Shown here: positions 1-64,000 of the stretch, in pieces | How the letters are laid out: each line of letters begins with the position of its first letter | Numbering within the stretch: position 1 is the stretch's first letter | Assembly: GCF_023016285.1 (NCBI RefSeq) | Contig: NZ_CP095413.1 | Coordinates: 1,116,001 to 1,180,000 of the forward strand | DNA from: Muricauda sp. SCSIO 64092 | GTDB lineage: Bacteria > Bacteroidota > Bacteroidia > Flavobacteriales > Flavobacteriaceae | DNA: 64,000 bases | Direction of reading: 5' to 3' | Program-made: the position numbers and the translations under genes | The notes under the pieces: model-generated | The model's database searches: none | What the model saw: only the letters and a program-made list of their open reading frames with translations | What the model was told of the DNA's origin: nothing

Positions 1-562
1 ACGTACCACAATGGTCCGTAGTTGGCGAATCATAATCCAATTCCAAATCAATGATCAACTCGGCAATGAAATAAAAAGAGCCCACCTCCTTGGTCAAAAG
101 ATTGCTGTGTTTCCCCATCCATCCCAAACCACTTTTCGCAGCCCAGGCCTTGTCCAAAACGGGAGCGGAATCCACAAAGGCACGTCCGTGTACTTGTCCA
201 ATTTCCGTTTCCACAAATTGCAATAGCTGTTTGAGCTTGTCCTTTATCACAAAATGATAATCCCTCCCATAAGCATACTTTGAAATTTTGTAGGATTCGG
301 GGTTCTGCGTTTGCGAAGGAAAATAATTCAGTAGTAAAGAGATTACCGATTTTGCGCCTTCCACCAATTTTGTGGGATCCAGCCTTTTGTCAAAATGGTT
401 TTCCATATACCGCATTTCCCCATGCATATTGTTGTTCAGCCATTTTTCCAAACGCGGGGCCTCTTCTTCCAAGTATTCGGCCTTGGATATACCACAGGAC
501 AAAAAGCCCAGGCGTTTGGCCTCTGCTTTTATGGCATTGGTATATCTGGTCTTACTTAGCAC
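1..562 (-). CDS. queG: Epoxyqueuosine reductase QueG, N-terminal part (runs off the window edge)
   Basis: The reverse strand translates without stops as [20 protein letters not shown] and continues through [23 protein letters not shown], [25 protein letters not shown] and [20 protein letters not shown] to a final DHCGT at the edge. This is the pattern of QueG, the cobalamin and iron-sulphur enzyme that reduces epoxyqueuosine to queuosine in tRNA. The C-terminal ferredoxin-like part lies outside the window. No ATG is available near the N-terminus; the only start between the upstream in-frame stop and the conserved sequence is GTG at 562-560. That GTG overlaps the P450 stop by 7 bases, suggesting translational coupling in a ruvB-P450-queG operon. 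Family assignment is firm; the GTG start is inferred. Confidence 0.85.
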
Positions 563-1890
563 GGCACCCTTTTTTCAAATTCCAAAATGGCATTCTTTGG
601 TCTTAAGGTAATCAATGGAAGGATTTCTATGGTCTTTGTAGTAGGAGTAATTTTTAGGTCCTTTATTAATTCCGAAATCACCATTTGCATCTCAAACATC
701 GCAAAATTGTTGCCGATACACATTCTGGGCCCTCCCCCAAAGGGATAATAATGATCGGAATGTTGGTTTGGGGGACCCTCAAAACGCTCGGGTAAAAATT
801 CCAAAGGGTCTTCCCAATACTTGCCATGCCTATGGATTTCAATCACCGAAAAAAGTAAGGGGGTTTTGGGCTTTAATGCCATGTTTTGAAATTCGTCCGC
901 GTTGTGGTTCATTCGGTCTATAAAATAAGCGGGAGGATACAGTCGCATGGACTCTTCCAAGACATATCTGGTTATTTTCTGGGACATCAGTCCAGCCATC
1001 AAATCCTGACCTTCAAGTTGCTTGTTCTCTCTATAGATCCGTTCCTGGTATTTTGGATATTTCGCCAACAATTGGCAGGTAAAGCTCAGGGCATTACTCG
1101 TGGTTTCATGTCCCGCGGTGAAAAGGATCATGATTTCATCTATCATCTGTTCTACGTGCATGGAGGTTCCGTCCTCGTATCGTGCATCCAGCAGCATATC
1201 CAAAAGGTCGTCCTTTCGTTCCCCATCAGCTTTCCTTTTAACAATAAGTGCCCGTATCAGTTCCCTTGCTTCTTGGACCATTGCCAAATGCCTGTCCAAT
1301 ATACCACTGGCCTTGAACCACCACCCCAAATAGGGCTGTCGTAACTCCCGTACCAGCATTTTTTGGGAAGCTTCAACAATGGTCTGTAACCTATTGATGG
1401 CCACCTCGTCCACAGCTCCACTAAAAAGGGACTTCGCTACCACTTGAAAGGCCAGTCGACCAAAAATGGTTTCCACATTTACTTTTTTCCCTTCGGGGAT
1501 TACGGCAAGCTCCTGTTTTATCGTTTCCTGCATTATCCCCATTAACTGCGCTAAATGCCGTTTATGGAATGCCGGTTGGATAAGCTTTCGCTGTTTTTTC
1601 CAATGCTCCCCTTCCGAAGTCAACAATCCTTTTCCAATATACTTGGCAACATCCCTTGTCTGCACCCTGGATTTGGTGTAATTTCTTTGGTTCTTCTGAA
1701 GGGCATACTGAAGAAAAGCGGCATTTCTGGAAAAGAGGATCCGATTTCCAAATCCCAGATGTAGCTGGAAGGTATCCCCTTTTTCTTCAAAATTATCGTG
1801 ATGAAAGGGCAGTGGGTTTTTTACGATTTCCAATGCCCGTTTAAGGAAATCAAAAAAAGATACTTTAGGAATATGCCGACCCTTTTCCAT
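556..1890 (-). CDS. Cytochrome P450
   Basis: The 444-residue protein has the three P450 signatures in order: the I-helix oxygen-activation motif AGHETTS at 259-265, the K-helix ExxR at E313-R316 followed by LYPP, and the heme loop [10 protein letters not shown] with thiolate Cys391. Length and motifs fit a soluble bacterial class I P450, which would need a separate ferredoxin and reductase not present here. The substrate cannot be told from sequence; the CYP102/CYP4-like sequence style suggests a fatty-acid or other hydrophobic substrate, which is inference. It starts 6 bases after the ruvB stop and its own stop overlaps the queG GTG start, so the three genes are probably co-transcribed although their functions are unrelated. 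Confidence 0.93.
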
Positions 1891-1896
1891 TTGGTA

Positions 1897-2919
1897 TCAG
1901 AAAAGTCCGCCCTGGGTACCACCTTTAACGCGACCCAAATGTGTATATGCCAATTCCGTGACTTCCCGACCGCGCGGCGTACGCATAATAAATCCTTGCT
2001 GTATCAAAAAGGGTTCGTAAACTTCTTCAATGGTTTCAGCACTTTCGGACACCGCTGTGGCCAGTGTGGTTATTCCCACCGGCCCCCCTTTGAACTTATC
2101 AATAATGGTAGAGAGGATTTTATTGTCCATTTCGTCCAGCCCATGGGCATCCACGTTCAATGCTTTTAGACCAAACTTTGAAATATCGATATCTATGGTT
2201 CCGTTCCCCTTGATCTGTGCAAAGTCCCTTACCCTTCTCAGCAGCGCATTGCAGATACGGGGCGTTCCACGGCTTCGTCCAGCAATTTCAATGGCGGCCT
2301 CGTTGGAAATGGGAACTTTCAATATTTCCGCACTTCGCTCCACTATGGTGGACAGCAGTTCGGTATCATAATACTGTAATCTACTCGAAATGCCAAAACG
2401 TGCCCGCATGGGTGCGGTCAATAATCCCGAGCGTGTCGTTGCCCCAACCAGGGTAAAAGGACTCAAATTGATCTGTACCGTGCGGGCATTGGGGCCCGTC
2501 TCCAACATAATGTCAATTTTGTAATCCTCCATGGCAGAGTAAAGATATTCTTCCACAATAGGACTCAACCGATGTATTTCATCAATAAAGAGAACATCCC
2601 GCTCTTCCAAATTGGTCAAGAGGCCCGCCAAATCACCTGGCTTATCCAATACTGGTCCGGAAGTGACTTTAATCCCTACTCCCAGTTCATTGGCCAAGAT
2701 ATGGGCCAAGGTTGTTTTTCCCAATCCGGGAGGTCCATGGAACAAGGTATGATCCAAAGCTTCACCACGCATATTTGCCGCTTCAACAAAGACCTTAAGG
2801 TTTTCCAATACTTGTGCCTGCCCCGTAAAATCATCAAAGGTTATGGGACGTAGCGCCCTTTCTATATCCAGTTCTTCCTGGGAAAAATGATCGTTTGAGG
2901 GGTTCAAGTTCTCGTTCAT
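1897..2919 (-). CDS. ruvB: Holliday junction branch migration helicase RuvB
   Basis: RuvB is the AAA+ motor that, with RuvA, drives branch migration of Holliday junctions. Walker [10 protein letters not shown] is at about 62-70, Walker B LFIDEIH at 110-116, sensor 1 GATTRSG at about 159-165, and the arginine finger RARFG near 172-176; the winged-helix C-terminus ends with [12 protein letters not shown] and a short tail. I chose the ATG at 2919 (MNENLNPSN) over an upstream in-frame start at 2937, because 340 residues and an MNEN-type N-terminus match flavobacterial RuvB. It is first in a minus-strand run with the P450 and queG. No obvious Shine-Dalgarno sequence is present, as is common in this phylum. 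Confidence 0.96.
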
Positions 2920-3003
2920 GACCCAAAGATAAGGCAATTAGGCCATAAGCATTTCAAATTATAAAGGGATGGCAAACAACGGTTTTTGTTGTATTTTCAG
3001 TGC

Positions 3004-5268
3004 ATGACGAATACAGTTTATCCCAAGGGAATTTTACCCTATATCCCTTTCTTTTACGTGATTTGGTCAGACGATTTGTTGTCTGCTTCCGAAATTCAAG
3101 TGGTACAAAAGGCCATTACATCAGACCCCTCACTCAACGAAAAGGAAAAAGCACAATTGTGGTCTTGGCTGGACCGTTCCAATCCACCCAACAACTCCGA
3201 AATTAAATCCTGGCAAACCTTGATTACCTCCAGCAAAGCAACATTGGTGGAATCCGAAATCTATCCCTTGGAAACCTTTTCCCGTAAAGTGGCCCAGCAC
3301 TTTACCCATAAGGGCGATCCCAATGAATATTTACAATATATAGAGCGAACTCTAGGCATACAGCCCAACCACTACAACCATTTGTTCAATGTTACCGTAG
3401 TACATCAAATCAATTCCGATCGATACAACCCGGGGGACCTAGATCAAATTCTAAACCAAAAAGGATGGGAGGTTGTCCAAGACTTTAGAAACTACCTTAA
3501 AAATGACCTCTATAGCTGGGCCGTCCATCGTTCAAAAGAAGATGCGCGGGCCATAGTCCTGAAACAACTGAACCACTTGGCCAAAGATGGGTGGGGAGCG
3601 TACGGTTATCCGGAGGCCTATGGAGGAAGAAATGATATGGAAAACTACGCCACCATATTCGAACACCTCATGTTTGTAGATGGTAGTTTGGGCGTGAAAT
3701 TTGGAGTCCAGTTCGGGCTTTTTGGTGGGAGTATCCAAAGTCTGGGAAATGATGAACAACGCAGGCGCTATTTGACAAAGGCAGGTAGTGCCAATCTCCT
3801 GGGGTGTTTTGCCATGACGGAAACAGGTCATGGAAGTAATGTCCGCGGCATCAATACTACGGCTACCTATATCCATAAGGAAAGGGCCATTGTTATACAT
3901 ACCCCAGGGGAAAATGATAACAAGGAATACATTGGTAACGCCTTACATTCCAAAATGGCCACTGTTTTTGCCCAACTGTTGGTGAACGGCAAAAACGAAG
4001 GTGTACACGCTATTTTGGTACCCTTGAGGGATGACAAACACGAAGAACTTCAAGGAATCCGTATAGCGGACAATGGATACAAACTTGGTCTTAATGGGGT
4101 GGACAACGGAAAGATTTGGTTCCACCAGGTAAAAGTTCCCGTAGAAAACCTTTTGGACAACTACGGGGGCATCGCTTCGGATGGAAACTATCAATCCCGA
4201 ATAAAAAATCCGAACAAACGATTTTTCACCATGCTGGGCACCTTGGTCGGGGGACGCATTTGTGTTGCAAAAGGGGCTTTGGCAGCCGCAAAAATGGCAC
4301 TGGCCATAGCGGTAAAGCACAGTTTAAAAAGACGCCAATTCAACGACTCGATTAAAATTCAGGAAGACTTGTTGATGGACTATCCAACCCACCAACTAAG
4401 ACTTATTCCAAGGGTGGCCAGCTGCTATGTTTATCACTTTGCCCTGCAACGGGCCATGGCGGAGTATGCTTCCAATACATCCGATGATAAACGCAAAATA
4501 GAAACCCAAGTTGCGGGACTCAAAGCAATCATCACCTGGTTTTCTTCGGCGGCAATCCAAGAAAGCCGGGAAGCTTGCGGTGGAAAGGGTTATTTACTGG
4601 AGAACCGCATTGGGGACTTAAAAAATGATTCGGACATCTTTACCACTTTTGAAGGGGACAATACCGTGCTCTTACAATTGGCCGCCAAAGGGGTATTATC
4701 GGATTTTAATGCTGAATTCAATTCGGGGGGATTTACCAGTGTATTGAAATTCTTGCGGAGCCAACTCTCCGATAAATTAACCACCATAAACCCCATGTAC
4801 TCCAACAAAGTGGATAGTGAACACCTCTACAACCCTAAGTTTCATTTGCACGCATTGGACTTTAGATTACGCCGCTTGACCTATACCGCGGCAATGCGCA
4901 TTAGAAATTACATTAAGAAAGGTATTCCGAGTTACCAGGCTTTTTTAAAGACACAAACCCATTTGTTGGAAGTTGGTAAAGCCTACAGTGCAGTTCTTGC
5001 CCTTACCTGGTATTATGACAAGATCGATGGTATGGAAGAAGGGGAATACAAAAACCTGTTTTATCAAATTGGGGCACTTCATTCGTTATATACCCTCCGA
5101 AAAGATGCCGACTGGTATTTGGAGCAAGGTTATTTCGGAAGCACAAAATCCAAAGCCATTAGACAGCGTGTAGAACGCCTAAGTTCGGAACTCAGGCCCT
5201 ATGTCAAAGCTTTGGTGGAAGGTTTTGGAATTCCAGAACATTTAATGACGGCCCCCATAGCGAGTTAG
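3004..5268 (+). CDS. Acyl-CoA dehydrogenase/oxidase family protein (acyl-CoA oxidase-like)
   Basis: This flavoprotein of about 754 residues is nearly twice the length of an ordinary acyl-CoA dehydrogenase and resembles peroxisome-type acyl-CoA oxidases. It has DGWGAYGYPEAYGG-like N-terminal sequence, the FAD/substrate motif CFAMTETGHGSNVRG, the R-rich ALAAAKMALAIAVKHS stretch, and TTFEGDNTVLLQLAAKG, where the Glu of EGDN is the expected catalytic base. It should carry out the first step of fatty-acid beta-oxidation, forming a trans-2-enoyl-CoA. Whether electrons go to oxygen or to an electron-transfer flavoprotein is not decidable from sequence. The ATG at 3004 (MTNTVYPKG) is preferred to an upstream in-frame start at 2986. 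It is divergent from ruvB. Confidence 0.9.
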   Translation: MTNTVYPKGILPYIPFFYVIWSDDLLSASEIQVVQKAITSDPSLNEKEKAQLWSWLDRSNPPNNSEIKSWQTLITSSKATLVESEIYPLETFSRKVAQHFTHKGDPNEYLQYIERTLGIQPNHYNHLFNVTVVHQINSDRYNPGDLDQILNQKGWEVVQDFRNYLKNDLYSWAVHRSKEDARAIVLKQLNHLAKDGWGAYGYPEAYGGRNDMENYATIFEHLMFVDGSLGVKFGVQFGLFGGSIQSLGNDEQRRRYLTKAGSANLLGCFAMTETGHGSNVRGINTTATYIHKERAIVIHTPGENDNKEYIGNALHSKMATVFAQLLVNGKNEGVHAILVPLRDDKHEELQGIRIADNGYKLGLNGVDNGKIWFHQVKVPVENLLDNYGGIASDGNYQSRIKNPNKRFFTMLGTLVGGRICVAKGALAAAKMALAIAVKHSLKRRQFNDSIKIQEDLLMDYPTHQLRLIPRVASCYVYHFALQRAMAEYASNTSDDKRKIETQVAGLKAIITWFSSAAIQESREACGGKGYLLENRIGDLKNDSDIFTTFEGDNTVLLQLAAKGVLSDFNAEFNSGGFTSVLKFLRSQLSDKLTTINPMYSNKVDSEHLYNPKFHLHALDFRLRRLTYTAAMRIRNYIKKGIPSYQAFLKTQTHLLEVGKAYSAVLALTWYYDKIDGMEEGEYKNLFYQIGALHSLYTLRKDADWYLEQGYFGSTKSKAIRQRVERLSSELRPYVKALVEGFGIPEHLMTAPIAS

Positions 5269-6089
5269 TCCCCTTTCTTTAGCAATTGGGAAGTATCCAG
5301 AAATTCCTCCACGGCAACTTTAGGGTTTCCATAAAGATGGGTTTTGGCGTTTCCACTGGATTTTAAAGTAAACGTCCTATAGGCATTGATACGGGCAAAT
5401 CCGGATTCCTTGATGGTTAGGTCTACTTCCGCCGCCTCAAGTTTATCCGCTTTTAGCTTTGTATTGGTTTTCATCTCTGCCCGTAAGCTCTCCGTAGTTC
5501 CTTCCAATGTGAGTGAGGTACTGTCTTCCAAATTGATGTTTTTTGCCCCGCTTACCGCATAAATGACACCGTCGGTTTTATGCTTCATACTTACATTAAG
5601 CGAATCGATATCCAAATTCAGGTTCATGGTACTATTATCTTCCGCATTTACATTGGCCATAAATCCACTCGCCTCGATATCCAGTTCGGCATTCCCGAAT
5701 GTGTTCAAATAAAGTTCATCTGAAGAAATGACCTCGTTGCTAAAAACTTTCCCTTCTTTTACCGTAATGGCCATTAACTCCCTGTAATTTACCGTTATCT
5801 CCAACTTCTTTTTGGATACAATATCATAGAATGAGGAAATAACCAAGGTACTGTCCACCACATCAAACTTTAAAACATCCACCAAATTATCGTCCGCGAT
5901 TATTTCGTAGCCTTCACCGAAGGACTTTTTAAGTTTTATGTCCAAATTGTGGGACAATTCAATGGCCGTAAAAGCAGGTAATTGTTCACTGACTTCAGTT
6001 ACCGAACGGTTTCCCTTAATTTTCGGTTGCCGCTGTGAAATCAGGAGTAGGGGCATCACCAAAAAGAAGATGGAAATGAATCTTTTCAT
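5265..6089 (-). CDS. Exported GIN-domain (DUF2807-type) beta-repeat protein
   Basis: The 274-residue protein opens with a signal peptide (MKRFISIFFLVMPLLLIS). After that it has the look of the Bacteroidota putative auto-transporter adhesin head family (DUF2807): LPAFTAIELSHNLDIKLKKS, then repeated short beta-strand units with alternating polar and hydrophobic residues (SSDELYLNTFGNAELDIEAS, VDLTIKESGFARINA). Such proteins are predicted right-handed beta solenoids at the cell surface or periplasm; a biochemical role is not established. Its last codons overlap the end of the convergent acyl-CoA oxidase-like gene by about 4 bases. The IS1182 element begins about 90 bases upstream of its start, so its promoter region is squeezed between the start codon and the IS end. 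Confidence 0.75.
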   Translation of the reverse strand: MKRFISIFFLVMPLLLISQRQPKIKGNRSVTEVSEQLPAFTAIELSHNLDIKLKKSFGEGYEIIADDNLVDVLKFDVVDSTLVISSFYDIVSKKKLEITVNYRELMAITVKEGKVFSNEVISSDELYLNTFGNAELDIEASGFMANVNAEDNSTMNLNLDIDSLNVSMKHKTDGVIYAVSGAKNINLEDSTSLTLEGTTESLRAEMKTNTKLKADKLEAAEVDLTIKESGFARINAYRTFTLKSSGNAKTHLYGNPKVAVEEFLDTSQLLKKGD

Positions 6090-6179
6090 ATTTCAATATT
6101 AAGTGCTTCTTTAAAATAACGAAAAAAACAAGGATACATTTTTTGTTGAATGAAAAATCCGTGCCATTATAAACAAAAA

Positions 6180-6213
6180 GAGGCTGTCTAAAAAGACAGT
6201 CTCTTTTTTTTGT
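6180..6213 (+). terminator. Terminator-like hairpin at the left IS1182 end
   Basis: GAGGCTGTC and GACAGTCTC form a 9-pair stem with one G-T pair around the loop TAAAAA, followed directly by eight T residues. On the plus strand this is a textbook intrinsic terminator and would stop outside transcription from entering the transposase gene. Confidence 0.6.
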
Positions 6214-6243
6214 TTTGGACCCAAAGGATAGTAACTTCAGGTT

Positions 6244-7784
6244 ATGAGCCGAAAACAAGTCTGGAAGACCGATTCCCAATCCCAATTGAGCCTATTGCCG
6301 CCGAGTTATGACGATTTAGTACCGGTGAACCACCCGGTCCGTGTTGTCAACACAATTTTGGAAAGTATAGATCTGGGCGGTTTGGAGGCCACCTATAAGG
6401 GAGGCGGCACATCCAGCTACCATCCTAAGGTACTGTTGAAGATATTGGTCTATGCCTATTTGCGTAACCTTTACTCCTCACGCAAGATAGAACGGGCCTT
6501 ATCGGAGAATGTACACTTTATGTGGCTCTCGGGCTGTTCCATCCCTGACCACAATACGATAAACAACTTCCGTTCAGGAAGGCTCAAGGGCAGGTTCAAG
6601 GCCATATTCAACCAAGTGGTGGCACTGTTGGCCGAGCAGGGCTACCTAAGCCTGAGGGACATTTATGTGGACGGCACCAAGATAGAGGCCAATGCCAACC
6701 GTTACACCTTTGTCTGGGCAAAGGGGACCAAGACCTCGCGCAGGCGTATCGAGAAGCAGTTAAGGGAACTATGGTCGTATGTCGAGAAGGTATATGCCCA
6801 AGAGGAACAATTGCCCAATGAGCCAAGCTTCGCGGCCATTGACCCTGAAGAAGTAACCAAAACCGTCGATACCATTAATGATGCCCTTAAGGATAAGGAA
6901 GTGGACAAGAAGGTAAAGCAGAAGCTCACCTATGCCAAGAAGAACTGGCCGGACAAAGTGGCCAAGTACAATGAGCAGGATAAGATACTTGGCAATCGTG
7001 GCAGTTACAGCAAGACCGACCCCGATGCCACCTTCATGCGGATGAAGGATGACCATATGAAGAACGGACAGTTGAAAGCGGGCTACAACATCCAGGGGTC
7101 ATCCAACAACCAGTTCCTTGTCAATTACACTTTGGAACAAAGCCCTACCGACACTACAACACTTCCCGGCCACCTTGAAGAACACCAAAGCAGTTTTGGC
7201 CAAATGCCGGGAAGGGTGACCGCTGACTCAGGCTATGGCAGTGAGGAAAACTATCAAAAGATGGAAGATCAGGGCATCGATGCCTTTGTCAAGTACAATT
7301 ATTTCCACAAAGAACAACAGGAGGCCAAGTCGGGCAAGGTCAAAAAGCCCTTTACCGTGGACAAGCTCCATTATAATGAACAAACCGACACCTATTATTG
7401 CCCTATGGGTCAAGGGATGACCCATATTGGAAGCTTTCAACGGACCACTAAGAAGGGATACCTACAGACCATACACCAATACCAGGCCAAAAACTGTTCG
7501 GGATGTCCCATCCGCCCCCCTGCCACAAGGCCAAAGGCAATAGGGTCGTGGAACGCAACCATAACCTGGAACGCCACAAACAAAGGGCAAGGGAAAAACT
7601 GCTCTCCGAAGATGGTATCGCCCACCGCAAACAAAGGTGCTGGGACATAGAGGCCATTTTTGGAAACATAAAGCAGAACATGGCATTCAAACGCTTTATG
7701 TTAAGGGGGATCGAAAAGGTAGAGACCGAATTTGGACTCATTGCAATGGCACATAACCTCAAAAAGCTAAGTCTGGCCCTTTGA
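6244..7784 (+). pseudogene. IS1182-family DDE transposase, split by a -1 frameshift at a C6 run
   Basis: The first frame (6244-7650) has the IS1182 layout: QSQLSLLPPSYDDLVP, the DUF772-like region FMWLSGCSIPDHNTINNFRS, the first acidic residue in YVDGTKIEANANRY, and the second in VTADSGYGSEENY. The conserved C-terminus is in another frame: the second frame through 7784 reads CHKAKGNRVVERNHNLERHK and then WDIEAIFGNIKQNMAFKRF, which carries the third catalytic acid (Glu). The switch occurs at CCCCCC, 7515-7520, where the zero frame reads CGC CCC CCT. A -1 slip there restores CPIRPPCHKAKG exactly. Without it the protein ends in about 50 unrelated residues and lacks the catalytic Glu. It is either a recent one-base lesion or programmed frameshifting. 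Confidence 0.85.
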
Positions 7785-7860
7785 AACCAACCTTGAACCC
7801 TTCAACCATAAACAAACGGAAAAATAACTTCCCAAATCCAGAAAATAGGACAAACAAAAA

Positions 7861-7898
7861 AAGTCGCCTAAAAATTACTTTCTAGACGACCTCTTTTT
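7861..7898. terminator. Bidirectional terminator-like hairpin at the right IS1182 end, just past ctaD
   Basis: GTCGCCTA (7863-7870) pairs with TAGACGAC (7883-7890) with one G-T pair. On the minus strand it is followed by a T-run (the A-run ending at 7862), and on the plus strand by CTCTTTTTG. It begins about 20 bases downstream of the ctaD stop at 7913, so the inserted element appears to provide the 3' terminator of the respiratory operon. Confidence 0.55.
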
Positions 7899-7912
7899 GT
7901 TTTTAGGTAAAC

Positions 7913-9742
7913 CTAATGGTTGAGTTCTTCCTCATTTTCCTGTAAAGGAATATGTTGTGGGACAAAATCCTGCCCTGGAATTATATAGTCCCCATTTTCA
8001 TAGGTTTTACTGTAATCATATGCCCAACGGTGGACTTCCGGAATTTTGCCGGGCCAGTTTCCATGGATATGCTTTTGCGGTGCCGTCCACTCCAAGGTAT
8101 TGGAACTCCAAGGATTCAAAGGCCCTCTCTTACCATAAAAAATACTGTTTATAAAGTTGTAAACGAAAATTAGCTGGGCCAATCCCGCAATAATGGCAAA
8201 CACCGTCATTAAAACCTGGACATTGGTCAATTCGTCAAACATGGGGAAGGCCGTGTTCTCATAGTATCGTCTTGGTACTCCAGCCATACCTACAAAATGC
8301 ATTGGAAAGAAAATTCCATAGGCACATATAGCGGTTATCCAGAAATGGATATAACCGAGGTTCTTATTCATCATCCTACCTTGGAACATTTTCGGGAACC
8401 AATGGTAAACCCCTGCAAACAGTCCATAAAGCGCAGAAATACCCATAACCAAATGGAAGTGTGCCACGACAAAATAAGTATCATGCACATTGATATCCAA
8501 AGTACTGTCCCCTAAAATGATTCCGGTAAGACCGCCGGTGATAAAGGTAGATACCAAACCAATGGAAAACAGCATCGCCGGGTTCAACTGAAGATTTCCT
8601 TTCCATAAGGTCGTGATATAATTAAACGCCTTTACTGCCGAGGGAATGGCAATAAGCAATGTGGTAAAGGTGAATACGGAACCTAAGAACGGATTCATTC
8701 CAGAAATGAACATATGGTGACCCCAAACTATAGTGGATAGGAATGCAATGGCCAGAATGGAAGCAACCATTGCCCGATAACCGAATATGGGTTTTCTGGC
8801 ATTTGTTGCCATTACCTCGGAGGTAATCCCCAAAGCAGGCAATAATACAATATATACCTCTGGGTGGCCCAGGAACCAAAACAAGTGTTCGTACAGGACA
8901 GGTGACCCCCCTTGATAATGGAGTACTTCACCTTGAATGAAAATATCCGATAAGAAGAAGGAGGTTCCAAAACTTCTGTCCATCAACAACAATAAACCTG
9001 CCGAAAGCAATACCGGGAAAGAAATTACACCGATAATTGCAGTAACAAAAAATGCCCAAATGGTCAAAGGAAGCCTTGTCATGGACATCCCCTTGGTTCT
9101 AAGGTTTAAGACGGTCACAATATAGTTCAGTGATCCCAAAAGGGAGGACGCAATGAATATGGTCATTGAAAGCAACCACAATGTCATCCCCAAACCTGAA
9201 CCCGGTTGTGCCATGGGTAAGGCACTTAGTGGAGGGTAAATGGTCCAACCCGCTGCCGCAGGCCCGGCTTCCACGAACAAGGAAATCACCATAAGTACGG
9301 TTGAAACGAAGAACAACCAATAGGAAACCATATTTAAAAAGCCCGAAGCCATATCCCTTGCCCCTATTTGCAATGGTATCAATAGGTTACTGAATGTACC
9401 GCTCAATCCTGCCGTTAATACAAAGAACACCATAATGGTTCCGTGCATGGTAATCAAAGCCAGGTAGACGTCTGCATCCATGACACCCCCAGGGGCCCAT
9501 TTTCCAAGAAAGGTTTCAAAGATTGCGAAGGACTCCCCAGGCCAGGCCAACTGCATCCTAAATATGAGTGACATTGCAATACCAATGAATCCCATGACCA
9601 ATACCCCGGTTATGAGGTATTGTTTGGCAATCATCTTATGGTCCTGACTAAAGATGTACTTGGTAATAAATGTTTCCTTGTGATGATGTCCGTGATCATC
9701 ATGTGCATGTCCATCAACATGTTCGTGTGCTACTGCAGACAT
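7913..9742 (-). CDS. ctaD: Cytochrome c oxidase subunit I
   Basis: This is the 609-residue catalytic subunit of a heme-copper oxidase, the terminal oxidase that reduces oxygen and pumps protons across the inner membrane. Visible landmarks are the low-spin heme ligand in ITMHGTIMVFF (His100), the CuB and cross-linked tyrosine motif GHPEVYIVLLPALG near 290, WGHHMFISGMNP near 340, and the two heme ligands in VVAHFHLVMG near 430. About twelve hydrophobic membrane segments are evident. The N-terminus is rich in histidine (HEHVDGHAHDDHGHHH). It is the last gene of the operon, 44 bases after ctaC. No subunit III gene is present in the window. HPEVY indicates an A-type (aa3-like) oxidase, as is known for that motif. 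Confidence 0.96.
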   Translation of the reverse strand: MSAVAHEHVDGHAHDDHGHHHKETFITKYIFSQDHKMIAKQYLITGVLVMGFIGIAMSLIFRMQLAWPGESFAIFETFLGKWAPGGVMDADVYLALITMHGTIMVFFVLTAGLSGTFSNLLIPLQIGARDMASGFLNMVSYWLFFVSTVLMVISLFVEAGPAAAGWTIYPPLSALPMAQPGSGLGMTLWLLSMTIFIASSLLGSLNYIVTVLNLRTKGMSMTRLPLTIWAFFVTAIIGVISFPVLLSAGLLLLMDRSFGTSFFLSDIFIQGEVLHYQGGSPVLYEHLFWFLGHPEVYIVLLPALGITSEVMATNARKPIFGYRAMVASILAIAFLSTIVWGHHMFISGMNPFLGSVFTFTTLLIAIPSAVKAFNYITTLWKGNLQLNPAMLFSIGLVSTFITGGLTGIILGDSTLDINVHDTYFVVAHFHLVMGISALYGLFAGVYHWFPKMFQGRMMNKNLGYIHFWITAICAYGIFFPMHFVGMAGVPRRYYENTAFPMFDELTNVQVLMTVFAIIAGLAQLIFVYNFINSIFYGKRGPLNPWSSNTLEWTAPQKHIHGNWPGKIPEVHRWAYDYSKTYENGDYIIPGQDFVPQHIPLQENEEELNH

Positions 9743-9786
9743 AATCCAATTGATTTTTTGTTCGTATTTCTTTTTCTAGCAATTCA

Positions 9787-10914
9787 TTATTCGTTTATGG
9801 CGACAACTTCCGCTGTTTCCATATTTTCCAAAGGAGCTTTTTCTTCCCCTCCATTGGCGGCCAAGAGCGTTTCTGTAAACGTTTTTTGTTCAGCCATCCA
9901 ATCATTGTATTCATCTTCGGTAACCACCACAATTTTCATTTGCATATTGTAGTGCGATTTACCACAGATTTTATTGCAAAGTAAGACATAATCAAATTCC
10001 CATGGGTCCGAATTGGGCCTTCCTTCGGCAGCCCATTTCGCCCTTAATTGATTGGTCCGTTTTACTTTGTCAACCACATCCGGGTTCAGTCTCATTTCTT
10101 CCGTTGTGATGGTTGGGGTGAAAGAAAACTGTGTGATCATTCCCGGCACACAGTTCATTTGCGCCCTAAAGTGCGGCATATAAGCCGAATGCAATACGTC
10201 TTGGGAACGCATGTAAAAATTCACTTTTCTTCCAACGGGAAGATATAATTCCTTTACTATAATGTCATCCGTGGCATTGGGGTCGGATTCATCCAATCCC
10301 AAAACGTTGGCCCTATTAATGTCTATCAATCGAACACTGGCATCACCCAAAACATTGTCCTGCCCCCCATACCTCGCGGTCCAATTAAACTGTTGGGCAT
10401 ATAGCTCTACAATCAAGGGGTCATCTTCTTCGTTCACATCCATAATCTCAGTCCAATAGTAGAGTCCGGAGATAATCAAGCCTGCGAGCACAATAACCGG
10501 GATGATGGTCCAAATAAACTCCAATCTGTCATTATCGGCATAAAATAGTGCCTTTTTTCCCTTCTCCCCTCTGTATTTGTAACCGAAATAATGAAGCAAT
10601 GCCTGGGTAATGGTCTGCACAAAGAAAATTACGGCGAAGGAAATCCACATCAATGTATCGTATTCCCCACCGTGGGCAGAGGCTGCTTCTGGTAACAGCA
10701 CCTTGGTGTACTTTGCAAAGCTAAATATGGTGATACCGTATATGAATATCAAAAAGAGGAACAATAGGTATCCATTGGCCCTATTATCGGAATCATTTGC
10801 AATTTCCGATTTTGAAGCATCTACTCGTAATTGAGACAATTCAAATATTTTGGTCAATTGCCAGATGGCAATAGCCACCAAAACAAGAACCGTTAAAACT
10901 AATAATGTCGTCAT
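9787..10914 (-). CDS. ctaC: Cytochrome c oxidase subunit II
   Basis: The 375-residue protein has several N-terminal hydrophobic segments: a first helix (LLVLTVLVLVAIAIW), a second near 55 (LFLFLIFIYGITIFS), and the pair typical of subunit II. A periplasmic cupredoxin domain follows. The CuA ligands are in DVLHSAYMPHF (His) and in LLCNKICGKSHYNMQM (Cys, Cys, His, Met). The usual CxExC has Lys in place of Glu; that position binds copper through the backbone, so this need not impair the site. It accepts electrons from a c-type cytochrome or directly from alternative complex III and passes them to subunit I. It starts 24 bases after actF. The C-terminal tail (about 35 residues) is acidic and probably disordered. 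Confidence 0.95.
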   Translation of the reverse strand: MTTLLVLTVLVLVAIAIWQLTKIFELSQLRVDASKSEIANDSDNRANGYLLFLFLIFIYGITIFSFAKYTKVLLPEAASAHGGEYDTLMWISFAVIFFVQTITQALLHYFGYKYRGEKGKKALFYADNDRLEFIWTIIPVIVLAGLIISGLYYWTEIMDVNEEDDPLIVELYAQQFNWTARYGGQDNVLGDASVRLIDINRANVLGLDESDPNATDDIIVKELYLPVGRKVNFYMRSQDVLHSAYMPHFRAQMNCVPGMITQFSFTPTITTEEMRLNPDVVDKVKRTNQLRAKWAAEGRPNSDPWEFDYVLLCNKICGKSHYNMQMKIVVVTEDEYNDWMAEQKTFTETLLAANGGEEKAPLENMETAEVVAINE

Positions 10915-10938
10915 TTCTTAATTTTTCTCTTCCGCTTT

Positions 10939-12297
10939 TTAGTAATGGAAATGTCTACTTTCTTCAATAAATGGATTACGTTTCGGCATCAATTCTTCTT
11001 TGGTAAGGGCTGTGAACGTCCAAAAGACAAACAAACCACCAAAGAACAATATCCCACCTATTTCGGGTATTCCAAGATGCCAGTTCTCACCAACGGTTGC
11101 GGGCATTACCATGTTGAATACATCCATATAATGTCCAAACAAAATAATGATTCCCGTCATAATTACGAACCAATTTACACGTTTGTAGTCACTGTTCATC
11201 AACACTAATAGTGGAAAGATAAAATTAAGTGCCAACATACCAAAGAATGGCAGTTTATAATGTTCTATTCGAGTAACGAAATAGGTGACCTCTTCGGGGA
11301 TATTCGCATACCATATCAACATAAACTGACTAAACCACAAATACGTCCAAAAGATGCTTATGCCAAACATAAATTTGGCCAAATCGTGGATATGGCTATC
11401 GTTCACTTCCTGCAGGTATCCTTTGGATTTTAGATAGATGGTTACCATTGCTATTACGGTAATCCCAGAAACGAACATACTGGCAAATACATACCATCCA
11501 AAAAGCGTACTGAACCAGTGAGGATTCAAACTCATGATCCAATCCCATGACATCATGGATTCCGATATCAAATAGAATACCAAGAATCCTGCAGACCATC
11601 TAAAGTTCTTTTTGAAATTGGAATCATCATCCGCCTTGTCCTGGGCCAAGCTCAATTTTCTTGAAATCTGGCGGTAAGCAATCCATCCACCAAGGAAAAT
11701 AGCAGCCCTGATCAAGAAAAATGTAGGATTTAAATACCCCTGTTTTCCTTGCAATAATGCGTCATGGGCAACAACTTCCGCATCCATCCAGGTGAACATA
11801 TGGTTAAAGTGCAATACGGATAGTACCAATAACACGAATACTATGATTCCCCCCGGGACCAAATAGGCGGTTATCCCTTCCATGACCCTAAACAGCAAAG
11901 GAGCCCAACCTGCCTGCGCAGCCCTGTTGACCGCATAAAAGGCAAGTGTTCCAAGTGATATCATAAAGAAAAAGAAGGCCGCTACATATAAGGCCGACCA
12001 TGGCCTGTTCTTTAATTGATGGTACACGTGTTCGTCATGGGAGGCACTATGCCCTTCGCCATGGCCTGCTGCCTCTTCGGTATGTTCCCCGTCATGGGAA
12101 GCCATCGCGTTGGTTTGATCGGCATGTGCATCGCCACCATGTCCACCATGACCATCGGAATGGGCAGCCGCGACCATTGCCTTGGCCTCCTCCACGTTGG
12201 CGGGGGTATTCATAAATCCAGCAATAAGCATCACTAAGCCAAGGCCCATTGCTATGTACGACCCAATTTTTAATCTATTTGAAAAGGTATATTTCAT
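10939..12297 (-). CDS. actF: Alternative complex III subunit ActF
   Basis: ActF is one of the two large NrfD-like membrane subunits of alternative complex III, the quinol:electron-acceptor oxidoreductase that replaces the bc1 complex in this phylum. The 452-residue protein has an N-terminal hydrophobic segment, then about 60 residues very rich in His, Gly and Asp (HSDGHGGHGGDAHADQ and similar), then about ten hydrophobic segments including FRWSAGFLVFYLISESMMSWDW and HIHDLAKFMFGISIFWTYLWF-like sequence. Position after actE and before ctaC matches the canonical act gene order. The His-rich insert is not part of the core fold and may bind metal; that is inference. It starts 9 bases after actE. 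Confidence 0.93.
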   Translation of the reverse strand: MKYTFSNRLKIGSYIAMGLGLVMLIAGFMNTPANVEEAKAMVAAAHSDGHGGHGGDAHADQTNAMASHDGEHTEEAAGHGEGHSASHDEHVYHQLKNRPWSALYVAAFFFFMISLGTLAFYAVNRAAQAGWAPLLFRVMEGITAYLVPGGIIVFVLLVLSVLHFNHMFTWMDAEVVAHDALLQGKQGYLNPTFFLIRAAIFLGGWIAYRQISRKLSLAQDKADDDSNFKKNFRWSAGFLVFYLISESMMSWDWIMSLNPHWFSTLFGWYVFASMFVSGITVIAMVTIYLKSKGYLQEVNDSHIHDLAKFMFGISIFWTYLWFSQFMLIWYANIPEEVTYFVTRIEHYKLPFFGMLALNFIFPLLVLMNSDYKRVNWFVIMTGIIILFGHYMDVFNMVMPATVGENWHLGIPEIGGILFFGGLFVFWTFTALTKEELMPKRNPFIEESRHFHY

Positions 12298-12306
12298 TCC
12301 TATTGC

Positions 12307-12879
12307 TTATTTGGATAGGTCTTCTTTTAATTGCATAACATACTCCGAAACTTGCCACATTTCTTCCTCTGAACTAAACTGGGAAGCGTAGGAGCCCATG
12401 GAATTCAATCCATAGTACATGGTATGGTAGGTACTTCCAACGGTAATGTTCCTGGCAACATCAGCGTAACTGGGGACACCCAATATTTTTTCGCGTTTTA
12501 CCAAAGTACCCTGTCCCGCACCTTTGTTCCCATGGCAAATGGCACAATACACATCATATAATTCCTTCCCCTTGACCAGGTTCTCCTCACGATTCAAGGA
12601 ATCCAGCGGGCTTGGTTGTAATCTTGCCAATTCCTTACCTTCTATGGAGTTGTCAAACTCATAGGGAAGCCACTCCCTGGATACCGTGCCCTCCGCCGGA
12701 AGCAAAGCTGCCGTACCTTGGGGGAAAAGACCATTATCGTCCCCTTGATAGGTTTCATACCCCACAGGTTCGTACATATTGGGCATGTATTGGTAGTTGG
12801 GTTGGTTTTTGTCAAAACATGAGGTAATCCCTACCAAAAGGAAAAAGATCAACCCGATTTTAATGCTACTTTTTATCAT
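12307..12879 (-). CDS. actE: Alternative complex III subunit ActE, monoheme cytochrome c lipoprotein
   Basis: ActE carries one c-type heme and sits on the periplasmic face of alternative complex III, passing electrons out of the multiheme subunit. The protein has a lipoprotein signal (FFLLVGITSC, lipobox Cys) and one heme site in YDVYCAICHGNKGAGQG, with a plausible distal Met later in TMYYGLNSMGSYASQF. I chose the ATG at 12879 (MIKSSIKIGL), only 4 bases past the actD stop; an upstream in-frame start at 12915 would spoil the lipoprotein signal. The act gene order supports the assignment. Length (190 residues) is normal for the family. Confidence 0.93.
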   Translation of the reverse strand: MIKSSIKIGLIFFLLVGITSCFDKNQPNYQYMPNMYEPVGYETYQGDDNGLFPQGTAALLPAEGTVSREWLPYEFDNSIEGKELARLQPSPLDSLNREENLVKGKELYDVYCAICHGNKGAGQGTLVKREKILGVPSYADVARNITVGSTYHTMYYGLNSMGSYASQFSSEEEMWQVSEYVMQLKEDLSK

Positions 12880-12883
12880 AGTC

Positions 12884-13405
12884 TTACTTTTTTGGCACTT
12901 GTACTTCCACAGCACCGGTGTCCAATAGCAATTCTTTTAAGGCTTCTTCATCGTTTCCAACAGCAACCTCCACCAAAAAACGGTCATCCGTTGTTCTAAT
13001 ATCTGGATTCTCCGCTTTTTTAAACGGCCACATTTTGCTTCGTAGGTAAAAGGTAATTACCATGAGGTGCGCAGCGAAGAATACCGTCATCTCAAACATA
13101 ATGGGGACAAAGGCTGGCATATTTTCCAGATAGCTAAAACTGGGTTTACCACCGATGTCCTGCGGCCAGTCCTGAATCATGATGTAGTTCATCATGGTAA
13201 TAGCCACAGCCAATCCCAAACATCCGTATAAAAAGGAGGTTATCGCGATCCTAGTATCCGCCAATCCCATGGCCTTATCCAGCCCATGGACCGGAAAGGG
13301 GGTATACACTTCCTCGATATGATATTTTTCGGAACGTAACTTTTTAACGGCATGCATCAGCAAGTCGTCATCATCGTACAATGCCCTAAATGTGGTTGAT
13401 GCCAT
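12884..13405 (-). CDS. actD: Alternative complex III subunit ActD (DUF3341)
   Basis: This 173-residue membrane subunit has the DUF3341 pattern: a soluble N-terminus beginning ALYDDDDLLMHAVKKLR, with YTPFPVHGLDKAMGL, then two hydrophobic hairpin helices (ITSFLYGCLGLAVAITMMNY and FVPIMFEMTVFFAAHLMVIT) and a short cytoplasmic tail. ActD is a structural subunit of alternative complex III that packs against ActC and ActF; no redox cofactor is expected. It starts 10 bases after actC and ends 4 bases before actE, so the genes are translationally close. The tail after RTTDDRFLVEVA is somewhat extended and acidic. Confidence 0.92.
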   Translation of the reverse strand: MASTTFRALYDDDDLLMHAVKKLRSEKYHIEEVYTPFPVHGLDKAMGLADTRIAITSFLYGCLGLAVAITMMNYIMIQDWPQDIGGKPSFSYLENMPAFVPIMFEMTVFFAAHLMVITFYLRSKMWPFKKAENPDIRTTDDRFLVEVAVGNDEEALKELLLDTGAVEVQVPKK

Positions 13406-13415
13406 TTATCTAATC

Positions 13416-15152
13416 TTAGTTTATCAATTTTTTAGCTTGTCCTGCCCAATCATCACGTTGCGCCCTTCCAGGGAAGGACCCTGTAATCGAATCCAACAAA
13501 TCGTATTCTTTTGCGGTCATCTTACTTACCTGTAAAAAGGAGAAAATGCCAATTTTATTCAATGTTTTTTCCATCAAAGGACCAATGCCCTTTACCTTTT
13601 TTAAATCGTCCGGGGTTTGTGTCTTGGTATCAAAACTTCCGATGCTCGACAATAATCGGTTTATGGAAACACCTGCCATTGCCACTTCCGGGAGCGGTTC
13701 ATCGGCATGACCCGCATCCATTTCCACTTCCACAATCTTACCTCTCGCAGGCATGGTATACAATGGCTGTCCAGCTTCCCGTAGCGCCTTGTACCTTGCA
13801 CCTGATGACTTCAATATCGATTTCACCTCGGCTTGTGCAATTACTGGGAAGGTTCTGGAATACAATAAGAACAGGACAAAAAAGAATCCAATCGTTCCAA
13901 TAAATATTCCGATATCCACAAAAGTTGGGGAAAACATGGTCCATGAGGACGGCAGGTAATCCCTATGCAAGGAAGTGACGATAATCACAAAACGCTCAAA
14001 CCACATTCCTATATTCACCACAATGGAAATGAAGAAGGAGAACATGATACTGGTACGTAATTTTTTGAACCACATAAATTGTGGTGAGAAAACATTACAG
14101 GTCATCATGGACCAATAGGCCCACCAGTAAGGCCCCGTAGCCCTGTTAAGGAAGGCATATTGTTCATATTCCACTCCGGAATACCATGCAATGAACAATT
14201 CCGTAATATAGGCACATCCCACAATGGAGCCCGTAATCATGATTACGATGTTCATTAATTCAATATGCTGAACGGTGATGTATGCCTCGAGATTACAAAC
14301 TTTTCGCATGATGATCAGCAAGGTCTGTACCATGGCAAAACCTGAGAATATCGCTCCTGCAACGAAATAGGGTGGGAATATGGTGGTATGCCAACCTGGT
14401 ATTACCGATGTGGCGAAGTCAAAGGATACAATGGTATGTACGGAAAGTACAAGTGGGGTGGCCAAACCGGCCAATACCAAGGACACTTCTTCAAAGCGTT
14501 GCCAATCTTTGGCCCGACCAGTCCATCCAAAACTTAGCAAACTGTATATTTTCTTTTGGAAGGGTTTTACCGCCCTATCACGAATCATGGCAAAGTCCGG
14601 GAGCAATCCTGTCCACCAGAAAACCAGGGAAACGGAAAGGTAGGTTGAAATCGCAAAAACGTCCCAAAGCAGTGGGGAGTTAAAATTCACCCATAGCGAT
14701 CCAAATTGGTTTGGAATGGGTAATACCCAGTACGCCAACCACGGACGCCCCATATGGATAATAGGGAACAATCCAGCCTGGATTACGGAGAAAATGGTCA
14801 TGGCCTCTGCAGAACGGTTGATCGCCATACGCCATTTTTGACGGAACAGCAATAATACCGCTGAAATCAAGGTTCCCGCATGACCAATACCTACCCACCA
14901 TACGAAGTTGGTAATGTCCCATGCCCAGTTTACCGTTTTGTTGAGGCCCCAGACCCCAATTCCTGTTGAAATGGTATAAATGATACAACCCAATCCCCAT
15001 AAAAATGCGACCAAAGCAATGGAAAAAACTATCCACCATTGCTTATTGGCCTTGCCTTCCACCGGTCTGGCAATATCCACGGAAACGTCGTGGTAGCCTT
15101 TGTCTCCCAGTACAAGGGGTCTGCGTATAGGTGCTTCGTAATGCGATGCCAT
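13416..15152 (-). CDS. actC: Alternative complex III subunit ActC (NrfD/PsrC family) with a C-terminal helix-hairpin-helix tail
   Basis: ActC is the NrfD-type membrane subunit with the quinol-binding site. It starts with the typical YEAPIRRPLVLGDKGYHDVS, followed by about ten hydrophobic segments; GIGHAGTLISAVLLLFRQKWR and GWHTTIFPPYFVAGAIFSGF are characteristic. The core ends near residue 470. The remaining ~110 residues are an unusual extension: an acidic linker, then DDLKKVKGIGPLMEKTLNKI and GIFSFLQVSKMTAKEYDLLD, which is a helix-hairpin-helix motif of the type seen in nucleic-acid-binding and other small domains, ending GRAQRDDWAGQAKKLIN. The extension is in frame with no break. It lies 25 bases after actB and 10 before actD. 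Confidence 0.93.
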   Translation of the reverse strand: MASHYEAPIRRPLVLGDKGYHDVSVDIARPVEGKANKQWWIVFSIALVAFLWGLGCIIYTISTGIGVWGLNKTVNWAWDITNFVWWVGIGHAGTLISAVLLLFRQKWRMAINRSAEAMTIFSVIQAGLFPIIHMGRPWLAYWVLPIPNQFGSLWVNFNSPLLWDVFAISTYLSVSLVFWWTGLLPDFAMIRDRAVKPFQKKIYSLLSFGWTGRAKDWQRFEEVSLVLAGLATPLVLSVHTIVSFDFATSVIPGWHTTIFPPYFVAGAIFSGFAMVQTLLIIMRKVCNLEAYITVQHIELMNIVIMITGSIVGCAYITELFIAWYSGVEYEQYAFLNRATGPYWWAYWSMMTCNVFSPQFMWFKKLRTSIMFSFFISIVVNIGMWFERFVIIVTSLHRDYLPSSWTMFSPTFVDIGIFIGTIGFFFVLFLLYSRTFPVIAQAEVKSILKSSGARYKALREAGQPLYTMPARGKIVEVEMDAGHADEPLPEVAMAGVSINRLLSSIGSFDTKTQTPDDLKKVKGIGPLMEKTLNKIGIFSFLQVSKMTAKEYDLLDSITGSFPGRAQRDDWAGQAKKLIN

Positions 15153-15177
15153 ATTAGCGTATTCTAATTTTTATTGG

Positions 15178-18100
15178 TTATGCCTCGTTGGTATTTCTCA
15201 CTTTAACATGATAGAACACATTGGGTTGTGTCCCCACATGTTCCAATAAGTGATACATTCTGTCATCCTTCTTCAACTTGGCCACTTTGCTTTCTTTGTC
15301 ATTCACGTCCCCAAAAACAATGGCCCCACTGCTACAGGCAGAGGAACATGCCGTTTGGAACTCTCCATCCTTAACCTCCCGGCCTTCTTTCTTGGCATCC
15401 AAAATGGTCTTTTGGGTCATCTGGATACACCAAGAGCATTTCTCCATAACACCCCTGGAACGTACATTGACGTCCGGATTCAACACCATTTTGCCCAAGT
15501 CGTTGTTCATATAGAAATCAAACTCGTCATTATTGTTGTATAAGAACCAGTTGAAACGTCTTACTTTATAAGGACAGTTGTTGGCACAATAGCGTGTTCC
15601 CACACAACGGTTATATGCCATATGGTTGTGTCCCTGTTTACTGTGGGCAGTAGCCGCTACCGGACAAACGGTCTCGCAAGGTGCATGATTACAATGCTGA
15701 CACATTACGGGCTGGAAGGCCACCTGAGGGTTGGCTGCAGGATTTTCGAGGGCCAACATCGTGTTTTTATACCCCTCCGCTGCAGTATCCTTCTCCTCTA
15801 CGTCATTTTCAAAAGTATCTTCCGAAGAGTAATACCTATCAATACGCAACCAATGCATATCACGCGAAAGACGCATTTCCTTTTTTCCAACTACAGGCAC
15901 ATTGTTTTCCGCATGACAGGCAATGACACACGCTCCACATCCGGTACATGCATTTAAATCGATCGACATGTTAAAGTGGTGTCCTATAGATCGATCAAAA
16001 CTCTCCCATAAATCCACGGTAGTTGCAGGCACTTCCTGATGGTCCAGGGAAACCTGCGGAACGGGATTCCAAACATGGGGTTCCTCAGTGTTGAATTCCT
16101 TTAAAGTCGTTTCTTTGATGATATCCCCACGGCCCATCAACGTATTGTGCAATTGGATACAGGCAAATTCATGTACCCCACTTGCCTTTGAGATGGAAAC
16201 GGATTGAACATCATTAAAATTCCTGTACAATGGAAAAGCGTTGACACCAGTTTGCATTTCCTCTTGCATCCCGGCCATTCTTCCGTAACCGAAGGACAGA
16301 CCTGCTGTTCCCTTGGCCTGACCCGGCTGAATGATTACGGGAATATTTTCCAATGTAGTACCATCCACGGTTACGTTTGCATAGCTTCCATCGAGACCAC
16401 CATTGGCAACATTATAATTTTCCAATCCAAGTTCCTCCGCATCAGCTTTGGAAATGGTGATATAGTTATCCCAGGTAACACGGGTAATTGGATCGGGGAA
16501 CTCTTGCAACCAAGGATTATTGGCTTGTTTCCCGTCACCCATACCCACTTTGGAATATAGTGTCAGTTCCATACTGGAATCGGCTGTACTCGTCAATGAA
16601 CGTAATGCGGAGGACAATGAGGAAATCATGGTTTCCTCTCCGGTTGCCTCTTCATTGGGTTCAACGGCGCTTTCATCGGCACCATCACTCATGGCAACCG
16701 TAAAAACACCATCTTGAAGGGCTTTATTCCACCCAAAACCATTTAGGTAGGAATTTGTCCAGTTCTCTTTCACATATTCACGATAAGACATTTCGCCGCC
16801 CATCCAATTCAATAGACAGGTTTGAAATTGTCTTGTATCAAACAATTCCCGGATTACCGGTTGCATGAGGCTCAAATGACCTTTTTTCAACTCGGCATCC
16901 CCCCACGATTCCAAATAGTGTGAAGCGGCAGCCACATGGGATACGGACTGGGCCGTTTCATCATTGTTCAAGGCAAAATAAACGGACAAATCCACTTTTC
17001 CCAGACCTTCAACAAAATCTGCGGCATTGGGCAATGAATAAACCGGATTGACACCGTCAATAATAAGTGCGCCAATTCTACCGGCATTCATATCCGCAAT
17101 GAGCTTATCCACTTCTGCTGTATTTCCAGCTCGGATATAACGGGGTTTTTCCGTGTCAAATGCTTCGCTTTGGAGCAGTTTATTAATCGCCAATGTTACC
17201 ATTTGCGCATTAATATCATTCAAACCGCAGACCACTACGGCCTTGCTCCCTGCTTTTCTTATTTCCGATGCAATGGCATCAACGGTAGCATCTATATCAG
17301 AATTGCCACCACCAACGGTACTGCCATTCAGTTTACCATACAATTTTGCCAAGCCTGTTCTAATTTCCGAAGGCTTCATGGGCAAACGGGCATCTGCATT
17401 GGCACCGGACAATGACATATTGGACTCTATCTGGACATGACGCGACATCTTTCCGTTATGGGGGACCCTGCCTTTGGCATATCCCGAATCATATCCCCCG
17501 CCTTGCCAATCCCCTAGGAAATCAGCCGCAAAGGAAACAATAAGTTCAGCTTTGCTAAAATCGTAATCCACCAAGGCCCGCTCACCATACATGGCCTCAA
17601 ATGCATTTAAGGCAGCATCTTCAGAAATGGCATCGTATGTAACATGGTTCACATTTCCAAATGCCTCGGAAAACTCGGAAACCAATTTGGAAGTGGAAGG
17701 ACTTGCGTAGGTTTGCGTCAATAATGCCACCTGTTTGCCCGAGTTCTGTAATCCCGCCAATTTGGCCTTTACAGTGGCATCAAGAACATCCCATTCCATG
17801 AATTCACCATTGGCCATTGGGCCCTGAACCCTCTTTTTGTCGTACAAAGAAAGGACGGAAGCATTCACCCTGGCATTAGCGCCTCCAAGTACTGAAGCCC
17901 TATCATTATTCTTTATGAGAATCGGTCGTCCTTCCCGCGTTTTTACCAAAATACTGGCAAAATCAAATCCATCTGCGATTGTGGTCGCATAGTAATTGGC
18001 CACACCAGGGACAATGTTCTCCGGCTGGATGACGTAGGGAACGGACTTATGAACGGGGCCTTCGCAAGCAGCCATAGTAGCAGCAGCCGTGCTAAAACCC

Positions 18101-18276
18101 ACATATTTAAGGAAATCCCTTCTAGTTGTGCTGGATTCCTCCAAATTCTCCTTATCCCCAAGAAAATCATCCACGGGAATATGTTCCACAAATTCGTTTT
18201 GTTTTAGCGTCTCAACAATGGAATCGGTCGAATTCAATTCCGCCTCACTCTTCCAATATTTCTTGTTTGATGCCAT
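15178..18276 (-). CDS. actB: Alternative complex III subunit ActB, molybdopterin-like and 4x[4Fe-4S] protein with Tat signal
   Basis: The roughly 1032-residue protein is a natural fusion of a molybdopterin-oxidoreductase-like domain (without expected cofactor) and a ferredoxin domain. After a ~50-residue leader (KKYWKSEAELNSTDSI) comes a twin-arginine motif, TTRRDFLKYVGFSTAAATMA, as in the known MoCo Tat-extension family. The C-terminal quarter has four cysteine clusters: CTGCGACVIACHAE, CQHCNHAPCETVCPV, CVGTRYCANNCPYKVRR, and CSWCIQ paired with CSSACSSGAIVFGD. These form the iron-sulphur chain of alternative complex III in the periplasm. Start at 18276 (MASNKKYW) is chosen over the in-frame start at 18300 because it gives the normal N-terminus. 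It follows actA by 30 bases. Confidence 0.95.
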   Translation of the reverse strand: MASNKKYWKSEAELNSTDSIVETLKQNEFVEHIPVDDFLGDKENLEESSTTRRDFLKYVGFSTAAATMAACEGPVHKSVPYVIQPENIVPGVANYYATTIADGFDFASILVKTREGRPILIKNNDRASVLGGANARVNASVLSLYDKKRVQGPMANGEFMEWDVLDATVKAKLAGLQNSGKQVALLTQTYASPSTSKLVSEFSEAFGNVNHVTYDAISEDAALNAFEAMYGERALVDYDFSKAELIVSFAADFLGDWQGGGYDSGYAKGRVPHNGKMSRHVQIESNMSLSGANADARLPMKPSEIRTGLAKLYGKLNGSTVGGGNSDIDATVDAIASEIRKAGSKAVVVCGLNDINAQMVTLAINKLLQSEAFDTEKPRYIRAGNTAEVDKLIADMNAGRIGALIIDGVNPVYSLPNAADFVEGLGKVDLSVYFALNNDETAQSVSHVAAASHYLESWGDAELKKGHLSLMQPVIRELFDTRQFQTCLLNWMGGEMSYREYVKENWTNSYLNGFGWNKALQDGVFTVAMSDGADESAVEPNEEATGEETMISSLSSALRSLTSTADSSMELTLYSKVGMGDGKQANNPWLQEFPDPITRVTWDNYITISKADAEELGLENYNVANGGLDGSYANVTVDGTTLENIPVIIQPGQAKGTAGLSFGYGRMAGMQEEMQTGVNAFPLYRNFNDVQSVSISKASGVHEFACIQLHNTLMGRGDIIKETTLKEFNTEEPHVWNPVPQVSLDHQEVPATTVDLWESFDRSIGHHFNMSIDLNACTGCGACVIACHAENNVPVVGKKEMRLSRDMHWLRIDRYYSSEDTFENDVEEKDTAAEGYKNTMLALENPAANPQVAFQPVMCQHCNHAPCETVCPVAATAHSKQGHNHMAYNRCVGTRYCANNCPYKVRRFNWFLYNNNDEFDFYMNNDLGKMVLNPDVNVRSRGVMEKCSWCIQMTQKTILDAKKEGREVKDGEFQTACSSACSSGAIVFGDVNDKESKVAKLKKDDRMYHLLEHVGTQPNVFYHVKVRNTNEA

Positions 18277-18306
18277 ATAGTTTTGTAAGAATAACTTCAA
18301 GTTAAA

Positions 18307-19686
18307 TTAATAGTGGCACTTACCACATTCCAATCCACCCATTTGTGCTGCCGTAAGTTTCTCAACCCCATACTTTTTGGAGAGTTCTTCATGGATTTTT
18401 TTGTAATATCCATTGTCAGCAACCTGCACCTCTGTTTCCCGGTGGCAATTGATACACCAACCCATGGTCAATGGGGAATATTGGTACATAATTTCCATTT
18501 CCTCAACGGGTCCGTGACAGGTTTGACATTCGATGTTTCCTGCCGTGACATGCTGCGCGTGATTGAAATAAGCGAAATCCGGAAGGTTATGGATTCTTAC
18601 CCATTCCACCGGTTGTGATTCACCGGTGTAGCGCTGGTTTTCCTCATCCCATCCAACCGCTTTATATAATTTTTTGATTTCGTTTGTGTAGAACTCATTG
18701 GTATACCCATTGGCCAAATCCTCGGCACTTGGCCCTTCTGGATTCCCCTTATATTCATAAATGGATTTGTGACAGTTCATACAAACGTTCAACGACGGGA
18801 TTCCCGAATGTTTGGAAACCCTTGCCGAAGAATGGCAATACTGACATTCAATCTTATTGTCCCCTGCGTGAATTTTATGCGAATAATGAATGGGTTGAAT
18901 TGGGGCATATCCCTGGTCAATACCTATTTGGGACATCCACGCAAAAGCACCATAGGCACTGGCCAATAAAAAGACCACCACCGTGCAGAAAACCAAAAAC
19001 TGGTTCTGGGCAAAAGCTTTCCAAATGGGTATACGTCCGCCGTCCAATTCTTCGGCCAATTGCACCCCATTGGCTTCGGCAATTCTTCTTAGCGTGCGAT
19101 TGACCAAAAACAACATCACCACCAAGAGCGCAAAAACAACGGCCAACGCCCCAAGGATCATTTCATTGGATATTCCACTTGCATTACCACCATCCCCATC
19201 GGTATCGGCCACGGCAGTAGCAGCGGCGGCAGGTGCTGGAGGTGGAGCCGCAGTATAGGCAAGTATGTCGTCAATATCCGCGTTTGATAAGGTTGGGAAG
19301 GCTGTCATTGCCGCTTGGTTGTATTCATTGTAAATACGCACGGCATAGGCATCCCCTGCAGCAATCATCCCGGCACTATTCTTTATCCAAGCATACAACC
19401 ATTCCTTGTCCAAGCCTTCTTCTTCGGCCAACCGACTTTCCACATTGGCCAAGGCCGGTCCGGTCATCTTGCGGTTCAAAGCATGACAGGCGGCACAGTT
19501 TTGATTGAACAACTGTTTGCCCTTTACGGGGTCACCACCCAAATCGGCCGTCTGCTCTTCAGCAACAGGTTCGGCAGTGGACTCTTCTTGCGCAAAAGTG
19601 GGAATGGAAAAAAGTTGGGAAATCAGCAGTAAACTTAGACCAAAAACTTTCGTCAATTGAACTCGGTCAAAAACCTTTTTCATCAT
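18307..19686 (-). CDS. actA: Alternative complex III subunit ActA, multiheme cytochrome c with six CxxCH motifs
   Basis: First gene of the respiratory operon. After a signal peptide (LSLLLISQLFSIPTFA) the N-terminal domain has a class I cytochrome c site, QNCAACHALNRKMTG. An Ala/Pro-rich linker and a transmembrane helix (ILGALAVVFALLVVMLFLV) follow, then a second hydrophobic helix, then five further sites: CQYCH, CMNCH, CQTCH, CINCH and CGKCH at the extreme C-terminus. ActA is usually described as pentaheme; the sixth site here comes from the fused N-terminal domain. The start is one of two adjacent ATGs (19686 or 19683, MMKKVFD); the longer frame from 19749 is rejected because it precedes the signal peptide with an unrelated leader. 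Confidence 0.94.
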   Translation of the reverse strand: MMKKVFDRVQLTKVFGLSLLLISQLFSIPTFAQEESTAEPVAEEQTADLGGDPVKGKQLFNQNCAACHALNRKMTGPALANVESRLAEEEGLDKEWLYAWIKNSAGMIAAGDAYAVRIYNEYNQAAMTAFPTLSNADIDDILAYTAAPPPAPAAAATAVADTDGDGGNASGISNEMILGALAVVFALLVVMLFLVNRTLRRIAEANGVQLAEELDGGRIPIWKAFAQNQFLVFCTVVVFLLASAYGAFAWMSQIGIDQGYAPIQPIHYSHKIHAGDNKIECQYCHSSARVSKHSGIPSLNVCMNCHKSIYEYKGNPEGPSAEDLANGYTNEFYTNEIKKLYKAVGWDEENQRYTGESQPVEWVRIHNLPDFAYFNHAQHVTAGNIECQTCHGPVEEMEIMYQYSPLTMGWCINCHRETEVQVADNGYYKKIHEELSKKYGVEKLTAAQMGGLECGKCHY

Positions 19687-19767
19687 AATATACTTGCTAT
19701 CAAAATTTTGGCACGGATTTGGCGTTGATACTGTAAATGTTAGCACCACCGTTGCTCAAATTGCGAA

Positions 19768-19775
19768 CAAAAATA
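19768..19775 (-). promoter_or_regulatory. Candidate -7 promoter element of the act-cta operon
   Basis: On the minus strand this reads TATTTTTG, a perfect match to the Bacteroidota -7 consensus TAnnTTTG, about 80 bases upstream of actA. A convincing -33 TTTG at normal spacing is not evident, so the call rests on the -7 box and its position. Confidence 0.4.
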
Positions 19776-19874
19776 CGACACTACAAGCTTTTTTTAAATG
19801 TTAAAGGATTCTTACAACATAATTTATAACTATTCTAAATAGCAATTTTCAGAAATGTTTAACCTTCATTATTT

Positions 19875-19882
19875 TACTTTTG
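19875..19882 (+). promoter_or_regulatory. Candidate -7 promoter element for the SPOR protein gene
   Basis: TACTTTTG matches the -7 consensus TAnnTTTG and lies about 34 bases before the ATG at 19916. It also argues against the longer reading frame from 19880, whose first codon would lie at the promoter. The -33 region is weak. Confidence 0.4.
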
Positions 19883-19915
19883 CAAAACGCGATTTTTGCT
19901 GTATATTTTAAGACT

Positions 19916-20287
19916 ATGAAAGCACCTGTATTTACTTTATTTTTCATGTGTATTGCCGTATACATCCACGCACAGGAAGGAGTGGTCACTATTGAACAAG
20001 ATCCGAGGATTGAGCAATTGGTCAGAGTATACAATAAGGTAAATTCCAATAAGGGATTCTATCAGATACAGGTTGGTTTTGGGAGCTATGAAAAAGCACA
20101 GAACCTTAAATCCCAGGTGGACATAGATTTCCCGGGGTGGTATTCAAAAATCGAGTTTCAAGAACCTACTTACCGTGTGCGTTTGGGCAAGTTTCAAGAC
20201 CCATTGGAAGCTGAAAGACGATTTATCGAAGTCCGAAAAAAGTATCCAAGCGCCATGCTCTTAAAACCGGAAAGCGATTCCAAATAA
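19916..20287 (+). CDS. Small exported SPOR-domain protein
   Basis: From the ATG at 19916 the 123-residue protein has a signal peptide (MKAPVFTLFFMCIAVYIHAQ) and then mostly one SPOR domain: GFYQIQVGFGSYEKAQNLKS, PTYRVRLGKFQDPLEAERRF, ending with RKKYPSAMLLKP. SPOR domains bind denuded peptidoglycan glycan strands, typically at division sites; in flavobacteria small stand-alone SPOR proteins are common and of unclear specific role. It is transcribed away from the act operon and converges on infB with only 27 bases between stops, where a short AT-rich inverted repeat (TCCAAAT/ATTTGGA) occurs. The start was chosen for the signal peptide. Confidence 0.85.
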   Translation: MKAPVFTLFFMCIAVYIHAQEGVVTIEQDPRIEQLVRVYNKVNSNKGFYQIQVGFGSYEKAQNLKSQVDIDFPGWYSKIEFQEPTYRVRLGKFQDPLEAERRFIEVRKKYPSAMLLKPESDSK

Positions 20288-20314
20288 AATTTGGAGCTTC
20301 CGTTACCACGTTTC

Positions 20315-22972
20315 CTACAGTTTTTTCTTCACCGCAACTTCCTGGAAGGATTCTACAATATCCCCAATTCGGATATCATTGTAGTTCTTGATCTGTAATC
20401 CGCAGTCATATCCTTTGGATACCTCCTTGACATCGTCCTTGAATCGTTTAAGGGAAGCCAACTCCCCATTAAAGACGACAACCCCATCCCTGATCAAACG
20501 GATCTTGGAGTTCCTGAAGATTTTTCCACTGGTCACCATACAACCGGCGATGGTACCAATTTTGGATATTTTAAAGGTTTCCCTTATTTCTGCATTACCG
20601 GTGATTTCCTCTTTCATTTCAGGGGAAAGCATACCTTCCATGGCATCCTTAAGGTCATTGATCGCATCATAGATAATGGAATAGGTGCGGATATCTATTT
20701 CCTCTTTATCCGCTACCGTACGGGCATTGCCCATTGGCCTTACGTTGAACCCAATGATAATGGCATCCGAAGCACTTGCCAGCAGCACATCGGATTCCGT
20801 AATGGCACCCACACCCTTATGGATAATATTTACCTGGATCTCATCTGTGGACAGTTTTTGGAAGGAATCCGTCAATGCCTCAACGGAACCATCCACGTCC
20901 CCTTTAAGGATGATGTTCAGTTCCTTGAAGTCCCCAAGGGCAATTCGTCTTCCAATTTCATCCAGTGTAATGTGACGTTGCGTACGAACGGTCTGTTCCC
21001 GTTGCAACTGGGAACGTTTTGTAGCAATCTGTTTTGCCTCACGTTCATCATCCAATACATTGAACTTATCCCCTGCCTGGGGCGCACCATCCAATCCAAG
21101 AATGGAAATGGGTGTTGCGGGCCCTGCCTTTTTTATATTTTTTCCACGCTCGTCCTGCATTGCCTTCACCTTACCACTGCAGGTACCGGCAAGAACATAA
21201 TCCCCAATTTCCAGTGTTCCGTTCTGGACCAATATGGTGGAGACATAACCCCTACCTTTATCCAGGAACGCTTCAACCACGGTTCCGGCCGCAAGTCTAT
21301 TGGGATTGGCCTGCAATTCCAACAGTTCAGCCTCGAGCAACACCTTTTCCAGGAGTTCTTTTACCCCTTGTCCGGTTTTTGCAGAAATGTCATGGGATTG
21401 AATTTTACCCCCCCAGTCCTCTACCAAAAGGTTCATGCCCGCAAGACCTTCCTTGATTTTATCCGGATTGGCCGTGGGCTTATCAATTTTGTTTATGGCA
21501 AACACAATGGGCACTCCAGCGGCTTGAGCATGGCTAATTGCCTCTTTGGTCTGTGGCATGATATCGTCATCCGCAGCTACCACAATAATGGCAATATCCG
21601 TCACCTGTGCTCCCCTGGCCCGCATAGCCGTAAAAGCTTCGTGACCGGGTGTATCCAGGAACGTAATTTTTTGCCCGGAAGCAAGTGTCACCCCATAGGC
21701 CCCAATGTGCTGTGTAATACCACCGCTTTCACCTGCAATTACATTTTCTTCACGTATGTAATCCAGTAAGGAGGTTTTACCATGGTCTACGTGACCCATT
21801 ACCGTAACGATCGGTGCCCGTGATTCCAAATCCTCCGGAGCATCCTGTTCAATTTCGATGGACTCTTCGATCTCAGCGGTAACAAACTCCACCTCGTACC
21901 CAAACTCTTCTGCAACGATGGACAATGTTTCGGCATCCAAACGCTGGTTCATGGTCACCATCATTCCCAAGGACATACAGGCCGAGATAATTTCAGTAGT
22001 GGAGACATCCATCATAGTGGCCACCTCATTTACGGTGACGAACTCGGTAACCTTTAATAGTTTACTTTCCTTTTCCTGCTGTTCAAGCTCCTTCTCGGAT
22101 TGCTGCCTGTGCAAATCCCGTTTTTCCCTTCGGTACTTTGCTCCCTTGCCCTTATTGGTCTTTCCTTGAAGCTTCTCCAAGGTTTCCCGTACCTGTTTCT
22201 GGATTTCCTCTTCGGTAGGCTCTACCTTGGCAACGGTTTGCCGTTGTCCACCTTTTCTGTTGCCATTACGACCACGATTGCCCCCTGGCCCAGAGGCATC
22301 ATTCTTACTTATGATCCGTTTTCTGCGCTTCTTTCGATCCGATGGCGAACCTGGGCCCGTGTTGTTGGGCTTGCTTTCCTCTTTTTTCTTCTTGGGCTTA
22401 TTGAATTGGCTAAGATCGATCTTAGCCCCAGTAAGTTTTGGCCCTGTAAGTTTTTTGTATTGTGTGGTTATCGTTTCCGGTTCCTTTGGCTCTTCGGGAA
22501 CAGCAGGTTTCTCTTCCACCTTTTTCTCCTCAACCACTTTAACGGGCTTAGGCTCTTCCTTTTTTACAACTGGCTCCTCCTTAGGCTTGGGAGGTTCCGG
22601 TTTTTTATCCAGATCGATCTTGCCCACCGTTTTTGGCCCTGCAAGTTCTACCTTTCCTTTGATGACCTGTTCTGAAGCCGCTTGCTTGCGTTCCCTTGCC
22701 AATCTGCGCTCCTCCTGTTCGCGCTCCATTTGTAAACGCAGTTCCTCTTTCTCCTTTAGCTTTTCCTCTGCCACTTCCTGGGAGGCTGCTTTTTTACTGG
22801 CATCAGTTTGGAATTCGTCCAACAATACCTGATACACCTCATTGGTAATTTTTGTGGTAGGCCGAGCCTCTATCTCATGCCCTTTAGACACCAGATAGTC
22901 CACTGCCCTATCCAATGAAATGTTCAATTCACGTAGAACCTTGTTTAATCGTATTGTTGGGTTGTCTGCCAT
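20315..22972 (-). CDS. infB: Translation initiation factor IF-2
   Basis: IF-2 is the GTPase that brings initiator tRNA to the ribosome. The 885-residue protein has an IF2-N segment ([21 protein letters not shown]), a long charged, low-complexity region rich in Lys, Glu and Pro (about 60-310), and then the GTPase: G1 [12 protein letters not shown]3 DTPGHEAF, G4 NKID, and G5 SAKTG. Two beta-barrel domains follow, ending with [18 protein letters not shown]. It is last in the rimP-nusA-infB order, conserved across bacteria, 42 bases after nusA. The linker is variable in sequence and typical of Bacteroidota. Confidence 0.97.
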
Positions 22973-23014
22973 AAAAAACTTCTGTACTCCCTTTAAATTG
23001 TGTGCAAATATACT

Positions 23015-24247
23015 TTAATCTTCAAATTCGGCTTTAAGGATGCGCACTACCTCATTTACCGTTTCTTCCTCCAGGTCGGTTCGCTTTATTAAATCGTCCA
23101 CATCTTGCTCCAATACACTCCTTGCGGTATCCAGTCCGATTTTCTTGAACTCTTCAATAATCCAGGAATCGATTTCATCCGAAAATTCCGTTAGTTCCAC
23201 ATCCTCTTCGACACCTTCACGGAACACATCTATTTCGTAACCTGTTAATTGTCCTGCCAAACGTATATTGTGGCCGCCCCTACCTATGGCCTTGGATACT
23301 TCCTCGGGTTTAAGGTATACTTGGGCCGTTTTTTTCTCATCATCCAGTTTCACGGAAGTGACCCTAGCAGGGCTCAATGCCCTGGTCACCATTAACTGGG
23401 AATTGTTGGTCCAGTTGATGACATCTATATTTTCATTTCCCAATTCCCGAACAATACCGTGAATCCGGGACCCCTTCATACCGACACAAGCTCCCACGGG
23501 ATCTATTCTGTCATCATAGGAATCAACGGCAACTTTTGCTTTCTCCCCTGGTATTCGAACCGCTTTTTTAATGGAGATCAACCCATCAAAAACCTCGGGG
23601 ATCTCTTGGAAGAACAACTGTTCCAAAAATTTGGGGGAAGTCCTGGACATAATAATGGCAGGCTTGTTCCCTTTAAGTTCCACACTCTCGATTATCCCCC
23701 TCACATTGTCCCCTTTCCGGAAGAAATCCGATGGAATTTGTTTGTCTTTGGGCATAATGATTTCATTGCCCTCATCATCCAGCAGAATAATTGCCTTGTG
23801 ACGAATGTGGTGTACTTCTGCTGTATAGATTTCACCTTCCAAATCCTTGAACTGCTTGTAAATGGTGGTATTGTCATGCTCATGGATTTTGGCAATTAGG
23901 TTTTGGCGAAGTGCCAAAATGGAACGCCTTCCCAGGTCCATTAGCTTTACTTCCTCGGACACATCTTCACCAACCTCAAAATCCGGTTCTATTTTGCGGG
24001 CCTCACTTAGCGAAATTTCCTCGTTGGGCTCTTCCACTTCGCCGTCTTCCACAACAATCCTGTTCCTCCATATTTCCAAATCCCCTTTATCCGGATTGAT
24101 GATGATGTCAAAATTATCATCCGAGCCAAACTTCTTTTTTAAGGCGTTCCGGAAGACTTCTTCCAAAATTGCCATTAACGTTACCCTGTCAATAAACTTA
24201 TCATCCTTAAACTCCGAGAAGGATTCAATAAGCGCCAGATTTTCCAT
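23015..24247 (-). CDS. nusA: Transcription termination/antitermination factor NusA
   Basis: NusA binds RNA polymerase and modulates pausing, termination and antitermination. The 410-residue length is usual for Bacteroidota, which lack the C-terminal acidic repeats of enterobacteria. Domains in order: N-terminal polymerase-binding domain (SFSEFKDDKFIDRVTLMAIL), S1 domain (GEIYTAEVHHIRHKAIIL), then KH1 and KH2 (PVGACVGMKGSRIHGIVREL and SKAIGRGGHNIRLAGQLTG with the GxxG loops). It lies 13 bases after rimP and 42 before infB, in the conserved operon. It may act on the hairpin in the operon leader. Confidence 0.97.
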   Translation of the reverse strand: MENLALIESFSEFKDDKFIDRVTLMAILEEVFRNALKKKFGSDDNFDIIINPDKGDLEIWRNRIVVEDGEVEEPNEEISLSEARKIEPDFEVGEDVSEEVKLMDLGRRSILALRQNLIAKIHEHDNTTIYKQFKDLEGEIYTAEVHHIRHKAIILLDDEGNEIIMPKDKQIPSDFFRKGDNVRGIIESVELKGNKPAIIMSRTSPKFLEQLFFQEIPEVFDGLISIKKAVRIPGEKAKVAVDSYDDRIDPVGACVGMKGSRIHGIVRELGNENIDVINWTNNSQLMVTRALSPARVTSVKLDDEKKTAQVYLKPEEVSKAIGRGGHNIRLAGQLTGYEIDVFREGVEEDVELTEFSDEIDSWIIEEFKKIGLDTARSVLEQDVDDLIKRTDLEEETVNEVVRILKAEFED

Positions 24248-24260
24248 TTTTATCCTGCCA

Positions 24261-24722
24261 TTAAAATTTTAATACAACCTTAGCCCCTTCAATCGCTGAA
24301 AAGGCAATTTCCTGTTTTTTTTCAACAGTATGCTTTCCCTTACCTACTGGTTTGGGTTCCCTTGCTTTCCACTCCAAAGTAATGCCGTTGTCATTTACTT
24401 CGGTCAATTTTCCTTCTATGCTCCTGCCTTCAGTTTTTACTTCCAAACTGCGGCCCACATTTTTTTTGTACTGTCTTGGAAGAACAAGCGGTGCCGTAGC
24501 CCCTGCGGATGTCACTTCCAACGAAAAGTCGGTCTCTTCCCTGTCCAAGTTGTGCTCTATGGCACGACTTATCTCCATACAATCGTTGAGCGAGACACCA
24601 TTATCCCCATCCAAAACCACTTTTATGATGTTGTCCCCACCAATGGTAAAGTCCAACAAAAAGAGGTCCTGCCGCTTTTCCAAAGCCTTTTTCAATAAGT
24701 CCCCAACCTTTTCCGCGAACAT
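24261..24722 (-). CDS. rimP: Ribosome maturation factor RimP
   Basis: RimP helps assemble the 30S subunit. The 153-residue protein has the two-domain layout: an N-terminal domain (KVGDLLKKALEKRQDLFLLD, VVLDGDNGVSLNDCMEISRA with the conserved ISRAIE) and a C-terminal Sm-like domain (RQYKKNVGRSLEVKT, GKLTEVNDNGITLEW). ATG at 24722 (MFAEKV) is preferred over the in-frame TTG at 24734, which would fall just downstream of a leader hairpin. First gene of rimP-nusA-infB. Confidence 0.94.
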   Translation of the reverse strand: MFAEKVGDLLKKALEKRQDLFLLDFTIGGDNIIKVVLDGDNGVSLNDCMEISRAIEHNLDREETDFSLEVTSAGATAPLVLPRQYKKNVGRSLEVKTEGRSIEGKLTEVNDNGITLEWKAREPKPVGKGKHTVEKKQEIAFSAIEGAKVVLKF

Positions 24723-24739
24723 AAAATTGAGCAATAAAA

Positions 24740-24760
24740 GAGGGGACCTGTAGTCCCCTC
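24740..24760 (-). terminator. Attenuator-like hairpin in the rimP-nusA-infB leader
   Basis: GAGGGGAC and GTCCCCTC form a perfect 8-pair GC-rich stem with a 5-base loop, followed on the minus strand by TTTTATTG and then the rimP start 18 bases later. It lies between the operon promoter and the first gene, with no gene ending here on either strand, so its most natural role is leader attenuation. Confidence 0.55.
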
Positions 24761-24790
24761 ATGAATACCTCGTATATCACTTGCGTGGTG

Positions 24791-24820
24791 CAAATATAGG
24801 ATATTTCTACATTTTGCAAA
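24791..24820 (-). promoter_or_regulatory. Promoter of the rimP-nusA-infB operon
   Basis: On the minus strand, TTTG (24820-24817), an 18-base spacer and TATATTTG (24798-24791) match both parts of the Bacteroidota vegetative promoter (-33 TTTG, -7 TAnnTTTG). It predicts a leader of about 60 bases before rimP that contains the hairpin at 24740-24760. Confidence 0.65.
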
Positions 24821-24968
24821 ATTTGTGGGTGTACAAAAAATACCAACACCATCCGCCATTTATCTTTCGGATCCAAATGGGAAGATTGTAAAGGCAATGC
24901 TTACCATTAAAATTGGATTTTGGAAGGTCTAAGCGAAAGGATAAATTAGTATTTTCACCATCAAACTA

Positions 24969-25001
24969 AGAGCCTATTTGGGAATTTATCAAACAGGCTC
25001 T
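24969..25001. other. Strong hairpin in the leader of the 25022 lipoprotein gene
   Basis: AGAGCCTATTTG (24969-24980) and CAAACAGGCTCT (24990-25001) pair at 11 of 12 positions around the loop GGAATTTAT. The hairpin ends about 20 bases before the ATG, with no gene end nearby. It could be a regulatory leader or a small repeat unit; nothing in the sequence decides between them. Confidence 0.5.
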
Positions 25002-25021
25002 AACCTGAAACTATAGCTTCC

Positions 25022-25666
25022 ATGAAAAGAAAAACCGTTTTTACAGGAACAATCGTTGTCCTCTTATTTTCTGCATGTTCTTCGTATTTGACCAGTTCAG
25101 AAAATGTGGGCAAAACCAAGAAACCCTACGAAAAGATACTTGTTGTGGGACGGTCAAAGGACAATACCGCTCGAATCAAATTTGAAAACAGTGTGGTTTC
25201 CGAATTGAAGGAAGCGGGAGTGAAAGGAACCGCGTCCCATGCGGCCAATAAAATCATTGATTTAAACAGGAAGTATTCCGAGACCGAATTGGCCACTTTA
25301 AAGAAAACCCTCATGGCCAATGGTTATGACGGTGTGATCGTTACCAATTTAATCAATACCGAAGAATACACCGATGTTATTCCAGGAAACACATCCACTG
25401 CCTATGTTCCAACACGGGCAGGAAGGTTTGGTCGTTATCTGGTCTATTATCCGGTCACAAGATGGGAACCGGACCAGTTGAGAAGCGGTACGAAATATGT
25501 TTTTGAGAGTAGTCTTTACCGACTTACGGAAGATTCTGGCGATAACCTCCAATGGATAGGACGTTTTGAGGCCAAAGACCCATCCAACCTAACCAATACC
25601 GTGAACAAGTATGCCAAGGATTTAACGAATGCCCTGATAAAAAGCAGCATTTCCACTGACAACTAA
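25022..25666 (+). CDS. Lipoprotein of unknown function
   Basis: The 214-residue protein has a lipoprotein signal (FTGTIVVLLFSACSS, lipid-attached Cys near residue 19). The mature part begins KPYEKILVVGRSKDNTARIK and contains VVSELKEAGVKGTASHA and LMANGYDGVIVTNL, the pattern of a small alpha/beta domain seen in Bacteroidota lipoproteins that resemble the LPS-assembly/curli-type lipoprotein folds; the similarity is only by style. The C-terminal half has WEPDQLRSGTKYVFESSLYR and ends KDLTNALIKSS. I do not recognise a specific family and propose no function beyond an envelope location. It stands alone, divergent from rimP, with a hairpin in its leader. Confidence 0.8.
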   Translation: MKRKTVFTGTIVVLLFSACSSYLTSSENVGKTKKPYEKILVVGRSKDNTARIKFENSVVSELKEAGVKGTASHAANKIIDLNRKYSETELATLKKTLMANGYDGVIVTNLINTEEYTDVIPGNTSTAYVPTRAGRFGRYLVYYPVTRWEPDQLRSGTKYVFESSLYRLTEDSGDNLQWIGRFEAKDPSNLTNTVNKYAKDLTNALIKSSISTDN

Positions 25667-25769
25667 CGGCAGCCTTTAGGTTTCACCGATCACCTCAAAA
25701 TAAGTTCCTTTCTTAAGAGGGCAAACCCTTTGATTCCGATCATGGCCAAACCCCTTTTCATCCAGGTGT

Positions 25770-27599
25770 TCATTGGATCATTAAAGATTTAAGCCGCGGC
25801 AACATGGATTCCTTCTTATGCTGCGAGCTTTCCATCTTGGAAAGTATGGTGTTGAGTAAGCTAATGGCCTCATTGATGTAAGGACCCTTGTTGAGCATGA
25901 CACATTCCGCCTTTAAGGCTGTTGTGGCATCGGTGATTTCTGAACGTGATGGCAGGCCACTTTTGGCCAAGTTTTCCAATACCTGCGTGGCCCAGATAAC
26001 GGGTACATGGGCAGCTCCACAAATGGATACGATTTCCTGTTGGACCTGACCGATATTTTCCCATCCTGTTTCTATGGCCAAATCACCCCTCGCTATCATC
26101 ACGCCAACATTTTCCGTTTTCATGGCCTCAAGAAGGATGGGAACCAAATTCTCAAATGCAAATTGGGTTTCAATTTTTAGTATGATTCCCATATACTCGA
26201 ATGCATTGAGCTTCTTGAGTACATCATAGAGTTCCGTAACATCCTCAGGGCGGTTGACAAAGGAAAAGTTTACGATATCGGCATTTTCGGAAACGAACAC
26301 AAGATCTTCCCTATCCTTAAGGGTCAGACCTGAGAAGCCCAATTGGGTATCGGGAAAGTTAATGCCCTTCTCCGCTTTAAGCTTGGATCCATTTTCTTTG
26401 GCCAACGTAATTTTTACTTTAAAATGAACTTCGTTGACCTCAGTAATAACACCAGCTATTTTGCCATCATCAAAGAATACGCGATCCCCTTCCTCTATAT
26501 ACGCGAATACTTCGGGCAGTTGACAGGATATCATCGCGGGTTGTGTCAATACACCTTCGTCCGAAAACTCGGCAGGAGTCCCCAGGATATCCTCTTTATG
26601 AATACGTATTTCGTCATCGACCTTAAGTACCAGGGCGTTTTCCTTTGGTGGGATTTCCCCAACGGTCAATTCCAACATTTCATCGGTAGTCGCATTAAGG
26701 ACCAAACCAGGTTCAAAGTAAATCGTTTGCATCGTTTCGGCCTCCACATTGGTATTGTTGCAGTTCGTTACCCTAAGTTGTCGGTGTTTTGACCTTGCAT
26801 CCACCAAGGAAAGTACCTGGCCGATCTGCAATTTTTCCAAATCACCTGACTTCATGGGAAGCATGTTTGGCAATGGCACATATTCCGATTCTGGAACGAG
26901 GATTATCGTACCTGGTTCCATTGCCTTACCATAGGCATCCTTTTTCGGTTTACAACGCAATACCTGTGGTCCAGGGACAATCTTACCGGTACGTATCTTG
27001 GGTCCGGCCAAATCCATGGCAATTTTCACTTCTTTGTTGAGTTCCTGTGCCGCCCTTTTGATATTGGATATTATTTTTGACCAAACTTCCTGGGAATCAT
27101 GTGCGCAGTTGATTCTGGCACAATCCATTCCTTTTTCAATCATTTGTTTTACCATTTCGTAGTCATCAGCGGCCTCTCTGGGTTGTGTGACCATAATCCG
27201 AACCCTTCTTTCGCTAACGCCCTCGCCCAGTAGGTTTTTAGTGTTTCTCGCCAATATTTTTTTCCCTTTTTTTATGGACCATTGCCCCTTAAGGGCTTCT
27301 TTTTCATGTTCCGCAACGGTAAGACCCAAGAGATAGCGAATTGTGAGCACACTCGCTTTGATATGCCCTTCGGCATTGGCAAAACGGGTAAGACCTAAAT
27401 TTTTAAGGTGTTCTTGCATTTTCCGTACATCAAAACTTCGGAAAGAGCCATAATTGGCAAGGTTTTGGGCGCTTTTTTCATGATAGGGGCTTACATCCCC
27501 CAAAGTTTCTTTTAGACGCTCTTCATCTTCATTCATTTTGGCTATGATGGCGTCCAATTGCGCTATAACCCCTAAAACGATTGTCTTTTTTATTTTCAT
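25770..27599 (-). CDS. Atypical pyruvate kinase-family protein
   Basis: The 609-residue protein contains the pyruvate kinase barrel: RRVRIMVTQPREAADDYEM, ARINCAHDS (usual NFSHG), MDLAGPKIRTG, GIILKIETQFAFEN (with the catalytic Lys in KIE), MIARGDLAIETGW, and ATQVLENLAKSGLPSRSEIT. It differs from housekeeping enzymes in having about 130 extra N-terminal residues, largely helical; an enlarged B-domain region (roughly 200 residues between GPKIRTG and the next barrel strand); a changed C-terminal site (VMLNKGPY instead of MLSGET); and no allosteric C-terminal domain. It may transfer phosphate between phosphoenolpyruvate and ADP, or act on another substrate. It is a single gene, convergent with the 25022 lipoprotein gene. 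Fold confident, activity uncertain. Confidence 0.8.
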   Translation of the reverse strand: MKIKKTIVLGVIAQLDAIIAKMNEDEERLKETLGDVSPYHEKSAQNLANYGSFRSFDVRKMQEHLKNLGLTRFANAEGHIKASVLTIRYLLGLTVAEHEKEALKGQWSIKKGKKILARNTKNLLGEGVSERRVRIMVTQPREAADDYEMVKQMIEKGMDCARINCAHDSQEVWSKIISNIKRAAQELNKEVKIAMDLAGPKIRTGKIVPGPQVLRCKPKKDAYGKAMEPGTIILVPESEYVPLPNMLPMKSGDLEKLQIGQVLSLVDARSKHRQLRVTNCNNTNVEAETMQTIYFEPGLVLNATTDEMLELTVGEIPPKENALVLKVDDEIRIHKEDILGTPAEFSDEGVLTQPAMISCQLPEVFAYIEEGDRVFFDDGKIAGVITEVNEVHFKVKITLAKENGSKLKAEKGINFPDTQLGFSGLTLKDREDLVFVSENADIVNFSFVNRPEDVTELYDVLKKLNAFEYMGIILKIETQFAFENLVPILLEAMKTENVGVMIARGDLAIETGWENIGQVQQEIVSICGAAHVPVIWATQVLENLAKSGLPSRSEITDATTALKAECVMLNKGPYINEAISLLNTILSKMESSQHKKESMLPRLKSLMIQ

Positions 27600-27704
27600 T
27601 TCCCTTGTACGATTGCCATTTTTGAACTCCTAGTTATCGCTTTCTGAACCAATACCAACGGAAGTTACGTGATATTCCTTCGCTGATGAACGATATTAAC
27701 GTTG

Positions 27705-27775
27705 GTTCGACATAAGAAAATTACGTCATTTTGAGTGTTTTTGCGATAGCAAAAATGTATCGAAAAACCTGCCTG
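27705..27775 (+). repeat. Left arm of a long imperfect palindromic intergenic repeat
   Basis: GTTCGACATAA, CGTCATTTTGAGTG, ATGTATCGAAA and CCTGCCTG occur here in order and reappear, reverse-complemented and in the same order, at 29000-29114 (CAGGCAGG, TTTCGATACAA, CACTCAATTTGACGG, TTATGCCGAAC). The two arms enclose the IS110 element. Similar GTCATTTCGA/TCGAAATGAC-type palindromes are common between genes of flavobacteria. Confidence 0.65.
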
Positions 27776-27830
27776 CCCTGCAGCCGGCTCTTAGGTTTGT
27801 ATTATTAAATCGAAGTATCTTAAAAAAGAA

Positions 27831-27967
27831 AAGGATGGGTGAACTTTCTTGCCGGCTAGATAAGATCCATTGCCTGTATTAGTCCCATCCTTAACTTTTA
27901 GACTGCCCGGAACCAGTTGGAATTTTAGATATCAAGGTCTATTAAGAGTCTTAGTCCCCTGGCAATC
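27831..27967 (+). ncRNA. Candidate IS110 bridge RNA (two stem-loops)
   Basis: Between the proposed left end and the transposase start are two large stem-loops. The first has a perfect 9-pair stem, AAGGATGGG (27831-27839) with CCCATCCTT (27884-27892), around a 44-base loop. That loop contains GCCGGCT (27851-27857), identical to the left flank at 27783-27789, and TGCCTGTATT (27871-27880), perfectly complementary to the right flank at 28996-29005. The second has GACTGCC (27901-27907) with GGCAATC (27961-27967), one mismatch, and includes TAAGAG (27943-27948), complementary to CTCTTA at 27788-27793 across the left boundary. This is the target-loop then donor-loop order described for IS110 bridge RNAs. 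Exact RNA ends are unknown. Confidence 0.55.
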
Positions 27968-27989
27968 ATTAACCTAATTCAAATGTACA

Positions 27990-28976
27990 ATGAAAAAAGA
28001 ATTTATCGGTATTGACGTTTCAAAAAGTACCCTCGATGTATACCTCTATCATGGCAAAGCGCACAAAGTATTTGATAATACCCTCACTGGGTTCTCTAAA
28101 TTATTAGCCTGGGCGAAAAGACAATTGAAAGAAACTGAACCTGTATTTTGTTTTGAGCACACGGGTATCTATAGCTTAAAACTTTGTGAATTTATGCAAC
28201 AAAATCAGTTTACCTATTTTGTGATCTCTGGGTTGGAACTCAAGCGGTCTCTGGGTATTAAACGTGGAAAGAATGACAAGGTCGATGCACAAGCTATTGC
28301 GCGTTATGCCTTTTTGTTCGAAAAGGAGTTGACCCCCTATCAACTTCCGGCCACATCATTATTAAAGCTGAAGAACTTATTAACTTACCGTGCTAAACTT
28401 GTACGGCAAAGAACAGCCCACCTCAACCAAATCACCGAGCAAAAAAAAGTGCTGCAGGTATCCCCGGATGATCCCATACTTGTTTCTGCGCAACAGATCA
28501 TACAATTTTTGACCAAGGAAATCCTTCAGATCGAAAAACTTATAAGAACTCAGATCCAACAAAATCAAGAAATCACTCGAACCTTTAAGCATATCACCTC
28601 TATCAAGGGAGTCGGTTTAATCCTGGCGGTAACACTAATCACCGCAACCGATAACTTTAAAGCGTTTAAAACCTGGAGACAATTTGCTTGTTATGCCGGA
28701 ATTGCGCCTTTTGAGCATCAATCAGGAACGAGTATAAAAGGCAAAACCAGGATAAGTACCTTGGGAAACCGAACAATAAAAACCTTGCTATCACAAGCAG
28801 CAGCTACCGCATTACAGCATGATCCAGAGATAAAAATGTATTACCAGCGGAGGTTGAAAGCCGGTAAATCCAAAATGTCAACAATCAATGTGATACGTAA
28901 TAAAATAGTAAGCCGAACTTTTGCCGTGGTCAAGCGGGACAAGCCATATGTAAATTTAGCAAAATATGCAGCTTGA
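27990..28976 (+). CDS. IS110-family transposase/recombinase
   Basis: The 328-residue protein has the two IS110 domains. The N-terminal RuvC-like DEDD domain shows FIGIDVSKSTLDVYLY (first Asp), CFEHTGIYSLKL (Glu), and KNDKVDAQAIARYA (two Asp). The C-terminal Transposase_20 domain shows ITSIKGVGLILAVTLITAT and FACYAGIAPFEHQSGTSIKG with the conserved serine region expected to be the nucleophile, then GNRTIKTLLSQAA. All expected motifs are present and the frame is open, so the gene could be active. IS110 recombinases use a non-coding RNA from the element's own end to choose target and donor DNA; a candidate lies directly upstream. Confidence 0.93.
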   Translation: MKKEFIGIDVSKSTLDVYLYHGKAHKVFDNTLTGFSKLLAWAKRQLKETEPVFCFEHTGIYSLKLCEFMQQNQFTYFVISGLELKRSLGIKRGKNDKVDAQAIARYAFLFEKELTPYQLPATSLLKLKNLLTYRAKLVRQRTAHLNQITEQKKVLQVSPDDPILVSAQQIIQFLTKEILQIEKLIRTQIQQNQEITRTFKHITSIKGVGLILAVTLITATDNFKAFKTWRQFACYAGIAPFEHQSGTSIKGKTRISTLGNRTIKTLLSQAAATALQHDPEIKMYYQRRLKAGKSKMSTINVIRNKIVSRTFAVVKRDKPYVNLAKYAA

Positions 28977-28999
28977 AAATTTGGATAAACCTTAGAATA

Positions 29000-29114
29000 C
29001 AGGCAGGCAAGTGATTTTCTTGCAAAATCCTAATTTCGATACAATTTTTCTTCACTTTATTACGAAAAACCACTCAATTTGACGGATTTTGGTTGATAAC
29101 AAATTATGCCGAAC
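29000..29114 (-). repeat. Right arm of the palindromic intergenic repeat
   Basis: Reverse complement of the arm at 27705-27775 with insertions: shared blocks are GTTCGGCATAA, CGTCAAATTGAGTG, GTTTTTCG, TTGTATCGAAA and CCTGCCTG. The stem-forming CCTGCCTG (27768-27775) and CAGGCAGG (29000-29007) would be only about 30 bases apart without the IS110 element. From 29115 to 29299 I see no gene; a CTAGCCGG at 29146-29153 echoes the left flank. Confidence 0.6.
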
Positions 29115-29299
29115 TTGAGTTATATTACTATTATATGGCACCTGTCTAGCCGGTCAAAGTAAGTCCAACTATGTGAAATTTACATGAAGTCTTCATAAAA
29201 AAACGGTAAAGTCGGCATTTTCAATCCTGGGCAGATGACCAAAATGGAAAAAATGGCCATGTGAAAATTATTTCCCTGCTTTCAAAGGATTGATACCAA

Positions 29300-29965
29300 T
29301 TATTTGGATTGGTTAATAAACTTGCCTATAACTACGGCAGTAATGATCACCAGATAAAAATTACCTAACAATCCTATTAAAAGTGTTGCTTTTTGAGCTA
29401 GACTGGTGATTGGAATGATGTCCCCGTAACCGATGGTCATTAACGTTATGAAGCTAAAATACATCAACTGTTCCGCCACAAACTCCGGCCGTTCCGGCAT
29501 TCCCAGGAATGCGCCTTGAAAGGAATTGGGAGTGCTCATTTCTATGCTCATGCATATAAAAAACCCGATAAGACCCAAGGAGATAAATCCACTGACCAAT
29601 CCAAATATTACATTTTTGTTTACGCGTTTGGCATACCAGACTTGCCTGATTATCTCAAAGGAAACCACCAGGTAGAACAGGAAATAGCCCCCTAAACGAA
29701 GAAAGCCCAATTCCTTTGATGCTTTCCCCAACAATATTGAAACAATGAACACAATTGCGCTTAGGCCCAGCACTCCAACACAGAACCACATTAACCTCGG
29801 TTTTTTGGAAATAAGCAATATCCCGGCAAGTAGGTTGATCAAAAAAAGTATGGGATCCAAAACGGTTTCGAACAAAGCGGCCGGCATAATCAATGAGCCG
29901 AACAAAATGGCCACCTGGCTGGACAGAAATAATTCAAAACGGCTATGGTACAATTTTTCAAGCAT
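29300..29965 (-). CDS. K+-type ion channel protein (Ion_trans_2 pore)
   Basis: The 221-residue protein has about five to six hydrophobic segments. Near the C-terminus is a pore helix and filter, YFSFITLMTIGYGDIIPITS, in which TIGYGD is the potassium-selectivity signature, followed by a last helix (ATLLIGLLGNFYLVIITAVVIGKF) and only four more residues. It therefore has no cytoplasmic cyclic-nucleotide-binding or RCK domain. It is the last gene of the five-gene run and its start overlaps the cyclase stop by 8 bases, so the two are probably made in step. A channel downstream of a nucleotide cyclase suggests the cyclase product may affect ion flux, but no binding domain is visible in this protein. 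Confidence 0.88.
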   Translation of the reverse strand: MLEKLYHSRFELFLSSQVAILFGSLIMPAALFETVLDPILFLINLLAGILLISKKPRLMWFCVGVLGLSAIVFIVSILLGKASKELGFLRLGGYFLFYLVVSFEIIRQVWYAKRVNKNVIFGLVSGFISLGLIGFFICMSIEMSTPNSFQGAFLGMPERPEFVAEQLMYFSFITLMTIGYGDIIPITSLAQKATLLIGLLGNFYLVIITAVVIGKFINQSK

Positions 29966-31040
29966 TGGTAATTACCGTATGGATGTTTACTTTTTTCTGC
30001 TTTCCTTTCAAGAGCACATCGCCAAGATACTTTGTGGAAAAAAAATCATCTGAAATCAGGTCCTTCAATAGTTTTTCAGAAATAAGAATCGGTACTTTAT
30101 ACGAATTGCACTCTGCCTGTATACGGGCCGATGTGTTGATGACATCCCCATGATAGGCTACTTCCTTTTTGACCACCCCAACTTCGGCCACCATCAGCAC
30201 GCCACCGTGCAAACCGGCCTTAAACTCAGGAAAGGCCCCATATTTGTTGGTGTAGTAGTCCTTTTTTGTTGATAATTTTTGTTTGAAGGCAAAGAAAAGT
30301 TTCACACAATTGTTGTTCGACAACCCTTTTTCATAAGGCCAACTTAGTACGGCCTCATCACCAACATATTGATAGATTTCCGCATCATAATTGGGCACTA
30401 CTTCATTCAAATCATAAAAACAATCCTGAATGAGTTGACTATATTTCAAATGGCCCAATTGCTCCGCTATTGCCGTGGAAGATTTGAGGTCCAAAAACAT
30501 GAAAATACGCTTCTCCTCTTTCGGCTCTTTATACTTTCCAAAGAGCATTTTCAAGAAAACCCCTTTACCAAATTTGTCATTCGCAATTTGAATGGACGAT
30601 AACACCAAGCCAGCTATGGCAATGTATAGGATGATGGCCCAGAACGTTCTGTCGAATATCCACCACCCTTTCTTATTGTTGATTCCCATGTCGTACACCA
30701 GATTGGTGATTTCAATGACCAGGGTGGAAAGTATCACTGTGGTAATGAGGTAAACAAGGAAACCTATGATTAAACTGAGTCCAATGGAGACTCTTTTGGA
30801 GAGGTATTTATCCAGAACGAATTCAATAAATGCACCGACAACACCGATAAGTAGCCCAAACAGTGTGAACATGGACAACGCCCTGGAAAAGCTATACTCA
30901 GCAGGAGTGAATATCCCTTCTTCTTCGGCGAGGCCGTAATATCTAAAAATGGCAAAAAGTGCCATGGCAATCATCCAAAAAACAATTGACTGCCCAAGCT
31001 GTTTCAAAAGCTTTTTCAGGTCCTTATTTCGTTGCTTCAT
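29958..31040 (-). CDS. Membrane-anchored class III nucleotide cyclase
   Basis: The N-terminal half (about 1-185) has four to five hydrophobic segments. The C-terminal half is a class III cyclase domain: RIFMFLDLKSSTAIAEQLGH (first metal Asp), IYQYVGDEAVLSWPY (second metal Asp), FKAGLHGGVLMVAEVG, and YHGDVINTSARIQAECN with the transition-state Asn and Arg. The residue four before the second Asp, normally Lys in adenylate cyclases, is Gln, and the paired base-selecting position seven before the Asn is Ala, so the nucleotide made cannot be assumed to be cAMP. It starts 2 bases after the RND pump stop and overlaps the channel gene. Confidence 0.9.
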   Translation of the reverse strand: MKQRNKDLKKLLKQLGQSIVFWMIAMALFAIFRYYGLAEEEGIFTPAEYSFSRALSMFTLFGLLIGVVGAFIEFVLDKYLSKRVSIGLSLIIGFLVYLITTVILSTLVIEITNLVYDMGINNKKGWWIFDRTFWAIILYIAIAGLVLSSIQIANDKFGKGVFLKMLFGKYKEPKEEKRIFMFLDLKSSTAIAEQLGHLKYSQLIQDCFYDLNEVVPNYDAEIYQYVGDEAVLSWPYEKGLSNNNCVKLFFAFKQKLSTKKDYYTNKYGAFPEFKAGLHGGVLMVAEVGVVKKEVAYHGDVINTSARIQAECNSYKVPILISEKLLKDLISDDFFSTKYLGDVLLKGKQKKVNIHTVITNA

Positions 31041-31042
31041 TA

Positions 31043-34000
31043 CTACCCATCCAAAAGTGCTTCATTAAATTGATACCCTTTATAACTGACCTTGAAAAGG
31101 GCACTGTAAAGCGAAGGTATGAATAGCAAGGTGATAATGGTGCCAAATAGGAGTCCAATCATAATACTTATGGCCATTCCTTCCCACATTTCACCCCCGG
31201 AAAGGTAGAGGGGCACCAACCCCAAAATCGTTGTAAAAGTGGACAATAATATGGGTCGAAACCGTTGTAGGCAAGCCGCAATGACCGAATCCTGATTTGT
31301 TCTACCCGCGGCCAGTTCCACCTCCATACGGTCAATGAGGACAATGGCGTTATTGATTACAATACCGGCCAAGGAAATGACGCCCAAAAAGGGCATAAAC
31401 CCAAAAGCTTCCTGAAAGACCAACAGTCCAATGACCACCCCAATTATCCCAAGGGGAATGGTTAGCACGACCATCGTCATTTTACGCACTGAATTGAATT
31501 GAATGATCAATAGCAATACAATAATAAATCCGGAAATAGGAAGATAGCCAATAATGGGACCCATATTCTCTGCGGTTTGCTCGGCATCGCCTCCCAATTC
31601 GTAGGTATATCCGGCGGGCCACGCCCCATTGACCTGTTCTTCCAACCAAGGAGTGACCACTGACATGATTGCGGAAGCATTGCCGCCCTCGCGCAATTCA
31701 CTGCTTATATTGATGGTACGCCTCAAGTCCAGTCTTTTTATTTTGGCATATTGCCAAGTAGGTACTATTGAGGCAACTTGTAACAGGGGTACACTTTTAC
31801 CACTGTTTTGCGAATACACATTTAAGGTTTCCAAGGAAGCCAGGGTTTGTTGCTGGCTATCGCCACTCCGCATGACAATAGGTATGGATTTATTGTCCTC
31901 CCTATACTCACCGGTTTGAAAACCGTCCAAAACTGTTTGTAGCGATGTGGCAATATCAGAACTGGTAATGCCCGCATTCTGGGCCCTGTTCTGATCAATT
32001 TCAATCAAAAACTTTTTACTCTTTGGGCCCCAGTCATCCTTAACATTCTTCGTGAAATCCACTCCCGATAACTTCTGCTTTACACTTTCCGCAATGGTGG
32101 AAAGTTCGTCCGGTTCCGGTCCGGATACTTTAATTTCTATCGGGGTTCCTCCACCGCCAGAACCCAATAACCCTACCTTGATATCCGCATTCGGAAAATT
32201 TCTAAAGGAATAGCCATCCAGCCGTTTTACCATTTCGGCATTTTCTTCAAAGGAAGTGGTGTTTACCAAAATATGGGCATAGTTTGAATTGGCCTCGTCC
32301 GGGGAGTAGCCCAAATCATAAGATTCGGGTCCTTCCCCAATGTAAGAGGACCAACTTACAATGCCTTTATCCCTTTCTGTATTGACTTTAAGGGAATCTG
32401 CCATGAAGCCTTCTATTTGGTTCACCACATCGGTGGTGCGTTCTATTTTGTTACCCTCGGGCAGATTAATGTCAATGGTAATCATGTTACGATCACTGTC
32501 CGGGAAAAAGATGAATGGGATAAAACCAAATCCGTACAGTGAAAGAAAGAAAGCCAAAAAAATGCCCACAATAACTTTGTATTTATGCTTTAGCGCCAAT
32601 AATATCAAATCCTTATAATAGCCCTTGGCCGAGTTGATAACGCGATCCACAAGGCTGGGCTTTTGTTCACCCTTGGGCGCTACCTTTAGAAACATGTAGC
32701 AAAACATGGTAATTACGGTAAGTGCGATTAACCAAGACGACATTAACGCTATGGTTATCACCACAAAAATGGGCCCAACAATATCTCCCATGGTTGTTGG
32801 CGATAGGTAGAAGGCCAAAAATGCCGCTGAGGTGGTTAAAGTGGAAATCAATAATGGCATCCATAACTCGGAAAAGGCTTCTATTGCGGCCTTATACTTT
32901 TCCACACCCTGCTCGAGTTTTACCATAATGGTTTCGGCCACTACAATGGCATTATCAACCAACATCCCCAATGCCATAATAAGCGCTGCCAGGGTTACCT
33001 GGTTCAATCCCATATTGATAATGCCCATGAGCATCAAGGTCATGATGGTCACAATCGGAATTAAACTGGCAATGACGAATCCCGTACGGAAACCCAAAAA
33101 GACAAGCATGACCACCAATACGATGCTTATGGATTGCATGAGGTTCACCATAAAATCACTCACCTTTACATCTATGTAATCATCCAAAGAGGACACTCTG
33201 GTCAATTCCAGACCGACCGGAAGGCGATTTTGCCATTGGGTCACCACTTGATTTACTGCTTCGCCCAGGTAAACAATATTTTTATCTTCCTTGAGGTTAA
33301 CATGCATGGTGATGGCTTCTTTTCCATCAACACTGACAATTTGTTTGGGAGGATCGATATATCCTTTTGTTACCGAGGTAATATCACCAAGTTTTACCGA
33401 TTGGGACCCGTTCCCTACGGCAATCAACATATTTTGGATATCCTCAACGGAATCGAAATTACCGGTAGGCTCCAAAATAATACGCTCATCCCCCACATTG
33501 ATCTGTCCCCCGGAACTTAAAATATTGGTCGCACCAATGCTTTGTTGCAACTTGGAAGCCGATAGGCCATATTCCTTTAAGCGGGTATTATCGAATTCCA
33601 CAAAAACGCGTTCGTCCTGCACTCCGCCCAGTTCCACCTTGGCAGCATCGGGCAGTTTGATCAAATCGTCCTTGATATCATCGGCAAAGTCCTTCATTTC
33701 CGAATAACTGAACCCATCTGATGTTAAGCCCACAACAATGCCATAAACATCACCAATGCCATCATCATTTAAATTAGGGTTTACTCCCGATGGAAGGCCT
33801 TCAATAGCATTCAATTTCCGACGTAAACGGTCCCAGACGGACTGGAGCGTTTCTGGCGAGACCTCGTCCTTTAACGAAACACTTACCACAGAGAGCCCGG
33901 TCCGTGAAGTACTGGTTACTTCCTTAAGCTCCGGAAGCTCCTGCGCCACTTTTTCAACTTTGTCGGTGACCAATTGCTCAACCCGTTCAGGACTGGCCCC

Positions 34001-34156
34001 AGGAAACTGGGAAACCACCGTAGCCACGCGGACGGTGTAAGGTGGCATACTATCTTGGGATAAGCTGAAATACATATTGATCCCCAGCAGGATAATCGTT
34101 GCCAGCACCATAAAGGTGATGCGATTTTTGTCGATTGAGAATTTTGCTAAATTCAT
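31043..34156 (-). CDS. RND-family efflux pump inner-membrane subunit (AcrB-like)
   Basis: The ~1037-residue protein shows the RND layout: TM1 (FMVLATIILLGINMYFS), a large periplasmic loop (QDSMPPYTVRVATVVSQFPG, ERVEQLVTDKVEKV), a central set of helices with ALIMALGMLVDNAIVVAE (the proton-relay Asp region in TM4) and the second loop, then TM8-12 with GIVINNAIVLIDRMEVE. It would export small molecules, driven by the proton gradient, through the periplasmic adaptor and outer-membrane channel encoded upstream. The ATG at 34156 (MNLAKFSIDKN) is chosen over 34228, placing the start 22 bases after the adaptor stop. Substrate is unknown; the VDNAIVV sequence is of the broad hydrophobe-exporter type rather than the metal-exporter type. 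Confidence 0.94.
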   Translation of the reverse strand: MNLAKFSIDKNRITFMVLATIILLGINMYFSLSQDSMPPYTVRVATVVSQFPGASPERVEQLVTDKVEKVAQELPELKEVTSTSRTGLSVVSVSLKDEVSPETLQSVWDRLRRKLNAIEGLPSGVNPNLNDDGIGDVYGIVVGLTSDGFSYSEMKDFADDIKDDLIKLPDAAKVELGGVQDERVFVEFDNTRLKEYGLSASKLQQSIGATNILSSGGQINVGDERIILEPTGNFDSVEDIQNMLIAVGNGSQSVKLGDITSVTKGYIDPPKQIVSVDGKEAITMHVNLKEDKNIVYLGEAVNQVVTQWQNRLPVGLELTRVSSLDDYIDVKVSDFMVNLMQSISIVLVVMLVFLGFRTGFVIASLIPIVTIMTLMLMGIINMGLNQVTLAALIMALGMLVDNAIVVAETIMVKLEQGVEKYKAAIEAFSELWMPLLISTLTTSAAFLAFYLSPTTMGDIVGPIFVVITIALMSSWLIALTVITMFCYMFLKVAPKGEQKPSLVDRVINSAKGYYKDLILLALKHKYKVIVGIFLAFFLSLYGFGFIPFIFFPDSDRNMITIDINLPEGNKIERTTDVVNQIEGFMADSLKVNTERDKGIVSWSSYIGEGPESYDLGYSPDEANSNYAHILVNTTSFEENAEMVKRLDGYSFRNFPNADIKVGLLGSGGGGTPIEIKVSGPEPDELSTIAESVKQKLSGVDFTKNVKDDWGPKSKKFLIEIDQNRAQNAGITSSDIATSLQTVLDGFQTGEYREDNKSIPIVMRSGDSQQQTLASLETLNVYSQNSGKSVPLLQVASIVPTWQYAKIKRLDLRRTINISSELREGGNASAIMSVVTPWLEEQVNGAWPAGYTYELGGDAEQTAENMGPIIGYLPISGFIIVLLLIIQFNSVRKMTMVVLTIPLGIIGVVIGLLVFQEAFGFMPFLGVISLAGIVINNAIVLIDRMEVELAAGRTNQDSVIAACLQRFRPILLSTFTTILGLVPLYLSGGEMWEGMAISIMIGLLFGTIITLLFIPSLYSALFKVSYKGYQFNEALLDG

Positions 34157-34178
34157 TGGGTGGATGGTTATGGTATTT

Positions 34179-35264
34179 TTATTGCAACCTAACTTCTTGG
34201 CCGTCCAAAAGGGTCTGTAATCCCGCAATTGCTATTCTTTGTCCCGAGGAAAGACCAGAGGTTACTTCAAACCCTTGGGCGGTTAAATTACCTAATTGAA
34301 CTTCCTGCTTCTTTACTTTGGCCGTGTCCCCTTCTCCCTCCACCAGAAAAACAAAACGTCCGTTACTGTCCTCTCCCACGGCGTGGGCAGGAACAACCAA
34401 AACGTTGTCACTTGAATCGTAATCGCCAAAATCAAAAGTAACGTTGGCCGCCATGCCACTCTTTATCGCATCACTGGGATTGGTGACGATAACCCTTACC
34501 GGATAAGTAGACGTATTGGCATCCACGGCAGGGGCCACTTCCGATACCCTGCCTTTAAACTGGTCTTCCGCTATGGAGGTAAAGTCCACTACGACATCCA
34601 TATTGGGATGTACCCCATTAATGATACTTTCCGGAATACCCAGGGTAATTTGCATATCCGTACCGGCATTTAAAACGGCAACGGACTGTCCCGGGCTTAC
34701 ATTCTCATCTATTTCGGCGGAAACAGAAGCTATGGTGCCATCTTCGGGCGCATAGATATAGCCATAATTGATCTGCTCCTGTTGGATTTCCACACCCCTT
34801 TTTGCAGACTTATAGCTCTCTTCCGCATTCCTAAAGGAATTTTTGGCTGCTTCAAAATCACTTAGGGAGGTACTTCCTTTTTCGTAAAGTGTTCGAACAC
34901 GGTTGAGACTTAATTTGGCCGTATTTACTTGGGAGGCCGCACTGTTCAATTGTGTAATTGATTGTTCGTAAGCCAAACGGGACTGTACGTTGTCCAATTT
35001 GGCCAATAATTGGCCTTTTTTCACATTCTGGCCCAGTTTTAAATCGAACTGTGTAATAATACCGGAATTTCTAAAGCTAAGATTGATGATCTTATCCGTT
35101 CTGGCCGTACCACTAAACGTTCGGGACTTCTCTCCCCCCAAAAAACCAATCTCCATATATTTTACGGGACGAAGCGATTTTTCCTCTTTCTTTTCCTCGG
35201 CTCCGCAGGAAAACAAAAGCATGCTCAATGCTAATAAAAAACCGAATTGTTGTATTCTTTTCAT
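34179..35264 (-). CDS. RND efflux periplasmic adaptor (membrane fusion protein), lipoprotein
   Basis: The ~361-residue protein has a lipoprotein signal (FLLALSMLLFSCGAEE). The mature part has the lipoyl-type half motif SGIITQFDLKLGQNVKKGQL, a coiled-coil hairpin of about 80 residues (SRLAYEQSITQLNSAASQV onward), IYAPEDGTIASVSAEIDENV, then beta-barrel and membrane-proximal domains ending GQRIAIAGLQTLLDGQEVRL. It bridges the RND pump and TolC. Start at 35264 (MKRIQQF) is preferred over 35285, giving a 21-base gap to the upstream gene and a standard signal. Confidence 0.93.
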   Translation of the reverse strand: MKRIQQFGFLLALSMLLFSCGAEEKKEEKSLRPVKYMEIGFLGGEKSRTFSGTARTDKIINLSFRNSGIITQFDLKLGQNVKKGQLLAKLDNVQSRLAYEQSITQLNSAASQVNTAKLSLNRVRTLYEKGSTSLSDFEAAKNSFRNAEESYKSAKRGVEIQQEQINYGYIYAPEDGTIASVSAEIDENVSPGQSVAVLNAGTDMQITLGIPESIINGVHPNMDVVVDFTSIAEDQFKGRVSEVAPAVDANTSTYPVRVIVTNPSDAIKSGMAANVTFDFGDYDSSDNVLVVPAHAVGEDSNGRFVFLVEGEGDTAKVKKQEVQLGNLTAQGFEVTSGLSSGQRIAIAGLQTLLDGQEVRLQ

Positions 35265-35285
35265 GTTCCAAATGTTTTTGGTCAA

Positions 35286-37646
35286 TTAATTTTGGTTATT
35301 CAGAAATTCAAAAAAACGTTGTTTGAACTCGTTATTTTTTTCTGGTGTGTTCAACAGAAAATAATAGCCCAGAAACCGCTCCAGTTGTAGGGCGTTGATC
35401 AAAAAGTTATACACCGCGTTCGCTCTGGCCAGTTGGGCGTTTAAATAATTGTTTTGGGCATCCAATAACTGAACAATGTTAACGGCTCCCTCGGAATAGG
35501 AGGCTCGAGTAAGCTCCAGGGCCTCGGCTGCCGTTTCTTCAGATATTTTCGATAATTGAATATTGGACATTTGGTTCACCAAATTCAACACCCCGTTTCT
35601 AACGTTTACCGAAATGCCCAACTCCAAATTATCCTTGTTGATCTCCAATTGATCCTTTTGGATAAGTGCCGTCTGCCGGTTGATATTATTCAAATTCTGA
35701 TTGATGATGGGAATGGAGATACTTGCACCGGCGGTATAAAAATTATCCACCAATCCAAACCCCAGGTTCGGGGGAACGGTACTCCCCGCCCCGGAACGAT
35801 TAAAGGTGGAGCTATACTGCCCTTGCAGGGCAACCGTGGGCAAAAAACGACCGTAGCCGTTTAATCGGATGTTTCGATCGGTGGCCTCAAGGCTATACCC
35901 CAGGGACTTTAGTTCAGGGGCATTTCGGTAGGCTTCCTCAATCAAAAAGTCCACAAATGGTTCCCGAAGGCTGGGGTTATCCAATAAAGCAAAAAGATCG
36001 TTGTAGTTATATTCCTTAAAAATTCCTTCGTCCAAGCCCACATCAGTGACATCAATTTCCAGATTGGAAGGATTGTTCAAAATCTGATTTAGAAATAAAA
36101 AACCTTGTTCCAATTGGTTAATGGCCTCGACCATGGCTTGGGTATTCTGGGCCATTTCACTTCTAAAACGAAGCATATCGGACTTGCCGGACTGCCCAGC
36201 TTCAAAATTCTGCTGGGATATCTCAAGGTTCCTTTTGGTCAAATCCACGTTCCGCACCTGTATTTGTGTATTTGCCTTAAGAATCAACACATTGAAATAG
36301 GCGTTCGCCGCATCGAAAATCAAATCCAACTGGGAGGCGTTAAAATCTTCCTGTTGCGCTTTTTGTAATTTCTTTTGAATGGTAATATTGGCATTGGCCG
36401 CCTCGGAAAAAACGGTTTGGTTGAGTGTAAGGTTTCCTGTAGTTGAGAACTCCGGGTTCTGTCCATTACTAATTTCCGCCAGGTCTGGGTCCACATAGGT
36501 CGCCGTACCGGAAGCGGTAAGGGATGGTAAGTAATTGCTCGTGGCCGTTTTTACGTCCTGCGAGGCCAAATCCACATCTCTTTGATTGGACTGAATGGAC
36601 AGATTTTGCTCCAAGGCTTCATTAATGACCGTTAAAAGGTCATATTCTTTTTCGGACAGGACATTCCTGAACTCACCAACAAAATCCGTTTCCCCAATCA
36701 AACTGTACTTCATGGGAAATCCTATGGTATCAGAGGTATTATAGTTTATCGTCAACCTTGGGTTGTAATCTATGAAAACAGGCAATTCAGCCATTGGGGT
36801 GCCCGTGACATAGGCTTCAATATTTAAGGCAATACGCCTAAAGAACTGGTCCAAATTCTCTTCGGACTGTAAAGTGGCCAAAAAGCCCAATTTCACATCT
36901 GCCGGACCGTTGACGGTAAAGGACGGCAATTTGCGTTCAAGAAGTTCCTGGACCAAGACTTTCTTTTCTTCCGTGGTCATAAAAAAACCACCGGCCATGT
37001 AAAAGGCATCGATCCCATCCAGGTTGGCAATGATATCATCAACGGACTCAAAGGGTATCAAGCGATAATCGGCTTCCAGCCGGGCCAGTTCGGCATCAAA
37101 GATTTCCTTAAGGGGCAAGATTTCAGCAATTTGGGTATCCATGGCAATACCCAGGTTTTTAAAATCACTGAGCTCTTTAAATCGGTTCAAATCATCTTGA
37201 TAGGATTCCGATTCTATCAAATAGGTGAAATTTTCAATTCCGGAATTGGCCTTGGAAAGATCCAATTGTTGCACATCCCTATTTACCGCCCCAAACAATA
37301 TGGTAGGTTTTTGATGGACGGCCAGCGGACTAATTATTTCGTTATTGAGTACCCCAAAGGCCAAAATGATATCGATATCACTGGCCAAAAGTTGCTCGTA
37401 ATTGTTTCTGGCCCGTTCCAAATCAAAATTGTTGATCAGAATGGCCTCCTCAGGAAAAACAATGATGGCATCTTCACCGACCACCGCCTTTACCTCATTT
37501 TTTAATTTATTGATTAAAGGCGCTACTTCCGGATTTGTCCTATCTACCAGGATCCCCACTTTATAGGTGCGTTTATCCTGGGCAATGGCTTGGCATAGAC
37601 TTGCCATGAAGCATAAAAGGACAGCAAAAATTTTGATAGACTTCAT
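35286..37646 (-). CDS. Periplasmic-binding-like domain fused to a TolC-type outer-membrane efflux protein
   Basis: The 786-residue protein has two parts. After a signal peptide (IFAVLLCFMASLCQAIAQ), residues about 27-310 look like an ABC-transporter substrate-binding fold (PF04392-like): YKVGILVDRTNPEVAPLI, DIDIILAFGVLNNEIISPLA, PTILFGAVN, FKNLGIAMDTQ and FTVNGPADVKLGFLATLQ. From about 345 to the end is a TolC/OEP protein: LLTVINEALEQNLSIQSNQR, LEISQQNFEAGQSGKSDMLR, the internal repeat with LELTRASYSEGAVNIVQLLD, and LARANAVYNFLINALQLERF. Ordinary TolC is about 430-480 residues. The fusion would place a small-molecule sensing or capture module beside the exit duct. It is first in the five-gene run. 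Confidence 0.85.
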   Translation of the reverse strand: MKSIKIFAVLLCFMASLCQAIAQDKRTYKVGILVDRTNPEVAPLINKLKNEVKAVVGEDAIIVFPEEAILINNFDLERARNNYEQLLASDIDIILAFGVLNNEIISPLAVHQKPTILFGAVNRDVQQLDLSKANSGIENFTYLIESESYQDDLNRFKELSDFKNLGIAMDTQIAEILPLKEIFDAELARLEADYRLIPFESVDDIIANLDGIDAFYMAGGFFMTTEEKKVLVQELLERKLPSFTVNGPADVKLGFLATLQSEENLDQFFRRIALNIEAYVTGTPMAELPVFIDYNPRLTINYNTSDTIGFPMKYSLIGETDFVGEFRNVLSEKEYDLLTVINEALEQNLSIQSNQRDVDLASQDVKTATSNYLPSLTASGTATYVDPDLAEISNGQNPEFSTTGNLTLNQTVFSEAANANITIQKKLQKAQQEDFNASQLDLIFDAANAYFNVLILKANTQIQVRNVDLTKRNLEISQQNFEAGQSGKSDMLRFRSEMAQNTQAMVEAINQLEQGFLFLNQILNNPSNLEIDVTDVGLDEGIFKEYNYNDLFALLDNPSLREPFVDFLIEEAYRNAPELKSLGYSLEATDRNIRLNGYGRFLPTVALQGQYSSTFNRSGAGSTVPPNLGFGLVDNFYTAGASISIPIINQNLNNINRQTALIQKDQLEINKDNLELGISVNVRNGVLNLVNQMSNIQLSKISEETAAEALELTRASYSEGAVNIVQLLDAQNNYLNAQLARANAVYNFLINALQLERFLGYYFLLNTPEKNNEFKQRFFEFLNNQN

Positions 37647-37764
37647 ATAATGGTTTCTATTTCAATACAATGAATTCATTAGACGATCTTCCTTACTCCC
37701 AAACCCTTTTTTGGCGAAACAACATCTCTGCCAATACCATGGATTTTCTCAATGGAAAAGAACA

Positions 37765-39045
37765 CTACCTTCTGGTTTTGTTGGACGTCCATGCATTCTC
37801 GATAGGTTTTAATTTCAATTTTGTTATTAGTTTTTCTACGGTAAGTCCTTGTACCAAAATGGAAAAAATTACGATGATATAGGTCATTACCAAAAATAAA
37901 TCACGTCCCATGGATTGTGTTAAACCCAAAGCCAATGCAATGGAAATAGCCCCCCTTAACCCGCCCCAGGTCATGATCAAGGTAGTATTGGGCACAAAAT
38001 CCAATCGTTTTTGAAATAGTTTCACCGGCACCATCAAGGAAAGATAACGACAGAGCAGTGCAATGGGGATGGCCAATAGTCCAGCATAAATGTAAACGGT
38101 ATTAAATTCCAACACCAACATTTCCATACCAATGAGAACAAACAAAATGGTATTCAATAAAATATCCACGAGTTCCCAAAACTTGTCCACGTAGTCTTCC
38201 GTAAGTTTTGACATGGCACGTTCCCGGGTTTTGTTCCCGCCCAGCATTAATCCGGCCACGACCATGGCCAATGGAGCCGAAACATGGAGGTGTGTTGCGA
38301 TCATGGTACCTGTCATCACCGTTGCCAAGGTGATGATGACCTCTATATTATAGTCATCAATTTTTTTGAGAAAGTAGTAGGTGAGCCATCCAAGCAATAG
38401 GCCCAATAACAATCCTCCAAACACTTCCACACCAAACAGCTCCAAAATACCGGCAAGTGAAAAACCGGATTCGCTACCGTTTGCCATTCCAAAAATGGTA
38501 AGAAAAATGACCACTCCAACACCATCATTAAAAAGCGATTCCCCTACAATTTTGATTTCCAACTTCTTCGGCGCTCCGGCCTTTTTTAAAATGCCCAGTA
38601 CCGCAATGGGATCGGTCGGCGAAATCAGGGCCCCAAAAAGGAGGCAATGGATGTACGCAACCTCAAGTCCCAGTACCATCAACAAGTAAAAAACGGCTGT
38701 TCCCACTAAAAATGTGGAAACCAATACCCCAAAAGTGGCAAAGACCAAAACTGGCCAACGTTGTTCCCTTAGTTTTTGCAAATCGGTATGCAAAGCCCCG
38801 GCAAACAACAAAAAACTCAGCATAATATCCAGTAGAACAACCTTAAAATCGATTTGGGAAATAATAAAGCGTTCGGCTTCCAGCAAGGTGGCATCAAAAT
38901 AGCTCAGTGCAAAAACCGCAAGGGTAAACAAAATGGTTATCAAAGTCAGCCCAATGGTATTGGGCAACTTAAAAAAGCGCAGGTTGATATATCCAAATAC
39001 CGCAGATAGAAAGACGAGGATACTAGTTATGACAAAATAATCCAT
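37765..39045 (-). CDS. Cation/proton antiporter, CPA1 (NhaP) type
   Basis: The 426-residue protein has about 12-13 hydrophobic segments. Typical CPA1 motifs are LLFAGALHTDLQKLR, FGALISPTDPIAVLGILK, and VGESLFNDGVGVVIFLTIFG (the ESLFNDG motif carrying the transport Asp), plus MTWGGLRGAISIALALG near the C-terminus. It exchanges Na+ or K+ for protons across the inner membrane, adjusting pH and salt; ion choice is not readable. It lies on the same strand 118 bases upstream of the efflux/cyclase run, so co-transcription is possible but the gap is larger than between those genes. Confidence 0.93.
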   Translation of the reverse strand: MDYFVITSILVFLSAVFGYINLRFFKLPNTIGLTLITILFTLAVFALSYFDATLLEAERFIISQIDFKVVLLDIMLSFLLFAGALHTDLQKLREQRWPVLVFATFGVLVSTFLVGTAVFYLLMVLGLEVAYIHCLLFGALISPTDPIAVLGILKKAGAPKKLEIKIVGESLFNDGVGVVIFLTIFGMANGSESGFSLAGILELFGVEVFGGLLLGLLLGWLTYYFLKKIDDYNIEVIITLATVMTGTMIATHLHVSAPLAMVVAGLMLGGNKTRERAMSKLTEDYVDKFWELVDILLNTILFVLIGMEMLVLEFNTVYIYAGLLAIPIALLCRYLSLMVPVKLFQKRLDFVPNTTLIMTWGGLRGAISIALALGLTQSMGRDLFLVMTYIIVIFSILVQGLTVEKLITKLKLKPIENAWTSNKTRR

Positions 39046-39359
39046 CGAGATGTAAAACCAAATAATTAAACGGGGGACCTTAAATTTTTTGAAAAGTACG
39101 GATTATTTTAAGAGAATTTTTAGAAAAAATTTGCCGTGGCAATTCTGTTTAACGAATACCGACCAAAAGATGACATTTTAACCCATAAACCTATTCATAA
39201 ATTAAACAAAACGAGGTTTGCCTTTGGATTTATGGGTACCCAATGGTTTTCCAGTAGAAAGTAGGATTACGGACAGTGCCATAAACAAAGACACCAGCGA
39301 AATTGTTAAGGTCTTTGTTGGCTACCTCGGCTAAATTTCCTGCCCAACTTTTATGGCAT
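39046..39359. other. Non-coding interval with one long-range inverted repeat
   Basis: No coding frame is supportable. ACCCATAAA (39181-39189) and TTTATGGGT (39229-39237) form a perfect 9-base inverted repeat with a 39-base loop; it could be a structured RNA or chance in AT-rich DNA. The antiporter promoter probably lies at the left end, but no full -33/-7 pair was found. Confidence 0.4.
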
Positions 39360-39389
39360 AAAAAAACCCATTGCGAGAGCAATGGGTTT
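39360..39389 (-). terminator. Intrinsic terminator after tRNA-Gln
   Basis: AAACCCATTGC (39364-39374), loop GAGA, GCAATGGGTTT (39379-39389); on the minus strand the stem is followed by a run of T residues. It lies about 12 bases past the tRNA 3' end, well placed to end the tRNA transcript. Confidence 0.8.
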
Positions 39390-39400
39390 GTCCAACTCCG

Positions 39401-39472
39401 TTGGCCTACTAGGACTCGAACCTAGAATGACTGGACCAAAACCAGTAGTGTTGCCAATTACACCATAGGCCA
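39401..39472 (-). tRNA. tRNA-Gln (anticodon TTG)
   Basis: On the minus strand the sequence begins TGGCCTATGGTGTAATTGGC and folds as a cloverleaf: acceptor TGGCCTA/TAGGCCA with discriminator A, anticodon stem ACTGG/CCAGT with loop TTTTGGT giving anticodon TTG, and a T-arm with GGTTCGAACC. The 3' CCA is not encoded. Length is 72 bases. Confidence 0.93.
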
Positions 39473-39506
39473 AAATACCATCAAAAGCATTTCACTTTTG
39501 AGCGTG

Positions 39507-39537
39507 CAAATTTAAGACAAACTTTTAGCTCACCAAA
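39507..39537 (-). promoter_or_regulatory. Promoter of tRNA-Gln
   Basis: On the minus strand TTTG (39537-39534), a 19-base spacer and TAAATTTG (39514-39507) match the Bacteroidota -33/-7 consensus, about 35 bases upstream of the tRNA 5' end. Confidence 0.65.
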
Positions 39538-39602
39538 TTATTTTAACCACATTCCAAAACCTTTGTGTTAAACCTTTTACTAAAGTGGTGAATTGTCTAT
39601 GG

Positions 39603-39610
39603 TAATTTTG
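39603..39610 (+). promoter_or_regulatory. Candidate -7 promoter element for the DUF2723 gene
   Basis: TAATTTTG matches TAnnTTTG and lies 35 bases before the ATG at 39645. A -33 element at standard spacing is not clear. Confidence 0.45.
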
Positions 39611-39644
39611 GTAAATTCGCCCCGATTGGACAACCAAGTACCGC

Positions 39645-42600
39645 ATGTTTGCAAAAAATTATCAAAAATGGAACACCATCTTGGGATGGGTTTCCTTTAC
39701 CATTGCCATAATTACTTATTTTCTTACCGTTGAACCTACAGGGAGTTTTTGGGATGCGGGCGAATACATAACCACCTCCGCTAAATTACAGGTAGGCCAC
39801 CCACCAGGGGCACCCTTACTTCAAATGATAGGGGCGGTTTTTGCCCTGTTCGCCTTTGGCGAGGCTTCCAAAGTTGCCCTAATGGTCAATATAGTATCTG
39901 TGGTCTCCAGTGCGTTTGCCGTACTTTTTACCTTTTGGATCATCACCAATCTCACCAGAAAGCTGATTGCCAAAAAATCAAAGGTTTCCAATAGTAAGGC
40001 CATGGCCATTTTTGGAAGTGGTTTGGTTGGCGCCCTGGCATTTACCTATTCCGACAGTTTTTGGTTCAATGCCGTGGAAACCGAGGTGTACGCTATGGCT
40101 AGTTTTATTATGGCCCTGCTGTTATGGCTTGGATTAAAATGGGTGGACAACCTGGAAAACGAACGGGGGAACAAATGGTTGTTGCTCATTTGTTTTGTGG
40201 TAGGCCTGGTCTTCGGTATCCAATTTATGGGCTTTTTGGCCATCCCCTCAATAGGATTGCTCTATTATTTCAAAAAGTATAAAAAGACCACCGTCAAAAA
40301 CTTTTTGGTGGCCAATATCCTGGTCGTGGGGATTTTAATGTTGGTCTATAAGTTCTCCCTGACCTATGTACTGAAACTATTCGGTTGGAGTGAAGTGTTT
40401 TTTATCAATGAAGTGGGACTTCCCTTCAATTCAGGGACCCTGATTATGGGCATGGTGTTTTTGGCCGTGTTCTATTTTGCCTTGCGCTACACCAGAAAAA
40501 ATGGTTTTGAGATAGGAAACCTTATCACGCTCTGTCTCATGTTCCTTATCCTTGGTTTCTCTTCCTGGCTGTTATTGCCCATACGTGCCAATGCAAAAAC
40601 CGTGGTCAACGAGAATAATCCGGAGGATGCGCGATCGCTATTGGCCTATTACAACAGGGAACAGTACCCCGGAGTGGAAAGCCCATTTTACGGTGCCTAT
40701 TTTTCCAATTCCTTTGCACCCCCTGGGGATGATATGGACGATAAACCCAAATATGAAAAAGACGAAACCTTGGGTAAGTATGTCATTGTAAACAGCTATA
40801 AGGATGCTTTACAAAGTCCCAATAAAAAACATGTAGGTCTCCTTCCACGACTTTGGAGTGAGCAGCATGCAGAAAATTATATGCGCTATTTTGGACGGCT
40901 AAATTTTAGGATAAAGCCGGAATACATTTCCCAGAATGAACTTAGGGACGCCGTAAACCAGTTTAAACAACTGGACGCCCAGGGGGAAATCGATACGGAA
41001 CAGTACATGCAGTTCCTTAGAAGTTTTTCGGACTATATCGATGTGCAACCCCCGAGCTTGGGACAAAACCTAAATTACCTTCTTGAATTTCAGTGGAGTT
41101 ATATGTACATGCGCTATTTCATGTGGAATTTTGTAGGTAGGCAAAATGATGTGCAGGGACGGTACGATGAAAATGGGCATTGGCTGAGTGGCATCAAATT
41201 TTTGGACGCCCTGCGATTGGGCAGTCAGGAAAACCTTCCCAGTGATGTCCTGGACAATAAGGCAAGAAACACCTATTTCTTTTTGCCGCTGTTGTTGGGT
41301 ATCATCGGAATCGTATTTCAAATTTCCCGTAACCCAAAACAGTTCTGGGTGCTTTTTGTGTTTTTCATGTTCACGGGCTTCGCCATTCAGTTTTACACCA
41401 ATCCCTATATTTTTCAACCCCGGGAACGGGACTATTCCCTGGTGGGTTCGTTCTTTATCTTCTGTATTTGGATAGGATTGGGGGTTTATGGATTGTTTGA
41501 GGAAATCAAAAAACTACTCAAGCCAAAACTGGCGGCCCCTATGGCCACCATACTCTGCCTATTGGCCGTACCGGTATTGATGGCCTTCCAGAATTGGGAC
41601 GACCATGACCGTTCCGGTCGGTATACCGCCCGTTCCACGGCAAAGGCCTATTTGGATTCCTGTCAGGAAGATGCGGGTGCCATTTTGTTCACCATTGGGG
41701 ATAATGACACTTTTCCACTTTGGTATGCACAGGAAATTGAAGGACACCGCACAGATGTTCGTGTTGTGAACACCAGTCTTTTTGCGACGGACTGGTATAT
41801 TGACCAAATGAAGCGAAGGGCCTATGAGAGTGACCCCATTCCCTCTCAACTTACCCATGACAAATACAGTTATGGAACCCGTGATGCCATTTATTTTCAG
41901 CCCATCACCGAAAGCAGATGGAACATTAAGGATTTCATGAACTGGGTGGGCAGTGACAAACCTCAGACCAAATTCAAACATTTGTTCGAGAAACAGGGAA
42001 GGGAAGTAAGTGACTATCCGGCAAGCACATTGGAAATTGTGTATTACCCCACCAATAAGGTCAGGGTCCCGGTCAATAAAAAAAATGTATTGGAAAGTGG
42101 GCTGGTCAAGGAAAAGGACAGTGCTTTGATTGTGGACTATATTGATATTGACCTTCCCGAAAGCGCCCTGACCAAACAACGTATCCTGATGTTGGATCTT
42201 CTGGCCAACAATGACTGGAAACGGCCTATCTATTTCTCAGGGGGAAGTTTTGACAGTGCTGAATATATATGGATGAAGGATTACCTCCAGTTGGACGGCC
42301 TGGTCTATAAACTGGTACCCATTAAAACCGAAAACAGGAGTCCTTTTGATATGGGACGGATCGATACCGACCTGATGTACGAAATTGTTGAAAAATGGGA
42401 GTGGGGCAATTCTTCCGACCTGGACATTTACCATGATCCCCAGACGCGCTCCCAGGGACTGTCCTATAGAAGTAACCTGGCGCGATTGAGCGAGCAACTT
42501 ATTGCGGAAGGAAAGATTGACAAGGCCAAGGACATTATTGATCTGGCCATGACCCATATGCCCTTTGAGCGTTTTGGCTTCTACACCTTTGTCGAACCTT

Positions 42601-42986
42601 TTCTCGATGGTTATTACAAAGTTGGTGAGCAGCAAAAGGCCAGGGAATTGTTTGAAAAACTGAAAAAAGTATATCAAGAGCGGTTAAGATACTATGCAGG
42701 AATTCCAAGGGATGAGCAATATGCAAAAATTGAGGATATTTTGACCAATTTGGAAGCGTATCAACGTATTGTCTACATTCTATCGGACAATACGGATATG
42801 GAATACTCAGAAAAAGAGTCCTTGACCCTTAAAGAATACATAAGCCTATTTGATGACTTTGTGGATGACGGCGAAGAATACTATGAGGAAACCTTTGGCC
42901 CGGATCCGGATGTAATGGACAGTGTTCCATTGGATACCGTCCCCAATACCACAGATTCCCTTTTAGTGGATGATGAAGGGCAATAA
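39645..42986 (+). CDS. DUF2723 family membrane protein (protein O-mannosyltransferase-like)
   Basis: The 1113-residue protein starts with YQKWNTILGWVSFTIAIITY and the family hallmark TVEPTGSFWDAGEYITTSAK, followed by LQVGHPPGAPLLQMIGAVFA. The DxGE acidic pair near residue 38 is the feature shared with GT-C glycosyltransferases. About 12 hydrophobic segments are spread over 1-640; a soluble periplasmic part follows (FTIGDNDTFPLWYAQEIEG, DLPESALTKQRILMLDLLAN), then helical repeat-like sequence and a very acidic C-terminal tail. In Bacteroidota these proteins are candidates for lipid-linked sugar transfer to exported proteins; the acceptor is not known from sequence. It is a single gene between tRNA-Gln and the convergent thioredoxin-like gene. 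Confidence 0.9.
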   Translation: MFAKNYQKWNTILGWVSFTIAIITYFLTVEPTGSFWDAGEYITTSAKLQVGHPPGAPLLQMIGAVFALFAFGEASKVALMVNIVSVVSSAFAVLFTFWIITNLTRKLIAKKSKVSNSKAMAIFGSGLVGALAFTYSDSFWFNAVETEVYAMASFIMALLLWLGLKWVDNLENERGNKWLLLICFVVGLVFGIQFMGFLAIPSIGLLYYFKKYKKTTVKNFLVANILVVGILMLVYKFSLTYVLKLFGWSEVFFINEVGLPFNSGTLIMGMVFLAVFYFALRYTRKNGFEIGNLITLCLMFLILGFSSWLLLPIRANAKTVVNENNPEDARSLLAYYNREQYPGVESPFYGAYFSNSFAPPGDDMDDKPKYEKDETLGKYVIVNSYKDALQSPNKKHVGLLPRLWSEQHAENYMRYFGRLNFRIKPEYISQNELRDAVNQFKQLDAQGEIDTEQYMQFLRSFSDYIDVQPPSLGQNLNYLLEFQWSYMYMRYFMWNFVGRQNDVQGRYDENGHWLSGIKFLDALRLGSQENLPSDVLDNKARNTYFFLPLLLGIIGIVFQISRNPKQFWVLFVFFMFTGFAIQFYTNPYIFQPRERDYSLVGSFFIFCIWIGLGVYGLFEEIKKLLKPKLAAPMATILCLLAVPVLMAFQNWDDHDRSGRYTARSTAKAYLDSCQEDAGAILFTIGDNDTFPLWYAQEIEGHRTDVRVVNTSLFATDWYIDQMKRRAYESDPIPSQLTHDKYSYGTRDAIYFQPITESRWNIKDFMNWVGSDKPQTKFKHLFEKQGREVSDYPASTLEIVYYPTNKVRVPVNKKNVLESGLVKEKDSALIVDYIDIDLPESALTKQRILMLDLLANNDWKRPIYFSGGSFDSAEYIWMKDYLQLDGLVYKLVPIKTENRSPFDMGRIDTDLMYEIVEKWEWGNSSDLDIYHDPQTRSQGLSYRSNLARLSEQLIAEGKIDKAKDIIDLAMTHMPFERFGFYTFVEPFLDGYYKVGEQQKARELFEKLKKVYQERLRYYAGIPRDEQYAKIEDILTNLEAYQRIVYILSDNTDMEYSEKESLTLKEYISLFDDFVDDGEEYYEETFGPDPDVMDSVPLDTVPNTTDSLLVDDEGQ

Positions 42987-43013
42987 AAATGTAAAGGAAA
43001 AACTAAAAGTGTC

Positions 43014-43310
43014 CTAAGTGTATTCGTTCAGTATTCCAATGAGTGTATTGGCATCCTGCTCGCCACTTTGGCGCCATACCATTTCCCCTTTTTTGTAAAT
43101 CATTAAGGTTGGTAAACCTTTAATTCGTAAGGCTTGGGAAAGCTCCTTGTTCTTATCAACATCTATTTTGATGACCTTGCCCTTATCACCAAGGGCGGCA
43201 GCAACATCACGTAAGACCGGATGCATGGATGTGGACTGTTCGTTCCAATCCGCATAAAAATCCAACAGCACAGGGATGTCTAAGTCAATAAGTTCACCGA
43301 ATTTGGACAT
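43014..43310 (-). CDS. Thioredoxin-fold protein lacking the active-site cysteines
   Basis: The 98-residue protein is plainly a thioredoxin fold: PVLLDFYADWNEQSTSM, VIKIDVDKNKELSQALRIKG, and the cis-proline loop LPTLMIYKKGEMVWRQSG. The usual WCGPC active site reads WNEQS, and there is no cysteine anywhere in the protein. It therefore cannot do thiol-disulphide exchange and more likely acts as a binding partner or chaperone-like scaffold; that is inference. It is 28 bases from the end of the convergent DUF2723 gene. Confidence 0.9.
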   Translation of the reverse strand: MSKFGELIDLDIPVLLDFYADWNEQSTSMHPVLRDVAAALGDKGKVIKIDVDKNKELSQALRIKGLPTLMIYKKGEMVWRQSGEQDANTLIGILNEYT

Positions 43311-43398
43311 ATGTTAACGCATTTCTAACTCAAAAGTAACAAAATTTGTTAAAGAGGTACCTTAAGTAGGCCCTTTAACCCCTTGATTTAGGTTAAAT

Positions 43399-44634
43399 TC
43401 ACGTTAAACCTTTCTTCTTAAGCGTAATTACCGAAATCTCTGGCCAAATCCCAAAACGCCCTGGATAACCAATAAAACCAAATCCACGGTTTACATTGAT
43501 GAATTGATCCAGCTCCTTGTAGACCCCGGCCCAATACTTATAACGCCATTTTACGGGACTCCACTTAACCACACCGGGAATCTCCACTCCAAACTGCATC
43601 CCATGGGTATGCCCGCTCAAGGTCAAATGAAAATGGTAATCGTCATGAATCACCTCATCTTCCCAATGGGATGGATCATGGCTCATTAAAATCTTAAAAT
43701 CCCCTTTTCGGACCCCCTGCTTTGCCTTTTGTAGGTCACCGGCCTTTTTGAAACGTCCCCTACCCCAGTTTTCAACACCGATTAAGGCAATCCGTTGCCC
43801 GTTGCGTTCCAGGTAACGATGTTCATCCAACAACAGATCAAAACCCATTTCCTTTTGTAACTGTTTTAGGTCTTCCAAATTTCTGGCCTTGGCTTCCGCC
43901 GATGGCCATTGGGTATAATCCCCATAGTCGTGGTTCCCCAATACGGAAAACACCCCATCTTTGGCCTCCAGTTTGGCAAATGTATCGGCCCAGGGCTCCA
44001 TTTCCGTAGCGCGGTCATTGACCAAATCCCCGGTAAACAGGATGACATCGCTTTGTTGCCGATTCACCAAATCCACACCATAGGCCACCTTCTTGGCATT
44101 ATCAAAGCTACCACTGTGCACATCGGAGATTTGGGTAATCCTGTACCCATCAAAGGCTTCCGGCAAATCCTCAAACTCCAATTCATAGGTGAGCACCTGG
44201 TAATTGTATTTTCCCCTGTACATCCCATAAAGCAATGCCCCAAAAGGCAGTGCAGCCAGTCCCAGTCCAATGGCACTTACAAACTTTCGCCTGGAGGGAA
44301 AGAACGTTGCACTTTCATCGGAGACGCCGGAAATCTTGTTGAATCCATAAACCGATAAACGTACCACATCCTCCAACAATAAAAAGAAGCCCAGAAAAAG
44401 GGCCAATAGAAAGAATGAAAAGAAGATACCTCCCGCTATGGCAATACCCCCACGCATTGCAGAACCCGGTTCATAGGTGACCAATTTAAATATCATATAG
44501 CCCCAGGCCGATACAAATGCCAGGACATAGACCAAATGGACCCACGGGGTCTTGAAAAGTGTTTTAAAGGCCTGGAAACCATAAATGGCCAAGGCAATAT
44601 AAACTATGGAAAGAATGACGATAAATCGGGTCAT
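43399..44634 (-). CDS. Membrane-anchored metallophosphoesterase
   Basis: About four hydrophobic segments occupy residues 1-145 (FIVILSIVYIALAIYGFQAF and others). The calcineurin-type domain follows with every metal motif: ITQISDVHSGSFDN (DxH), LFTGDLVNDRA (GD), VLGNHDYGDY (GNHD), MSHDPSHW (H), and LTLSGHTHGMQFGVE (GHTH). This resembles the YkoQ/YaeI group, some of which cleave lipid-linked diphosphates such as UDP-diacylglucosamine; here the substrate is unknown. It is followed on the same strand by nothing close; cutC begins upstream with a 34-base gap, so the two may share a transcript. Confidence 0.92.
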   Translation of the reverse strand: MTRFIVILSIVYIALAIYGFQAFKTLFKTPWVHLVYVLAFVSAWGYMIFKLVTYEPGSAMRGGIAIAGGIFFSFFLLALFLGFFLLLEDVVRLSVYGFNKISGVSDESATFFPSRRKFVSAIGLGLAALPFGALLYGMYRGKYNYQVLTYELEFEDLPEAFDGYRITQISDVHSGSFDNAKKVAYGVDLVNRQQSDVILFTGDLVNDRATEMEPWADTFAKLEAKDGVFSVLGNHDYGDYTQWPSAEAKARNLEDLKQLQKEMGFDLLLDEHRYLERNGQRIALIGVENWGRGRFKKAGDLQKAKQGVRKGDFKILMSHDPSHWEDEVIHDDYHFHLTLSGHTHGMQFGVEIPGVVKWSPVKWRYKYWAGVYKELDQFINVNRGFGFIGYPGRFGIWPEISVITLKKKGLT

Positions 44635-44668
44635 AACAATTCTTTTTACAAAGCTATTTCTTTTAGGC

Positions 44669-45388
44669 TTATTTGACGAGTTGAACTATTTGACGAACGA
44701 CTTCCGAATTCGTTACGGCCACATGATGTTCCGCCAAGTGCTTGCTGGAATTCATGGAAATCTTTTGGTCCAGGGAAACCTTGTTTCCAAAGGCCGTTCC
44801 TGAAAGATGTAGCGCATAAAGCCCTGCTTCCTTAAATCGCATGGCATTTTCCGGATTCACACCACCGCCTGCCATTAGGGTCATTTTTGTCGTTTTCTGC
44901 CATTTCCTTAAGTTTTCCAGTCCCTTTTCGGCCGTGGTTTGTTTCCCGGAAGTTAAAACGGTATCGACACCCATCCCCTCAAGTTGTTTCAATACGGTCT
45001 CTGGATGGTGCACCCAGTCAAAAGCACGGTGAAAGGTGAAATGTAGTGGTTTGGCCCACTCCACCAGTTCGCGGGTCCTTTCCAAATCCAAAGTGGAATC
45101 GGCCTTTAAAACCCCGGAAACAATTCCTTCCACCCCCAATTCCTTACAAAAGGCAATATTGGCCATCATGACCTGAAACTCGGATTCCGAATAGGTAAAA
45201 TGTCCACTTCTGGGACGGATCAGCACATGGATGGGAATGGTCAGTTGTTCCCTTACCAGTGTCAAGAGGCCATGGGACGGGCTTATACCACCTACCCCAA
45301 GCTCTGAACAGAGTTCGATCCTATGGGCTCCTGACCGTTGCCCATTAAGGGCAGATTGTAAACTATTGGCACAGACTTCTACTAGCAT
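44669..45388 (-). CDS. cutC: CutC family copper homeostasis protein
   Basis: The 239-residue TIM-barrel protein has the family signature at its N-terminus (MLVEVCANSLQSALNGQRSG, RIELCSELGVGGISPSHG), HVLIRPRSGHFTYSESE, and ADSTLDLERTRELVEWA, then FHRAFDWVHHP and MAGGGVNPENA. CutC is named for a copper-tolerance phenotype, but its biochemical activity is still unclear. It is in the same direction as, and just upstream of, the metallophosphoesterase, and divergent from the glycosylasparaginase gene. Confidence 0.93.
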   Translation of the reverse strand: MLVEVCANSLQSALNGQRSGAHRIELCSELGVGGISPSHGLLTLVREQLTIPIHVLIRPRSGHFTYSESEFQVMMANIAFCKELGVEGIVSGVLKADSTLDLERTRELVEWAKPLHFTFHRAFDWVHHPETVLKQLEGMGVDTVLTSGKQTTAEKGLENLRKWQKTTKMTLMAGGGVNPENAMRFKEAGLYALHLSGTAFGNKVSLDQKISMNSSKHLAEHHVAVTNSEVVRQIVQLVK

Positions 45389-45501
45389 TTCCTGGTTTTA
45401 ATAATTCCCATTGACCACTGGTCTTCGTAAAAATGAAAGATGGGAGTCCAAAGATAGGTGCATCCATGCCAAAATAGTATATTGGAATCAAATATGAATC
45501 C

Positions 45502-46494
45502 ATGCGTAGACGTAAGTTCCTAAAAAAATCAAGTCTTTCTACTGCGGGCATTGTTTCCGCCCCTTTATTCAGTTCCTGTAAGAATACACCAGAAGAAAAG
45601 GAAATACCCATTTCGGTACCGGCAAGAAAACCCATTGTAATTGCAACATGGGATGTTCCCAATGCCACTGCCAAGGCCTGGGAAGTGCTGAATAATGGTG
45701 GAACGGCATTGGATGCCGTGGAACAGGGCACCAAAGTGGAAGAGGCCGACACCAATAACCAATCCGTGGGCAAGGGTGGACGGCCTGATCGGGAAGGCCG
45801 AGTGACCTTGGACGCCTGCATCATGGACCAAAATGGCAACTGTGGTGCCGTAGTCTTTCTACAAAATGTGACCCACGCCATCTCAGTAGCCAGAAAAGTA
45901 ATGGAAGATACCCCCCACGTCATGCTGGCAGGAGAAGGGGCAGAACAATTTGCCTTTGAGCAGGGATTTCCCAAAGAAAACCTCCTCACGGAAAAGTCGC
46001 GCTTGGAATGGGAGGAGTGGAAAAAGGAATCCAAATACCAGCCGGTCATCAATATTGAGAACCATGATACCATTGGAATGGTTGCCATTGATGAAAAAGG
46101 CGAAATTTCCGGGGCCTGTACCACAAGTGGCATGGCCTACAAAATGGCCGGAAGGGTCGGGGATTCCCCAATCATTGGCTCTGGCCTGTTCGTGGACAAT
46201 GAAGTTGGGGGGGCTGCCGCAACAGGCCAAGGTGAGGAAGTGGTGAAAACGGTGGGGAGTTTCCTGGTCGTGGAACTTATGCGCCAAGGACGTTCCCCAC
46301 AAGAGGCCTGCGAAGAAGCAGTACACCGAATTGTAAAAGGCAATCCCGGGCACAAAGACTTTCAGGTAGGCTATATTGCCATCAACAAAAACGGGGAAAC
46401 GGGAGGCTATTGTATCCATCCCGGCTTCAGTTATCGGGTGTATTCCAAAAATGGTCATGAGAACATTGAACCCGGTAGTTTTTTAAAACCATAA
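45502..46494 (+). CDS. Glycosylasparaginase (N4-(beta-N-acetylglucosaminyl)-L-asparaginase) family
   Basis: The 330-residue Ntn-hydrolase precursor starts with a Tat/lipoprotein-like signal (MRRRKFLKKSSLSTAGIVSA followed by PLFSSC). The autocleavage and catalytic site is INIENHDTIGMVAID, with nucleophile Thr190 freed after Asp189; GKGGRPDREGRVTLDACIMD and CTTSGMAYKMAGRVGDSPI are typical of the alpha and beta chains. Glycosylasparaginase removes the sugar from Asn-linked glycopeptides; the classic bacterial example comes from a flavobacterium. An envelope location fits degradation of external glycoproteins. It is transcribed divergently from cutC. Confidence 0.92.
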   Translation: MRRRKFLKKSSLSTAGIVSAPLFSSCKNTPEEKEIPISVPARKPIVIATWDVPNATAKAWEVLNNGGTALDAVEQGTKVEEADTNNQSVGKGGRPDREGRVTLDACIMDQNGNCGAVVFLQNVTHAISVARKVMEDTPHVMLAGEGAEQFAFEQGFPKENLLTEKSRLEWEEWKKESKYQPVINIENHDTIGMVAIDEKGEISGACTTSGMAYKMAGRVGDSPIIGSGLFVDNEVGGAAATGQGEEVVKTVGSFLVVELMRQGRSPQEACEEAVHRIVKGNPGHKDFQVGYIAINKNGETGGYCIHPGFSYRVYSKNGHENIEPGSFLKP

Positions 46495-46623
46495 AAACGG
46501 GATTGCTCCACATCGGATTTGACATCGATTTTTAACACATATGATTTCCTTTTTTCCAGTGCCTAGCCCCCTTACTAATTTTAGGGGTTCGGTCGCCAAC
46601 CAATACTTTATACCCATTACCCT

Positions 46624-47910
46624 ATGACAGAATCATCATCCAAATCATGGCTTCAGCGCCTAAAAGACGAAAGTTGGGAAGCAGAATTGCTGGTCTCCGC
46701 GGTAGCGATTTATGGAATTTTTCAATCGTTTGTCCTAATCGATTTTTTAATTGATTTTCTGATCAATAAACTAAACGAAACCCAGTATGTTATAGGCTAT
46801 TTTATAGCATTTATGGGCATTTTGGCCTTTAGTATCCTGGCCACCATGTTCATCATCCATTTCATTCTTCGTTCCTATTGGATTGGACTGGTGGGATTGA
46901 ATTCCGTATTTCCGGACTACAGCATAAAAGATAGCGCCTATTCCGAAATCTATACCAAAAAGATGACGGACTATCTTCCAAAATTGTCCAAAAGCATTGA
47001 TTCCATTGATGAATTGTGCAGTGTTATATTTTCGGCCGCTTTTACCATACTGGGCCTCTACACCTACATTACCGTTTTTAGTGCCCTGTATCTCTTTATA
47101 TTCAACAAGCTTAAGGGTATTGTCCCTGTAAAGGTGCTTTTAATACCCATTGCCTTAATTGCACTACTCTTAGTGGCACAAACCATTTTGAACATTTTTG
47201 CGAATCTCAAAAAACTTAAACCCAATGCCCGCCTACAGCATTTGTTTTTTTGGGTAGTGAAGATTTCGAGCTTGATACTCATGGGACCTTTGGCAAAAAA
47301 CTTTCTCCAGGTGAGTATAATCTTTGGTTCAAATTTCAAGCGAAAAAAGAGCCTTGTTACTTTGGTACTGTTGTTCTTCATAGCAGGGGCAAGCTTATCG
47401 GTTTTTCAAGCGCAGAAAACCAATTTGTTCCACTTGGTCCGTCACAAGGCGCCAAAGGATTCCTTTAAAACATATGCGTATTTCTACAACACCAACAACA
47501 GCGAAAGTTCCTTTTTGCTTACTCCGGAAATTGACTCCGATGTTATTGAAAAAAGGGTGATGCGCCTTTTTATTCCCATTTTTGATAATGAACTTGACCA
47601 TTTTGAGCAAGCTTGCGGTATCGAAAAACCAAAAAATTCGTTGAAAGAAGATAACGCTGCAATGCAAGGATTATGGAAAGACTACCTCTCCTGCTATCAA
47701 CAAAATCATTTCGTGGCCATTGACGGGAGACCGGTTACTGTGGAATTTATCAAATACGACCATCCACAAACGGGGCAATTCGGTATTTTGGGATATATTG
47801 ACCTATCGGACCAAGCCAGGGGACAGCACCAATTGAAAATTGTAAAAAATGGAGCAAATGAGAATTCCAAGGAATGGACCATCCCCTTTTATTATCACGG
47901 AAATCTTTGA
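46624..47910 (+). CDS. Multi-pass membrane protein of unknown function
   Basis: The 428-residue protein begins with a soluble stretch (SKSWLQRLKDESWEAELLVS), then has about six to seven hydrophobic segments up to residue 265 (for example VIGYFIAFMGILAFSILATM, AAFTILGLYTYITVFSALYL, VLLIPIALIALLLVAQTIL, LVTLVLLFFIAGASLSVF). The last ~150 residues appear to be a soluble extracytoplasmic domain with few distinctive motifs (SSFLLTPEIDSDVIEKRVMR, VEFIKYDHPQTGQFGILGYI). I do not recognise a family. It is single, between the glycosylasparaginase and polA genes. Confidence 0.8.
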   Translation: MTESSSKSWLQRLKDESWEAELLVSAVAIYGIFQSFVLIDFLIDFLINKLNETQYVIGYFIAFMGILAFSILATMFIIHFILRSYWIGLVGLNSVFPDYSIKDSAYSEIYTKKMTDYLPKLSKSIDSIDELCSVIFSAAFTILGLYTYITVFSALYLFIFNKLKGIVPVKVLLIPIALIALLLVAQTILNIFANLKKLKPNARLQHLFFWVVKISSLILMGPLAKNFLQVSIIFGSNFKRKKSLVTLVLLFFIAGASLSVFQAQKTNLFHLVRHKAPKDSFKTYAYFYNTNNSESSFLLTPEIDSDVIEKRVMRLFIPIFDNELDHFEQACGIEKPKNSLKEDNAAMQGLWKDYLSCYQQNHFVAIDGRPVTVEFIKYDHPQTGQFGILGYIDLSDQARGQHQLKIVKNGANENSKEWTIPFYYHGNL

Positions 47911-48036
47911 TTTTTCAATGGTAAAAGCCCTTGGAGATCCCTTCCCAGGAGACGATTAATCTTTGTACATTTAAAAATCATAGCGATAATCACTTTTAAC
48001 CATTAACCTTTAACTAATAACTTTTAACAACATCAG

Positions 48037-50895
48037 ATGTCTGACCAAAAAAGACTCTTTCTTTTAGATGCCTACGCTTTAATTTTTAGGGGCTACTATG
48101 CCTTTATCAAAAACCCAAGAATCAATTCCAAGGGAATGGATACCTCGGCCATTATGGGTTTTATGAATTCCCTTTTTGATGTCATTCGCAGGGAAAAGCC
48201 CGATCATTTGGCCGTTGCTTTTGACAAGGGGGGCAGTGTGGAGCGCACGGAACTTTTTGAAGACTACAAGGCCAATCGGGATGAGACTCCGGATGCGATT
48301 CGTATTGCCGTTCCCTATATCCAGGATATCTTAAAAGCACTTAAAATTCCGGTAGTGGAGTTGGAAGGATATGAGGCGGATGACCTTATCGGTACTTTGG
48401 CAAAACAGGCCGAAAAAGAAGATTATAAGGTCTTCATGGTAACCCCGGACAAGGACTTTGGCCAATTGGTTTCCGAAAATATTTTTATGTATCGTCCCGC
48501 TCGGATGGGGAACGGAATAGAGATTTGGGGAATTCCGGAAGTCCAAAAACGCTTTGGGGTAGAGCGCCCGGAGCAGGTAATCGATTACCTGGGAATGATG
48601 GGTGATGCCAGTGACAACATTCCGGGATTGCCCGGGGTTGGCGACAAAACCGCGCAAAAGTTTCTGGCACAGTTCGGTTCACTGGAAGGCCTCCTTGCCA
48701 ATACCGATCAGCTAAAAGGCAAAATGAAGGAAAAGGTGGAGACGAACGCCGAACTTGGTCGCCTCTCCAGAAAACTGGCGGAAATCAAAATTGACTGTGA
48801 TGTGCAGTTTGATGCTGCCGATTTTGAAATGTGTCCTCCCGATGCTGAAAAAGTACAGGAGCTATTTGAAGAACTTGAATTCCGAAGGTTAAAGGAACAA
48901 TTCCTTAAACTGTTTTCCGGTGAAGCGGAGGCCAATCCCCAAACCACCAAAACTGAGACCAAGGAAAAAGTGTATTCGGAACAAGGCCAAGGGGAGGCCA
49001 AAGTAGCCGGAAGCGGGCAATTTACCCTTTTTGGAGGCAACCCCAGTGAAGCACCGGCAACCATTAGGGAGGTAAGCAGTCGAAAAACCATTTCCGAAGT
49101 GCCTCACTTTTATCAAATGGTCCAAGATGGATTGGGCATGGAACTATTTCTAAAAAACCTGATGAAGCAATCCGCGGTCTGCTTTGATACGGAAACCACT
49201 TCCATCAATCCGTTGGAGGCCGAACTCGTTGGCATTGCATTTTCCTGGGCGGCAGGGAAGGGCTTTTATGTCCCAATTCCGGAGGAAAGGGAAAAAGCCA
49301 TGGCCATTATCGAAAAACTAAGACCCTTCTTTGAAGCGGAGCATATTGAAAAAATAGGGCAAAACCTTAAATATGATATCAAGGTAATGCTTAATTATGG
49401 GATTGATGTAAAAGGGAAGCTATTTGATACCATGTTGGCCCATTACCTCATCAATCCGGATATGCGACACAATATGGACGTACTTTCGGAAACCTATTTA
49501 AACTACACCCCTGTTTCCATCACCGAACTCATCGGTAAAAAAGGAAAAAATCAGCTGAGTATGCGGCAAGTGCCATTGGACAAGCAGACGGAATATGCCG
49601 TGGAAGATGCCGATGTCACCTATCAATTGGCCCAAAAGTTCCGTCCGGAGCTGACCGAAGCAAAGACGGACTCCCTCTTTGAAGGGATTGAAGTACCCTT
49701 GCTCCGGGTTTTGGCGGATATGGAGCGTGAAGGCATTAATTTGGATGAAAGCTTTTTGAACGACCTTTCCACCGTATTGGATAAGGACATTAAAGAACTG
49801 GAAGGAAAAATCTACGAGCAGGCCGGGGAACAGTTCAATATTGGTTCCCCAAAACAGTTGGGGGAAATACTGTTTGGAAAAATGAAATTGGTGGACAAAC
49901 CCAAAAAGACCAAGACCGGGCAGTTTTCCACTTCTGAGGAAGTGCTTTCCTATTTGGCCAAGGACCATGGAATCATTCAAAATGTTTTGGACTATCGTGG
50001 GTTGACCAAACTAAAGAGCACCTATGTGGATGCATTGCCCAACGAAGTCCAAAAACACAGTGGAAGGGTGCATACGGATTATATGCAGACCGTGGCCGCC
50101 ACAGGTCGATTGAGCAGTAACAATCCTAACCTTCAGAATATCCCCATACGAACGGAACGGGGGCGACAAGTGCGTAAAGCCTTTATCCCAAGGAATGAAA
50201 ACTATGTTTTGCTGGCTGCGGATTATTCCCAGATCGAACTGCGGATCATTGCGGCATTGAGTGAGGAAGACACCATGATCGAAGCGTTCAAAAACGGGGA
50301 GGATATTCACGCCTCTACGGCTTCCAGGGTTTTTAATGTCCCTATCAATGAAGTCACCCGCGAACAGCGAAGCAATGCCAAAACGGTAAATTTTGGCATT
50401 ATCTATGGCGTTTCCGCCTTTGGACTGAGCAATCAAACGGATTTAAATAGAACTGAGGCCAAGGAACTCATAGAAACCTACTATAAGACCTATCCCAAGC
50501 TCCGTAATTATATGGGGGAACAGGTCGATTTTGCCCGGGAGAATGGGTATGTACAGACCGTTTTGGGCCGCAGACGGTATTTAAAGGATATCAACGCAGG
50601 GAATCAAGTGGTGCGTGGTGCCGCAGAGCGAAACGCCGTGAATGCCCCAATCCAGGGTAGTGCCGCGGATATCATAAAAATTGCAATGATCAATATCCAC
50701 AAAAAACTTACGGAAGGTAACTACAGGACCAAAATGTTACTCCAGGTCCACGATGAATTGGTGTTTGATTGCTACAAACCCGAATTGGAGGAGATGAAAA
50801 CGCTTATTAAGACCGAAATGGAAAATGCCTATGCATTGGCCGTACCCCTGGATGTGGAAGTAGGCATCGGAGCGAATTGGTTGGAGGCACATTAA
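48037..50895 (+). CDS. polA: DNA polymerase I
   Basis: The 952-residue protein has all three domains. The 5'-3' exonuclease begins KRLFLLDAYALIFRGYYAF, with VTPDKDFGQLV and the HhH region LPGVGDKTAQKFL. The 3'-5' exonuclease is active-looking: VCFDTETTSINPLEAELVGI (DxE), YDIKVMLNY and YAVEDADVTYQL. The polymerase has motif A AADYSQIELRIIAAL, motif B REQRSNAKTVNFGIIYG (with Phe at the dideoxy-discrimination position) and motif C LLQVHDELVFDC. It replaces RNA primers and fills repair gaps. A strong terminator follows directly. Confidence 0.97.
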   Translation: MSDQKRLFLLDAYALIFRGYYAFIKNPRINSKGMDTSAIMGFMNSLFDVIRREKPDHLAVAFDKGGSVERTELFEDYKANRDETPDAIRIAVPYIQDILKALKIPVVELEGYEADDLIGTLAKQAEKEDYKVFMVTPDKDFGQLVSENIFMYRPARMGNGIEIWGIPEVQKRFGVERPEQVIDYLGMMGDASDNIPGLPGVGDKTAQKFLAQFGSLEGLLANTDQLKGKMKEKVETNAELGRLSRKLAEIKIDCDVQFDAADFEMCPPDAEKVQELFEELEFRRLKEQFLKLFSGEAEANPQTTKTETKEKVYSEQGQGEAKVAGSGQFTLFGGNPSEAPATIREVSSRKTISEVPHFYQMVQDGLGMELFLKNLMKQSAVCFDTETTSINPLEAELVGIAFSWAAGKGFYVPIPEEREKAMAIIEKLRPFFEAEHIEKIGQNLKYDIKVMLNYGIDVKGKLFDTMLAHYLINPDMRHNMDVLSETYLNYTPVSITELIGKKGKNQLSMRQVPLDKQTEYAVEDADVTYQLAQKFRPELTEAKTDSLFEGIEVPLLRVLADMEREGINLDESFLNDLSTVLDKDIKELEGKIYEQAGEQFNIGSPKQLGEILFGKMKLVDKPKKTKTGQFSTSEEVLSYLAKDHGIIQNVLDYRGLTKLKSTYVDALPNEVQKHSGRVHTDYMQTVAATGRLSSNNPNLQNIPIRTERGRQVRKAFIPRNENYVLLAADYSQIELRIIAALSEEDTMIEAFKNGEDIHASTASRVFNVPINEVTREQRSNAKTVNFGIIYGVSAFGLSNQTDLNRTEAKELIETYYKTYPKLRNYMGEQVDFARENGYVQTVLGRRRYLKDINAGNQVVRGAAERNAVNAPIQGSAADIIKIAMINIHKKLTEGNYRTKMLLQVHDELVFDCYKPELEEMKTLIKTEMENAYALAVPLDVEVGIGANWLEAH

Positions 50896-50899
50896 AATT

Positions 50900-50926
50900 A
50901 AAAAGGCACCCAATGGGTGCCTTTTT
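50900..50926. terminator. Intrinsic terminator after polA
   Basis: AAAAAGGCACCC, loop AAT, GGGTGCCTTTTT: a perfect 12-pair stem with a T-run in both directions, five bases past the polA stop. It can also end the convergent small gene at 50947-51105. Confidence 0.85.
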
Positions 50927-50946
50927 CAATCCCGCTATGGTTTGGC

Positions 50947-51105
50947 CTACCAGCTCAAAGCCAATTTAAACTTCGGTTTCCTTTCTTTTTTCTCAGCTGC
51001 TTTCCTTACAGCTTTCTTCGCAGCCTCCTTTTCCGCCTGGATGAACAAATCCATTGAAAACGGATAGGTCTGCCACATGTTCGGGTAATACGTTAACTTC
51101 TTCAT
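50947..51105 (-). CDS. Small basic protein, 52 residues, unknown function
   Basis: The reverse strand reads MKKLTYYPNMWQTYPFSMDL, then a highly charged helix rich in Lys, Glu and Ala (QAEKEAAKKAVRKAAEKKER), ending KPKFKLALSW and TAG. Tyr/Trp-rich N-terminus plus amphipathic charged helix is not what random sequence gives, and it lies exactly against the terminator at 50900-50926. I do not recognise a family; it might bind nucleic acid, which is speculation. Confidence 0.6.
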   Translation of the reverse strand: MKKLTYYPNMWQTYPFSMDLFIQAEKEAAKKAVRKAAEKKERKPKFKLALSW

Positions 51106-51272
51106 ACTACGTTTTTTTTTGAAAAATGAGCCGCAAAGATGCTACTGCCCTTTAGTGTGGAAATCAATAGTATTATCCACTTTCTATGCTATTTTACCCC
51201 AAATGACCCTTTTTAACACTCCCTTAAGGTAAAGTACCAAAAAAGTAAGGGAAATTCGATAAAACCAAAGTG

Positions 51273-51752
51273 ATGAAATCGCTGTTCCCACCCCTCCTGT
51301 TTCTTTTGCTGTTTTTACTTTCCTGCAACCGTGACCTCCCAACACATAAGGACATTTCTGTAGCAAGGAATGAACTCCCTATGGTCCTAAAAAAGTTCAA
51401 CAACGCTTTTGCCAACGGTGATTTGACCATTTTGGATTCCTTGACCACCGAAAACTATGTACATACCAATGGTAGTTCCAAGGTCATTTCCAAAACGGAC
51501 TGGTTCAATTATTTGCAACAAAGAAACCGACAGTTGAAATCCGGCGACCTAAAAGTTATGGACTATTCCCTTGAGGAACAACAAATTGAATACCAAGGTA
51601 CCACCGCCATCGTTACGGGAAAGGTGCATATTGTAACCCGTGATAGCCTCGGAACAAAGGAACATGAATACCGCATTACCAATATTTGGGTCTATGGGAA
51701 CGGAGGTTGGAAAAGGGCCGGTTTCCACGATGGCAAAATACAGAAGCCCTAG
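51273..51752 (+). CDS. DUF4440/NTF2-like lipoprotein
   Basis: The ~159-residue protein has a lipoprotein signal (LLFLLLFLLSCNRD). The mature domain has the NTF2-like pattern FNNAFANGDLTILDSLTTEN, YVHTNGSSKVISKTDWFNYL, and YQGTTAIVTGKVHIVTRD, ending WVYGNGGWKRAGFHDGK. Such domains form a cone-shaped cavity and occur as enzymes or binding proteins; function here is unknown. An upstream ATG one codon earlier is also possible. Confidence 0.8.
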   Translation: MKSLFPPLLFLLLFLLSCNRDLPTHKDISVARNELPMVLKKFNNAFANGDLTILDSLTTENYVHTNGSSKVISKTDWFNYLQQRNRQLKSGDLKVMDYSLEEQQIEYQGTTAIVTGKVHIVTRDSLGTKEHEYRITNIWVYGNGGWKRAGFHDGKIQKP

Positions 51753-52143
51753 CCTAACATGATCAGGATCGTTTTAGGTGTATTTGAAACCCTTGATCCC
51801 GCCTTTTGAAGTAGGGACTTGGGAATCGGTTGGTGGTCCATTTATATATTTTCCATGGTTCGCCATAGTATCGGGACAAGGTACATTCACAGTTTCCAAT
51901 ATCCATCCCAGGGACACTGATCGGCACAATTCCCTCCTTACTGCATAAAGACTTTCAAAAACCTTGTCTCTCCATTTTTTGTCAACTTTTTTTTGTTGAT
52001 AAATTTATAAAACATTGATTTTAATACAATTAACTACCAAAAATGGGTAGCTTTATGATTTTTGTCATAATCCATTTTTTTTCGTTTTTCCTAATTTTAC
52101 ATTCCCTTAACACCATTGCTAATTTTCTAAAATCCGTCCAAAA
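51753..52143. other. Non-coding interval before the ribonucleotide reductase gene
   Basis: An imperfect hairpin (CCTAACATGATC 51753-51764 with GATCGTTTTAGG 51767-51778, 10 of 12 pairs) directly follows the DUF4440 stop and may terminate it weakly. The rest is AT-rich, has no supportable gene, and shows no cobalamin-riboswitch B12-box features, although the downstream enzyme uses adenosylcobalamin. No clean TAnnTTTG promoter was found. Confidence 0.5.
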
Positions 52144-54702
52144 ATGCAGTCGACCCGTGTCCAAACCGCCCCAAAAACCTACACCCAACAAGAAGCGTAT
52201 GAAGCCTCCGTGGATTATTTTAAAGGAGATGATCTCGCCGCCATGGTTTGGGTGAACAAATATGCCCTAAAGGATTCTGAGGGCAACATTTATGAACGTA
52301 CTCCAAACGATATGCACCGCCGTATTGCCAAGGAGATTGCCCGGATAGAACAAAAGTATCCGAATCCCATGACCGAGGGGGAAGTATATGATCTTATCAA
52401 GGATTTCAAATACATCGTCCCCCAGGGAAGTCCTATGGCGGGTATTGGTAATCCCTACCAGATAGCTTCACTTTCCAATTGTTTTGTAGTGGGGAACGAT
52501 GGACAATCCGACTCTTATGGGGGCATCCTTAAAATCGATCAGGAACAGGTACAGCTCATGAAGCGTCGTGGCGGAGTGGGCCATGACCTTTCCCATATTA
52601 GGCCCAAGGGATCTCCGGTTAAGAATTCCGCACTCACCTCTACGGGCTTGGTTCCCTTTATGGAGCGGTATAGCAATTCCACGCGGGAGGTGGCACAAGA
52701 TGGACGCCGGGGGGCACTCATGCTTTCCGTAAGTATCAACCACCCGGATGCCGAAGATTTCATTGATGCCAAAATGGAACAGGGAAAGGTTACGGGTGCC
52801 AATGTTTCCGTGCGAATGGATGACGATTTCATGAAAGCCGTGGAAACCCAACAACCCTATGAGCAGAAATTCCCCATTTTTAGTGAAAACCCCAAATACA
52901 GTAAGACCATTGATGCTAAAAAGCTGTGGGACAAGATTGTGGCCAATGCATGGCAGTCCGCAGAGCCGGGCATCCTCTTCTGGGATACCATCACGCGGGA
53001 ATCCGTTCCCGATTGTTATGCGGATTTGGGCTATAAGACCGTATCCACCAATCCCTGCGGGGAAATTCCCCTTTGCCCCTATGATTCATGCCGCTTATTG
53101 GCCATCAATCTCTTCTCCTACGTGGAAAAACCCTTTACCAAAGCGGCCACCTTTAATTTTGAACTTTTCAAAAAGCATGTGGCCCGGGCGCAGCGCATCA
53201 TGGATGACATCATTGACCTGGAACTGGAAAAAGTAGATGCGATCTTGGGTAAGATATCCTCGGATCCCGAACTGGAGGAGGTCAAAGCCGTTGAAATCAA
53301 TCTTTGGAAGAACATCCGCAAAAAAGCACGGGAGGGACGGAGAACGGGAATTGGAATTACTGCTGAGGGTGATATGCTCGCAGCCTTGGGGCTACGTTAC
53401 GGTACCGAAGTGGCCAACGAATTTTCCGTAGAAGTGCACAAGACCATTGCCTTGGCAGCATACCGGGAATCCGTGCGGACTGCCAAGGAACGTGGGGCCT
53501 TTGGCATTTTTGATGCGGAACGCGAAAAGGGCAATCCATTTATCCAACGCCTTCGCAAGGCAGATGAAAAACTGTATTACGAAATGTTGGAGCACGGACG
53601 CCGCAACATTGCACTCCTCACCATTGCCCCAACGGGAACCACCAGTTTAATGACCCAGACCACTTCGGGTATTGAACCGGTTTTCCTTCCAGTATACAAA
53701 AGACGCCGAAAGGTGAACCCCAATGATACATCGGCTCGGGTGGACTTTGTGGACGAAGTTGGGGATTCCTGGGAAGAATACACGGTGTTCCATCACCGAT
53801 TTAAGCAATGGATGAAGGTCAACGGAATAGCAATGAACCAAAATTATTCCCAGGAAGAACTGGACGCACTGGTAAAAAAATCCCCCTATTACAAGGCCAC
53901 GTCCAACGATGTGGATTGGTTGAGCAAGGTACATTTACAGGGAGCAGTCCAAAAATGGGTGGACCATAGCATCAGCGTTACGATCAACTTGCCCAACCAT
54001 GTATCCAAGGAGTTGGTGGGACAACTCTATTTGGAAGCGTGGAAAAGCGGCTGCAAGGGCGTTACGGTATACCGGGATGGATCGCGTTCCGGAGTGCTTA
54101 TCTCCAATGAGGACAGTAAAAAGGAGGAAAAAGAGGGCGATACCCTTGTCGTATTTCCCAAGAAAAGACCTCAGGTTTTGGAGGCCGATGTTGTGCGCTT
54201 CCAAAACAATAAGGATAAATGGATCGCATTTATTGGGCTTATCGAGGACAAGCCTTATGAAATCTTTACCGGTTTGGCCGATGATGAGGATGGTATCCTA
54301 CTCCCGAGGTGGGCCAACAAAGGTTTGATCATTAAAAACAAGGATGAAGAGGGCAACTCCCGATATGATTTCCAATACAAAAACCGAAGGGGCTACAAAA
54401 CCACTATTGAAGGCTTATCGTATAAGTTCAATCCCGAATTCTGGAACTATGCGAAACTGATTTCAGGAACCTTGAGACAGGGCATGCCCATAGAAAATGT
54501 GGTCCATTTGATCAATGGCCTTCAATTGGATAACGAGTCCATCAATACCTGGAAAAATGGAGTGGCACGTGCACTGAAACGATATGTGGCCGATGGGACG
54601 GTTGCCAAGGGACAAAAATGTAGCAACTGCCAATCCACAAACCTCATCTATCAGGAAGGCTGCCTTACCTGTAAGGACTGTGGTTCCTCTAAATGCGGAT
54701 AG
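52144..54702 (+). CDS. nrdJ: Class II (adenosylcobalamin-dependent) ribonucleoside-diphosphate reductase
   Basis: The 852-residue enzyme makes deoxyribonucleotides with a cobalamin radical. It has ASLSNCFVVGND (first redox Cys), RGGVGHDLSHIRPKGSPV, SVSINHPDAEDFIDAKMEQG, the thiyl-radical loop STNPCGEIPLCPYDSCRL, and TIAPTGTTSLMTQTTSGIEP. A typical C-terminal zinc ribbon follows, CSNCQSTNLIYQEGCLTCKDCGSSKCG-type (four Cys pairs spread over 27 residues). No class I R2 subunit gene accompanies it, fitting class II. It needs vitamin B12, so the organism must make or import it. Confidence 0.95.
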   Translation: MQSTRVQTAPKTYTQQEAYEASVDYFKGDDLAAMVWVNKYALKDSEGNIYERTPNDMHRRIAKEIARIEQKYPNPMTEGEVYDLIKDFKYIVPQGSPMAGIGNPYQIASLSNCFVVGNDGQSDSYGGILKIDQEQVQLMKRRGGVGHDLSHIRPKGSPVKNSALTSTGLVPFMERYSNSTREVAQDGRRGALMLSVSINHPDAEDFIDAKMEQGKVTGANVSVRMDDDFMKAVETQQPYEQKFPIFSENPKYSKTIDAKKLWDKIVANAWQSAEPGILFWDTITRESVPDCYADLGYKTVSTNPCGEIPLCPYDSCRLLAINLFSYVEKPFTKAATFNFELFKKHVARAQRIMDDIIDLELEKVDAILGKISSDPELEEVKAVEINLWKNIRKKAREGRRTGIGITAEGDMLAALGLRYGTEVANEFSVEVHKTIALAAYRESVRTAKERGAFGIFDAEREKGNPFIQRLRKADEKLYYEMLEHGRRNIALLTIAPTGTTSLMTQTTSGIEPVFLPVYKRRRKVNPNDTSARVDFVDEVGDSWEEYTVFHHRFKQWMKVNGIAMNQNYSQEELDALVKKSPYYKATSNDVDWLSKVHLQGAVQKWVDHSISVTINLPNHVSKELVGQLYLEAWKSGCKGVTVYRDGSRSGVLISNEDSKKEEKEGDTLVVFPKKRPQVLEADVVRFQNNKDKWIAFIGLIEDKPYEIFTGLADDEDGILLPRWANKGLIIKNKDEEGNSRYDFQYKNRRGYKTTIEGLSYKFNPEFWNYAKLISGTLRQGMPIENVVHLINGLQLDNESINTWKNGVARALKRYVADGTVAKGQKCSNCQSTNLIYQEGCLTCKDCGSSKCG

Positions 54703-54748
54703 CGATATAAGCAACCATGCCCTCGAATAGGGAAGCCGAATACATTAT

Positions 54749-54781
54749 ATCCCGCCTTGATCTTACAAAGATGGGCGGGAT
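54749..54781. terminator. Bidirectional hairpin between nrdJ and the FGE gene
   Basis: ATCCCGCC/GGCGGGAT outer stem and ATCTT/AAGAT inner stem form one long hairpin between convergent genes. The following T-run is short (CATTAATTT), so termination strength is uncertain. Confidence 0.6.
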
Positions 54782-54811
54782 CATTAATTTAAAGGATTAC
54801 CGTATCCCAGG

Positions 54812-55843
54812 TCAATCTTCCACATAGACCAATCTAAAGCCGGTATGTTCCAAACCGGTATCCGGGGTAGAGCTCATACGTGCCGAAGCCCTATAGCCCG
54901 TACAGTAACTTTCACTACATAAAAACGACCCCCCACGAATCACTTTTTGTTGTTTGGGATTCAGGTACTTTTTGAAGTAGCCGTCCTCCCTTCGCTCCAA
55001 CATTTCATAGGCATTGGGATAATAGGTGTCCAAACACCACTCCCAAACATTTCCTGCCATATCAAAAAGTCCAAAACCATTGGGTGGAAAGGAGCCGACT
55101 TTGGCCGTTTTTTCAAACCGGTCCTCCAACAGATTTTCCACTGGAAAATCACCTTGGTGAAAATTGGCATTTTGTATGGCTTGGGCAAAATCATCACCCC
55201 AAAAATATTTGGTTCCCCGGGTTCCCCCACGGGCGGCATATTCCCATTCCGCTTCCGTTGGCAATCGCTTACCTACCCAATGGGCATAGGCCATGGCATC
55301 ATACCAGGCTAACTGTACCACGGGATGGTTTTCCTTGCCTGCTATGGAACTACCCGGGCCATACGGTTGTTTCCAGTTGGCCCCTTTTTGGAACTTCCAC
55401 CACATTTGGGGATTGCTCCCATCGAACACCAAGGCGCCGGGATCATAACGTTGTCCCTCAATAATGGCCTCTTTTTCAGCAATGGTCACATAACCCGTGG
55501 CATCCACAAATTCCTTGAATTGCGCATTGGTCACTTCGGTCCTATCCATCCAAAACGAACCTACGGCTTCACTATGGCGCGGAAACTCATCCCTTCTTGC
55601 CTGATTGGAAACCCCTCCCATCATAAAAGTCCCTCCTTTGATTTGTATCATATCTTGAGTGAGGTCTATATCCTGTTTCCTCGGCATTCTGGAAATCTCC
55701 AGTAAGTAAGCTTCATGGGCACTCATTTGTTCCTCAACAATGGGTGCCGTTTGGGTTTCCGTGGCTTTTGATGCTTTTTTACACCCCATCAAACCAAAAA
55801 AAAGAAAAAGGAAAAGGATAGGTCTTTTAGTGATATGCTTCAT
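54812..55843 (-). CDS. Formylglycine-generating-enzyme family lipoprotein
   Basis: The 343-residue protein has a lipoprotein signal (FLFLFFGLMGCKK). The FGE/SUMF1 domain runs from MIQIKGGTFMMGG to the end: MDRTEVTNAQFKEFVDATGY, WYDAMAYAHWVGKRLPTEAE, EYAARGG, FDMAGNVWEWCLDTYYPNAY, and the active-site region VIRGGSFLCSESYCTGYRAS with both cysteines of the catalytic pair. True FGE converts a Cys in sulfatases to formylglycine; in Bacteroidota many relatives are lipoproteins (GldJ/GldK of the gliding machinery) that lack the cysteines. Its presence here with both cysteines favours an active enzyme, although an envelope location would be unusual. Its start overlaps the MarR stop by 17 bases. Confidence 0.88.
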   Translation of the reverse strand: MKHITKRPILFLFLFFGLMGCKKASKATETQTAPIVEEQMSAHEAYLLEISRMPRKQDIDLTQDMIQIKGGTFMMGGVSNQARRDEFPRHSEAVGSFWMDRTEVTNAQFKEFVDATGYVTIAEKEAIIEGQRYDPGALVFDGSNPQMWWKFQKGANWKQPYGPGSSIAGKENHPVVQLAWYDAMAYAHWVGKRLPTEAEWEYAARGGTRGTKYFWGDDFAQAIQNANFHQGDFPVENLLEDRFEKTAKVGSFPPNGFGLFDMAGNVWEWCLDTYYPNAYEMLERREDGYFKKYLNPKQQKVIRGGSFLCSESYCTGYRASARMSSTPDTGLEHTGFRLVYVED

Positions 55844-56300
55844 AGTTTGCCCCTATTTGATCCAAAACTTTTAGAAAGGTATCAAATTCCATCAGATCTA
55901 GATTTTTTACGGTTTGCTTTCGAAGGGCAACGGCGTGGGGCAACACCAAATCGATAAGGGTTTTTCCTTTTGGGGTCAGTTCCAATTTAAACCGTTTTTG
56001 ATCCCCATCAAAACGGGTTTTGGTCAGCCACCCTTTTCGTTCCAAACCACCGATAACCCTGGAAATTGTTGCTCTATTCCTGAAGTTCAGTTGAACGATT
56101 TCACGTTGCGAGGCATTGTCCCCCAATTCATGGACTTGGTGCAGAATAACCCATTGTTCAATGGTCATTTCCACTTGCAACTGTTCAAATTTTCTTAGAT
56201 AGGCTTCCTGGACCTTTCGAAGGACCAAATCCAAGTGAAGGCCTATTCCCTGTATTTCATCAATTTGATTGAGCAATTTTAACCTGAAATTTTGATTCAA
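55827..56300 (-). CDS. MarR-family transcriptional regulator
   Basis: The 157-residue protein has the winged-helix core: FEQLQVEMTIEQWVILHQV, DNASQREIVQLNFRNRATIS (recognition helix), RVIGGLERKGWLTKTRFDGD and QKRFKLELTPKGKTLIDLV (wing). It is divergent from the homogentisate operon, with start codons of the two units 75 bases apart. A palindrome, TTGTTGcatCAACAA, lies between two overlapping promoters, so it likely represses both itself and the catabolic genes until an aromatic ligand binds; that is inference. Its stop overlaps the FGE gene start. Confidence 0.9.
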   Translation of the reverse strand: MNQNFRLKLLNQIDEIQGIGLHLDLVLRKVQEAYLRKFEQLQVEMTIEQWVILHQVHELGDNASQREIVQLNFRNRATISRVIGGLERKGWLTKTRFDGDQKRFKLELTPKGKTLIDLVLPHAVALRKQTVKNLDLMEFDTFLKVLDQIGANYEAYH

Positions 56301-56326
56301 AAATCATTTCGCATTTCAAAAATACT

Positions 56327-56334
56327 TATTTTTG
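56327..56334 (+). promoter_or_regulatory. Candidate -7 promoter element of the homogentisate operon
   Basis: TATTTTTG matches the TAnnTTTG consensus, 42 bases before the HPPD ATG at 56376. It partly overlaps the palindrome at 56332-56346. No clear -33 at standard spacing, so activation or a weak -33 may apply. Confidence 0.5.
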
Positions 56335-56346
56335 TTGCATCAACAA
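56332..56346. promoter_or_regulatory. Probable MarR operator palindrome
   Basis: TTGTTG CAT CAACAA is a perfect inverted repeat with 6-base arms and a 3-base centre, the size expected for a MarR dimer. It overlaps the forward -7 box and the reverse -33 region, next to the marR gene. Confidence 0.6.
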
Positions 56347-56375
56347 CAAAATTTTCACAAACAAAATATACTTCC

Positions 56376-57509
56376 ATGGAAACTTCTACAATTCCTAAAA
56401 TTCATGATGAAGCCAAAGACTTTATGCCCATTAACGGCACGGACTACATAGAACTGTACGTTGGTAACTCCAAACAGGCCGCACATTACTATAAGACCGC
56501 TTTTGGTTTTCAATCCTTTGCCTATGCCGGATTACGAACCGGACTTAAGGATCGGGAGAGCTATGTGGTAATTCAGGACAAAATACGTTTGATCCTCACC
56601 TCGCCCCTAAAAAGTGGAACTGAAATTGGACAACATATAGACAAACACGGTGATGGTGTAAAGGTGGTTGCCCTTTGGGTGGATAATGCCACCTACGCTT
56701 ATGATACTGCGATTTCCAAAGGTGCCAAATCCTATATGGAACCTGAAACGGAGGAAGATGAAAATGGAAAGGTGGTTCGGGCCGGAATTTATGCCTATGG
56801 TGAAACCGTCCATGTTTTTGTAGAGCGAAAGGATTACCATGGTACATTTTTACCAGGTTACGTACAATGGGAAACCCCCGATTACAATCCTGCACCCAGC
56901 GGATTGAAATATGTAGACCATATGGTGGGCAATGTGGGGTGGAACCGCATGAACCATTGGGTGGAATTCTATGAAAAGGTAATGGGATTCGTGAATATTC
57001 TTTCCTTTGATGACAATGATATTTCAACGGAATACACGGCATTGATGAGTAAGGTGATGAGCAATGGGAACGGGCGTATTAAATTCCCAATAAATGAACC
57101 GGCAGAAGGGAAAAAGAAATCACAAGTAGAAGAGTATTTGGATTTTTATGAAGGTGAGGGCGTACAACATATTGCCGTTGCCACGGATGATATCATCAAA
57201 ACGGTCAAGGACTTGCGCAGTCGTGGTGTGGAATTCCTTCGGGTGCCATCCACCTATTACGATGCCGTTACCGATCGTGTCGGAAAAATTGATGAGGACA
57301 TTGCGCCTTTAAAGGAATTGGGGATTCTGGTGGACCGTGATGATGAGGGGTATTTGCTTCAAATCTTTACCAAGCCTGTTGAACCAAGGCCCACCATGTT
57401 CTTTGAAATTATCCAAAGAAAAGGGGCACAATCCTTTGGAAAGGGTAATTTTAAAGCATTGTTTGAAGCCATTGAGCGGGAGCAAGAGTTAAGAGGTACT
57501 TTACATTAA
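56376..57509 (+). CDS. hppD: 4-Hydroxyphenylpyruvate dioxygenase
   Basis: HPPD converts 4-hydroxyphenylpyruvate to homogentisate in tyrosine breakdown. From the ATG at 56376 (METSTIPKI) the protein is 377 residues, normal for the family. It has two vicinal-oxygen-chelate domains: GTDYIELYVGNSKQAAHYYK and then KYVDHMVGNVGWNRMNHWVE (first iron His), EGVQHIAVATDDIIKTVKDL (second His), and TMFFEIIQRKGAQSFGKGNF with the Glu ligand and the C-terminal helix motif GKGNFKALFEAIEREQ. The longer frame from 56292 would extend through the promoter and operator. First gene of the catabolic operon. Confidence 0.95.
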   Translation: METSTIPKIHDEAKDFMPINGTDYIELYVGNSKQAAHYYKTAFGFQSFAYAGLRTGLKDRESYVVIQDKIRLILTSPLKSGTEIGQHIDKHGDGVKVVALWVDNATYAYDTAISKGAKSYMEPETEEDENGKVVRAGIYAYGETVHVFVERKDYHGTFLPGYVQWETPDYNPAPSGLKYVDHMVGNVGWNRMNHWVEFYEKVMGFVNILSFDDNDISTEYTALMSKVMSNGNGRIKFPINEPAEGKKKSQVEEYLDFYEGEGVQHIAVATDDIIKTVKDLRSRGVEFLRVPSTYYDAVTDRVGKIDEDIAPLKELGILVDRDDEGYLLQIFTKPVEPRPTMFFEIIQRKGAQSFGKGNFKALFEAIEREQELRGTLH

Positions 57510-57533
57510 TCATTAAGTTCAGCCTAAAATTCA

Positions 57534-57596
57534 GAAACCGGAAACCAGAAACCAGAAATCTGAATTCCGAACTCTGAACTCTGAACTCCGAACTTA
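57534..57596 (+). repeat. Nine tandem copies of a 7-base repeat
   Basis: Units read GAAACCG, GAAACCA, GAAACCA, GAAATCT, GAATTCC, GAACTCT, GAACTCT, GAACTCC, GAACTTA: every unit starts GAA at exactly 7-base steps, with drift in the other positions. It fills most of the 106 bases between the HPPD and homogentisate dioxygenase genes. Confidence 0.9.
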
Positions 57597-57615
57597 CAAC
57601 ACATAATTAAAAAAA

Positions 57616-58773
57616 ATGCCGATTTATCATAGACTGGGCGAAATTCCGCAAAAGCGACACACCCAATTTGAAAAGCCCGATGGGAATTTATATTACGAAC
57701 AATTGTTTGGTACCATAGGTTTTGATGGGATGTCATCGCTACTCTACCACATTCACCGACCTACGCAGGTGAAGGAAGTGCGGAAACCTTTGGACGTTAG
57801 CCCAAAAATAGCAGTCGCAAAGAATATCACCTCAAGGAAGCTTGTTGGGTTCAATGTGAAGCCCAAAGACGATTTCCTGGAAGCCCGTGAACCCCTTTTG
57901 GTCAATTCCGATGTGCACGTGGGACTTGCCGCACCAAAGAAATCCCTGACTTCCTATTTCTATAAGAACGCCGATGCCGATGAAATGCTTTTTATCCATA
58001 GGGGCACAGGTATCCTTAAAACATTTTTGGGAAATATCCCTTTTGAATATGGTGATTATTTGATCATTCCCAGGGGGATGATCTATCAAATTGAATTCGA
58101 TACGGAAGACAATCGAATTCTGTATGCGGAATCCTTCCATCCCATCTACACGCCCAAACGTTACCGAAACTGGTTTGGGCAATTGTTGGAACATTCCCCA
58201 TTTTGTGAACGCGACTATAAATTGCCCCAGGATTTGAAGGCACATGATGAGAAAGGCGAATTTGTGATGAAAATCAAGAAGCAGGGCATGCTCCATAGCC
58301 TGATCTATGCCACCCATCCATTTGATGTAGTGGGTTGGGACGGCTATAATTATCCCTATGGGTTCTCCATCCATAATTTTGAACCCATTACAGGTAGGGT
58401 ACATCAACCGCCACCGGTACATCAGACTTTTGAAACCGGTGCCTTTGTGGTCTGCTCCTTCTGTCCACGCCTGTATGATTACCATCCAAAGGCCATCCCT
58501 GCCCCATACAATCATTCCAATATTGACTCGGATGAAGTACTGTATTACGTAGATGGTGATTTTATGAGCAGAACGGGCATAGGGCCTGGATATATTTCGC
58601 TGCACCCTGCCGGTATCCCCCATGGACCACACCCCGGCACCTATGAAGCCAGTATCGGAAAAAAGGGCACAGAGGAATTGGCGGTCATGATCGACACCTT
58701 TAAACCGCTAATGGTAACCGAAAATGCCCTTAAAATAGATGATGGCAAATATTACAGTTCCTGGACCGAATAA
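57616..58773 (+). CDS. hmgA: Homogentisate 1,2-dioxygenase
   Basis: The 385-residue enzyme opens the ring of homogentisate to maleylacetoacetate. The cupin features are IFRGTG-like MLFIHRGTGILKTFLGNIPF, YGDYLIIPRGMIYQI, then the iron site near the C-terminus: EVLYYVDGDFMSRTGIGPGY and SLHPAGIPHGPHPGTYEASI. It is shorter than the human enzyme (about 445), as in the bacterial short form. It follows the HPPD gene by 106 bases and precedes the fumarylacetoacetase gene, which fits the tyrosine degradation pathway. Confidence 0.93.
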   Translation: MPIYHRLGEIPQKRHTQFEKPDGNLYYEQLFGTIGFDGMSSLLYHIHRPTQVKEVRKPLDVSPKIAVAKNITSRKLVGFNVKPKDDFLEAREPLLVNSDVHVGLAAPKKSLTSYFYKNADADEMLFIHRGTGILKTFLGNIPFEYGDYLIIPRGMIYQIEFDTEDNRILYAESFHPIYTPKRYRNWFGQLLEHSPFCERDYKLPQDLKAHDEKGEFVMKIKKQGMLHSLIYATHPFDVVGWDGYNYPYGFSIHNFEPITGRVHQPPPVHQTFETGAFVVCSFCPRLYDYHPKAIPAPYNHSNIDSDEVLYYVDGDFMSRTGIGPGYISLHPAGIPHGPHPGTYEASIGKKGTEELAVMIDTFKPLMVTENALKIDDGKYYSSWTE

Positions 58774-58782
58774 ACTAAATTA

Positions 58783-58854
58783 ATGTCATTTCGAACGGAC
58801 GTGAGAAATCTCAAATTTAGATTTCCCCATAGCTTCCCTCATTTCAAAATGACC
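58783..58854. repeat. Palindromic intergenic repeat
   Basis: ATGTCATTTCGAACG with GTGAGAAATCTC at the left, and CTCATTTCAAAATGACC at the right, so the ends are inverted repeats (GTCATTTCGAA / TTCAAAATGAC). It resembles the GTCATTTTGAGTG blocks around the IS110 element. It lies between the homogentisate dioxygenase and fumarylacetoacetase genes. Confidence 0.6.
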
Positions 58855-58872
58855 AAATAACCCTAAAAAAGA

Positions 58873-60093
58873 ATGATTATAGACATCCCTGAAAACTCGG
58901 ATTTTTCAATACACAATATTCCCTTTGGCATATTCTCAACAAAGGATAGGAGTCCACGTGCCGGAGTGGCGATTGGAGACCATATCCTGGATTTGGTGGC
59001 CGTCCACAGGCTTGGAGCTTTTGATTTTGAAGTCTCGGTCCTTGAACGCGATGACCTAAATGACTTTATTGCTTTAGGTAAAAAAATGACTTCCAAAGTA
59101 CGGACCGATATTCAAAAATGGCTACAGGATGACAGCTCCATCCTGGCTGGAAAACAAAACTTGTTTGTGAGGCAATCCGAAGCCCAAATGCATATGCCCG
59201 TTTGTGTAGGGGATTATACGGATTTCTATTCGAGTATTGAGCATGCCACCAATGTAGGCAAAATGTTTCGTGACCCCGAGAATGCCCTTTTACCCAATTG
59301 GAAGCATATTCCGGTAGGTTATCACGGAAGGGCAAGTTCCATAATTCCAAGCGGGGAACCTATTTACCGTCCTAAGGGACAGACCATTCCCAAGGATGCC
59401 AAACAACCCATTTTTGGACCTACCCAACGCTTGGATTTTGAATTGGAAATGGGTTTTGTTGTAGGGAAAAATACGGAAATGGGAAATGCTGTTTCCACCA
59501 ACGATGCCGAGGATCATATTTTTGGTTTGGTGCTTTTCAATGATTGGTCCGCCCGTGATATCCAAAAATGGGAATATGTCCCACTTGGCCCTTTTTTGGC
59601 AAAGAACTTTGCCTCCTCCATTTCCCCTTGGATCGTAACCTTGGAAGCCTTGGAACCCTTTAAGGTTGAAGGACCAAAACAAGAACCCAAGGTACTCCCC
59701 TATTTGGAGTATGAAGGCAAAAAGAACTATGACATCAATTTGGAAGTAGGGATTTCCCCTAAAAATGAAAAGGAAACGACCGTTTGCCATAGTAATTTCA
59801 AGTATATGTACTGGAATATGGCCCAACAATTGGCACACCATACCGTAAACGGTTGTAATATGCATGTTGGGGATATGATGGCTTCGGGAACCATTTCGGG
59901 AAAGGAGGAAAACAGCTTTGGATCCATGTTGGAATTGGCCTGGATGGGCACCAAGCCCATTCAAATGAACGACGGTTCCGAACGGAAGTTTATCCAGGAT
60001 GGTGATACCGTAACCATGCGGGGTTATGCCCAAAAAGGCGATATTCGTGTAGGTTTTGGTGAGGTAACCACCAAGGTTTTACCAGCCAAATGA
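58873..60093 (+). CDS. fahA: Fumarylacetoacetase
   Basis: The 406-residue enzyme hydrolyses fumarylacetoacetate to fumarate and acetoacetate, the last step of tyrosine catabolism. It has the N-terminal SH3-like domain (IPFGIFSTKDRSPRAGVAIG) and the metal/catalytic residues: VGDYTDFYSSIEHATNVGKM (metal Asp and catalytic His), RLDFELEMGFVVG (metal Glu pair), FNDWSARDIQKWEYVPLGPF (metal Asp), and YWNMAQQLAHHTVNGCNMHV. Length is typical. The pathway step between it and homogentisate dioxygenase, maleylacetoacetate isomerase, has no gene in the window. Confidence 0.95.
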   Translation: MIIDIPENSDFSIHNIPFGIFSTKDRSPRAGVAIGDHILDLVAVHRLGAFDFEVSVLERDDLNDFIALGKKMTSKVRTDIQKWLQDDSSILAGKQNLFVRQSEAQMHMPVCVGDYTDFYSSIEHATNVGKMFRDPENALLPNWKHIPVGYHGRASSIIPSGEPIYRPKGQTIPKDAKQPIFGPTQRLDFELEMGFVVGKNTEMGNAVSTNDAEDHIFGLVLFNDWSARDIQKWEYVPLGPFLAKNFASSISPWIVTLEALEPFKVEGPKQEPKVLPYLEYEGKKNYDINLEVGISPKNEKETTVCHSNFKYMYWNMAQQLAHHTVNGCNMHVGDMMASGTISGKEENSFGSMLELAWMGTKPIQMNDGSERKFIQDGDTVTMRGYAQKGDIRVGFGEVTTKVLPAK

Positions 60094-60101
60094 GGTCTAT
60101 T

Positions 60102-60197
60102 ATGTCAATTCGATAAGAGCGAAGCGATCGGGAAATCCATTACTGGGGACTCCCTTCCTTATTACCCTTAACTGGGCAGACTTTCGATATGACAATT
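60102..60197. repeat. Palindromic intergenic repeat
   Basis: ATGTCAATTCGATAAG at the left and CTTTCGATATGACAATTT at the right are inverted copies, enclosing about 60 bases (AGCGAAGCGATCGGGAAATCC, then GGACTCCC). Same style as the repeat at 58783-58854. It fills the gap after the fumarylacetoacetase gene. Confidence 0.55.
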
Positions 60198-60230
60198 TTA
60201 TAGGGAACCCACAAGTTTTACACCTAGATT

Positions 60231-60238
60231 TATCTTTG
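60231..60238 (+). promoter_or_regulatory. Candidate -7 promoter element
   Basis: TATCTTTG fits TAnnTTTG, 28 bases before the ATG at 60266. An in-frame TTG at 60236 lies within this box and is rejected as a start. It suggests the last two genes can be transcribed separately. Confidence 0.45.
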
Positions 60239-60265
60239 TCAAAAAAAAGGGCAGAAAAAACGATT

Positions 60266-61168
60266 ATGAGCATAAAAACGATTGATCCAAATATCATATC
60301 CCAACCTGATCTACATGGAATCCTATTGACGGCAGTAGCGCCCAGACCCATATGTTTTGCCAGTACCATTGACAGGGAAGGGAATGTAAACCTAAGCCCT
60401 TTTAGCTATTTCAATGTATTCAGTTCCAATCCGCCCGTGCTCATATTTTCCCCTGCCAGAAGTGGACGTGACAATAGTCTGAAGCATTCCCACCAAAACG
60501 TGAAGGAAGTGCCGGAGGTAGTCATCAATATTGTGAACCATCCCATAGTTGAACAGATGTCATTGTCCAGTACGGCTTATGAAAAAGAGGTAAATGAGTT
60601 TGTAAAGGCCGGACTTACCCCCGTACCAAGTGAAACGGTAAAACCGCCACGGGTAGGTGAAGCACCCGTTTCCTTTGAATGTGTTGTAACCGAAATTATT
60701 GAACTTGCGGACACTCCAGGTGCAGGGAATTTGATTTTGGCCAAAGTACAACGTATCCATATCAATGACACTTATCTCACGGAAGGCAAGCTGGATACCC
60801 AAAAATTGGATTTAGTGGGTAGAATGGGTGGAAATTGGTACATACGGGCCAATGATGAGGCACTTTTTGAAATTCCAAAGCCCATAAGGACCAAAGGGAT
60901 CGGTGTTGATGGATTACCAAAAGAAATTCGGGAAAGCAAAGTATTGACGGGAAACAATTTGGGTCGTCTTGGGAATTTGGAATCCCTTCCAACCTTGGAA
61001 GAAATTGAAGCGATCAAAGCGGATGATGAAATTAGAATGATGGCAAAAAAAATGGAAGGAAATACCGCCAAACACAAAAAACAACTCCATTGGTTGGCAC
61101 AAAAGGTGCTGGAAGAAGACCATACCCATAAGGCAATGACCATTCTCATGTATGCGGAAAATCTTTAA
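60266..61168 (+). CDS. Flavin-reductase-fold (FMN-binding split barrel) protein
   Basis: The 300-residue protein has the flavoredoxin/flavin reductase domain at residues about 10-200: LTAVAPRPICFASTIDREGN, NLSPFSYFNVFSSNPPVLIF, DNSLKHSHQNVKEVPEVVIN, and GEAPVSFECVVTEII. A helical tail of about 90 residues (LPTLEEIEAIKADDEIRMMA, AKHKKQLHWLAQKVLEED) follows. Such proteins bind FMN and commonly supply reduced flavin. It accompanies the homogentisate cluster in this organism, but no reaction in that pathway requires a flavin reductase, so the link is positional. Confidence 0.85.
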   Translation: MSIKTIDPNIISQPDLHGILLTAVAPRPICFASTIDREGNVNLSPFSYFNVFSSNPPVLIFSPARSGRDNSLKHSHQNVKEVPEVVINIVNHPIVEQMSLSSTAYEKEVNEFVKAGLTPVPSETVKPPRVGEAPVSFECVVTEIIELADTPGAGNLILAKVQRIHINDTYLTEGKLDTQKLDLVGRMGGNWYIRANDEALFEIPKPIRTKGIGVDGLPKEIRESKVLTGNNLGRLGNLESLPTLEEIEAIKADDEIRMMAKKMEGNTAKHKKQLHWLAQKVLEEDHTHKAMTILMYAENL

Positions 61169-61171
61169 GTA

Positions 61172-62272
61172 ATGGACAAAGGAATAGCATCCATCTTCAA
61201 ACCTTTTCTAGAACCTAAAGAGGTCTATAAAGGCGGAAAAAATATCCCGCTCTCGGACAAAAAAATCTATAAGCTTTCTTCCAACGAAAATCCGCTGGGA
61301 GCATCTCCCTTGGCAATTGAAGGATTAAAATCCGCAATACATAAGATTGCCCTTTATCCAGATCAAACGGATATTCGATTGCGGGAGGCATTGGTCAACG
61401 ATTTTAAGGGAGAATTGCATGTGGACCAATTTGTTACGGGAAATAGTGGTTCCGAAATCATCGATATGCTGCTTCGCGCCTTTATCAACGAAGGGGACGA
61501 AGTTATTTTTTCCAATCCCTGTTTTTTGCCCTACTCCGTTTTTTCCCGCTGGTACGGTGCCAAACAAATCGATATTCCACTGGGCCTACCCAATTATGAA
61601 TTGGATAGGGAAGGTATTTTGAACGCCATTACCAATCGAACAAAAATTATTTTTTTAACCAGCCCAAACAATCCAACGGGAACGTATATCCCCAAACCCG
61701 TCCTAGAGGATTTTCTTAAACGTATCCCCAAAAATATTCTAATCGTTTTTGATGAAGTCTATCATCATTTTGCGGATGCCCCCGATTATACCACGGCTTT
61801 ACCTTATGTACAGAATGGCCACAATATTATAGCCTTAAACAGTTTTTCCAAAACCTATGGATTGGCAGGTTTACGGATTGGGTATGCCTATACCACCAAA
61901 ACCATAGCCAACTATATCCGATTGATCCACAAACCGTTTTTAATGCCCCTGACTTCCCTGGAGGCTGCTATTGGGGCCTTAAGTGACCATGAATTCTTAA
62001 ATAAAACGGTAAAAACGGTCCATGAAGGCAGGAAATATCTGGAAAGTTCCTTCACTTCGTTAGGAATTCCCTTTTGGCCCACCCAGGCCAACTTTTTTAT
62101 CGTGGACCCTCCCCTTCCGGAGATGGAATTCACCAATAGCTTAATGGAACATGGGATTATGGTCCGCCCCGTATCACAATTTGGAGCACCGGGAAAAGTA
62201 CGGATTACCATTGGAGACCAAGAAGCCAATGCCGCATTGGTCGATAGCTTACAAAAACTAAAAGCCCACTGA
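61172..62272 (+). CDS. PLP aminotransferase, histidinol-phosphate aminotransferase-like
   Basis: The 366-residue fold-type I aminotransferase has KLSSNENPLGASPLAIEGLK, TGNSGSEIIDMLLRAFINEG, SPNNPTGTYI, IVFDEVYHHFADAP and NSFSKTYGLAGLRIGYAY (PLP Lys227), ending RITIGDQEANAALVDSL. The family includes HisC and aromatic aminotransferases. Because it is 3 bases after the flavin-reductase-fold gene, in the tyrosine cluster, and the histidine operon is not here, it may supply 4-hydroxyphenylpyruvate from tyrosine; that is inference from context. A terminator overlaps the stop. Confidence 0.9.
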   Translation: MDKGIASIFKPFLEPKEVYKGGKNIPLSDKKIYKLSSNENPLGASPLAIEGLKSAIHKIALYPDQTDIRLREALVNDFKGELHVDQFVTGNSGSEIIDMLLRAFINEGDEVIFSNPCFLPYSVFSRWYGAKQIDIPLGLPNYELDREGILNAITNRTKIIFLTSPNNPTGTYIPKPVLEDFLKRIPKNILIVFDEVYHHFADAPDYTTALPYVQNGHNIIALNSFSKTYGLAGLRIGYAYTTKTIANYIRLIHKPFLMPLTSLEAAIGALSDHEFLNKTVKTVHEGRKYLESSFTSLGIPFWPTQANFFIVDPPLPEMEFTNSLMEHGIMVRPVSQFGAPGKVRITIGDQEANAALVDSLQKLKAH

Positions 62273-62288
62273 ATAGCAGTGGGCTTTT
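62260..62288. terminator. Bidirectional intrinsic terminator
   Basis: AAAAGCCCACTG, loop AATAG, CAGTGGGCTTTT: a perfect 12-pair stem with T-run in both directions. The stop codon of the aminotransferase lies in it, and the convergent lipoprotein gene ends 22 bases further on. Confidence 0.85.
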
Positions 62289-62309
62289 GGATTACTCCTT
62301 CAGTACGTT

Positions 62310-62807
62310 TTATTCCCTTGTAAACACCACTTCGGCGCCCGCATAGTTATTGGCGTCAATATCCTCTCCCGCGATGATCAAGGTATTTCCTTCCAATACA
62401 GTGGTTAGGGTTTCCGTAGTTCCGCTACCATTATTAACAGTGAGTTGATTTCCTTCCAAAGTCCAGGTGCCTGTTTCACTTTCACTTTCTGTTGGACATG
62501 AAACATCCAATCCCATGGGCCCAGCATTAAATTCAATAAAATTCAGTCTATCCGTGCTGGAAACCGTTCCGTCCGCATTAAACGTAAAACTGACCAATAC
62601 ACAATTTTCCTGTACAAGTTGGTCAACCAACTCATCGGCCAAATTTAACGTCAAATCGTTGGGATCCTCACTAAATCGGACATCGGTCATGTTCCACGTA
62701 CCTACCAGGGCGCTCGTTTCCAATTCATCGTTGTTGCCCTCGTTATCCGTTGAACATGCAAAAAAGGTCATTGTAGCAATAGCTATTAAAATCCAATTCT
62801 TTTTCAT
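62310..62807 (-). CDS. Lipocalin-like lipoprotein
   Basis: The ~165-residue protein (start 62807, MKKNWILIAI) has a lipoprotein signal (AIATMTFFACSTD). The mature domain begins LVGTWNMTDVRFSED, then VSFTFNADGTVSSTDRL, ESETGTWTLEGNQLTVNNGS and VLEGNTLIIAGED, the repeating strand pattern of the small lipocalin-like family common in Bacteroidota. It probably binds a hydrophobic ligand, or is structural; unknown. The frame extends upstream to 62933 but without a signal sequence. Confidence 0.8.
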   Translation of the reverse strand: MKKNWILIAIATMTFFACSTDNEGNNDELETSALVGTWNMTDVRFSEDPNDLTLNLADELVDQLVQENCVLVSFTFNADGTVSSTDRLNFIEFNAGPMGLDVSCPTESESETGTWTLEGNQLTVNNGSGTTETLTTVLEGNTLIIAGEDIDANNYAGAEVVFTRE

Positions 62808-63075
62808 CGTTTTAGTTATTTGGTAGTGAATCAAGAACGATAAAAAAGGGGTTATAGTGTAAAACCCATAAAATGAATGCACTACCTCCGGTAGCGCCAT
62901 CGAGGTATCAGTATTAAGATCGCCGTGCTCCAAGCCCCAAGAACAGGAGTTGCCCTATCTTGACCCTTGGTCCCTATGTTGTTTAACTTTCTATAAGCCC
63001 CCCGAGGCAAGGCTTCCGGGACAAAACAAATCGATATGTGGCCTTTATTAAAGCGTAAGAAGAATTCTCAAGTGG

Positions 63076-64000
63076 TCATTGAAACGTGAAGTTATACGTC
63101 AATGCAAATAATGGGCTGTTGAGCAGTGCAATTTCATAGGAACCTAGAGGGCTTGACCCAAAAATGTCTGCATTTTCAATTCCGGTACGTTGATCAAAAA
63201 AAGCGTTGATAGGATTGCGCCTGCCATAGACATTATAAATGGTAAACGTCCAATCCCCCACCCAGCGTTTGTTTGCTTTTTTGGAATACCTGACCTTCCA
63301 TGAAAAATCCAATCGATGGTAAAGGGGGAGCCTTGCATTATTGCGTTCCAGAAAAAGAGGCACATCTATATTTTCAAACTCAACTACCCCATTGGGGATG
63401 GTAAATGGCCTACCCGATTGTCCCGTAAAGTTTAGGCTCCATGTATTAAAAGCATCCCCTTCAAAATTGATGGTAGCATTCAAGACATGGGGCCTATCAA
63501 AATCTGAATTGAACCATTGGTTGTTGTTGATTCTATTTGCAGGAATTTGATCATTGGTACGCAATGCACTTCTGGACCAAGTATAATTCAGCCAACCATT
63601 GACTTTCCCGTTTGGTTTTCTAAAGCTCAGTTCTACCCCATAGTTCCTTCCCTCTCCCTGCACCACTGAATTTTGTAAAAATTCTTCCAGAAAAAAGTCT
63701 GCCCCCGGCCTAAAGGTTAAATTGTTTTGTGTCCTTCTATAGTATGCTTCAAGACCCATCTCAATTTTGCTCTTTTCCGACAAATGATAAAACCCAATAC
63801 TGTACGAATTCCCTCTTTGCGGTTTAATATTTTCATCCGCAGTTTTCCATCTGGAAGTAGGTAAGGGTGTGGTTGCATTGAACACGTTCTGCAAATATTG
63901 ATTTAGTCGTGCATAACTCAGTTTAACCGTGCTTTGGTCATTAATATTCAATACAGCACCCAATCTGGGTTCCAAATCGTGATAAGAGGTTGCGACTTCC
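63076..64000 (-). CDS. TonB-dependent receptor, C-terminal part (runs off the window edge)
   Basis: The reverse strand is open from the edge to 63076. It has the outer-membrane beta-barrel pattern: DLEPRLGAVLNINDQSTVKL, SYARLNQYLQNVFNATTPLP, SIGFYHLSEKSKIEMGLEAY (typical), VELSFRKPNGKVNGWLNYTW, FNSDFDRPHVLNATINFEGD, RLDFSWKVRYSKKANKRWVG, and the C-terminal aromatic signature ALTYNFTFQ. TonB-dependent receptors import scarce nutrients across the outer membrane. The plug and first barrel strands are upstream of the window; no TonB box can be seen. The stop at 63076 is clear; substrate is unknown. Confidence 0.85.
   Translation of the reverse strand, partial: EVATSYHDLEPRLGAVLNINDQSTVKLSYARLNQYLQNVFNATTPLPTSRWKTADENIKPQRGNSYSIGFYHLSEKSKIEMGLEAYYRRTQNNLTFRPGADFFLEEFLQNSVVQGEGRNYGVELSFRKPNGKVNGWLNYTWSRSALRTNDQIPANRINNNQWFNSDFDRPHVLNATINFEGDAFNTWSLNFTGQSGRPFTIPNGVVEFENIDVPLFLERNNARLPLYHRLDFSWKVRYSKKANKRWVGDWTFTIYNVYGRRNPINAFFDQRTGIENADIFGSSPLGSYEIALLNSPLFALTYNFTFQ

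Follow-up and report, generated by a model that had tools for sequence, protein, structure and literature searches.

Judged from gene neighbourhoods across Flavobacteriaceae, the conserved unit of the operon described here is composed of a TolC-type outer membrane protein carrying an N-terminal binding domain, a periplasmic adaptor, an RND pump and a K+ channel, and its flanks are variable. The component families are already known; the combination is a pump operon with a K+ channel and a binding-domain TolC. No description of the pump–channel operon or of the TolC fusion was found in the open-licence literature searched.

Organization of the operon

The window, that is, the whole stretch of 64 000 nucleotides analysed, comes from a genome of 5.69 Mb assembled as a single contig. 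A check of the open reading frames places five genes on the minus strand at 37646–29300, separated in gene order by gaps of 21, 22 and 2 bases and ending with an 8-base overlap. The first gene (37646–35286) codes for a fusion protein of 786 amino acids, with a substrate-binding-protein-like domain at about residues 1–320 (36687–37646, minus strand), recognized from its AlphaFold model, Foldseek and a profile match, and a TolC-type outer membrane channel part (35286–36686, minus strand). The following genes, all on the same strand, encode a periplasmic adaptor, or membrane fusion protein (34179–35264; 361 amino acids from the ATG at 35264), an RND permease (31043–34156; 1037 amino acids from the ATG at 34156), a class III nucleotide cyclase with, by eye, an N-terminal membrane part (29958–31040; 360 amino acids) and a K+ channel (29300–29965; 221 amino acids).

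The five genes and their spacing are exactly as given in the preliminary description, and the identities proposed there agree with Pfam: OEP (PF02321, 1.4e-50) matches two stretches of the TolC part, HlyD_D23/HlyD_3 the adaptor, ACR_tran (PF00873, 1.8e-164) the permease, Guanylate_cyc (PF00211, 1.2e-9) the cyclase and Ion_trans_2 (PF07885, 2.6e-10) the channel. Among the NCBIfam models, TIGR01730 matches the adaptor at 2e-72, over the model cut-off, and TIGR01844 matches the TolC part at 1.3e-37, under that model's cut-off; the permease scores under the cut-offs of all the NCBIfam RND models listed.

A Na+/H+ exchanger gene lies upstream and ends 118 bases before the start of the TolC fusion. 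A promoter and terminator scan gave 27 promoter-like sites, a count near the shuffled level (23.1), and 18 terminator-like sites, compared with 12.9 in shuffled sequence (s.d. 3.9). An IS110-family element (about 27770–29062) separates the channel gene from that of pyruvate kinase and leaves the operon intact; its transposase (27990–28976, plus strand) has the Transposase_20 and DEDD_Tnp_IS110 domains. This stretch is absent from the near-identical loci L033 and L035 and is therefore probably a later insertion.

The binding domain, the pump and the channel

Against the PDB, the profile of the whole fusion protein gave TolC-type outer membrane proteins only, and the binding domain was therefore searched separately. 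Alone, it has no match to any Pfam family up to E 0.5, and so none to ABC_sub_bind, which we take to be the Pfam name and placement for this type of substrate-binding protein. Its AlphaFold model (pLDDT 89.1) nevertheless has the two-lobed fold of class I binding proteins, and the best Foldseek matches of the model are 3lft, 6hni, 6hnj and 3lkv (E 1e-12 to 4e-11), which are tryptophan-, tyrosine- and phenylalanine-binding proteins; the match to 3lft has E 9.6e-13 and TM 0.67/0.75. A profile search with the domain alone found 3lkv at E=0.0012. The binding of tryptophan, tyrosine and phenylalanine by proteins of the 3lft/6hni/3lkv type is reported in PMC6816091. The N-terminal periplasmic-binding domain of the preliminary description, blank in Pfam, is in this way recovered by modelling, and the predicted fold fits the accompanying idea that a compound is sensed and exported. 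The operon also provides an example of a TolC with a built-in binding domain, predicted to be of the amino-acid-binding type.

Permease, adaptor and TolC-type channel are encoded together, as is characteristic of tripartite RND efflux systems, and the solved structures closest to the permease are MexK and then 6vej. The AcrB-type proton relay is formed by Asp407, Asp408 and Lys940. In the alignment of the RND family, the first relay Asp is kept in all 44 sequences, the second is replaced by Asn in 44 of 44, and the Lys is replaced by Asn in 43 of 44. The permease of the window, with VDN in TM4 (read from the alignment) and INN in TM10 against VDD and K-N, does not have the AcrB-type relay. Two paralogues of the permease differ in this respect, L240 having the altered pattern as in the window and L234 having DD/K. 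With these residues altered, how much charge the pump moves, and even of which sign, is uncertain, as is its coupling ion.

The model of the channel (pLDDT 83.3) has six membrane helices and a pore helix. A TIGYGD selectivity filter, of the type expected in Ion_trans_2 K+ channels, stands between two helices, and its residues are invariant or nearly so among the relatives; the protein would be expected to conduct K+. The 50 Foldseek matches listed are all K+ and related channels, and all are weak (E 0.02 and up). A cyclic-nucleotide-binding domain was not found on the channel with Pfam, which detects the pore domain only; the protein ends with its last helix and so has no C-terminal binding domain of the kind that defines cyclic-nucleotide-gated K+ channels. 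In the table of PMC10434189, a Bacteroides two-pore K+ channel has a separate row.

Linkage of pump and channel in Flavobacteriaceae

The channel, the binding domain and the cyclase were searched for in 249 genomes of the family, belonging to 235 genera. Matches to the channel are present in 52 genomes (E 1e-10), to the binding domain in 40 (E 1e-10) and to the cyclase in at least 97 (E 1e-40; at most eight candidates scored per genome). There are 39 places in the 249 genomes where the binding domain scores over 200 bits, and at 31 of these the channel is found downstream on the same strand, at pump-length distance. The locus is broken at contig ends in G025 and G160, which have an RND–channel pair on another contig. 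Two weaker binding-domain places score 87 bits (G035, with no channel nearby) and 43 bits (a broken fragment in G179). The distance comparison used 41 of the 42 binding-domain matches (the second G179 fragment was left out), all 63 channel matches and 82 of the 144 cyclase matches, mostly the best-scoring and those from pump- or channel-bearing genomes; the remaining 62 were scanned by eye, and none is near a listed pump place.

Clustering of the open reading frames served as a control for 44 loci, with L034 and L035, from the genus of the window, left out. In the loci long enough, the TolC fusion is followed by the adaptor (43/43) and the RND permease (42/42), and the channel is among the first two open reading frames past the permease in 35 of 42 Flavobacteriaceae loci. 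Any other flanking family occupies a given position in six of the 44 loci at most, the commonest being the exchanger at position −1 (6/44). On the maps, the genes for TolC, adaptor, RND permease and channel are tightly packed in this order. Since it recurs across many genera, the pump–channel order appears to be more than chance. No such channel was found at E 1e-10 in four pump-bearing genomes (G272, G187, G207 and G294).

The RND–channel junction could be measured in 39 loci, including three from the genus of the window. Thirty junctions are shorter than 100 bases (median 2), one has 131 bases and eight hold a gene. The inserted gene codes for a cyclase in L033, L034, L035 and L113, for a META/DUF4377 protein in L037, for a DUF3575-like protein in L121 (with, by eye, a similar one at the corresponding place in L123) and, in L131, for a protein judged by eye to be similar to the product of 25022–25666 in the window. 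The preliminary description named a conserved order, with both the cyclase and the channel always beside the TolC fusion, as what would support a unit; the neighbourhoods retain the channel from this pair and not the cyclase, which lies in four of the 39 junctions, three of them from the genus of the window.

Occurrence outside the family

The binding domain is found at E 1e-6 in at least 18 of 345 genomes across the phylum, at least 16 of these being outside Flavobacteriaceae. This and some other genome searches scored part of the candidates (here six of the 78 candidates from the genome of the window; at most five or eight per genome in others), so that the counts of absence are upper bounds. 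Fourteen of the 16 outside loci were fetched (G441 and G488 were left out); an RND gene was seen in 11 of them, and a channel after it in one, G510. In this genome, a distant K+ channel with the filter TLGYGD lies 12 bases behind the RND gene of a pump of the same type. The channel of G510 is only distantly related and sits at the end of a long branch; it may represent an independent recruitment, of which it is a single case. Searched genome-wide at E 1e-10, such a channel was not found in G544, G377, G399, G536, G559, G588 and G472.

Exchange of the channel

Pumps that are 92–94% identical carry channels that are 49–67% identical. Over 37 loci, the Pearson correlation of pairwise identities is 0.86–0.91 within the pump and 0.39–0.64 between the pump parts and the channel (0.52 for RND and channel). 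In the RND tree, built with a quick method, the six pumps nearest that of the window group together as one clade (SH-aLRT 100). The channel data reject this clade (ΔlnL 135.6, p-AU 2e-33, a post hoc value, the clade having been picked after the first channel tree), and the RND data reject the clade L036 + L039 + L100 (p-AU 1e-8). With the upstream genes agreeing in L033, L034 and L036 and the exchanger also preceding the pump in L035, L038 and L039, the simplest reading would be that the channel has been exchanged in place and usually kept. Very fast divergence of the channel instead of exchange is less likely in view of the supported regrouping in the channel tree.

In the tree of 63 channels, the pump-free L139, L140 and L148 are nested with support among the pump-linked ones, which suggests that the pump was lost and the channel kept; many other forks of this tree are unresolved. 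A protein of about 1230 amino acids directly precedes the channel in six of the 63 cases. The same protein precedes the pump in some genera and the channel directly in others (L105, L140, L143, L145, L148, L151, L153), and its copy in L105 has a calcineurin-like phosphoesterase domain. This arrangement is what a loss of the three intervening pump genes would leave behind. In L129 (G028), a single pump operon has a channel gene on either side, the upstream one divergent (3067–3693, minus strand), the other downstream (10572–11264, plus strand); channel pairs of this kind could feed the exchange.

Proposed function

RND pumps draw on the membrane ion gradient, and to our knowledge the handling by the cell of the charge moved by pumping is rarely asked about. 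Reasoning from how RND pumps and K+ channels generally work, we tentatively propose, as the likeliest role, that the operon encodes a tripartite RND pump made jointly with a K+ channel, the K+ flow balancing charge during efflux. The binding domain, located on TolC's periplasmic face, would capture or sense a small molecule resembling an aromatic amino acid; the RND pump, powered by the membrane ion gradient, would export this molecule through TolC; and the channel encoded by the next gene would let K+ move, so stabilizing the membrane voltage as the pump consumes it. The cyclase would be an accessory restricted to a few lineages, where it may link the operon with cell-wide cyclic nucleotide signalling.

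That pump and channel function jointly is in itself rather probable. Their genes are presumably co-transcribed, and the gene order, the tight spacing, the conservation of pump and channel compared with the variable flanks, and a channel that is swapped yet kept all argue for a joint unit. The canonical filter of the channel, the predicted fold of the binding domain and the distant channel behind the pump of G510 also favour the proposal. Charge balance has against it that neither part needs the other, as pumps and channels also occur apart, that outside the family a channel follows the RND gene in 1 of 11 loci, and that the permease lacks two residues of the AcrB-type relay.

The same linkage could have arisen without joint action, the channel being an independent regulator of K+ or volume that stays behind the pump because the two share expression or because exchange is favoured at this site. 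We consider this somewhat unlikely. Channels do persist without a nearby pump, for example behind the protein of about 1230 amino acids, and the RND–channel stretch also takes in other genes; but a neighbourhood that merely favours insertion or expression does not account easily for other neighbours not being kept, for the presence of a channel in all the loci nearest the window, even though the channel differs, or for a distant channel in the same place in G510.

The proposal of a pump with balancing K+ flow could be carried further, to an electrically self-balancing efflux machine in which each pump is produced, and may even be assembled, along with a K+ channel of its own, the channel gating following pump activity and the exchange tuning the pump to different salt or voltage regimes; this extension is rather doubtful. 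An operon that keeps an exchangeable K+ channel across many genera is in any case a natural system for testing K+ support of efflux.

The cyclase as an optional addition

Class III cyclases have two metal-binding Asp residues and a transition-state Asn and Arg. The corresponding residues D184, D228, N302 and R306 are present in all of 46 aligned cyclases, taken from Flavobacteriaceae with a few from other families (cyclase domain of the window, 29985–30503). The residues that choose the base are Lys/Asp in adenylate cyclases and Glu/Cys in guanylate cyclases. Glu and Cys at the guanylate-type positions are visible in another alignment; the family itself does not follow the rule and has unusual base-choosing residues, with Gln (Q224 in the window) in 46 of 46 sequences and Ala (A295) in 40 of 46.

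In the genus of the window, seven of 11 genomes have the pump, the cyclase and the channel in one operon; the other four (G002, G006, G009 and G010) have no family pump or channel at E 1e-10, and more distant cyclases lie elsewhere in these genomes. A search of 396 genomes of the family, with at most five candidates scored per genome, found a cyclase at E 1e-95 or better in at least 52. When the best 30 cyclase loci were fetched, four were behind an RND gene (G000, G747, G042 and G046). These represent four genera (g1, g229, g33 and g37), the last of which has no channel: in L117 (G046), the RND gene is followed by the cyclase and the channel is absent. The cyclase as a core part, which the preliminary description took it to be, is ruled out by these neighbourhoods together with the count of junctions.

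A dedicated pair of cyclase and channel was also rejected. Cyclases 76–78% identical to that of the window adjoin channels of two clades, about 50% identical to each other, and channels of both clades occur within the genus of the window, in operons that include the cyclase. That a single lineage of cyclases neighbours both channel clades argues against a dedicated pair, as does a channel on which the pore domain alone was found. In the tree of the 46 cyclases, one supported clade (100/98) comprises nine pump-linked copies and six copies located elsewhere; a single move of the cyclase into the pump operon is possibly compatible with it. Another cyclase group adjoins rpmI, behind genes that by eye resemble accA and dnaB.

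These data bear on the operon as a signalling module, in which a compound detected by the binding domain would be exported by the pump, with cyclase and channel reporting or adjusting the membrane state. We find this reading improbable. The recurrence of the full operon in seven genomes of the window's genus, the other four being without pump and channel, would suit it, as would the 2-base and 8-base junctions of the cyclase, the conservation of its metal and transition-state residues and the 19 matches to cyclic-nucleotide-binding domains in the genome. Such a module is however difficult to reconcile with the rarity of the cyclase in RND–channel junctions, the pairing of one cyclase lineage with two channel clades, the channel on which no cyclic-nucleotide domain was found and the six cyclases of the same supported clade that lie away from pump and channel.

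A role in defence or toxin export, also raised in the preliminary description, with the channel as a Pycsar-like membrane-depolarizing effector triggered by the cyclase, is highly improbable: PycC profiles match, if weakly (2e-6 and 7e-5), and channel swapping resembles what an arms race can leave, but the cyclase is in 4/39 junctions, no gene with a cyclic-nucleotide-binding domain is among the five, no Pycsar receptor was found with PADLOC, and the window has F182/Q224/V226 (positions assigned from their spacing to the metal Asp) against the base-choosing set F/R/Q given for the cCMP-making EaPycC in PMC11224242.

Comparison with known systems

Pycsar systems (PycC with PycTM or PycTIR) resemble the operon in having a class III-type cyclase beside a membrane protein. 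They differ from it in that the five genes here include no cyclic-nucleotide receptor, the cyclase is optional and the base-choosing residues are others.

The channel shares the pore helix, the TIGYGD filter and the six-helix fold with the six-helix K+ channels that have no cytoplasmic domain (Ion_trans_2). It is distinguished by its place after an RND pump; neither an RCK nor a cyclic-nucleotide domain was found on it, and its helix 4 has, by eye, no arginine ladder.

The class I aromatic amino acid binding proteins SP1069 (3lft), CD0873 (6hni) and VC_1101 (3lkv) are the best fold matches to the modelled N-terminal domain, with 13–16% identity. They occur as independent binding proteins, with tyrosine import as the role assigned to CD0873, whereas the domain here is the N-terminus of a TolC protein.

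With the tripartite RND pumps, MexK and 6vej being the closest, the operon has in common a permease, an adaptor and a TolC-type channel encoded in one operon. It differs from them in the binding domain fused to TolC, in the K+ channel behind the pump and in the altered relay residues of TM4 and TM10.
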